IMG/VR virus record: IMGVR_UViG_3300008117_000253
Span: 1-26,362 of that record
Strand: one strand, 5' to 3'
From: a virus
Length of the DNA stretch: 26,362 bases
Positions 1 to 26,362 of this stretch are shown one piece after another. Each line of letters begins with the position of its first letter. Position 1 is the first letter of the stretch. A model generated the notes under the pieces. It was not told the origin of the DNA, searched no databases, and saw only the letters and a list, made by a program, of their open reading frames with translations. The position numbers and the translations under genes are program-made.

Positions 1-38
1 TCCATGCCGGCGGGCCTCTCCGGGACTGGAAAAAGACG

Positions 39-68
39 TTGCCCTGTCCAAGCCGGGCCCCTCATACT
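39..68 (+). promoter_or_regulatory. Putative sigma70-like promoter, copy 1
   Basis: TTGCCC (39-44) and CATACT (63-68) are separated by 18 nt, resembling -35 and -10 hexamers. A closely similar element (shared TTGCCCTGTCCA, then ATACT and TTAGC/CTAGC) lies at 751-778 before another gene, which argues for function. The -10 ends 9 nt before the ATG at 78. Confidence 0.5.
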
Positions 69-77
69 ACTAGCATA

Positions 78-359
78 ATGAACGAACAATTGAAGACAAT
101 CAAAGCAGAAGGTGCAGAATGGGTACGACTCACCAAAGATCAAGCAGAACGTATTGGTTTAGGATATTGCTGGGAAGACGGGCTAATGGTTAACGTTGAT
201 GCTTACTACACTGGAATGACTCCGGATGCTATCTTCTTCAATGCAGATCCACTAGGTCGACATCCAGTCTGTGACTATTCACAATGGATCAACAGTTCCT
301 TTGCTCCTGATGATCTAGTAGATGTGTTGGAAGCCACTCAAAAACAAATTTGTAAATAA
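78..359 (+). CDS. Hypothetical small acidic protein (93 aa)
   Basis: I do not recognise this family. The protein is soluble and acidic, with a central stretch rich in Asp, Tyr and Trp (GLGYCWEDG, then DYSQWINSSF) and an Asp/Leu-rich C-terminal helix. An upstream TTG at 39 is in frame, but the ATG at 78 is preferred because the promoter-like element at 39-68 would otherwise sit inside the coding region. It is first in a run of three small plus-strand genes; the next starts 10 nt after its stop. This run sits beside the paralogue array on the opposite strand. It could be an early host-takeover protein, judged only from size, position and the sigma70-like promoter. Confidence 0.6.
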   Translation: MNEQLKTIKAEGAEWVRLTKDQAERIGLGYCWEDGLMVNVDAYYTGMTPDAIFFNADPLGRHPVCDYSQWINSSFAPDDLVDVLEATQKQICK

Positions 360-362
360 ATA
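355..362 (+). promoter_or_regulatory. Late-promoter-like octamer AATAAATA, N7 spacing
   Basis: AATAAATA lies 7 nt before the ATG at 370 and overlaps the stop codon of the preceding gene. It resembles the window-wide NNTAAATA motif, but the spacer is 7 nt, not the usual 5, so this assignment is weaker. Confidence 0.35.
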
Positions 363-369
363 AAAGAGT

Positions 370-747
370 ATGAAAACCAAAGATCAAACACTACTAGAAC
401 AGGCTTATCATCAAGTGATGGAAACAATCACAACTGAAACCGAAGAAAATAAAAGTATGATCAAGAGCGACGCAGAAGATATCGATCTCACTCCTGAACA
501 GCTCGTCACTCTCCTCACCAACGTATACGGTCTCAGTGACAATTATGGTACTCTCTTCAGAACCCCAAAAGATTCTTTTCTGGAAGCTAAGGGAGTTGTC
601 CGGATGTCGTCAAATGTAGGGTCTCTAGATGTATCCATGGAAGGAGCTTTCGTAGATGGTTCTAGTCTGTCTCTTGTGAGATGGGATGGAGAGCTCCAAC
701 GGTTCACTCTCTTGGGCGCTGTGAATGGCAAGGATCTGCTCAACTAA
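370..747 (+). CDS. Hypothetical protein (125 aa)
   Basis: No family recognised. The N-terminal third (about residues 1-40) is Glu/Thr-rich and probably helical. Residues 40-60 read like a short helical motif (LTPEQLVTLLTNVYGLS), and the C-terminal half alternates hydrophobic and polar residues, as in a small beta-sheet domain (SLSLVRWDGELQRFTLLGAV). Codon choice is unusual for this window: runs of CTC, GTC, ACC and TTC occur where neighbouring genes use TTA, GTT, ACT and TTT. That suggests recent acquisition or a different expression history. It lies 10 nt after the preceding gene and just before the second copy of the promoter-like element. Confidence 0.65.
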   Translation: MKTKDQTLLEQAYHQVMETITTETEENKSMIKSDAEDIDLTPEQLVTLLTNVYGLSDNYGTLFRTPKDSFLEAKGVVRMSSNVGSLDVSMEGAFVDGSSLSLVRWDGELQRFTLLGAVNGKDLLN

Positions 748-750
748 GCG

Positions 751-778
751 TTGCCCTGTCCACCACGAGCCCGATACT
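751..778 (+). promoter_or_regulatory. Putative sigma70-like promoter, copy 2
   Basis: TTGCCC (751-756), 16-nt spacer, GATACT (773-778). It shares TTGCCCTGTCCA and the ATACT...TTAGC tail with the element at 39-68. It lies directly upstream of the gene starting at 793. Confidence 0.5.
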
Positions 779-792
779 CTTAGCGAGACATT

Positions 793-1035
793 ATGAACAA
801 AGAAGAAAAGAAAGCCGCCATGAAAGCCCAGAAGGCTTTGGCCCAGACACTCAAGCTGGTCCGCAGCCTCCATTTTCTTTTGCCCGAATTAAATCCCGAG
901 ACACGTTCTATCCTTGCCGATGGTTTCTATCCTGTAGGCGGTATAGACGCTGTAGCCAACGTAGTAGACAGTCTAGAGTGGAAGATGTGGAGTCTTCTAC
1001 AGAAGGAGAAGGGTCTAGAGAACACGAGTAATTAA
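793..1035 (+). CDS. Hypothetical small basic N-terminus protein (80 aa)
   Basis: Family not recognised. Residues 1-20 are Lys/Ala-rich and helical (MNKEEKKAAMKAQKALAQ). The rest alternates Leu-rich helices with a Gly-containing turn (ADGFYPVGGIDAV) and ends in a Trp/Leu/Lys helix, which suggests a compact all-helical protein. It follows the second promoter-like element and is the last plus-strand gene before about 240 nt of non-coding DNA and the convergent paralogue array. Like the two genes before it, its codon use is richer in G and C than the rest of the window. Confidence 0.6.
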   Translation: MNKEEKKAAMKAQKALAQTLKLVRSLHFLLPELNPETRSILADGFYPVGGIDAVANVVDSLEWKMWSLLQKEKGLENTSN

Positions 1036-1278
1036 ATAGTGCTATAAACAAAGGACCGGCACAAGGTTGGTAGAGGGCGCATGCCTAAAAATTTCTATAA
1101 AAACCTGCCGATTTCCTATTAGGCCTTCCGAGTCCTTCCGAACCAAAAAATTTTTTTTCTAAAAATCCTCTGTTTTTCCTATAGGCGCCGCCGGCCCGTT
1201 GTCTTCCGAGGTTCTGAGGTTATATATTCCTTATTCCGTATTGGGAATTATAAATATGATGAATCGATTGAGTGAAGA
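1036..1278 (+). other. Non-coding convergent spacer with GC-rich patches
   Basis: No gene is supported here. The segment separates the plus-strand trio from the convergent paralogue array. It mixes A/T runs (AAAAAATTTTTTTT near 1146-1159) with GC-rich stretches (GGCGCCGCCGGCCCG near 1184-1198) and several repeats of TTCC followed by G or TA. No clear terminator hairpin was found for either strand; the best minus-strand candidate is a weak 5-bp ATTCC/GGAAT stem near 1231-1247. Confidence 0.4.
1249..1256 (+). promoter_or_regulatory. Perfect TATAAATA facing the array (antisense)
   Basis: This is an exact T4-type late promoter octamer on the plus strand. Transcription from it would run into the 3' end of the minus-strand paralogue array. 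It overlaps a tiny 23-codon ORF (ATGATG at 1256, stop near 1327) that I do not call as a gene. It may be an antisense promoter or chance in AT-rich DNA. Confidence 0.3.
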
Positions 1279-1557
1279 CTATTCTTTTTTGTCAAGATTT
1301 CGAAATGTCAAACCGTATTTGAGTTGAGTCAATAACCAAACCTTAGAGTCTGTTACTGTGATAATCCAATATTCAGGACACTCTATTCCTACAGCTTTAA
1401 CATGAATTCCGAGATTCTTATTGTTAATAAAGAGGCTCCAACTTTCAGTATACTTTTTAATTTCTTTCCTCCATTCAATATAATCATTCATAAAGATATT
1501 CAAAAGAGCTCTATCTATATCGAAAGATTCATTAATACTATACATATTAGAACCCAT
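1279..1557 (-). CDS. Tandem paralogue array, member A (92 aa)
   Basis: Last gene of an eight-member minus-strand array. The family pattern is visible: W-x-L-F-I-x-x-K-N-L-G-I at about residues 40-51, and a C-terminal block VWLLTQLKYGL at about 73-83. After that it has a ten-residue extension (TFRNLDKKE) found elsewhere only in member D, so A and D are probably each other's closest relatives. Its start overlaps the stop of member B by 11 nt, which suggests translation by termination-reinitiation. No known domain is recognised and the function is unknown. Confidence 0.7.
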   Translation of the reverse strand: MGSNMYSINESFDIDRALLNIFMNDYIEWRKEIKKYTESWSLFINNKNLGIHVKAVGIECPEYWIITVTDSKVWLLTQLKYGLTFRNLDKKE

Positions 1558-1771
1558 ACTTTAGCTTAGCTAAGAGCCATTTTCGTTCGTCAATTATTTT
1601 ATATACGAGATAATGTCCCTTTACACTTACTCTGAGGCCGAGCTCTTTTTCTTCAATAAAAGAAATCCAGGCATCATACGTTGAGTCCTCGCTAAAGTTT
1701 TTAAGAAATTCTTCATGTAAAATACGCCAGAGTCGCGCATTGAGTTTACTGTTTTCTACTTCAGAGTCCAT
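1547..1771 (-). CDS. Tandem paralogue array, member B (74 aa)
   Basis: Shares the family layout: variable acidic N-terminus, W-x-x-F-I-x-x-K-E-L-G-L in the middle, then YKIIDERKWLLAKLKYGF at the C-terminus. It overlaps A downstream and C upstream by 11 nt each. The last ~30 nt of its coding sequence are nearly identical in DNA to the same part of C, E and G, while its N-terminal half is unrelated in detail. This pattern suggests repeated duplication with fast divergence of the N-terminal part. Confidence 0.7.
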   Translation of the reverse strand: MDSEVENSKLNARLWRILHEEFLKNFSEDSTYDAWISFIEEKELGLRVSVKGHYLVYKIIDERKWLLAKLKYGF

Positions 1772-1970
1772 ACTTTAACTTAGCTAAGAGCCATTTTTGT
1801 TCGTTTACTATTTTATAATTATTACTAATTACTTTTTCAGATCCTATTGGCATAATACCAATGTCTAAGTGTTTCATGAAATCATAGTAATGATTAATTC
1901 CAGATAAATACCAGAAAGGAAGAAGCTTATCATAGATGTCGTCGGATTTTATATTAGAATTCTGCTTCAT
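1761..1970 (-). CDS. Tandem paralogue array, member C (69 aa)
   Basis: Shortest member. It keeps F-M-K-H-L-D-I-G-I in the middle and NYKIVNEQKWLLAKLKYGL at the end. It starts MKQNS rather than MDS because its ATG lies inside the C-terminal extension of member D; the overlap is 17 nt, not 11. The start is otherwise supported by the conserved spacing and absence of another in-frame ATG close by. Confidence 0.65.
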   Translation of the reverse strand: MKQNSNIKSDDIYDKLLPFWYLSGINHYYDFMKHLDIGIMPIGSEKVISNNYKIVNEQKWLLAKLKYGL

Positions 1971-2253
1971 CAGGATTTCTAAAATTTAAGCTATATTTGA
2001 TTTGTGTCAAGAACCATTTCTTGGGATCTATTACCGTATATACCCAATCCATATGGCCTACTGAGTCAGGAGGCGTTTGAGTAACATAGATTCCTAGATT
2101 CTTCTCGTTAATAAAAATACACCAACGATTAAGATTCTCTTTAGGAGAACGATGTATTCCTTCTTCACTTTCTAAGAACTCTCCTAGAAAGACATCACAT
2201 AATGCCACATCTACTAAGATACTATCATATCTATTATAAGTGTTAGAATCCAT
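1954..2253 (-). CDS. Tandem paralogue array, member D (99 aa)
   Basis: Longest member. The middle motif is WCIFINEKNLGIYV, followed by VYTVIDPKKWFLTQIKYSL and an extension NFRNPDEAEF. Both the KW-FLTQ variant and the extension match member A (VWLLTQ, TFRNLDKKE), so A and D form a subtype. Its start overlaps member E by 11 nt. The N-terminus begins MDSNTYNRYDSILVD, similar in style to A (MGSNMYSINESFDID), which extends the A/D relation along the whole protein. Confidence 0.7.
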   Translation of the reverse strand: MDSNTYNRYDSILVDVALCDVFLGEFLESEEGIHRSPKENLNRWCIFINEKNLGIYVTQTPPDSVGHMDWVYTVIDPKKWFLTQIKYSLNFRNPDEAEF

Positions 2254-2467
2254 ACTTTAACTTAGTTAAGAGCCATTTTTGTTCATCAACGACTTCATAA
2301 ACATGTATTAAATCTAGTGTATATGAAGGGGTATATCTGATACCTAAGTCTTTATTTGAAATGAATAATTTCCATCCAGACCCCCTTTCAGTGTATGGTT
2401 GTTTGGCATAATATTCATGTTGAAACTTGTCCCATATATCTTCACTAAAAAATAATTTAGAATCCAT
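2243..2467 (-). CDS. Tandem paralogue array, member E (74 aa)
   Basis: Family pattern: W-K-L-F-I-S-N-K-D-L-G-I in the middle and VYEVVDEQKWLLTKLKYGF at the C-terminus. The N-terminal 25 residues are variable (MDSKLFFSEDIWDKF). Overlaps of 11 nt with D and F preserve the coupled arrangement. No transmembrane segment, signal peptide or known catalytic motif is visible. Confidence 0.7.
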   Translation of the reverse strand: MDSKLFFSEDIWDKFQHEYYAKQPYTERGSGWKLFISNKDLGIRYTPSYTLDLIHVYEVVDEQKWLLTKLKYGF

Positions 2468-2750
2468 ACCTCAATTTTGAATATAACCACATCTTTTCAT
2501 TTGTCACATAATAATAATCTGAATGTATATCTCTCTTATACAAAGCTTCATTTAATATAGAAACACATGGCATAACACCTAAATTTTTAGATTTTATGAA
2601 TGCTCTATAAAGAGAATTAGACTTTTTATAAGAGTCACAGAACTTGTCATAGATCCCGGGAATGAATATGAATTTACCTTCATCAATGCATTTATTAAAT
2701 AATGACATATCAGAGATTAATTCTTCTATAGAATCACCTTTATAGTCCAT
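2457..2750 (-). CDS. Tandem paralogue array, member F (97 aa)
   Basis: A more divergent member: the middle motif is Y-R-A-F-I-K-S-K-N-L-G-V and the end is YYYVTNEKMWLYSKLRYGF, so KWLLAKLK has drifted to MWLYSKLR. Its DNA junction with the preceding member is also less similar than the A/B, B/C, D/E and F/G junctions. It starts MDYKGDS and overlaps its neighbours by 11 nt on both sides. Confidence 0.7.
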   Translation of the reverse strand: MDYKGDSIEELISDMSLFNKCIDEGKFIFIPGIYDKFCDSYKKSNSLYRAFIKSKNLGVMPCVSILNEALYKRDIHSDYYYVTNEKMWLYSKLRYGF

Positions 2751-2988
2751 ATTTTAACTTAGCTAAGAGCCATTTTCGTTCATCAATTACTTGAAGTGGA
2801 AATTTATTCATGTCTCGAGCTTTCCTGTATATAGATATAATATATGGTTGATTTTTCTGATTATAAGTAACACTTTTTAAACCTATAATATCTAACATAG
2901 CTGACTCAGATATAGCATCATCCCTTACTTTTAAGTAAAATTGATACCAACTTTCTTTGTCTATATATAAAATATTATCAGAGTCCAT
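2740..2988 (-). CDS. Tandem paralogue array, member G (82 aa)
   Basis: Keeps the C-terminal block (LQVIDERKWLLAKLKYGL) exactly, but the middle W-x-x-F-I-x-x-K-x-L-G-I motif is largely lost; a weak remnant may be YIISIYRKARDM. This shows that the C-terminal block is under stronger constraint, or is homogenised by recombination. It overlaps F and H by 11 nt each. Confidence 0.65.
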   Translation of the reverse strand: MDSDNILYIDKESWYQFYLKVRDDAISESAMLDIIGLKSVTYNQKNQPYIISIYRKARDMNKFPLQVIDERKWLLAKLKYGL

Positions 2989-3247
2989 ACTTTAACTTAG
3001 CTAATAACCACTTCTTCTCGTCTACGATATCATAGATAAATGCACCCGGTATATTATATCGTTCTAAAGGTTCAGTAAGATTTAATCCAAAGTCACTAGA
3101 TTCTACAAACAATTTCCAAGTATAATGAAAGTCTGTTATTTTGTCTGCATTAATTTGGGGTTTATTATATCTTTGTTTGATCAACCAAGCTTCATAATCC
3201 TCATACAGAAAATGCAATAAATCTGATTCTTTATCATGATACTCCAT
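2978..3247 (-). CDS. Tandem paralogue array, member H, first gene (89 aa)
   Basis: First gene of the array in the direction of transcription. Family pattern: W-K-L-F-V-E-S-S-D-F-G-L and IYDIVDEKKWLLAKLKYGL. No NNTAAATA late motif precedes it. Instead TATGAT ends 5 nt upstream of the ATG, so the array is probably expressed from a sigma70-like promoter rather than with the late virion genes next door. All downstream members would then depend on this transcript and on coupled translation. Confidence 0.7.
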   Translation of the reverse strand: MEYHDKESDLLHFLYEDYEAWLIKQRYNKPQINADKITDFHYTWKLFVESSDFGLNLTEPLERYNIPGAFIYDIVDEKKWLLAKLKYGL

Positions 3248-3252
3248 GTATC

Positions 3253-3258
3253 ATCATA
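3253..3258 (-). promoter_or_regulatory. Putative -10 box TATGAT for the paralogue array
   Basis: On the minus strand TATGAT is followed by 5 nt and then the ATG of the first array gene. The best -35 at 17 nt is a weak T-rich hexamer. The spacing matches other early-type promoters in this window. Confidence 0.4.
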
Positions 3259-3283
3259 CCCTATATTATGTTTTTTAAAAGAG

Positions 3284-3589
3284 TTATCTTATATTAAACG
3301 AGAAAAATTGTGTTCTAGTAGCTATGGTGGTACCTGAAGAAGATGAAGCAGAAAGGTCAGAACCTTTAGTAACGCCACGGAATGTAAATTCTTGCCCGGC
3401 GTTTAAGGTAAAGTATCCTGATTCTGGTCCTGTACCATCTGCTTTTAATTGATAAATTAAAACAGCATTAGCTCCAATATTACGAACAAATACTTCTGAA
3501 CACTCTTGATTCAATAGAGGTACTAATGCACCTCCAGCTGGTACACTCTTAGTTTCTGATTTGCAAACGTTAATATTAGTAAAAGCCAT
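3284..3589 (-). CDS. Probable small virion protein (101 aa)
   Basis: No named family is recognised. The sequence is rich in Ser, Thr, Gly, Val and Ala with alternating hydrophobic residues, as in a small beta-sandwich (CSEVFVRNIGANAVLIYQL, then GYFTLNAGQEFTFRGV). It resembles the compact decoration or fibre-associated proteins common in phages. It is on the same strand as the other virion genes and has its own late-type promoter AATAAATA exactly 5 nt before its ATG. Late expression plus beta-rich composition supports a structural role, but this is inference. A role as a head decoration or tail-tip accessory protein cannot be separated. Confidence 0.55.
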   Translation of the reverse strand: MAFTNINVCKSETKSVPAGGALVPLLNQECSEVFVRNIGANAVLIYQLKADGTGPESGYFTLNAGQEFTFRGVTKGSDLSASSSSGTTIATRTQFFSFNIR

Positions 3590-3594
3590 ACACT

Positions 3595-3602
3595 TATTTA
3601 TT
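3595..3602 (-). promoter_or_regulatory. Late promoter AATAAATA-N5-ATG
   Basis: Minus-strand AATAAATA with a 5-nt spacer to the ATG at 3589. Matches the T4-type late -10 element with predicted +1 at the start codon. It overlaps the 3' end of the next gene upstream. Confidence 0.65.
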
Positions 3603-4125
3603 CACATCTATATATCTTTTCGGAAACCTTTAGGGGTATCTCAATGTCTCTGGTAAAGGATTGGTCTCGAAACAAAACCCGGTTAGTGGGTAATATTACT
3701 AGTCTACCGGTATCCAATTGTATAAAAAAGAACTCTTTGGCTTGTTCAGGGTATCCCGAGAAACCCTCTCCATAGGGAACCACTGTGAATAGATACCTAC
3801 CCCAATCACCATTGGGTATCGTTTTACATCGCATTTCAGATAGGTAGTCATATTCTACTGTACTGAATTCCGAAGAATAACAATCCCATAATTGTGCATC
3901 TTTGGGAGACCAATTCGGAGGATTGGGAGAAAGGGATACCCCATGTGGCGGAACATTACGATAAACAGCACCCGATTCTAGGAGTAAATGGAGACCCCAT
4001 ACTCTACCGGGTATAGAAGATATCCCAAACCAGACAGCCGGAGTCCATCCAGAGGCGTGCGAGATGAGTGAGAGATCCGCCCATACGTACTGATGCTTCG
4101 GTATGTTTCCTGAAGTATGGTACAC
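3598..4125 (-). CDS. Conserved-looking hypothetical protein (175 aa)
   Basis: The protein is rich in aromatic residues and Pro/Gly, with segments such as WADLSLISHASGW, VWFGISSIPGRVWG, LLLESGAVYRN and a C-terminal ILPTNRVLFRDQSF. I believe similar uncharacterised proteins occur in other marine-type T4-like phages, but I cannot name a family. The longest frame begins at a TTG at 4149. I prefer the GTG at 4125 because ACTAAATA lies exactly 5 nt upstream of it, the same geometry as the other late genes; the first residues would then be MYHTSGNIPKH. It sits between two virion genes and is itself probably late. G+C content is somewhat higher than its neighbours. Function unknown. Confidence 0.6.
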   Translation of the reverse strand: MYHTSGNIPKHQYVWADLSLISHASGWTPAVWFGISSIPGRVWGLHLLLESGAVYRNVPPHGVSLSPNPPNWSPKDAQLWDCYSSEFSTVEYDYLSEMRCKTIPNGDWGRYLFTVVPYGEGFSGYPEQAKEFFFIQLDTGRLVILPTNRVLFRDQSFTRDIEIPLKVSEKIYRCE

Positions 4126-4130
4126 ATTAT

Positions 4131-4138
4131 TATTTAGT
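4131..4138 (-). promoter_or_regulatory. Late promoter ACTAAATA-N5-GTG
   Basis: Minus-strand ACTAAATA with a 5-nt spacer (ATAAT) to a GTG at 4125. This decides the start of the downstream gene against the longer TTG start at 4149. Confidence 0.55.
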
Positions 4139-4149
4139 ATTGCGCCCAA

Positions 4150-4157
4150 GATAAATA
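4150..4157 (+). promoter_or_regulatory. Late-promoter-like GATAAATA, N7 spacing
   Basis: Plus-strand GATAAATA ends 7 nt before the ATG at 4165. The divergent ACTAAATA for the opposite strand is only 12 nt away, giving a compact back-to-back late promoter pair. Confidence 0.4.
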
Positions 4158-4164
4158 ATTATCT

Positions 4165-4269
4165 ATGGGAAAAGGAGATCACTCACAACGCAAAGAAACA
4201 AAGAAACCAAAGAAACCAGGATCAAAGTCTTCTCAAAAAGGAGCTAATAAAAAGAAGAATAAACAATAG
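4165..4269 (+). CDS. Small basic protein, MGKGD start (34 aa)
   Basis: Residues 1-5 are MGKGD and about 40 percent of the rest is Lys or Arg, with Pro, Ser and Gln, ending KKKNKQ. The first five residues recall bacterial ribosomal protein bTHX, which also starts MGKGD, but nothing further aligns convincingly. It is one of several tiny Lys-rich late-type genes in this window (also at 5723, 16206, 19056 and 19217). The ORF is short, so support comes from the upstream GATAAATA and the biased composition. It could bind DNA in the head, bind RNA/ribosomes, or be spurious. Confidence 0.45.
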   Translation: MGKGDHSQRKETKKPKKPGSKSSQKGANKKKNKQ

Positions 4270-4284
4270 TATTCTTCTGTTTTT

Positions 4285-4303
4285 TATACGTATATTACGT
4301 ATA
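4285..4303 (+). repeat. Perfect 8-bp inverted repeat at the tRNA promoter
   Basis: TATACGTA (4285-4292) and TACGTATA (4296-4303) are separated by TAT. The right arm overlaps the -10 box (4300-4305) of the tRNA, so it could be an operator for a dimeric regulator. Confidence 0.45.
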
Positions 4304-4305
4304 AT
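4300..4305 (+). promoter_or_regulatory. -10 box TATAAT for tRNA-Thr
   Basis: TATAAT followed by 7 nt (AGTGTAT) and then the first base of the tRNA. The -35 region is weak. The spacing implies transcription starting at or very near the mature 5' end of the tRNA. Confidence 0.5.
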
Positions 4306-4312
4306 AGTGTAT

Positions 4313-4387
4313 GCCAACATAGCTCAGTGGTAGAGCAGGGCTTTTGTAAAGCTCAGGTCGTCGGTTCAATCCCGACTGTTGGCTCCA
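4313..4387 (+). tRNA. tRNA-Thr (anticodon UGU)
   Basis: A complete cloverleaf can be folded. The acceptor stem is GCCAACA (4313-4319) with TGTTGGC (4377-4383), then discriminator T and an encoded CCA (4385-4387). The D arm is GCTC/GAGC (4322-4325 with 4333-4336). The anticodon stem is 4338-4342 with 4350-4354, loop TTTGTAA and anticodon TGT at 4345-4347. The T arm is GTCGG/CCGAC around loop TTCAATC. UGU reads ACA, a codon common in the AT-rich genes here, so the tRNA probably supplements host supply for late translation. It lies 5 nt past the stop codon of the convergent fibre-like gene. Confidence 0.95.
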
Positions 4388-4391
4388 TTCT

Positions 4392-5666
4392 TTATTGAAT
4401 AAGATAGTTAGTACCATCAGTGTAAATCTGAACTGATTGGTATTTTGATGATAATACATATACTGGTGCACCGTCTATTAACACACCTACAGGTGGGGTC
4501 AATGTCACTGAGCCTGTACTTCCTATTTTCTTGTGTGTCTTAACGCCGGTATGATTTGCTACTGGCAATAATTCTACATTAATGCCGCTTTCAGCAGTAT
4601 CATCATCATACACAAAATGGGTATAACTATCACTTTGGGTATAAGATCCTGCTGTATTTATTTTTGTTAAATTAAATCCCCATGATGCAGAATTGTTTCT
4701 TACTGTTGTGTTTGTACTATTCCATTTAGCAGAATCGGCAATGACTGTTCCCAATGATGCCGCTGGTTGACCAGCACCAATAGCTACTAACCGGTAGGTA
4801 TTAGTAAATGGTTCAGCAAATTCAACAGTAATATTTGTATTGTCTGCAGATATAGCTACAAGAACAATAGTGTTAGTATCTTTATCTATTACATTAGCTA
4901 CAAAATCAGATGTACTTAGTCCATGAACATAAGTAAACACTGTATTGACATTATCACCCAGTATGTCAACGGCATATTTCATTTCACCTAATCCAACCCA
5001 AGAAGAACTTGTATCTCTAAATGTTGTATAGGTACTTTCCCAACTCCCGCTATTATCTTTTACGGTTGTATATGTACTTTCCCAATTTCCAGTTAATCCA
5101 GATACATCAGAGCCACTACTGCCTGATTCCCATATAGCTGAATTGGATGATATAAGTGTCTTGATTTCATTGATAGTACCTGACAAGTCATTACCGTCTT
5201 GCATGACGCGGCCCAAAGCTGTTATATCTCCGCTGACTAATAAGTCACCATCCATATATCCACCATTGGCATACTGAACTGCATTTGTCCCGCCGCCGCC
5301 CTCTAATGCCATTCTACCTAATTGTAGTTTGAACTTCTTTAGTTCTTCATTTATTTGAGAAGATATGTTTGTGATATCTTTGTTTTCTTCTGGTAGAGAG
5401 TTTGTAGTCTTTTGTATTGTCTCTAGTTCTTCTAAAAAATTTAAATATTTTTTTGTATCAACACTAGTATTTGTTTTTGTGTGTAATTTTTCTGGTTGGC
5501 TATAAATCAAATTTTCTTCAAAAATGTCTTGATTTATTTTTTTAAGATTACCTAATTGTTCAGATAATGTAGCGAGAAAAGAATCAAAAGCGTCAGTTTG
5601 TTCAACTTCATATTCTTTTTTAATTTTTTTATTCGGATTAACGAAAGCCGAGAAATCGCTTTTCAT
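4392..5666 (-). CDS. Tail fibre-like virion protein with coiled-coil N-terminus (424 aa)
   Basis: Residues 1-115 are charged with Leu/Ile spacing typical of coiled coil (EQLGNLKKINQDIF, LNFLEELETIQK, INEELKKFKLQLGRM). A GGGG linker near 123-126 follows. Next comes a beta-rich segment YMDGDLLVSGDITALGRV, a pattern frequent in phage fibre and appendage proteins. A short repeat with SxxWxSTYTTVxxNS appears around residues 180-225 (WESTYTTVKDNSGSW, WESTYTTFRDTSSSW) and again near 315-330 (KWNSTNTTVRNNSASW). The C-terminal ~100 residues form a beta-rich domain ending in DGTNYLIQ. It has a late promoter AATAAATA 5 nt before the ATG. Probably a trimeric fibre or appendage component; the receptor is not predictable. 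Confidence 0.7.
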   Translation of the reverse strand: MKSDFSAFVNPNKKIKKEYEVEQTDAFDSFLATLSEQLGNLKKINQDIFEENLIYSQPEKLHTKTNTSVDTKKYLNFLEELETIQKTTNSLPEENKDITNISSQINEELKKFKLQLGRMALEGGGGTNAVQYANGGYMDGDLLVSGDITALGRVMQDGNDLSGTINEIKTLISSNSAIWESGSSGSDVSGLTGNWESTYTTVKDNSGSWESTYTTFRDTSSSWVGLGEMKYAVDILGDNVNTVFTYVHGLSTSDFVANVIDKDTNTIVLVAISADNTNITVEFAEPFTNTYRLVAIGAGQPAASLGTVIADSAKWNSTNTTVRNNSASWGFNLTKINTAGSYTQSDSYTHFVYDDDTAESGINVELLPVANHTGVKTHKKIGSTGSVTLTPPVGVLIDGAPVYVLSSKYQSVQIYTDGTNYLIQ

Positions 5667-5671
5667 TCATA

Positions 5672-5679
5672 TATTTATT
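5672..5679 (-). promoter_or_regulatory. Late promoter AATAAATA-N5-ATG
   Basis: Minus-strand AATAAATA, spacer TATGA, then the ATG at 5666. Same geometry as the capsid-block late promoters. Confidence 0.65.
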
Positions 5680-5707
5680 ATTATTAGAAGATTTATTATT
5701 CATAAAA

Positions 5708-5715
5708 GCTAAATA
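5708..5715 (+). promoter_or_regulatory. Late-promoter-like GCTAAATA, N7 spacing
   Basis: GCTAAATA ends 7 nt before the ATG at 5723. It is a weaker match because the spacer is longer than the common 5 nt. Confidence 0.35.
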
Positions 5716-5722
5716 GATTCGT

Positions 5723-5941
5723 ATGAAATTCACAGAACTAGTTGATTTGTTTCTAGAAGCAAAAAAGAAGAAGAAAGCCGAAAAAGCTAAAAAGATGCCT
5801 AAGAAAATGATGAAAGGCAAGAAGAAAGATGATGATGAATCAGGCGCTTATGATGTTAATAAGGATGGTAAGATTGAAGGTTGGGAAAAAGCCCGTAGTG
5901 CAGCTATTCAAAAAAACATGAAAAATGGTAGCAAGAAGTAA
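5723..5941 (+). CDS. Lys-rich protein with EF-hand-like loop and CTS-like leader (72 aa)
   Basis: The protein has three parts. Residues 1-13 (MKFTELVDLFLEA) resemble the capsid-targeting leader of T4 internal proteins, with possible cleavage after Glu12. Residues 14-36 are almost all Lys, Ala and Met. The C-terminal half contains DVNKDGKIEGWE, which fits the D-x-N-x-D-G-x-I-x-x-x-E calcium-binding loop of EF-hand or dockerin-type motifs. The leader is similar to that of the gene at 19217 (MNKFQELVEFLLE). Its last 17 nt overlap the following gene. A packaged DNA-binding or head-associated protein is plausible; calcium binding is a motif-level inference only. Confidence 0.65.
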   Translation: MKFTELVDLFLEAKKKKKAEKAKKMPKKMMKGKKKDDDESGAYDVNKDGKIEGWEKARSAAIQKNMKNGSKK

Positions 5942-6143
5942 TCTAGATAAATTAACTTCAGACGAAAGATTAGCTCTTCAGTACATCGTATCTAAATCTC
6001 CTTGCGGCGGTGTACTGCAAGAGCATTTAACTTGGTTGAATCCTAAGTACGTTAGAGATTCATTAAAAGAAGCTCGCGGTTATTTTAAACCACAATATCA
6101 TTTCTTACTAGAAAATATTGAAATAAAATTAAATGTAGGTTAA
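5925..6143 (+). CDS. Hypothetical protein (72 aa)
   Basis: Overlaps the Lys-rich gene before it by 17 nt in another frame, suggesting coupled translation. The protein is mostly helical and soluble: LDKLTSDERLALQYIVSK, a turn SPCGG, then LNPKYVRDSLKEARGYFK and a hydrophobic C-terminal helix. The helix-turn-helix-like spacing could fit a small DNA-binding fold, but no family is recognised. No Shine-Dalgarno precedes the ATG. No transmembrane segment is evident. Confidence 0.6.
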   Translation: MVARSNLDKLTSDERLALQYIVSKSPCGGVLQEHLTWLNPKYVRDSLKEARGYFKPQYHFLLENIEIKLNVG

Positions 6144-6150
6144 ATATTTT

Positions 6151-6185
6151 TGTAGCACATATATTTTTATTTTTAATTTGCTACA
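6151..6185 (+). repeat. Inverted repeat TGTAGCA / TGCTACA upstream of hsp20
   Basis: TGTAGCA (6151-6157) and TGCTACA (6179-6185) flank 21 nt of almost pure A/T. The right arm lies 8 nt before the hsp20 ATG. It may be a regulatory operator or a weak stem; the long loop makes a simple terminator unlikely. Confidence 0.4.
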
Positions 6186-6193
6186 TTAATATT

Positions 6194-6622
6194 ATGAGTA
6201 CATCATTAATCCCACGAGTCGGGACAGGTTTACTTTCAGATGATCTCTGGAACAAGCTTGTCGGTAACCCCTGGTCCTTAATGGGCAATATCAGCCCCGG
6301 ATCATTATTACAAAACTTCTCAGAAGAAACTACACGTTTCTCTACTACAGCAGATGGCTTATCTATTGAGGTGGATTTGCCGGGTGTAAAGAAGGAAGAC
6401 ACCATTATCGAAGTTGGAAAAGACGAAGTTTACATTTCTGCTAAACGAAGTGTTCGTTCACAATCAGGCCAGCGAGAAGAAACATTCACTAGGTCCTATA
6501 CTATTAATAAGGACTTTGACATTGAATTGTTGAATGCTAAACAAGAAGACGGTGTTTTGACCATCACCGCTCCTAGAAAAGCAGCAACAAAAGATAAATT
6601 AAAACGCGTGCAAATTAGTTAA
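6194..6622 (+). CDS. Small heat-shock protein, Hsp20/alpha-crystallin family
   Basis: 142 aa, the usual size for a bacterial or phage Hsp20. The N-terminal ~45 residues are variable and partly hydrophobic. The alpha-crystallin domain runs from about residue 48 (TTADGLSIEVDLPGVKKED) to about 132, and contains the hallmark EDGVLTITAPRKA near the end. The C-terminus VQIS is close to the I/V-x-I/V tail motif. Such proteins act as ATP-independent holdases, and homologues are common in T4-like phages of marine bacteria, where roles in capsid folding have been suggested. It has no NNTAAATA motif; a weak TACATT lies 6 nt before the ATG. A strong terminator follows the gene, so it is transcribed as a unit of its own or with the genes upstream. 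Confidence 0.93.
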   Translation: MSTSLIPRVGTGLLSDDLWNKLVGNPWSLMGNISPGSLLQNFSEETTRFSTTADGLSIEVDLPGVKKEDTIIEVGKDEVYISAKRSVRSQSGQREETFTRSYTINKDFDIELLNAKQEDGVLTITAPRKAATKDKLKRVQIS

Positions 6623-6640
6623 AAGAGATAAATAAATATT

Positions 6641-6680
6641 CGCGGGATTACTTTTTTTAGTAATCCCGCGATTTTTTTTG
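6641..6680 (+). terminator. Strong rho-independent terminator after hsp20
   Basis: A 12-bp perfect stem CGCGGGATTACT (6641-6652) with AGTAATCCCGCG (6659-6670), a T6 loop, then ATTTTTTTTG. It isolates hsp20 from the late membrane-protein gene that follows. Confidence 0.93.
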
Positions 6681-6690
6681 TTTAAATTTG

Positions 6691-6698
6691 ATTAAATA
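6691..6698 (+). promoter_or_regulatory. Late promoter ATTAAATA-N5-ATG
   Basis: ATTAAATA, 5-nt spacer (ATAAT), ATG at 6704. It lies just past the hsp20 terminator and would drive the two membrane-protein genes late in infection. Confidence 0.6.
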
Positions 6699-6703
6699 AT
6701 AAT

Positions 6704-7000
6704 ATGGAAAATAAGAACAAAGCAAAAATCATGGGATATGTTGTTACTACATTTCTCATTGCATTTATATCTCAATTGGATCAAATTGATTTTGCATTTA
6801 GTTCTTTGAATGCATCAAAGTGGGCTGGTATGCTGCTAAAGTCAGCAATGCCGTGTCTAATATCACTCAAAGCTTTGTTTGATACCAGTGAAGTAGCATC
6901 TACTGATGAAAATTTAGGCGAATTAATTTCTGAAACTAAAACTACTATTGTAGGTGATAAACACACAACTGTTGAGACAGAAGAGACATTTAGAAATTAA
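6704..7000 (+). CDS. Small membrane protein, holin-like (98 aa)
   Basis: Residues 9-26 (IMGYVVTTFLIAFISQLD) form one hydrophobic segment. A second, less hydrophobic one covers about 40-60 (WAGMLLKSAMPCLISLKALF). The rest is a soluble acidic, Thr/Glu-rich tail (about 62-98). Size, one or two membrane spans at the N-terminus and a charged tail fit a phage holin or antiholin, but there is no diagnostic motif. It has its own late promoter just after the hsp20 terminator, and the next gene, another membrane protein, starts 3 nt after its stop. Late timing suits a lysis role. It could equally be a membrane-anchored structural or host-modifying protein. Confidence 0.6.
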   Translation: MENKNKAKIMGYVVTTFLIAFISQLDQIDFAFSSLNASKWAGMLLKSAMPCLISLKALFDTSEVASTDENLGELISETKTTIVGDKHTTVETEETFRN

Positions 7001-7003
7001 TAT

Positions 7004-7570
7004 ATGGACGATTTTTTCTTAGAAATCATAAAAAATCATTCTACTTGGTTGTATTATGCTGTATCCACAGCATTAACATTATTCTCTACTTATCTTTATA
7101 TTAAGAAGAAACTCACTAATTCAGATATAAAAGAATTTTTGGATAGCTTAAAAGAAATGCCATTATCCATAAAAGAAATAGCACAACATCAAACACACAT
7201 TTATTCGGAAATTAAATTGCAAGGTAAATTGATTTATACTATGCTAGATACATTAGAGCTAGCACATTTTCTTTGTGATGCTATGGGCAAATGCATTAAA
7301 GTAAATAGCAAATGGATACAATTAACCGGTATGTCTGAATCAGAAGCGTTAGGGCATAATTGGTTGTTATCTATACATCCCGAAGATCGTGATCACGTTC
7401 AAGAAAAGTGGCATGATATGGTAGAAAATAGAATTCCTTTCGAAGAGACATTTCGCTATCAACATAGAATCACTGAAGAAATAACAATGGTAAAATGTCA
7501 TGCTACTGATGTATTAGATGACAATGGCAATAGAGTCTTTATTCTAGGATTTTCTCGTTTGCTAAAATAG
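7004..7570 (+). CDS. Membrane-anchored PAS-domain protein (188 aa)
   Basis: Residues 14-32 (TWLYYAVSTALTLFSTYLY) form a single N-terminal membrane anchor. A short helical linker follows (about 35-80). Residues 83-186 are a typical PAS domain: CDAMGKCIKVNSKWIQLTG, then SESEALGHNWLLSIHPEDRD, FEETFRYQHR and a final strand ATDVLDDNGNRVFILGFSR. No histidine-kinase, GGDEF, EAL or other output domain follows. PAS domains sense ligands, redox state or light, or mediate dimerisation. The gene is 3 nt behind the holin-like gene under the same late promoter, so a role in sensing cell state for lysis timing is an attractive hypothesis but unproven. Confidence 0.8.
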   Translation: MDDFFLEIIKNHSTWLYYAVSTALTLFSTYLYIKKKLTNSDIKEFLDSLKEMPLSIKEIAQHQTHIYSEIKLQGKLIYTMLDTLELAHFLCDAMGKCIKVNSKWIQLTGMSESEALGHNWLLSIHPEDRDHVQEKWHDMVENRIPFEETFRYQHRITEEITMVKCHATDVLDDNGNRVFILGFSRLLK

Positions 7571-7578
7571 ACCTATAA

Positions 7579-7586
7579 GATAAATT
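7579..7586 (+). promoter_or_regulatory. Late-promoter-like GATAAATT, N6 spacing
   Basis: GATAAATT ends 6 nt before the ATG at 7593. It has one mismatch to NNTAAATA and an off-register spacer, so it is weakly supported. Confidence 0.3.
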
Positions 7587-7592
7587 AATATA

Positions 7593-8225
7593 ATGTTAAA
7601 AAAATGGGGTCTGACAACAGAGGGAGAGCAAACTTCAAAAGAAGCTTTACCTGCACCACCAATGGCTGATTTGATTACATCTGCTGGTTCTATTAAATCT
7701 GTCGATAATTCAATATTCTTTTATTGTGATATTCATACACAGTCTTGTGCTGAATTAAATAGACTCCTTAGAGAAGTTGATAATAAACTTCAACAAGCAA
7801 AGATGATTATGAATGAAGAAGACTTCATTCCGACTATTCATTTAAGAATCAATAGTTATGGTGGTGATCTTTTTGCTGGTATCTCTACAGTTGATACCAT
7901 TAGAGATCTTAAGAGCCGTGTTTATACCTACGTAGAAGGTGCGGCGGCTTCTGCTGCCACTATTATTTCAATTGCTGGTAAGAAGAGATTTATTGGAAAG
8001 AATGCTTTTATGTTAATCCATCAACTATCATCTGTATGTGCTGGTACTTATGAACAGATGAATGATGGGCAAGAAAATAATAAGAGATTAATGATGCTTA
8101 TTAAAAATCTCTATAAGCAATATACTAAGATTCCAATGAAAGAATTAGATTCCATCTTAAAGCATGATCTTTGGATGGATAGTGATACTTGTTTAAAGTT
8201 CGGATTGGTTGATAAAGTAATTTAA
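7593..8225 (+). CDS. clpP: ClpP-like serine protease
   Basis: 210 aa, the usual length for ClpP. The catalytic triad can be assigned: Ser120 in EGAAASAATI, His143 in MLIHQLSS and Asp192 in KHDLWM. Other family features are RINSYGGDLFAG (oxyanion strand/loop, about 85-96) and the C-terminal KFGLVDKVI. The first ~35 residues are poorly conserved and may hold a propeptide. ClpP acts as a barrel with AAA+ unfoldases such as ClpX; in some phages related enzymes process proheads. Here a T4-type gp21 protease is present in the capsid block, so this enzyme more likely degrades or redirects proteins with the host unfoldase. It lies 22 nt after the PAS gene. Confidence 0.9.
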   Translation: MLKKWGLTTEGEQTSKEALPAPPMADLITSAGSIKSVDNSIFFYCDIHTQSCAELNRLLREVDNKLQQAKMIMNEEDFIPTIHLRINSYGGDLFAGISTVDTIRDLKSRVYTYVEGAAASAATIISIAGKKRFIGKNAFMLIHQLSSVCAGTYEQMNDGQENNKRLMMLIKNLYKQYTKIPMKELDSILKHDLWMDSDTCLKFGLVDKVI

Positions 8226-8236
8226 TCTCCTATACT
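8209..8236 (+). promoter_or_regulatory. Sigma70-like promoter TTGATA-16-TATACT-N6-ATG
   Basis: TTGATA (8209-8214) and TATACT (8231-8236) are spaced by 16 nt; the ATG follows after 6 nt. The -35 lies inside the end of the clpP gene. Predicted +1 is at the start codon. Confidence 0.6.
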
Positions 8237-8242
8237 GAGCTT

Positions 8243-9184
8243 ATGAATAAAGCTCTGCATTATGATGACGTTGCGCTAGTACCGAAATACTTTGACGGTA
8301 CTAGTAGATCAGAATTGTCAACTCATGTTACTTTAGGCAATAAAACATTTAAATTGCCTGTAATGCCAGCTAACATGAAATGTGTAATTGATTATGATTT
8401 AGCTAATAAATTACAATCAAATAATTATTTCTATGTGATGCATAGATTTGGTGTTGATAATTATGAATTTGTTTTAAATGCAAACAAAGAGGGTTGGAAT
8501 ACTATCTCTATTTCAATTGGTGTAAAGGATGATGATTATAAAATCTTAAGAAAGATACAAACGGATAATCTTTCTGTTGATTATATTACTGTTGATGTAG
8601 CGCACGGTCATTGTAAGAGCATGAGAGAAATGTTATCATTTCTAAAACAAACATTTACAAATACTACGATTATTGCGGGTAACGTAGGTACATCTTTAGC
8701 TGCATCAGATTTAATTTCATGGGGTGCAGATGTTATCAAAGTCGGTATTGGACCAGGAAAGTCTTGTATTACAAAATTAAAAACGGGATTCTTTACTCCT
8801 ATGTTTTCGACTATAAAGAATATTAGAGAATCATGTGATAGTTCTATTAAATTAATTGCAGACGGTGGTATTCAACATAATGGCGATATTGCTAAAGCTA
8901 TGGTTGCTGGTGCAAACCTTGTTATGGCTGGTAGTATCTTTGCACAATGTGTTGATAGCCCGGGAGAAATCATTAATGGTGAAAAGGTGTATTTTGGTTC
9001 AGCTTCTGCAGAAAATAAAGGCTTTAAAAAGAATGTAGAAGGAAAGAAAATGCTATTGCCTACAAACGGATTTACTTATTTCGAAAAGTTAAAAGAAATC
9101 CAAGAAGATCTACAAAGCTCTATGTCTTATGCAGGAGCATATACTGTTGATGGATTATCGAGTGCTGATTATTTAATTGTTTAA
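8243..9184 (+). CDS. guaC: GMP reductase-like (IMPDH/GMPR family)
   Basis: 313 aa TIM barrel without CBS domains. The loop KVGIGPGKSCITK carries the catalytic Cys175 and Thr177. The phosphate-binding strand ADGGIQHNGDIAKAM and the later VMAGSIFA are present. Glu257 in FGSASAEN corresponds to the catalytic Glu of GMP reductase. The segment EGKKMLLPTNG matches the GMPR pattern better than IMPDH, whose Arg-Tyr flap is not visible. GMP reductase converts GMP to IMP with NADPH, so it would shift purines away from guanine, suited to an AT-rich genome. It could still be an IMPDH-like paralogue. Its own sigma70-like promoter precedes it, and its stop overlaps the convergent spike gene by 4 nt. Confidence 0.8.
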   Translation: MNKALHYDDVALVPKYFDGTSRSELSTHVTLGNKTFKLPVMPANMKCVIDYDLANKLQSNNYFYVMHRFGVDNYEFVLNANKEGWNTISISIGVKDDDYKILRKIQTDNLSVDYITVDVAHGHCKSMREMLSFLKQTFTNTTIIAGNVGTSLAASDLISWGADVIKVGIGPGKSCITKLKTGFFTPMFSTIKNIRESCDSSIKLIADGGIQHNGDIAKAMVAGANLVMAGSIFAQCVDSPGEIINGEKVYFGSASAENKGFKKNVEGKKMLLPTNGFTYFEKLKEIQEDLQSSMSYAGAYTVDGLSSADYLIV

Positions 9185-10494
9185 GGTTCGAGACCTGAAC
9201 CGCCATGAACTATTGGCTTAGCTTCTCCTGTAATACCTGAATTAATAACAGAAGCTGCATCGTCTCTTACACTCCCATTACCGGGCGGTTTTGAAGAGGC
9301 GGGCCCATAATAATTATGGGCATGTGGGTGCACATATACTGATTTTTCTCCATTGTTACCCCAGTGTATATCATACAGTGCGATATCTGTTGTACTACCT
9401 ACAGGAGCTCCTGGGTTATAACAATACATTCCATTAGGAATACCCGCACCCAAATATTCAAATGACCTGCATGCAAATTTTAACCCGGGCATAAATGGTC
9501 TAAATGTTATATTAGTAAATCCAGCAAACGGTACTGCCATCGGCGGAGGTCCGAATGGTCCTGCATATGCAGCCATAAGATCCGCAATTAATGCGGGCAT
9601 GAAAACAGTGTCAAACCAAGTACACCACGGAGCAAAATCCGCATATGCAATGACTTGTTCGGGTGGTAAAAATGCATTTACCATGCTTTGGGTTGTTTCT
9701 TGTGTTTGCGCGGGTATAGTTAAGTGTTGTGCATATATTTCGCCATCAACATACAAAGAACCGTGTACTACTGCATTCTTTTTAATACCGAGATTACTAT
9801 TTACAACTACTTGATCATTTTCGTTGCATGTTTGGATATTAACAGTCTTGCCAACTATGTGCACATGATTTCCGCATATAATATTAAGATTGCCTTCTGA
9901 TGTTGTCAAATTGAGTCCATTTAAAGAAGATATAGTAGATACTCCAAATGCATTTATATCTAGATTACCTTCTGTGGACATCACTATTCCGTTTGCACCA
10001 ACTACAAGATTAAAACTATTGTTAGCTAATATTGAATAATTGCCCCAAGGTACTGGATGTGATAGAGTTTCTACGTAAGGTGCGTCGTGTAATTTTACGT
10101 CTGTGCGATCATTATTTATTTGAATTTTTTCTATAACTGGTAATCCACTTGTTTTTCTAATTGGGGGACATGCTTGTGATGATACAAATTTACCACCTAC
10201 TGTAATATGTAAATCATTTGTATATGATATTATTTCAGTGCCGCCGGGAGCCATTTCGGTTTCAATAGGAGTTAATTTAGACGCAACATCAGTAATAACA
10301 GATGCATGATCTTGCCTTTCTGGTACGGCAGCTATTTTACCTAAGTTTTTTAAATTTGCGGGTATTAATTTTGCACCCATTCCTTTAATAATAGAACCAA
10401 TACTAAATGAAGATATTTTCTTCGTAATAGATTCTAATTTTTGTTTAGCTGCGGCTATAGCTTGTATTTGATTCTTATCAGGAGGGCAAGACAT
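9181..10494 (-). CDS. Baseplate spike-like protein with beta-helix and HxHxH segment (437 aa)
   Basis: Residues 1-110 are helical then linker-like. Residues ~115-265 show the short alternating V/I/N/G repeats of a gp5/VgrG-type beta-helix (NSFNLVVGANGIVM, GNLDINAFGV, SLNGLNLTTSEGNLNIICG, HVHIVGKTVNIQTC, HGSLYVDGEIYAQHL). The C-terminal ~170 residues are Pro/Gly/aromatic-rich and contain H389-P-H391-A-H393. HxH motifs coordinate iron at the tip of P2- and phi92-type spikes, so this could be the membrane-piercing tip; that is inference. It is preceded by the gp5-like gene with a 3-nt gap and shares its transcript. A receptor-binding or assembly role for the C-terminal domain is the alternative. 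Confidence 0.7.
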   Translation of the reverse strand: MSCPPDKNQIQAIAAAKQKLESITKKISSFSIGSIIKGMGAKLIPANLKNLGKIAAVPERQDHASVITDVASKLTPIETEMAPGGTEIISYTNDLHITVGGKFVSSQACPPIRKTSGLPVIEKIQINNDRTDVKLHDAPYVETLSHPVPWGNYSILANNSFNLVVGANGIVMSTEGNLDINAFGVSTISSLNGLNLTTSEGNLNIICGNHVHIVGKTVNIQTCNENDQVVVNSNLGIKKNAVVHGSLYVDGEIYAQHLTIPAQTQETTQSMVNAFLPPEQVIAYADFAPWCTWFDTVFMPALIADLMAAYAGPFGPPPMAVPFAGFTNITFRPFMPGLKFACRSFEYLGAGIPNGMYCYNPGAPVGSTTDIALYDIHWGNNGEKSVYVHPHAHNYYGPASSKPPGNGSVRDDAASVINSGITGEAKPIVHGGSGLEP

Positions 10495-10497
10495 AAT

Positions 10498-11880
10498 TTA
10501 TTTTTTCTTATTGTTGCAAAGCGAAATACCCAATAATTTAATCGGATCGCCCAATAAAGCAATTATGAATGAAAATGGATTTCTTATAATTTGTAAAACT
10601 TGATCAGATAATTCCTGAACATTCTTAATTACCAATAATCCCATATTGACAGCGCCTTTTAAACTAAATAACATCATATTCAATTGCTTTAAGAAAAGTG
10701 TAAATGGTAAACCAAAAGGTAATTTAAAATTCAAAAATTTTGGTAAGCAGAAGAAATCATTTGGTGCTTTCTTTTCAGCAGTCTTTACAATACCTTCTCT
10801 TATCTTAGTAAAATCGGGTGCCTTTGCAAATTGTGCTGCATTTTTAAAAGCTGTTTCAGCTATTTCAAGCCATTTTTCTTGTTCTTTAATAACATTCAAA
10901 TCTCCTACTACATGATGTTTTGTTCCTTTGGATACAACTTGTGCATCTCCTGAAACTTCCACTTTATAATTTCCATCTACCTTTATAAAATAATCACCAG
11001 CAATATGTGTTGATTTATTTTTACCAGTTGCGGTATTTTCAAATATACCGTGATTAGTTAGTTGATAAGTATTGCCGTGAAAATCAGTTATTTTCACAGC
11101 TTCGAAATTTTGTGTATTGATTATCTCTAATGTACCGCCTCTCTCAGTCAAAGTATATTTTCCTGCCAATAATTGTGGTGATTTAGTATTACTTTCAGTT
11201 GGCAATGAACTGGGTTGATGTATGCTAGTAGCATCTGGCGTAATGTCTAATGCAGAATTCCACTCATCATCATTAAATGAATAAGCAAAATAGATTGGTC
11301 TTTTTACATTACCATTTTCAAAGAAAACCCAAACATGTGATCCTACTTTTGGTATGGAAAATGATCCTCTAGCTAAATTATGCGTATGACTAGGTATGCC
11401 CAATTTACTTCTGGTATTGACAGAGCCTTCAGATTTAGCATCAGGAAAGACACCTTTTGCTATTCGTCGTGCTTCTTTTTTTGCTGGTGATTCACCTCCC
11501 GAGTCTGAAACATTAAAATTGCCTGTCGAAGCATTATAAGTGCCCATCCCACCACTGCCCATTAATGGCGAGGCTTGATCGGCCCATGGTACAATTCTAG
11601 CAATTTCTTCCATGATATTAGGCGGAAATATAGAAGAAACTGTATCAGACGCTATAGCGTCACGTGCGCCTGCAGCAGCTGCTTCTGTTTTTAAATATTG
11701 TGCAGCAACATCTGATGGTTGTATTTTTTTTCCTACTTTGTTTATAGAATATGACCCATTTAATATTAAGGCTGGGTATGATGGTAAAAATATTTTAACA
11801 CGACCTCTCTTGGCGGGATCGTCATTTTTAATAACAATTCCTCTAGTAAATCCATATATTTTTTCGTTTAATATAGACAT
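10498..11880 (-). CDS. gp5-like baseplate hub/spike protein with OB fold, no lysozyme domain (460 aa)
   Basis: The start FTRGIVIKNDDPAKRGRVKIFLPSY is the classic N-terminal OB-fold of phage gp5/VgrG hub proteins. The pattern continues at IVPWADQASP, PKVGSHVWVFFENGN and RPIYFAYSFND (about residues 190-215). A short beta-helix-like stretch follows (about 255-325: FHGNTYQLTNHGIF, DYFIKVDGNYKVEV). The last ~100 residues are hydrophobic and helical. T4 gp5 carries a lysozyme domain between OB fold and beta-helix; here no lysozyme motif is seen, so peptidoglycan cleavage must come from another protein. It begins just after the upstream gene's stop with no separate late motif, so it belongs to the transcript starting at 12466. 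Confidence 0.78.
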   Translation of the reverse strand: MSILNEKIYGFTRGIVIKNDDPAKRGRVKIFLPSYPALILNGSYSINKVGKKIQPSDVAAQYLKTEAAAAGARDAIASDTVSSIFPPNIMEEIARIVPWADQASPLMGSGGMGTYNASTGNFNVSDSGGESPAKKEARRIAKGVFPDAKSEGSVNTRSKLGIPSHTHNLARGSFSIPKVGSHVWVFFENGNVKRPIYFAYSFNDDEWNSALDITPDATSIHQPSSLPTESNTKSPQLLAGKYTLTERGGTLEIINTQNFEAVKITDFHGNTYQLTNHGIFENTATGKNKSTHIAGDYFIKVDGNYKVEVSGDAQVVSKGTKHHVVGDLNVIKEQEKWLEIAETAFKNAAQFAKAPDFTKIREGIVKTAEKKAPNDFFCLPKFLNFKLPFGLPFTLFLKQLNMMLFSLKGAVNMGLLVIKNVQELSDQVLQIIRNPFSFIIALLGDPIKLLGISLCNNKKK

Positions 11881-11881
11881 A

Positions 11882-12466
11882 TTATAACATTGCGTTCAAT
11901 TGTTTAGTTAATCTCTCTACTTGTCTAATTTGACGTCCTGCGCTTTGTTCTAAAATACCACCAGCTGTATACACAGAAGCTGAAATTTCTTTTTGAACCT
12001 TATCAAATTCTGTATCTATTTTTAATAAGACTTTTTTTGTTACTTTTTGTGCTATAACAGCAGATATACAATTTAAAAAATTACCAGCTTGCACCGCACA
12101 ATTTTGCGTTTGAAAAATAAAATTTACTAAATCACCTTTTTTATTTTTGATTTTTTTGTATATCGATTCTAAGTCACCTAAAATATTTTCTAGACTTTTT
12201 AAGTAAGAAGAAATTAATTTCAAAGGTGTAGATATCACTCGAGTTAAATCACCTACTCTTTTGCTTAGTTGGCCAGCAACGGCATTAGCAATCAAATTAC
12301 CGGCTGATGCAGCTATGAATCCAGCAGCCTTGAAAAGATTGGCGGGATTAGCTAATAAACTAGCTGCAGTCATGCCTAGACACATTAATCCCTGAGATAG
12401 TTTTACTATCCTATCCAATTCATTTAATTTACCGAAAAAATTTCCTGCTAGACGTGAAATCTCCAC
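11882..12466 (-). CDS. Hydrophobic helical protein of the hub module (194 aa, GTG start)
   Basis: All-helical protein. Residues ~25-65 are rich in Ala, Leu and Gly (LMCLGMTAASLLANPANLF, GFIAASAGNLIANAVAG), then long amphipathic helices follow (VISTPLKLISSYLKSLENIL, VTKKVLLKIDTEFDKVQKEI). It is unlikely to be a simple membrane protein; this composition is common in tape-measure-associated or baseplate hub proteins. The GTG start is supported by a late promoter AGTAAATA exactly 5 nt upstream. It is the first gene of a three-gene late operon with the gp5-like and spike-like genes, and all three likely assemble together. Specific role unknown. Confidence 0.6.
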   Translation of the reverse strand: MEISRLAGNFFGKLNELDRIVKLSQGLMCLGMTAASLLANPANLFKAAGFIAASAGNLIANAVAGQLSKRVGDLTRVISTPLKLISSYLKSLENILGDLESIYKKIKNKKGDLVNFIFQTQNCAVQAGNFLNCISAVIAQKVTKKVLLKIDTEFDKVQKEISASVYTAGGILEQSAGRQIRQVERLTKQLNAML

Positions 12467-12471
12467 AAAAA

Positions 12472-12479
12472 TATTTACT
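12472..12479 (-). promoter_or_regulatory. Late promoter AGTAAATA-N5-GTG (hub operon)
   Basis: Minus-strand AGTAAATA, spacer TTTTT, then the GTG at 12466. It would drive the three-gene hub/spike operon and lies back to back with the early-type promoter for the plus-strand gene at 12514. Confidence 0.6.
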
Positions 12480-12507
12480 TGATTAATCTAAAGTATCTCA
12501 ATATAAT
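12479..12507 (+). promoter_or_regulatory. Sigma70-like promoter TTGATT-17-TATAAT-N6-ATG
   Basis: TTGATT (12479-12484), 17-nt spacer, consensus TATAAT (12502-12507), then 6 nt to the ATG at 12514. This is one of the best sigma70-type promoters in the window, with predicted +1 at the start codon. Confidence 0.8.
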
Positions 12508-12513
12508 CATTAT

Positions 12514-13314
12514 ATGAATATTAAAGTATCGCATGAATCACCTTTATGTTTATTAAAAGATTCAGTTAATTATAATGATTATGATTATGCATTAGTTCAT
12601 CTATTTGAACAAAATGAACATTATTTTAATTTCTTTAGATCATCTGTGTTAGCTAACCGTGAAGTACTATTGGATAATAGTATTTTTGAATTAGGCCAGG
12701 CATTTGAAAGTGTTGAATATTATAAATGGATTAAATTACTCGAGCCTACATATTATATTGTCCCAGATGTTTGGGAAGATGCTGATGCTACTATTATTTC
12801 TTTTGATAAGTTTATAACCAAATATGATGATATTAAATCATTAAAGATTGGTGCTACACAAGGTAAAACGTATCAAGATTTTGTGCGATGCTATAAATTC
12901 ATGTCAGATCATGCTGATTATATTGCTGTTTCTTTTGCATATAGCTATTTCGAATGGACAGGACTTGGTAATAATAAGTATGAACGAATGGTTAACGGGA
13001 GACAAAGGTTAATTCAAAATTTAATTGATGATGGCATTTGGAATTGGAATAAACCGCATCACTTATTGGGTTGTGCATTACCTCAAGAATTTCGTTATTA
13101 CTACGATAAAAATATCTATAATATTAGAAGTGTCGATACTAGTAATCCAGTAATGGCGGGATTCAACTATATGAAATATAATGGTGATTTAGGACTCAAA
13201 GATAAACCAAAAGGATTATTGGCTGATAATATTGCAACATCATTGGATGATGATCAATTAGATCTTATCAAATATAATATTGAATCTTTCAAACAAATCG
13301 TTGGCAGAAAGTAA
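12514..13314 (+). CDS. TIM-barrel-like protein, possibly TGT/DpdA-related (266 aa)
   Basis: The order of short motifs suggests a TIM barrel similar to phage proteins related to tRNA-guanine transglycosylase: LLDNSIFELGQ (about 52-62), YIVPDVWEDADAT (about 82-94), LKIGATQGKTYQDFVRCYK, ADYIAVSF and HLLGCALPQEF, then NIRSVDTSNPV near the end. In TGT-like enzymes such strands carry the base-binding and nucleophilic Asp residues; D86 or D211 would be candidates, but I cannot assign the active site. The zinc-binding Cys cluster of TGT is absent. In DpdA-type phage enzymes this fold inserts 7-deazaguanines into DNA. No queuosine-pathway gene is seen in this window. It has an excellent sigma70-like promoter. 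Confidence 0.5.
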   Translation: MNIKVSHESPLCLLKDSVNYNDYDYALVHLFEQNEHYFNFFRSSVLANREVLLDNSIFELGQAFESVEYYKWIKLLEPTYYIVPDVWEDADATIISFDKFITKYDDIKSLKIGATQGKTYQDFVRCYKFMSDHADYIAVSFAYSYFEWTGLGNNKYERMVNGRQRLIQNLIDDGIWNWNKPHHLLGCALPQEFRYYYDKNIYNIRSVDTSNPVMAGFNYMKYNGDLGLKDKPKGLLADNIATSLDDDQLDLIKYNIESFKQIVGRK

Positions 13315-13329
13315 TTTTCATTATATTAT
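13301..13329 (+). promoter_or_regulatory. Sigma70-like promoter TTGGCA-17-TATTAT-N6-ATG
   Basis: TTGGCA (13301-13306) in the end of the preceding gene, 17-nt spacer, TATTAT (13324-13329), then 6 nt to the ATG at 13336. Confidence 0.7.
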
Positions 13330-13335
13330 AAAAAT

Positions 13336-13905
13336 ATGTATATTTGTATTTCAGGTGCACATAGTCAAGGTAAGACTACTTTATGCAATGCATTAAAAAA
13401 TAATGCCATGATGAAAGATTATGAATTCATTTCATCGCCGATTAGAGATTTGCAAAAGCAAGGTTTTCCTATTAATCAGGATGGTGATGAAGTAACACAG
13501 CTGTTTGTTATTTCGAAATATTATGAATATAGCAAGAAGAAAGGATTAGTTGTTGCTGATCGCTGTGTACTAGATGGCTTAGCGTATACTCAAGCGGTGC
13601 TTGAGAATTTTGATGATTATGAATTTAAACATGCATTAGGAATCATTGCATCAAAATGTTATAAGAATTATGATATTATCTTTTATATTGAACCGGAATT
13701 GGAATTAAAAGAAGATGGTATTAGACCAACTGATAGAGAATTTTTTGATAAAGTAGTTTATTACTATGATCGTTGGTTAGAAAATATCTCTACATATAAA
13801 AATCCACCCAAGATTATTAGGCTATCAGGTTCTGTAGAAGAAAGAGTAAGTATCTTTGTACATGAAGTTAAAAAATTCATTCAAACAAATTACTTAGTAG
13901 AATAA
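13336..13905 (+). CDS. P-loop nucleotide/nucleoside kinase-like protein (189 aa)
   Basis: A Walker A motif GAHSQGKTT sits at residues 7-15 with Lys13. Residues VVADRCVLDGLAYTQAVL (about 74-91) match the Asp-Arg and substrate-binding region of thymidylate-kinase/NadR-like P-loop kinases. IIFYIEPELELKEDGIRPTDREF near 118-140 resembles the lid region with Arg residues. Length fits small AAA_28/dNMP-kinase-like enzymes. It probably phosphorylates a nucleotide or nucleoside, in line with RNR and purine genes nearby, but the substrate cannot be read from the sequence. A terminator hairpin lies about 60 nt after the stop, inside the opposite-strand peptidase gene. Confidence 0.75.
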   Translation: MYICISGAHSQGKTTLCNALKNNAMMKDYEFISSPIRDLQKQGFPINQDGDEVTQLFVISKYYEYSKKKGLVVADRCVLDGLAYTQAVLENFDDYEFKHALGIIASKCYKNYDIIFYIEPELELKEDGIRPTDREFFDKVVYYYDRWLENISTYKNPPKIIRLSGSVEERVSIFVHEVKKFIQTNYLVE

Positions 13906-14879
13906 TTAGGATCTGTTGATAATTCCGTATATAATTTTTTAAAAGCATTAATTAATTGATTCCACCGCAACCTTCCCGCATTAGAGGTTGCGGTTTTTTC
14001 TTCTCCTAAAGAAGCATAATAAAATAATCTTAGCAAATATAAGGATGTTGTTGGTATAATTGAATTAGGATAAGGCATTTTATTTTCTTCAGTAAAATTT
14101 ATACTGAATTCTTTCAAAACATCTTTTCTGGATAACTCAGTTAATTTTTTTAAATTATCTAATTGTATTTGTCTTGTTTTTTGCCAAAGCTGATTGTTTG
14201 GGGATTTTTTATATAACAAAATAAAATTGTTTTTGAAAGAACGAATAATGCCACCTAGCTGGGCTTCGAATTCAACACCAGCACGAATATAATTATGCAT
14301 GTCATCTAGTCGTACTTTATCGCCTTTACCAGTAATAACACGACTTTGTCTATAACGGCGCGGAGATATTTTAACTGGCTGTGTAGCGTGAATTAATTCA
14401 TGATATATAGTCCCATGAATTTCAGATATTGTATTATCTAGAATACTTGCACATATAATAATACTATTGGGTTCTTGATAATATGCATCTCCTCCTTTCA
14501 ATTGTGATGAAAAAAATACATCAACCATAATTTCTGATTGTGTTTCTTCATCAAATAGTTTTGCTTTTCCAAAATACAATCCAGGAAATAATATATTCTC
14601 TGGTGCCGATCCCTCTATATTATCTACATAAGATACTTTAAAATTTTTATTTTCTAATTCACTTTGTAAAAAATATAAATTATTATCCCTATTTTGGGGG
14701 TGTTTTGAATTAAAAGCTGAAACTAAAAATTTCGCAAAAGACATATCATTCTTATGATTGCGCATGACCAATTCTTTTATTACAGAAATTGCATTTGTAA
14801 TTAAATCTACAGCTTTCTCATTTTGAGCTCTCATTTTATAATATAACTGCTCATTAATTAACTGCCTACAAGAAATCAT
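13890..14879 (-). CDS. Zinc metallopeptidase with HELIH motif, possible packaged protein (329 aa)
   Basis: The motif TIYHELIHATQ at 158-168 gives the zinc-binding H160-E161-x-x-H164. The downstream GVEFEAQ offers Glu203 or Glu205 as a third ligand, a gluzincin-like arrangement. Basic residues follow the motif (SPRRYRQSR). The N-terminus MISCRQLINEQ resembles a T4 capsid-targeting peptide with cleavage after Glu10 (I-N-E). The gene has a late promoter AATAAATA 5 nt before its ATG, unlike the early-type genes around it. Together this suggests a peptidase carried in the head and injected into the host, but that is inference. Its C-terminal coding region contains the terminator of the opposite kinase gene. 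Substrate unknown. Confidence 0.72.
   Translation of the reverse strand: MISCRQLINEQLYYKMRAQNEKAVDLITNAISVIKELVMRNHKNDMSFAKFLVSAFNSKHPQNRDNNLYFLQSELENKNFKVSYVDNIEGSAPENILFPGLYFGKAKLFDEETQSEIMVDVFFSSQLKGGDAYYQEPNSIIICASILDNTISEIHGTIYHELIHATQPVKISPRRYRQSRVITGKGDKVRLDDMHNYIRAGVEFEAQLGGIIRSFKNNFILLYKKSPNNQLWQKTRQIQLDNLKKLTELSRKDVLKEFSINFTEENKMPYPNSIIPTTSLYLLRLFYYASLGEEKTATSNAGRLRWNQLINAFKKLYTELSTDPNYSTK
13965..13999 (+). terminator. Rho-independent terminator for the kinase gene, inside an antisense gene
   Basis: CCGCAACCT (13965-13973) pairs with AGGTTGCGG (13985-13993) across an 11-nt loop, followed by TTTTTT (13994-13999). It lies about 60 nt past the kinase stop and within the C-terminal coding region of the minus-strand peptidase. 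Confidence 0.8.
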
Positions 14880-14884
14880 ATTTT

Positions 14885-14892
14885 TATTTATT
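14885..14892 (-). promoter_or_regulatory. Late promoter AATAAATA-N5-ATG (metallopeptidase)
   Basis: Minus-strand AATAAATA, spacer AAAAT, then the ATG at 14879. It marks the metallopeptidase as a late gene. Confidence 0.65.
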
Positions 14893-14923
14893 GAAAATAA
14901 ACATTGTAATCTTAAATTATTAT

Positions 14924-15112
14924 ATGTTCAAATTCACACTTTGTGGTAGAAACGGTTCATGCTGCCCAGTCATTTCTGAAGAGGAAAATGCATTTACTAT
15001 TTCAGATGATTACGGCGGAAAAATTAAATTGACAAAAGAAGAATTTCTTATGCTTAGTGAAGCAGTCGAAAAATATCAATCAGCTGAAAATGATTCATGT
15101 GGTTTGAGTTAA
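14924..15112 (+). CDS. Small conserved-looking phage protein (62 aa)
   Basis: The longest frame starts at a TTG at 14891, but the ATG at 14924 gives a normal N-terminus (MFKFTLCGRNGSCCPV). It contains a Cys cluster (CGRNGSCC, residues 7-14), then an acidic beta-strand pattern (FTISDDYGGKIKLTKEEF) and a helix. The Cys residues might bind a metal, but spacing does not match a known finger. An AT-rich box (TTAAAT) lies 6 nt before the ATG. Its stop overlaps the start of the next gene by 16 nt, so the two are likely co-translated. Function unknown. Confidence 0.65.
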   Translation: MFKFTLCGRNGSCCPVISEEENAFTISDDYGGKIKLTKEEFLMLSEAVEKYQSAENDSCGLS

Positions 15113-15366
15113 TTAGTGCATTGGGATTGACCTATATCTTAAAGTATGGGTCAATCCTTAATAAATTTAGATCCTTCTTGTCAAAGGATAATTTTTTTAA
15201 TGAACTATTTAAATGTTCATTGTGTTTAGGATTTTGGTCAGGTTCTTTTTTATCGCCGCTAATTTTTTTAAAATACGGTGTAGTATATGCGATATTATTT
15301 CCGACTGCAGCCGCTGCATTTTCATGGACGATAGATACTATCCATGATATTATAACAAAAGATTAA
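15097..15366 (+). CDS. Small membrane protein, DUF1360-like (89 aa)
   Basis: Two hydrophobic segments are visible: about residues 1-16 (MWFELISALGLTYILK) and about 50-75 (GSFLSPLIFLKYGVVYAIL...). The motif CSLCLGFWSG at residues 40-49 resembles the C-x-x-C-L-G-F-W signature I associate with small phage and bacterial membrane proteins of DUF1360. The role of that family is not established. The ATG overlaps the preceding gene by 16 nt, and the stop overlaps the convergent gene by 4 nt. A membrane-modifying or lysis-related role is possible but has no direct support. Confidence 0.65.
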   Translation: MWFELISALGLTYILKYGSILNKFRSFLSKDNFFNELFKCSLCLGFWSGSFLSPLIFLKYGVVYAILFPTAAAAFSWTIDTIHDIITKD

Positions 15367-15719
15367 TCTTCGTTTTTATCTAAATCTAGAAGAAAATTTA
15401 ATAAACGCTTGAGAGAGTTTTCAGCGTATCCCATTTTCTGTTCTTTAGCTTCATCTAATTCCTCGCTTACTTTTTTGATTAATTCATCTTTTAATTGTTC
15501 TGCTGAATATCTTTTTATAGGTGCTTCTAAGATATCCTCGGCAGAACCCAATCCCGTATTACTTCCGACAACAGCACCATGTCCTGGACCCATCATTGAT
15601 GAAGTTGTTTCATAAGAATTATCATGATCAGATGTAACGTCAGCATGCTGATAGCTAGATTGTGTACCTACATTATAACCTTCATAAATGCGCTTAATTG
15701 CATAGAAATCATCTGCCAT
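15363..15719 (-). CDS. Candidate internal head protein with two gp21-type sites (118 aa)
   Basis: Family not recognised. The N-terminus MADDFYAIKRIYEGYN ends in I-Y-E|G, which fits the T4 gp21 rule (I/L)-x-E|(A/G/S) after 13 residues, the size of a capsid-targeting leader. A second match, I-L-E|A, lies at about residues 63-66 (AEDILEAPIKR). The middle is low-complexity Ser/Gly/His/Asp; the C-terminal ~45 residues form a charged helix. A late promoter GTTAAATA stands 5 nt before the ATG. Late timing plus two cleavage sites suggests a packaged or scaffold-associated protein, cut during head maturation. This is inference. Confidence 0.55.
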   Translation of the reverse strand: MADDFYAIKRIYEGYNVGTQSSYQHADVTSDHDNSYETTSSMMGPGHGAVVGSNTGLGSAEDILEAPIKRYSAEQLKDELIKKVSEELDEAKEQKMGYAENSLKRLLNFLLDLDKNED

Positions 15720-15724
15720 GTAGA

Positions 15725-15732
15725 TATTTAAC
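15725..15732 (-). promoter_or_regulatory. Late promoter GTTAAATA-N5-ATG
   Basis: Minus-strand GTTAAATA, spacer TCTAC, then the ATG at 15719. It is divergent to the phosphoribosyltransferase gene. Confidence 0.55.
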
Positions 15733-15743
15733 GAAAAGGTTAT

Positions 15744-15749
15744 TATAAT
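15744..15749 (+). promoter_or_regulatory. -10 box TATAAT-N5-ATG
   Basis: Consensus TATAAT ends 5 nt before the ATG at 15755. No good -35 is seen, as the upstream region is shared with the divergent late promoter. Confidence 0.5.
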
Positions 15750-15754
15750 AAATT

Positions 15755-16204
15755 ATGGAAAAAACAATTATTAATTGGCAAGACTTCCAGAGTGATATTG
15801 ATGCATGTATTTCGCAAATTAAAAATAAAACGTTTGATCTTGTTATTGGATTGATGAGAGGCGGTTCTATTCCCGCTACCATTATTTCTAATCGTTTGAA
15901 TATTCCAATGAGAATGATGGGGTTGAAATCTTATACATCAGACAATAAACAATCTGAAATATTATTATATCAAACATGTTATGATAGTATTATTAATATG
16001 TTAGCCGAAAGAAAAAATGTATTAATTGTAGATGATCTTTCAGATTCAGGCGATACCTTTAGATTTGCAGTAGATAATTATAAATATTATTTTGAGAATG
16101 TATATACATTAGCACCATACATGAAAGAAGGTACTTCATTAGAACCAGATTTTTATAGTAGGCGCTTTGAAAAAAATACATGGCTAGTCTTTCCTTGGGA
16201 ATAA
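15755..16204 (+). CDS. Purine phosphoribosyltransferase-like protein (149 aa)
   Basis: Type I PRTase signature VLIVDDLSDSGDT at residues 89-101 (PRPP loop, with the Asp-Asp pair at 93-94). GLMRGGSIPATIISNRL at 32-48 is the PPi-binding region. The C-terminus FEKNTWLVFPWE matches the end of xanthine/guanine phosphoribosyltransferases (…W…FPWE). Length fits bacterial Gpt. The enzyme would salvage guanine, xanthine or hypoxanthine to the monophosphate with PRPP. This complements the GMP reductase-like and RNR genes. Base specificity is not decided by the sequence. It heads a short operon with two small genes (2- and 9-nt gaps). Confidence 0.82.
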   Translation: MEKTIINWQDFQSDIDACISQIKNKTFDLVIGLMRGGSIPATIISNRLNIPMRMMGLKSYTSDNKQSEILLYQTCYDSIINMLAERKNVLIVDDLSDSGDTFRFAVDNYKYYFENVYTLAPYMKEGTSLEPDFYSRRFEKNTWLVFPWE

Positions 16205-16205
16205 T

Positions 16206-16382
16206 ATGAATTTAGATCAATTAATTTTAATGATGCTTGAAGATTTTAATCCGCCTTATGCGCCTCAAAATCAATATCCATTCTCTATGAACTTTGCTGG
16301 TTATGTTCCGATGGGTAATAATCCCACGGAGAATAAACCTGTTTTACTTAAAAAGAAGAGAAAAAGAAAGAAACGCTCTTAA
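16206..16382 (+). CDS. Small protein with basic tail (58 aa)
   Basis: Starts 1 nt after the phosphoribosyltransferase stop. The N-terminal 12 residues (MNLDQLILMMLE) are hydrophobic and end in Glu, similar to the leader of other small genes here. The middle is Pro/Asn/Tyr-rich (FNPPYAPQNQYPFSMNFAG). The last 10 residues are nearly all Lys/Arg (KKKRKRKKRS). The frame is open with ordinary codons, and the next gene starts 8 nt after its stop. Nucleic-acid binding is likely from the tail. It is transcribed with early-type genes, so packaging is less certain than for the genes with late promoters. Confidence 0.55.
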   Translation: MNLDQLILMMLEDFNPPYAPQNQYPFSMNFAGYVPMGNNPTENKPVLLKKKRKRKKRS

Positions 16383-16390
16383 TATAGGTT

Positions 16391-16726
16391 ATGGCAAAAA
16401 AAGTAACTTGTGTAATTACGGGTAAGAGCTTTAATTTTAATAATGAATATTACCAAAAGAAGGTAACGGAATTTGGAACAGAAGAAGAACTTCAAAAGAA
16501 GTATGTCTGTAAGCAAGCATCGGGATTATTGAATCGTGGTTATTCAATTGATGAAATTCGTGATCTACTAAAAGTAGATAAAAAGGTTCCAGTAATAGAT
16601 AAAGAAATTCTTGATGACATCAAGAATTTAAATGAAAATGATGACTTGGCTAGATTTGAAAGTATTAGTATTAAGAAATCAGATCCTGAAGTAGCTCTCT
16701 TTATTGAAAACATAAAGAAACTCTGA
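16391..16726 (+). CDS. Hypothetical protein with Cys-containing N-terminus (111 aa)
   Basis: The start MAKKVTCVITGKSFNF and the later KKYVCKQASGLLNRGYSIDEIRDLL suggest a small domain with two Cys (C7 and C39) and a helix with a DNA- or RNA-binding look, but no family is recognised. The C-terminal half is charged (Asp, Glu, Lys) and helical. It is third in the phosphoribosyltransferase operon, before a 72-nt gap that holds the nrdA promoter region. No Shine-Dalgarno is present. Possibly a regulator, by size only. Confidence 0.6.
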   Translation: MAKKVTCVITGKSFNFNNEYYQKKVTEFGTEEELQKKYVCKQASGLLNRGYSIDEIRDLLKVDKKVPVIDKEILDDIKNLNENDDLARFESISIKKSDPEVALFIENIKKL

Positions 16727-16747
16727 GCTATTTATCTATTTTAATCA

Positions 16748-16790
16748 TTGTTTTTTAAACACGGTAAGTCATAATCATACTTCCTAAATA
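16748..16790 (+). promoter_or_regulatory. nrdA promoter region, exact promoter uncertain
   Basis: Two candidates exist: TTGTTT (16748-16753)-16-CATAAT (16770-16775) of sigma70 type, and CCTAAATA (16783-16790) ending 8 nt before the ATG at 16799. The first fits the metabolic role of nrdA; the second has an off-register spacer. Confidence 0.4.
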
Positions 16791-16798
16791 CATGTCCT

Positions 16799-19039
16799 AT
16801 GAAAGTTGTGAAGCGAAATAAAGAGAAAGAAGAGTTCGATATTGAGAAGATTAATAAGGTTATTTCGTGGGCTATAGAAGGGATCGCTGGTGTATCTCTT
16901 TCAGATATCGAAATCAATGCAAAGATTAATATCGTTGATGGTATTTCTACAAAAGAAATTCATAAAGTATTAATTGAATCAGCTGCTAATCTCTTTACAG
17001 AAGAATCTCCTAATTATCAATGGGTAGCATCCAGACTTCTTAATTATCAATTAAGAAAAGATGTCTGGGGTGGCAAGAACCCACCAAAGCTCATTGATCT
17101 CATTAAGAAAAATATTGAACGTTCAGTATATGATGCAGAATTATTAAACATGTATTCTGCTGATGAAATTGATAAGCTTGATGAAAAAATTAATCACGAT
17201 CGTGATTATAATTTCACATATGCTGGCATTAAGCAATTAGTTGATAAGTATCTTATTCAAAATAGAAAAACTAAAGAGATTTATGAAACACCACAATTTG
17301 TCTATATGCTTATTGCCATGGTTGCTTTTCATAAGTATCCACAAGATGTACGTTTAAATTATGTAAAGAAAGCATATGATGCATTTTCTAAATTCAAAAT
17401 CAATCTACCTACACCGCAAATGGCTGGTATTCGCGGTCCATTAAAACAATACGCATCTTGTTGTTTGATTGATGTCGGTGATTCAAAAGAAAGTATCTTC
17501 TCTTCTGTTATGGCTTCTGGTTATGCAACAGCACAACGTTATGGTATTGGATTAAATTTTGGTCGTATTCGTGGATTGGGGACAGAGATTAAAGGGGGTG
17601 CAGTAATTCATACAGGTGCTATTCCTTTCTTAAAGGTATTTGAATCTACAGTCAAATCTCTTCAACAAAATGGATTGAGAGGTGGTGGCGGTACGGTCAA
17701 TACACCTTTCTGGCATTGGGATATTGAAGATGTTATTGTTTTGAAAAACAATGGCGGAACAGAAGATTCTCGTGTGCGTAATCTTGATTATGTCATTCAA
17801 TTCTCAAAACTCTTTTATGAGAGATTCATGAAGAATGAAGGCATCACTTTGTTCTCTCCGCACGAGGTTCCTGAATTAGTAGATTCGTGGGGACTACCTG
17901 AATTTGATGAGCTTTATAAAGCCGCTGAGAACAACGCAAAAATACGGTATAAACGCAAGATAAGTGCAAAGCAACTAATGTCATTGTTTGTTAAAGAACG
18001 AACAGAAACTGGTCGCATCTATGTGATGAATATTGATCATTGCAATGAACATGGGGCATTCTTGGATCGTGTTACCATGACTAATCTATGTACTGAAATT
18101 ACATTCCCAACAACTCCAATTAACCATATTGATGATCCAAATGGTGAAATCGGTATTTGCATACTTTCTGCGCTTAATTTGCTAGAGATTAAGGATGATC
18201 AAGATTTGATTAATACATGTGACATTATTGTGCGTATGCTAGATGAATTGATTTCATATCAAGACTGGTTTACGCCTGCTGCTAAGAACTTTATTGAAGG
18301 TAGGAGAGCATTGGGTGTTGGTGTTACCAATCTAGCTGCATTGCTTGCTAAAAATAATATTAAGTACACAGACATTGACGCTGCTAATTTTGTTGATGAA
18401 TGGTTTGAAAAGGTTCAATATCATTTATTATCCGCTTCTTCTACCTTAGCTGAAGAGAAAGGTAAATGTGAGAAATTTCATTTAACGAAATATAGTAAAG
18501 GTGTATTGCCTATCGATACCTATAAAAAGAAGATCGATCAAGTAGTAACCAGAAAACCATCCTTAGATTGGGAAAGTTTGAGGCAAAGAATTCTTAAACA
18601 CGGATTACGTAATAGTACCTTAACTGCACAAATGCCTGTTGAAAGTTCATCAGTTATTCAAAATTCAACTAATGGTATTGAGCCGGTAAGATCTTTAATG
18701 ACTTATAAAACATCAAAGGCTTCAACCATCCCTGTTTTAGTTCCTAATTATGCTACCACTAAAAACAAATATACATTAGCATTTGACATGGAAAATAATA
18801 CTGGATTTATCAATGTAATGGCTGCAGCTCAAAAATGGATTGATCAAGCTATTTCTGGTAATCTTTATTACAACTATGATAATTATCCCGATCGTCTATT
18901 GCCTGATTCAGTTGTAATTAAAGATCTTCTTTATGCCTATTCTATGGGTATTAAGTGTCTCTATTATTCAAATACATCTGATGGTGATAAACAATCTGCT
19001 TCAGATGAGAAATGTGCAGGAGGCGCTTGTACGTTATAA
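16799..19039 (+). CDS. nrdA: Ribonucleoside-diphosphate reductase, large subunit (class Ia)
   Basis: 746 aa, close to E. coli NrdA. Residues 1-90 form an ATP cone (VVKRNKEKEEFDIEKINKVI...), so allosteric activity control is likely retained. The catalytic Cys, Asn and Glu appear in TNLCTEITFP. The redox Cys pair is visible in YASCCLIDVGDS (equivalent of C225) and GEIGICILSALNL (equivalent of C462). The radical-transfer Tyr pair is in KCLYYSNTSDG. The C-terminus ends EKCAGGACTL, the C-x4-C tail that exchanges with thioredoxin or glutaredoxin. It makes dNDPs for phage DNA with NrdB, encoded about 450 nt downstream. Two small late genes lie between them, which is unusual. Confidence 0.97.
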   Translation: MKVVKRNKEKEEFDIEKINKVISWAIEGIAGVSLSDIEINAKINIVDGISTKEIHKVLIESAANLFTEESPNYQWVASRLLNYQLRKDVWGGKNPPKLIDLIKKNIERSVYDAELLNMYSADEIDKLDEKINHDRDYNFTYAGIKQLVDKYLIQNRKTKEIYETPQFVYMLIAMVAFHKYPQDVRLNYVKKAYDAFSKFKINLPTPQMAGIRGPLKQYASCCLIDVGDSKESIFSSVMASGYATAQRYGIGLNFGRIRGLGTEIKGGAVIHTGAIPFLKVFESTVKSLQQNGLRGGGGTVNTPFWHWDIEDVIVLKNNGGTEDSRVRNLDYVIQFSKLFYERFMKNEGITLFSPHEVPELVDSWGLPEFDELYKAAENNAKIRYKRKISAKQLMSLFVKERTETGRIYVMNIDHCNEHGAFLDRVTMTNLCTEITFPTTPINHIDDPNGEIGICILSALNLLEIKDDQDLINTCDIIVRMLDELISYQDWFTPAAKNFIEGRRALGVGVTNLAALLAKNNIKYTDIDAANFVDEWFEKVQYHLLSASSTLAEEKGKCEKFHLTKYSKGVLPIDTYKKKIDQVVTRKPSLDWESLRQRILKHGLRNSTLTAQMPVESSSVIQNSTNGIEPVRSLMTYKTSKASTIPVLVPNYATTKNKYTLAFDMENNTGFINVMAAAQKWIDQAISGNLYYNYDNYPDRLLPDSVVIKDLLYAYSMGIKCLYYSNTSDGDKQSASDEKCAGGACTL

Positions 19040-19042
19040 TGA

Positions 19043-19050
19043 CATAAATA
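19043..19050 (+). promoter_or_regulatory. Late promoter CATAAATA-N5-ATG between nrdA and nrdB
   Basis: CATAAATA, spacer TTAAT, ATG at 19056. It is a full-register late promoter inside the nrd cluster, so the two small genes after it should be expressed late even though nrdA and nrdB look early/middle. Confidence 0.65.
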
Positions 19051-19055
19051 TTAAT

Positions 19056-19220
19056 ATGGCTTCGGTAAATGAGATGATTGACATCCTTCTTCGTGAGAAG
19101 AAGGATGCTTGCTATTATAAGGTAAAGAGCAGATATAAAGTATGGCCTTCGGCATATGCTTCTGGCGCTTTAGTAAAATGCAGGAAGAAGGGGGCTAAAA
19201 ACTGGGGTAAAAAGAAATGA
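19056..19220 (+). CDS. Small basic KVWPSAYAS-motif protein (54 aa)
   Basis: The start at ATG 19056 is chosen because the late promoter ends 5 nt before it; longer frames begin inside nrdA. Residues 1-14 (MASVNEMIDILLRE) resemble a capsid-targeting leader with possible cut after Glu14 (L-R-E). The rest reads DACYYKVKSRYKVWPSAYAS then GALVKCRKKGAKNWGKKK. The Lys/Tyr/Trp/Pro pattern with K-V-W/Y-P-S-A-Y-A recurs in small uncharacterised proteins of marine phages and large viruses, as far as I remember; function is not established. Two Cys could bind metal. It overlaps the next gene by ATGA. Confidence 0.65.
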   Translation: MASVNEMIDILLREKKDACYYKVKSRYKVWPSAYASGALVKCRKKGAKNWGKKK

Positions 19221-19471
19221 ATAAATTTCAAGAATTAGTTGAATTTTTATTAGAAAAATTTGACTTAGAAAAGGAAAGAGGATTAAAAGGTTGGTTCGAC
19301 CGTAATCATGGGAAGGGTTGGGTTGATTGTAAAACAGGTAAACCATGCGGTCGTCAAGAAGGTGAAAAAAGAAAAGGATACCCAGCATGCAGACCTACTA
19401 AGGCTATGTGTACTGGTTCAAAAAGAAAAAAGAAGAGCAGCAAACGAATTAAATGGATATCTAAAAAATAA
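19217..19471 (+). CDS. Small basic Cys-rich protein with CTS-like leader (84 aa)
   Basis: The ATG overlaps the preceding stop (ATGA), typical of coupled translation. Leader MNKFQELVEFLLE is close to that of the gene at 5723. The core GWFDRNHGKGWVDCKTGKPCG, then REEGEKRKGYPACRPTKAMC-like spacing (residues ~28-67), holds four Cys that may bind zinc. The C-terminus is Lys/Ser-rich (SKRKKKSSKRIKWISKK). I recall similar small proteins in other marine T4-like phages, of unknown function. Late transcription and high charge suit a packaged or DNA-associated protein. Confidence 0.65.
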   Translation: MNKFQELVEFLLEKFDLEKERGLKGWFDRNHGKGWVDCKTGKPCGRQEGEKRKGYPACRPTKAMCTGSKRKKKSSKRIKWISKK

Positions 19472-19474
19472 TAC

Positions 19475-19480
19475 TATAAT
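19475..19480 (+). promoter_or_regulatory. -10 box TATAAT-N6-ATG for nrdB
   Basis: Consensus TATAAT ends 6 nt before the nrdB ATG at 19487. The -35 is weak. nrdB therefore probably has its own early/middle promoter, separate from the two late genes before it. Confidence 0.6.
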
Positions 19481-19486
19481 AAAATT

Positions 19487-20548
19487 ATGAGAACTGTTTT
19501 GAATATTACTAATGTTGATACGCGTCATGAACCTTTATTTTTAGGTAAAGATCTTTCTCTACAGCGTTATGATCAATTAAAATATCCAAAACTATTTGAA
19601 TTGGCAGAGAAGATGGAAGAGTTCTTTTGGAGACCAAATGAAGTGTCTCTCTTAAAAGATCGTAATGATTATCATGAATTATCAGATGCTGAGCGATTTG
19701 TTTTTGATACAAATCTTAAATGGCAAACCATGACTGATAGTATGTTGTCTAGATCTATCTTTAAAATGGCTGAGTATGTCTCTAACCCAGAATTAGAAGC
19801 AGCAATGAATGTATGGGCTTTCTTTGAATCCAATATTCATTCTCGTTCTTATTCACATATTCTCAAGAATGTTTATCCAGACGAATCTAAATTTTGGAAT
19901 TCTATTCTTGCAGACGAAGAGATTCAAAACAGAGCCAATGCTGCTAAAAAAGATTATGATAAATTATTTGGGGAAAATAGTGATCTTAGAACTCAGATAT
20001 TTGATGCGCTTCTATCTACGCAAATTACTGAAGGTCTTGCTTTTTATACTTCTTTCGTATGTAGTTTTTTCTTCGGCGCAAGAGGAAAGATGGAGGGAAA
20101 TGCTAAGATCATTAAGCTCATTGCAAGAGATGAAAACCTTCATGTTGCGGTAAGTCAAAATATTCTTTCTTATCTTCGTGATAATCCTGAAGAAGGGTTT
20201 CAATCTATTGTAAGAGAGAATGAACAAAAGGTCTATGATGCTTATGGATTAGCCGTAGATATTGAAAAGAAATGGGCAGACTATCTATTCTCTAATGGAG
20301 GACTCTTGGGTCTTAATGCTGATGTATTAAAACAATATGTTGAATGGTTAGCTAATAATCGCTTGACCTCTTTGGGATATAAAAAGATTTTTGACACTAA
20401 AAAGAATCCATTAGGATCTTGGTATGATGCATTTATGAATTCAGATAAAGTTCAAGTAGCACCTCAAGAAACAGGTATTACATCCTATAAGATTGGTGCT
20501 AGAAATACTGAAGTAGATGTATCTGCTTTTAATGAAATTGAATTATAG
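19487..20548 (+). CDS. nrdB: Ribonucleoside-diphosphate reductase, small subunit (class Ia)
   Basis: 353 aa. Metal ligands are Asp84 (WQTMTDS), Glu114 and His118 (FFESNIHSRSY), Glu182 (QITEGLAFY), Glu216 and His219 (ARDENLH). The radical Tyr is Tyr122. The C-terminal tail has a Tyr exactly 20 residues from the end, as Tyr356 in E. coli, followed by an acidic/hydrophobic tail that docks on NrdA. One feature is odd: E. coli has E-x-x-H (E115, H118), but here it is E-x-x-x-H, one residue longer, with a compensating shortening upstream. The helix may need a bulge to keep geometry, or the metal site may differ. Its own TATAAT box precedes it. Confidence 0.96.
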   Translation: MRTVLNITNVDTRHEPLFLGKDLSLQRYDQLKYPKLFELAEKMEEFFWRPNEVSLLKDRNDYHELSDAERFVFDTNLKWQTMTDSMLSRSIFKMAEYVSNPELEAAMNVWAFFESNIHSRSYSHILKNVYPDESKFWNSILADEEIQNRANAAKKDYDKLFGENSDLRTQIFDALLSTQITEGLAFYTSFVCSFFFGARGKMEGNAKIIKLIARDENLHVAVSQNILSYLRDNPEEGFQSIVRENEQKVYDAYGLAVDIEKKWADYLFSNGGLLGLNADVLKQYVEWLANNRLTSLGYKKIFDTKKNPLGSWYDAFMNSDKVQVAPQETGITSYKIGARNTEVDVSAFNEIEL

Positions 20549-20557
20549 GAAACCTCT

Positions 20558-20563
20558 TATAAT
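20558..20563 (+). promoter_or_regulatory. -10 box TATAAT-N6-ATG
   Basis: Consensus TATAAT ends 6 nt before the ATG at 20570. The -35 is poor (a TTGAAT is only 14 nt upstream). Confidence 0.5.
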
Positions 20564-20569
20564 GCTTCT

Positions 20570-20896
20570 ATGAAGAATGAAGCTCAAATTGTTAAAGGAA
20601 CTAATATCAAGAAGGTAGTTGATAATCCAGAATGGCAAAAGCTACGTCTTTGGTTTAAAGGTAAATGGAATACACAAGGCAAAGAGTGTCTTGAAAAGCT
20701 TACAAATTATTTCGAAAAGGATCCAGAAGATCCATGGCGTGTGCGCAGAGTTCTTAATTATGTGACATGTTCAGGGTTTAGAACCTCTGCTATTAAAGAA
20801 TCTGGAGTAGATGCTTTGCGGGAACGGGTAAGAAAAAAGTGGCGTGATCTCCTAGGTGAAGAACACGCCACTCACAAATCTGGTGGTAAATTATAA
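20570..20896 (+). CDS. Hypothetical basic helical protein (108 aa)
   Basis: Family not recognised. Mostly helical and basic: KKVVDNPEWQKLRLWFKGKW, then LEKLTNYFEKDPEDPWRVRRVLNYV and a C-terminal ALRERVRKKWRDLL. Repeated Trp and Arg/Lys suggest nucleic-acid or protein contact, but there is no diagnostic motif. It has an early-type promoter (TATAAT 6 nt before its ATG) and directly abuts, without overlap, the convergent virion gene. That no terminator lies between them means the two transcripts may read into each other. Confidence 0.65.
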   Translation: MKNEAQIVKGTNIKKVVDNPEWQKLRLWFKGKWNTQGKECLEKLTNYFEKDPEDPWRVRRVLNYVTCSGFRTSAIKESGVDALRERVRKKWRDLLGEEHATHKSGGKL

Positions 20897-21271
20897 TTAG
20901 ATTATCTCTTGTCTACGAAGACGTACTTCATTAGGTGTCCAAAGAGATACGAAAGCTGCTGTTAAGGTTTGTACACCGCCAGCAGCTGCAGTATTTAAAA
21001 CAAATGGAATAGCAGTACGGTCTGAACAATATGCATAAAGTGTTTGTCCGTTATATGCACTGCCTGCAGATAATTCTAATGCTCCTGTACCCAATTTAAC
21101 AACAGAGGATGCTGATTGTGTATTGGTAATAAGATTATAAGCTACTCCAACAATAGTCTTACCACTAATAGTAGCTACTTGTGAACCTAACTTAAGATTA
21201 TTAGAACCTTTGTATACTGAACTTTCTGGTCTAGTTGATACGAATACGATTGAATCGGTTTGTGTTGCCAT
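20897..21271 (-). CDS. Probable small virion protein next to the capsid gene (124 aa)
   Basis: Rich in Ser, Thr, Ala, Gly and Val with alternating strands (IVFVSTRPESSVYKG, VATISGKTIVGVAYNLIT, GTGALELSAGSAYNGQTLYAY), a composition common in head decoration or fibre-type proteins. No family is named. It lies directly downstream of the major capsid gene on the same strand, but is separated by a terminator and has its own late promoter GATAAATA 5 nt before the ATG. Independent strong late expression next to the capsid gene fits a capsid decoration protein, but this is inference. Confidence 0.6.
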   Translation of the reverse strand: MATQTDSIVFVSTRPESSVYKGSNNLKLGSQVATISGKTIVGVAYNLITNTQSASSVVKLGTGALELSAGSAYNGQTLYAYCSDRTAIPFVLNTAAAGGVQTLTAAFVSLWTPNEVRLRRQEII

Positions 21272-21276
21272 GTGAT

Positions 21277-21284
21277 TATTTATC
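21277..21284 (-). promoter_or_regulatory. Late promoter GATAAATA-N5-ATG
   Basis: Minus-strand GATAAATA, spacer ATCAC, then the ATG at 21271. It lies immediately after the capsid-gene terminator. Confidence 0.65.
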
Positions 21285-21292
21285 CTTTAGCG

Positions 21293-21325
21293 AAAAAAAG
21301 ATCCGGCTCTTTCGAACCGGATCTT
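21293..21325 (-). terminator. Rho-independent terminator after the major capsid gene
   Basis: On the minus strand AAGATCCGG pairs with CCGGATCTT around a 10-nt loop that includes TTCGAA, and is followed by a T run (seven T at 21299-21293). It lies 25 nt after the capsid stop. Confidence 0.9.
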
Positions 21326-21350
21326 AAAGGTTTTAGCTTTACAATACTTC

Positions 21351-22838
21351 TTAGAAGTATACGCTGTTTGCGCCAGGTGTAAATGCTTCTCCCAAATTCT
21401 TGACAAGAATAATGTGGTAATAGAGATTAGCACCGAAGATGTTGTCAACAACGCCATAGCGTGTGAGCAATCCAACGCGAGGTGCAAAATCGTTAGGACC
21501 AATTGTTCTCTGAACCATAACTGGGATGTATGGGCAATAGATAATACCGGTGTCGTAGAATTCTGGTCCCTTGTATCCAAGGAGAGCATATTCAACACCA
21601 GCACGAGGATTGCCATATCCTTGATCACCATATTGTGAAGTATTTTGTACTTCTGTACGGGTATCACGATATACATTGAAACGGCCACCGAGATTACCAA
21701 CTTTGGCAACTCCGACTGGTTGTGTATTTACAGAACCTTGAACTGGTGCCCACTGGAATTCAGGAAGCATTTCAAGGATTGCACATACGCGAGGTGTAGC
21801 TACAACGAAGTTAGCAGCACCACGACGGTTACGAACAGCAATACGATTTGCTTCAACGATTAAGCGTTGATAGAAATCACGATTGCGCTCAACTAACCAA
21901 CGACCATCAGCAGAAATTGGGCTCCAGATAGAATATCCAGCTCCTGGTCCGCCATTGAGTGCGGTTTGGATCATACGGATGATCATTTCACGATCGATTT
22001 CTGCTTGGATCTCATATGCCATAGCATTTGTGATCTCAGCGTCGATATCGATGCCGTTCATGTTCTTAAGATCTTGTTCAAGTTCAACAGACCAACGTGC
22101 ACCTAGGCGGCGTGTTCCTGCTTCTACTGCTGTCTTCTCGAAGGAGACTTCAACGGTAGGAATGGATGAATTGATTTCGAAATTCTTGAGAATTTCAGCA
22201 ACTCCTTGATCTTGTGCTGCGAATGTCCATCCTGCAGCGGCGTTTCCGCTTAATGCGCTAGAAGATGCACCAGTATAACGCGTATCAAGGTGTTGATAAC
22301 CAATTTCATTTGCATTTGGTGTTCCTGTGCCATAGCTAACATCAGCATAAGGATGCTTTCTGTCATTGCCATAAACTGGATTGCCATCTGCTCCACCTGC
22401 TCCGAGTGCTGTATTTGCATACTTATAACGGAGTGCGAAAGCAAGTCCGACTGGACCACTCATTGGTTGAACCCCAACAATCTCATTAGAAATGAGTTCA
22501 GGGAATGTACGACGAATCATTGGGATGAGAATCTTAGGAAGACGTGCATCACCAGCTGCGTAACTATCGGTATTACCGAATTTTCCGCCTGTGTCACCTG
22601 CGTTAACAGGAGTACTGCCGTATCCAAACAAACTGTTTGGACCACCAGCTTGCATGCCTGCTTCATTTAAGCACCATGTTTCTTGGTTCTCAAGAAGCAT
22701 TGCTGTGTTTAAACGGGTGTGACTGTCTTCGAGAGGAGCGACTGTCTTGGAAGAATAATTGAGCACTGGTGCCCATTTCTCAAGAAGTGCTTCTGCACGA
22801 CTCTTATCGATATATGCTTGTGTAGGTTTGATTTGCAT
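21351..22838 (-). CDS. Major capsid protein, T4 gp23-like
   Basis: 495 aa, close to T4 gp23 (about 521). Matching segments include a start with LLEKWAPVL, IVGVQPMSGPVGLAFALRYKY, RWSVELEQDLKNMNGIDIDAE and YEIQAEIDREMIIRMI, then ALLGYKGPEFYDTGIIYCPYIPV and LLTRYGV near the end. Residues 57-61 read L-N-E|A-G, a gp21-type cleavage site at Glu59, near the Glu65 site of T4. The mature shell protein would lack the first 59 residues. It is preceded by an 86-nt spacer with two hairpins and a purine-rich stretch (AAAGGAAAAG), unlike the other late genes, and followed by a strong terminator. It is last in the head operon in the T4 order 21-22-23. Confidence 0.95.
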   Translation of the reverse strand: MQIKPTQAYIDKSRAEALLEKWAPVLNYSSKTVAPLEDSHTRLNTAMLLENQETWCLNEAGMQAGGPNSLFGYGSTPVNAGDTGGKFGNTDSYAAGDARLPKILIPMIRRTFPELISNEIVGVQPMSGPVGLAFALRYKYANTALGAGGADGNPVYGNDRKHPYADVSYGTGTPNANEIGYQHLDTRYTGASSSALSGNAAAGWTFAAQDQGVAEILKNFEINSSIPTVEVSFEKTAVEAGTRRLGARWSVELEQDLKNMNGIDIDAEITNAMAYEIQAEIDREMIIRMIQTALNGGPGAGYSIWSPISADGRWLVERNRDFYQRLIVEANRIAVRNRRGAANFVVATPRVCAILEMLPEFQWAPVQGSVNTQPVGVAKVGNLGGRFNVYRDTRTEVQNTSQYGDQGYGNPRAGVEYALLGYKGPEFYDTGIIYCPYIPVMVQRTIGPNDFAPRVGLLTRYGVVDNIFGANLYYHIILVKNLGEAFTPGANSVYF

Positions 22839-22924
22839 AAAGATTGTCTTTTCCTTTCTTATTTTTTATTCGACCTCAAGGACTTTCGTCCAGGATGCTC
22901 AAGTAATTTGTTACTTCGACTAAA
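22839..22924 (-). promoter_or_regulatory. Structured leader of the major capsid gene
   Basis: The 86 nt between scaffold stop and capsid ATG contain a 6-bp hairpin AAGTAA/TTACTT (22901-22916) and a 4-bp GGAC-GAAA-GTCC hairpin with a GNRA loop (22880-22891). An A-rich stretch follows with AAAGGAAAAG about 12 nt before the ATG. No in-register NNTAAATA is present. It may be an mRNA processing or translation-enhancing element. Confidence 0.5.
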
Positions 22925-23818
22925 TTAGTACTTCCCGAGCTCACTTAAGTAAGCTGGGAGGAAAGGGGTTGAAATTGCGGTTGTGGATTCTTCAAGTACT
23001 TCTTCTTCTTCTGAAGCAGGTACTGAAACCGACTCCCTGATTACTGCACTTTCTAATGCCTCTTCACGAAGAGCTTCTACTCTTTCTTCTTCCTTTTGAT
23101 CAAAAAGTGAAATGGTGTAATCAAAGTTTTCTGTAATAAATTGTTCATTCTTTCCTTGCAGAACACGCTTTACATAAGAACGTTTTTCTGGTGTTACTGC
23201 TGAAAGTTTTTGTTCTAGAACTAATTGAGCTCTCACTTCTTCTAATTCTGAAGATAGTGTAGATACTTGTTCTGAAAGTTGGTGATTAACTGTATTTGAT
23301 TCAGCAATGGTCTTAGCGCCATCAAATACTGCTTCTTGGATGGACTCAGCCATAAGAGCAGAATCAACAGCTAATGTTCTACGAAGATTTTCTAAAACGA
23401 TACGAGCCTTTTTATCTTTAACAGCCTCGTTTAATTCTTTAGTAGGCAATGCCTTTTCGAGATAAACATCAAGATACTTGGAAAGATTATCAACTAATCC
23501 ATCCTTGAATGATCCTGCTTGTTCTGTTAATGCTTGACTATAACGCTTAATAACAGCTTGTAATTTCTTGGTGTTACTTAAATCAATAGCTTCGGCAACT
23601 CTCTTAAGCTTGTTGGTGTGGTCTGTGTCTTGAACTTCTAGAAGATGTTCAAGCTTCTTAGTATATTCGGCATCTTGTTCTGTTAATGCTTTTTCTACGT
23701 GAATAGAAACCTTTTCATTAACAGCGGCTTCGAATGATTCTTTAATTAATTTAAGCGATTCCTCAGAAAGGAGGTCTTTGGTCGCTTCTTTTAAAAGTGT
23801 TGTAATATCCTTAGGCAT
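22925..23818 (-). CDS. Prohead core scaffold, T4 gp22-like
   Basis: 297 aa, almost entirely helical and highly charged with Glu/Lys/Leu/Ala, as expected for a phage core scaffold (about 269 aa in T4 gp22). Many sites fit the gp21 rule: L-K-E|A, I-K-E|S, L-N-E|A, I-Q-E|A, I-R-E|S and L-E-E|S near the end, consistent with degradation to peptides during head maturation. It lies between the small core gene and the capsid gene, the T4 order. The C-terminus ends in a shorter non-helical tail (STPFLPAYLSELGKY) that could contact the shell protein. No in-register late motif precedes it; it may be read through from the promoter at 23976. Confidence 0.88.
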   Translation of the reverse strand: MPKDITTLLKEATKDLLSEESLKLIKESFEAAVNEKVSIHVEKALTEQDAEYTKKLEHLLEVQDTDHTNKLKRVAEAIDLSNTKKLQAVIKRYSQALTEQAGSFKDGLVDNLSKYLDVYLEKALPTKELNEAVKDKKARIVLENLRRTLAVDSALMAESIQEAVFDGAKTIAESNTVNHQLSEQVSTLSSELEEVRAQLVLEQKLSAVTPEKRSYVKRVLQGKNEQFITENFDYTISLFDQKEEERVEALREEALESAVIRESVSVPASEEEEVLEESTTAISTPFLPAYLSELGKY

Positions 23819-23823
23819 ATCGT

Positions 23824-23970
23824 TTAAAAAATATTTTGAGTTGCAATTGCTTTTCTAATACGTGACTTCATTTTTTCAGTCACGACTAATTTCAAGTATT
23901 TATCAGCTTCGGCATAATTTTTTTCACTTATGCAACGGATAATTTTTTTAATAGCTTGTTTTTGGCTCAT
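23824..23970 (-). CDS. Tiny prohead-core-like protein (48 aa)
   Basis: Reads MSQKQAIKKIIRCISEKNYA then EADKYLKLVVTEKMKSRIRK and ends AIATQNIF. It is helical and basic. A late promoter CATAAATA stands 5 nt before its ATG, and the stop is 5 nt before the scaffold start. In T4 small core proteins (gp67, gp68) lie next to gp21 and gp22, and the helix EADKYLKLVVTEKM is similar in style to the N-terminal part of gp67, though the acidic tail of gp67 is absent. I therefore call it core-like by position and size. Confidence 0.6.
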   Translation of the reverse strand: MSQKQAIKKIIRCISEKNYAEADKYLKLVVTEKMKSRIRKAIATQNIF

Positions 23971-23975
23971 GAGGA

Positions 23976-23983
23976 TATTTATG
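23976..23983 (-). promoter_or_regulatory. Late promoter CATAAATA-N5-ATG (core/scaffold)
   Basis: Minus-strand CATAAATA, spacer TCCTC, then the ATG at 23970. It probably drives the core protein, the scaffold and possibly the capsid gene. Confidence 0.65.
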
Positions 23984-23984
23984 G

Positions 23985-24647
23985 TTATTTAATTTTATTG
24001 ATAAACTCTAACACCATTTTTCTTAGGAAAGAATCTACTTCGTGTTTAGGTAACGAAGAAATGCCTCTTTCGAATCGATCATAATCTTCTTCAAACTTAC
24101 CATCTTCTGATAGGACCCATTGTTTAGATTCAAGAATACCATTTACGAAAGCTTTTGGAAAAGAAGGATCCGCTACGCAATCTACTGCAACAAGCCTCAT
24201 ATCCTTTACTACATTCTTACCGCCGCTTTCTACTAATTGACCCAAAGCCCTTGAAGACATACCAACACGAACTCCGTCATTAATAAGAGACTTCACAATC
24301 AATCCGCAAGGTGTATTCAATACTTTACTCTTTCCATAAAACACATGACCATCTTGTTTTAATTCAGTTACTAAATGACATGCTCTTTCTAAATCAACAT
24401 CTGCATTGGTCGGATGATTTAATTCACCCATAGCACGTGCTGTTGAAATCATTTCTGTACGATAACGTTCAACCTCTCTTTGCATCTCATTAATGGGATA
24501 TAGACGATTATTGCGATTAACGCCTTCAGCCATCATATATGGCCCACGAATAAAAAGAGTAGCTGGTGTATTTCTATCTTTTTCTTCTAGAATATATTCA
24601 AACTGTTCTTCGGGTGCGGGTTTTTCGACAATTAGTCTAAGAGGCAT
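23985..24647 (-). CDS. Prohead core protease, T4 gp21-like
   Basis: 220 aa, about the size of T4 gp21 (212). GELNHPTNADVDLERACHLV gives the catalytic His78, and VRVGMSSRALG gives the nucleophile Ser131 or Ser132, in the herpes/T4-type serine protease fold. It cleaves capsid, scaffold and internal proteins after (I/L)-x-Glu, then itself. Targets visible here are the capsid protein (L-N-E|A) and many sites in the scaffold. The N-terminal PYMMAEGVNRNNRLYP is also typical for the family. A perfect TATAAATA late promoter lies 5 nt before its ATG. It sits in the T4 gene order. Confidence 0.93.
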   Translation of the reverse strand: MPLRLIVEKPAPEEQFEYILEEKDRNTPATLFIRGPYMMAEGVNRNNRLYPINEMQREVERYRTEMISTARAMGELNHPTNADVDLERACHLVTELKQDGHVFYGKSKVLNTPCGLIVKSLINDGVRVGMSSRALGQLVESGGKNVVKDMRLVAVDCVADPSFPKAFVNGILESKQWVLSEDGKFEEDYDRFERGISSLPKHEVDSFLRKMVLEFINKIK

Positions 24648-24652
24648 AACGA

Positions 24653-24660
24653 TATTTATA
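24653..24660 (-). promoter_or_regulatory. Late promoter TATAAATA-N5-ATG (prohead protease)
   Basis: Minus-strand exact T4 late octamer TATAAATA, spacer TCGTT, then the ATG at 24647. It is the clearest case of the N5 geometry. Confidence 0.75.
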
Positions 24661-24680
24661 CCTTTTTGGAAATATTTTCT

Positions 24681-25136
24681 TTATTTAGAAAAAAGTTCTT
24701 TTTCTGTTAATATGATAAATTCAAACCCTTTATGTTTTGCGAATAATTTTGCGGCTTCCCATTTTGCCATATTAACAGCATATTGTGCATTCTCATAAAG
24801 AATAGTTTGCTTCTTTTTTCTATTGGAATGTACAGGTTTTTGTGTCTGCGAAGAAGGTTTTATTTCAACCAAATACTTTTTGATAGCTTCGCCTTCTTTT
24901 AAGACTAGAAAGTTATCCACATAGTAACGATGCACTTTATTGTCTATAGGACTTTTATAAGGCACGATAATATTCTCAGATCCCCATTCTAATACATTTG
25001 GATTATTATCAGCCCATCTCATGAACTGCAATTCAAATGAAGAACGATAGATAGCTATTTTACCAATAAATTTTTCTTTATACTTAGGAGTATATATGCC
25101 TTGTTTGAATCTAGGATCTCTTGATAAAGATGGCAT
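24681..25136 (-). CDS. Head-completion nuclease, T4 gp4-like
   Basis: 151 aa, close to T4 gp4 (about 150). The conserved region KFIGKIAIYRSSFELQFMRWADNNPNVLEWGSE is split here only for length: the pattern IYRSSFE, FMRWADNNPNVLEW and then IIVPYKSP. YYVDNFLV and YLVEIKPSSQ follow. E (SSFE), D (VDNF) and E-x-K (EIKP) fit a PD-(D/E)xK-type nuclease core. T4 gp4 acts at the portal or neck after packaging. It lies between the gp13-like and gp21-like genes with 16-nt and 33-nt gaps. A weak TAACAATA-N4 precedes the ATG, so it may depend on read-through. Confidence 0.85.
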   Translation of the reverse strand: MPSLSRDPRFKQGIYTPKYKEKFIGKIAIYRSSFELQFMRWADNNPNVLEWGSENIIVPYKSPIDNKVHRYYVDNFLVLKEGEAIKKYLVEIKPSSQTQKPVHSNRKKKQTILYENAQYAVNMAKWEAAKLFAKHKGFEFIILTEKELFSK

Positions 25137-25152
25137 AACTTATTGTTAATCA

Positions 25153-26295
25153 TTAGCCTACCAAAAATACAGTAGGATCGGCGTCACCATATCCAGCAGA
25201 TGCTGTGAATAATTGTTGTTCTAATTCTTTCATTTCAGCTAATCCTTGATCTAATAGATTAGCATTGAATATTTGACCGCCAAACATAGTTACTGGAATC
25301 TTACCTCTAATAGTACCTACTAGAACTTTTATTTGTGCCATAGTATATTTATAAACCCATATTTCCTTGATGATATCTCTAATAGGCCTCTCTACATAGC
25401 AAGCTAAAACACCCCAGAATCTTGTACTATCATTAGGTTCTGGATACATTCTTAAATACTGAGTTCTTTCATCAAAATCAAAACTTCTTCTCGTGGACAA
25501 TAGCTTTTCTCTTAATTCAAGCCACTCTTTTAATGTATACCAAGAAATAAGATCAAACCCGTAATTACCCATTGCATAAGAGAAATATGTCTGTTGTGCT
25601 AATGTTTGTTCTATGGTGAATAAAGTATTAATGCCCGAAGTAGAACCTTCTTCAAAGTCTGTAACAGAAATAACTCGACGATAATCCATTAGATCATAGT
25701 CAAACATTTTATTAATGGGCGTATTAGGTAATGCATCTTTTTCGCCCCTCAGAGAATATTTTTGAATATCAGATTCTTGAAATAATGCAGAAAGTGATGC
25801 ATTGTGAGTTATAACCAAATCTCTTATTTCTTTATCTAAAATTTGATTAGCTCTCAAATCATCAGAAAAAATAGATGACAATGCTGATGAAGAAGAAAAA
25901 TATGATCCCGGTATAGTAGATAAAGTCACATAAACTGGATCATGATCATTTACATAGGGTGAAGTAGAAGTAGACAATGTAGTATGCTTATCTACTTGTG
26001 TATTTGTCAAATTAGTATTTGATAATGTATAGAGATAATCTAGTCTTATGCCTTTTCCTCTTTCATATAAATTAGAATCAAATACTAGATATTCTTTTGT
26101 ATATCCAGCAAATTTTGTGAACATTTCACAAGAGATAGCTATAGCTTCGAATATTTGGTCTTGATGTGTTTCTACAGAAATCAGTGGTGCACCCAACATG
26201 CGTACGATTCTATCTGCCAATCGTGAATAAGAATCTATTCTACTATTTAAATTAGTACTTTGAAAGGCAGTGATTGGCGTAATCGAGCATGACAT
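25153..26295 (-). CDS. Neck protein, T4 gp13-like
   Basis: 380 aa. The N-terminal RIVRMLGAPLISVETHQDQI then FEAIAISCEMFTKFAGYTKEYLVFDS resembles gp13 neck proteins of T4-like phages, where a short helix-strand start is followed by the Y-x-x-F-x-G region. Near the C-terminus, VYKYTMAQIKVLVGTIRGKI then FNANLLDQGLAEMKELEQQL and the end PTVFLVG match the gp13 pattern of a Gln/Glu-rich helix followed by a hydrophobic end. It is longer than T4 gp13 (about 309) by an insertion around residues 90-180. A late promoter CATAAATA stands 5 nt before its ATG. Gp13 closes the filled head and forms the tail-joining site. Confidence 0.72.
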   Translation of the reverse strand: MSCSITPITAFQSTNLNSRIDSYSRLADRIVRMLGAPLISVETHQDQIFEAIAISCEMFTKFAGYTKEYLVFDSNLYERGKGIRLDYLYTLSNTNLTNTQVDKHTTLSTSTSPYVNDHDPVYVTLSTIPGSYFSSSSALSSIFSDDLRANQILDKEIRDLVITHNASLSALFQESDIQKYSLRGEKDALPNTPINKMFDYDLMDYRRVISVTDFEEGSTSGINTLFTIEQTLAQQTYFSYAMGNYGFDLISWYTLKEWLELREKLLSTRRSFDFDERTQYLRMYPEPNDSTRFWGVLACYVERPIRDIIKEIWVYKYTMAQIKVLVGTIRGKIPVTMFGGQIFNANLLDQGLAEMKELEQQLFTASAGYGDADPTVFLVG

Positions 26296-26300
26296 AATTA

Positions 26301-26308
26301 TATTTATG
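26301..26308 (-). promoter_or_regulatory. Late promoter CATAAATA-N5-ATG (neck protein)
   Basis: Minus-strand CATAAATA, spacer TAATT, then the ATG at 26295. It overlaps the stop codon of the upstream partial gene. Confidence 0.65.
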
Positions 26309-26362
26309 CTCCTGCTTCCGGCGTTGGTGCAGCTCCTGCTTCAGGTGCTCCTTCTGGCGGCG
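26304..26362 (-). CDS. Partial gene: Ala/Pro/Glu/Gly-rich C-terminus
   Basis: Only the last 19 codons are in the window. In the frame ending at TAA (26306-26304) the C-terminus reads PEGAPEAGAAPTPEAGA. Such low-complexity tails are found in various virion proteins. Its identity cannot be decided; from T4 order a head or portal gene is possible. The stop codon is part of the late promoter of the neck gene. Confidence 0.45.
   Translation of the reverse strand, partial: PPEGAPEAGAAPTPEAGA

Follow-up and report, generated by a model that had tools for sequence, protein, structure and literature searches.

The window analysed here is the whole 26,362-nt stretch of DNA of the IMG/VR virus record IMGVR_UViG_3300008117_000253. 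Its minus strand carries, at 1279–3247, an array of eight ORFs of 69–99 residues, which we call W1 to W8 in the order of transcription. These genes and the features around them are listed below, together with their counterparts in the three other contigs that harbour the array (L008, L009 and L010).

3598–4125, minus strand: conserved neighbour gene of phrog_3704, with a GTG start and CTAAATA-N5; it marks the locus in all four phages
3595–3601, minus strand: ATAAATA, resembling a T4-type late promoter, 12 nt ahead of the 101-aa gene; the nearest such motif upstream of the array
3284–3589, minus strand: the 101-aa gene, immediate upstream neighbour of the array; found in the window and in L010, absent from L008 and L009
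2978–3247, minus strand: W1, first array gene (ORF, 89 aa), with an orthologue in L008 (dN/dS 0.07)
2740–2988, minus strand: W2 (ORF, 82 aa), a divergent member without the W..FI..K.LGI motif, overlapping W1 by 11 nt (profile E 1.5e-12)
2457–2750, minus strand: W3 (ORF, 97 aa), orthologue of L10_7 (body z 36.6)
2243–2467, minus strand: W4 (ORF, 74 aa), the member modelled first by AlphaFold
1954–2253, minus strand: W5 (ORF, 99 aa), with the array-end tail SLNFRNPDEAEF; its orthologue is the last L010 gene
1761–1970, minus strand: W6 (ORF, 69 aa), orthologue of L10_11 (body z 32.9), overlapping W5 by 17 nt
1547–1771, minus strand: W7 (ORF, 74 aa), the fastest-evolving member relative to L008 (dN/dS 0.82)
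1279–1557, minus strand: W8, last array gene (ORF, 92 aa), with the end tail LTFRNLDKKE
1036–1278, no strand assigned: non-coding region that follows the array, where the late and early blocks converge; the relatives have it conserved

The non-coding region contains repeated TTCGGAAGGCC..AGGAAAT..ATTTTTATAAAAA units, which are expanded in L009 and L010. Phage records name the product of the phrog_3704 gene ferredoxin, PurM or phosphoribosylaminoimidazole synthetase; these names conflict, and some of them must be wrong.

The original prediction, made from the DNA letters, had described eight small paralogous genes overlapping by 11 nt, with one exception of 17 nt. The measured overlaps from W1 to W8 are indeed 11, 11, 11, 11, 17, 11 and 11 nt. 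Using W1 as a query retrieved six of the seven other genes (E 8.5e-11 to 3.1e-5), which confirmed their paralogy and ruled out chance ORFs. A profile built from all members, those of the window included, scored every window member, W2 being the weakest.

The geometry of the junctions is readily explained. At nearly all of them, the next start codon (tATGGa) sits within the Y-G codons of the preceding gene. The stop codon falls 11 nt past that start because one frame of TAT-GGA-(ATT/CTC/TTC)-T(A/G)A spells Y-G-I/L/F-stop and the next frame supplies ATG-GA. The longer W5–W6 overlap results from the extra tail of W5. Such a tail, found in W5 and W8, is the mark of the end gene of the array; since W5 shares it, this gene was probably once the last one, with W6 to W8 added later. 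Most internal junctions read TATGG at the next start, and the end genes W8 and L10_14 have TACGG. Both end genes have kept K-Y-G despite having no ATG and no gene behind them, which indicates that the C-terminal block is maintained for the sake of the protein as well as for the overlapping start.

As had been proposed, the array proteins have a genuine C-terminal block, DEKKWLLAKLKYG[ILF]. The predicted middle motif, W-x-x-F-I-x-x-K-x-L-G-I, is also real in the family, except that W2 lacks its W..FI part. Over 28 members, the G of LGI and the Y of KYG are invariant, and the W (26/28), the K of KY (27/28) and the F (26/27) are nearly so. The N-termini show no conservation past M-[DEV], which is itself forced by the overlap. 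AlphaFold models of W4 (28 sequences; pLDDT 84.0, pTM 0.69) and of L10_9 (34 sequences; pLDDT 85.3, pTM 0.72) agree on a compact domain in which two helices are followed by a beta-hairpin and then by the conserved C-terminal helix, which corresponds to DEKKWLLAKLKYG; the remaining members align to the two modelled ones. We also considered membrane proteins, an assignment ruled out by the lack of a hydrophobic segment in any member (highest 19-residue mean 1.38). The isoelectric points span 4.6 to 9.2, so it is unlikely that all members share a role based on charge, such as DNA mimicry.

In line with the original prediction, no known family was recognised. Scans of up to 34 members against Pfam, PHROGs and PADLOC (which covers defence, not anti-defence) gave no convincing match to anti-defence, host-takeover or other families; the isolated weak matches, with E of 0.002 or more in one or two members, are chance-like. 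Sequence searches of the PDB yielded no convincing match (best E 0.28), and tblastn with three members against 50,697 phage records gave nothing convincing. Among prokaryote genomes, 19 pattern matches included no relative. Foldseek and VIA searches with the W4 and L10_9 models returned nothing significant and no fold match indicative of a target; the best VIA matches were a Cascade Cas5-HNH entry for W4 (Z 3.9, 65 residues, 3.0 Å) and one with Z 2.1 for L10_9 (56 residues, 3.9 Å). We found no description of such arrays in phages in the part of the literature covered. Altogether, this suggests that the family is previously undescribed.

The major head protein encoded on the contig is of the gp23 type (phrog_138, E 5.8e-84; ~33% identity to cyanophage gp23), and the nearest relatives of its ribonucleotide reductase, at 54–55%, are those of Pelagibacter phage Mosig and cyanophages. 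Judging from these similarities, the carrier is a distant T4-like marine phage. IMG/VR was searched with array alignments and with a degenerate DNA pattern, the latter yielding 77 stretches; only L008, L009 and L010 contain the family. All three have the array at the same locus as the window, behind the phrog_3704 gene, and lower-identity relatives of that gene are not accompanied by an array. Copy number varies between these phages, as had been envisaged, with seven, six and 14 genes in L008, L009 and L010, respectively, versus eight in the window.

L008 is a near relative of the window, with a neighbour protein 97% identical. It has seven of the eight genes plus a remnant of W8, of which an in-frame internal deletion left only the two ends, and its W3 is frameshifted by an 11-nt tandem duplication. 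The 101-aa gene is missing from L008 although its other flanking genes are close to those of the window. The fibre-like genes of the two contigs (window 4392–5666, L008 3991–5145) share 67% amino acid identity over the longer protein versus 97% for the neighbour, a strong divergence that is expected for a host-range gene. In L009, past the last of the six genes, a vestigial ORF starts at the usual place and stops after four codons. In L010, all 13 overlaps are exactly 11 nt, and the end of the array resembles that of the window, with a last-gene tail LTFRNxxxKE and the same downstream DNA. L009 and L010 also encode a near-identical 222-aa protein after the array (6866–7534 and 8008–8676, respectively), although the arrays themselves differ strongly; with its zinc-finger-like N-terminus, it looks like a mobile endonuclease.

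We then compared the members between phages. For six gene pairs of the window and L008, dS is 0.135 and dN 0.030, and the ratio of 0.22 denotes purifying selection, indicating that the array genes are translated now or were until recently. Individual genes differ, with dN/dS of 0.06–0.14 for W1, W4 and W5 and 0.82 for W7. After removal of the C-terminal block, six orthologous pairs are recognised with z of 21–37 (W3/L10_7, W6/L10_11, W5/L10_14, L9_3/L10_3, L9_4/L10_5 and L9_6/L10_6); their order is kept between L009 and L010, and not between the window and L010. In a tree, the members of all phages are intermixed (deep branches being weak). The cross-phage orthologues and this intermixing imply that the diversity predates the split of these phages, and on sequence evidence each of them holds a different subset of an old repertoire. 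The orthologues have dN of 0.18–0.45 versus 0.11–0.15 for the neighbour gene in the same phage pairs, i.e. they diverge 1.2–4 times faster, which could also reflect relaxed constraint.

These data bear on the idea that the array is largely a side effect of repeat-driven recombination, with duplicates that arise, drift and vanish with little function. The damaged W3 and W8 of L008, the four-codon ORF of L009 and the high dN/dS of W7 are what such decay would leave behind. However, the strong constraint on W1, W4 and W5 and the retention of orthologues across near-saturating synonymous divergence make this explanation very unlikely.

The original prediction also held that the array grows by recombination at the junctions. 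Recombination itself is borne out by the adjacent genes L10_8 and L10_9, which are identical over the 100 nucleotides that run from the L-G-I motif up to the next start and differ in their N halves, the trace of an exchange inside the gene. The clearest break lies within the gene, at L-G-I, rather than at a junction. Genome-wide homogenisation of the junction DNA by concerted evolution was not supported, as 874/5000 and 3813/5000 permutations were as extreme as the observed data. Support for recombination at the junctions is accordingly partial.

How the array is expressed was addressed by examining sequence motifs, the 'early' and 'late' blocks being themselves assigned from gene content and motifs. 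ATAAATA (six of seven positions or better) is found exactly 12 nt before the start of nine of the 15 minus-strand genes of the window, one of the 20 plus-strand genes and 16 of the 1085 ATGs overall. It matches the late promoters of T4 and S-PM2, TATAAATA and NATAAATA (PMC2984593). Occurrences of ATAAATA-N5-ATG at this one fixed spacing before many late-strand genes include those at 26307, 24659, 21283, 14891, 5678 and 3601 on the minus strand of the window. Should the motif be a T4-type late promoter, the late mRNAs would begin on the start codon or very close to it and be leaderless; otherwise, the motif would be a translation signal. The 101-aa gene has the motif in both the window and L010. 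The array genes have none of their own, and W1, as predicted, is no exception, the nearest one being that of the 101-aa gene.

Elsewhere, in L008 (8700–11670, minus strand), a CCATCTGAAACCC-N2-AAAATAAT repeat precedes many small early-block genes and probably serves as an early promoter or a regulatory repeat. In the opposite block, small genes are preceded by a TTGCCCTGTCCA repeat followed ~16–18 nt further on by TATACT/GATACTCT-like boxes (window 39 and 751, plus strand; L008 8288 and 8506, minus strand).

A sigma70-like box had been reported at the first gene, and the array had been called early. Neither claim was supported: a consensus scan detected no site directly before W1, and the region contains fewer of them than shuffled sequences do; the array is on the late strand, behind an ATAAATA-N5-ATG gene and without the CCATCTGAAACCC..AAAATAAT element, which we looked for before the array. 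The small size and fast turnover of the genes are typical of T4-like early accessory genes, and AT-rich −10-like boxes are present just before the first gene in several contigs. Nevertheless, with a late-motif gene directly upstream and promoter scores no higher than chance, an early host-takeover gene set, as proposed originally, appears highly improbable.

The simplest reading is that transcription of the late unit continues into the array by read-through; the array may also have its own promoter. The overlaps, their uniform spacing and the absence, as judged by eye, of Shine–Dalgarno sequences at the junctions suggest that translation proceeds by termination–reinitiation. An Rfam scan of the region detected no RNA besides one tRNA.

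Another hypothesis is that the proteins are synthesised late, become packaged in the head or attached to the particle, and enter the host at infection as the T4 internal proteins do; the C-terminal helix would then be a packaging or docking signal, and the variable part would act in the new host. The location of the array on the late strand, downstream of late-motif genes and on the same contig and strand as the gp23-type head gene, is consistent with this, and the variation in copy number and content is reminiscent of accessory virion proteins. However, the members share no common N-terminal targeting sequence, and LxE/IxE motifs of the T4 protease type are not enriched (32 observed vs 27.6 in shuffles). 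We regard this hypothesis as rather unlikely, although it is the strongest competitor of the one favoured below.

The combination of a C-terminal block conserved in all members with an otherwise variable sequence might also be expected of paralogues that form a hetero-oligomer through that helix and serve assembly or tail-fibre variation, and the array lies behind the fibre-like gene and two further late-motif genes. Nevertheless, a fixed complex with 6 to 14 subunits, some of them lost, would be unusual, and there is no structural match; we consider this arrangement unlikely.

We favour the possibility, to which we attribute a probability of roughly 40%, that the array is a diversifying, multi-target set of antagonists of the host or its defences, built on a common scaffold and C-terminal helix. 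Targeting of varied host factors or defence systems, as suggested in the original prediction, is plausible. A single fold with a conserved C-terminal helix and variable N-terminal helices, in a family that diverges fast and changes in membership, fits with proteins that bind varied partners. Such phage protein sets usually face the host or its defences. The array genes would form the distal part of a late transcript and be translated by termination–reinitiation. The conserved helix may serve as a common structural or docking element, with the variable N-terminal helices binding different partners, so that the set would constitute an antagonist kit directed at a variety of host factors or defence proteins. 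Gene gain, loss and half-gene exchange, as compared over four contigs, would shift its target range. The late-strand position fits less well with host shut-off or early counter-defence.

We put forward with considerable doubt the proposal of a counter-host 'weapon rack', a translationally coupled array in which one small fold with a fixed C-terminal docking helix carries swappable N-terminal binding halves. Recombination at L-G-I and at the start–stop overlaps would generate new in-frame combinations, and the 11-nt overlap would maintain coupling regardless of which gene comes next.

That phage accessory genes change fast is already known. A naturally occurring array of as many as 14 different paralogues, with the same 11-nt overlap and visible half-gene exchange, is a clean system for asking how viruses diversify a set of proteins while keeping the operon intact. 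If its members bind different host or defence proteins, it would also offer ready-made inhibitors built on one small scaffold.

Comparisons with known systems reveal both similarities and differences. The ArsR/PadR/MarR winged-helix regulators have the same helix–helix–hairpin–helix order and make up much of the weak Foldseek list, with TM scores of ~0.3–0.37 and rmsd of 5–8 Å; none is among the VIA matches listed at Z of at least 2, and the members may nonetheless have such a fold. A 92-aa protein of an uncultured Caudovirales phage (A0A6J5L0I7, BFVD) has the best TM score among the matches listed for both models (0.63 and 0.56), and its E values of 0.17 and 4, with ~10% identity, provide no evidence of homology. 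The internal proteins IPI, IPII and IPIII of T4 are variable accessory proteins of T4-like phages, and in this respect they resemble the array. Their capsid-targeting sequence is conserved, N-terminal and cleaved by the gp21 protease. In contrast with this N-terminal conservation, the conserved block of the array proteins is C-terminal, and no cleavage motif is enriched. Another parallel is dmd-tifA of T4, also a case of tandem gene amplification in a T4-like phage, in which segmental amplification by short-repeat recombination is tied to counter-defence (TifA, 85 aa; PMC9391042). The dmd-tifA copies are recent, lab-selected repeats (PMC9391042), whereas the array consists of old and highly diverged paralogues connected through 11-nt overlaps.
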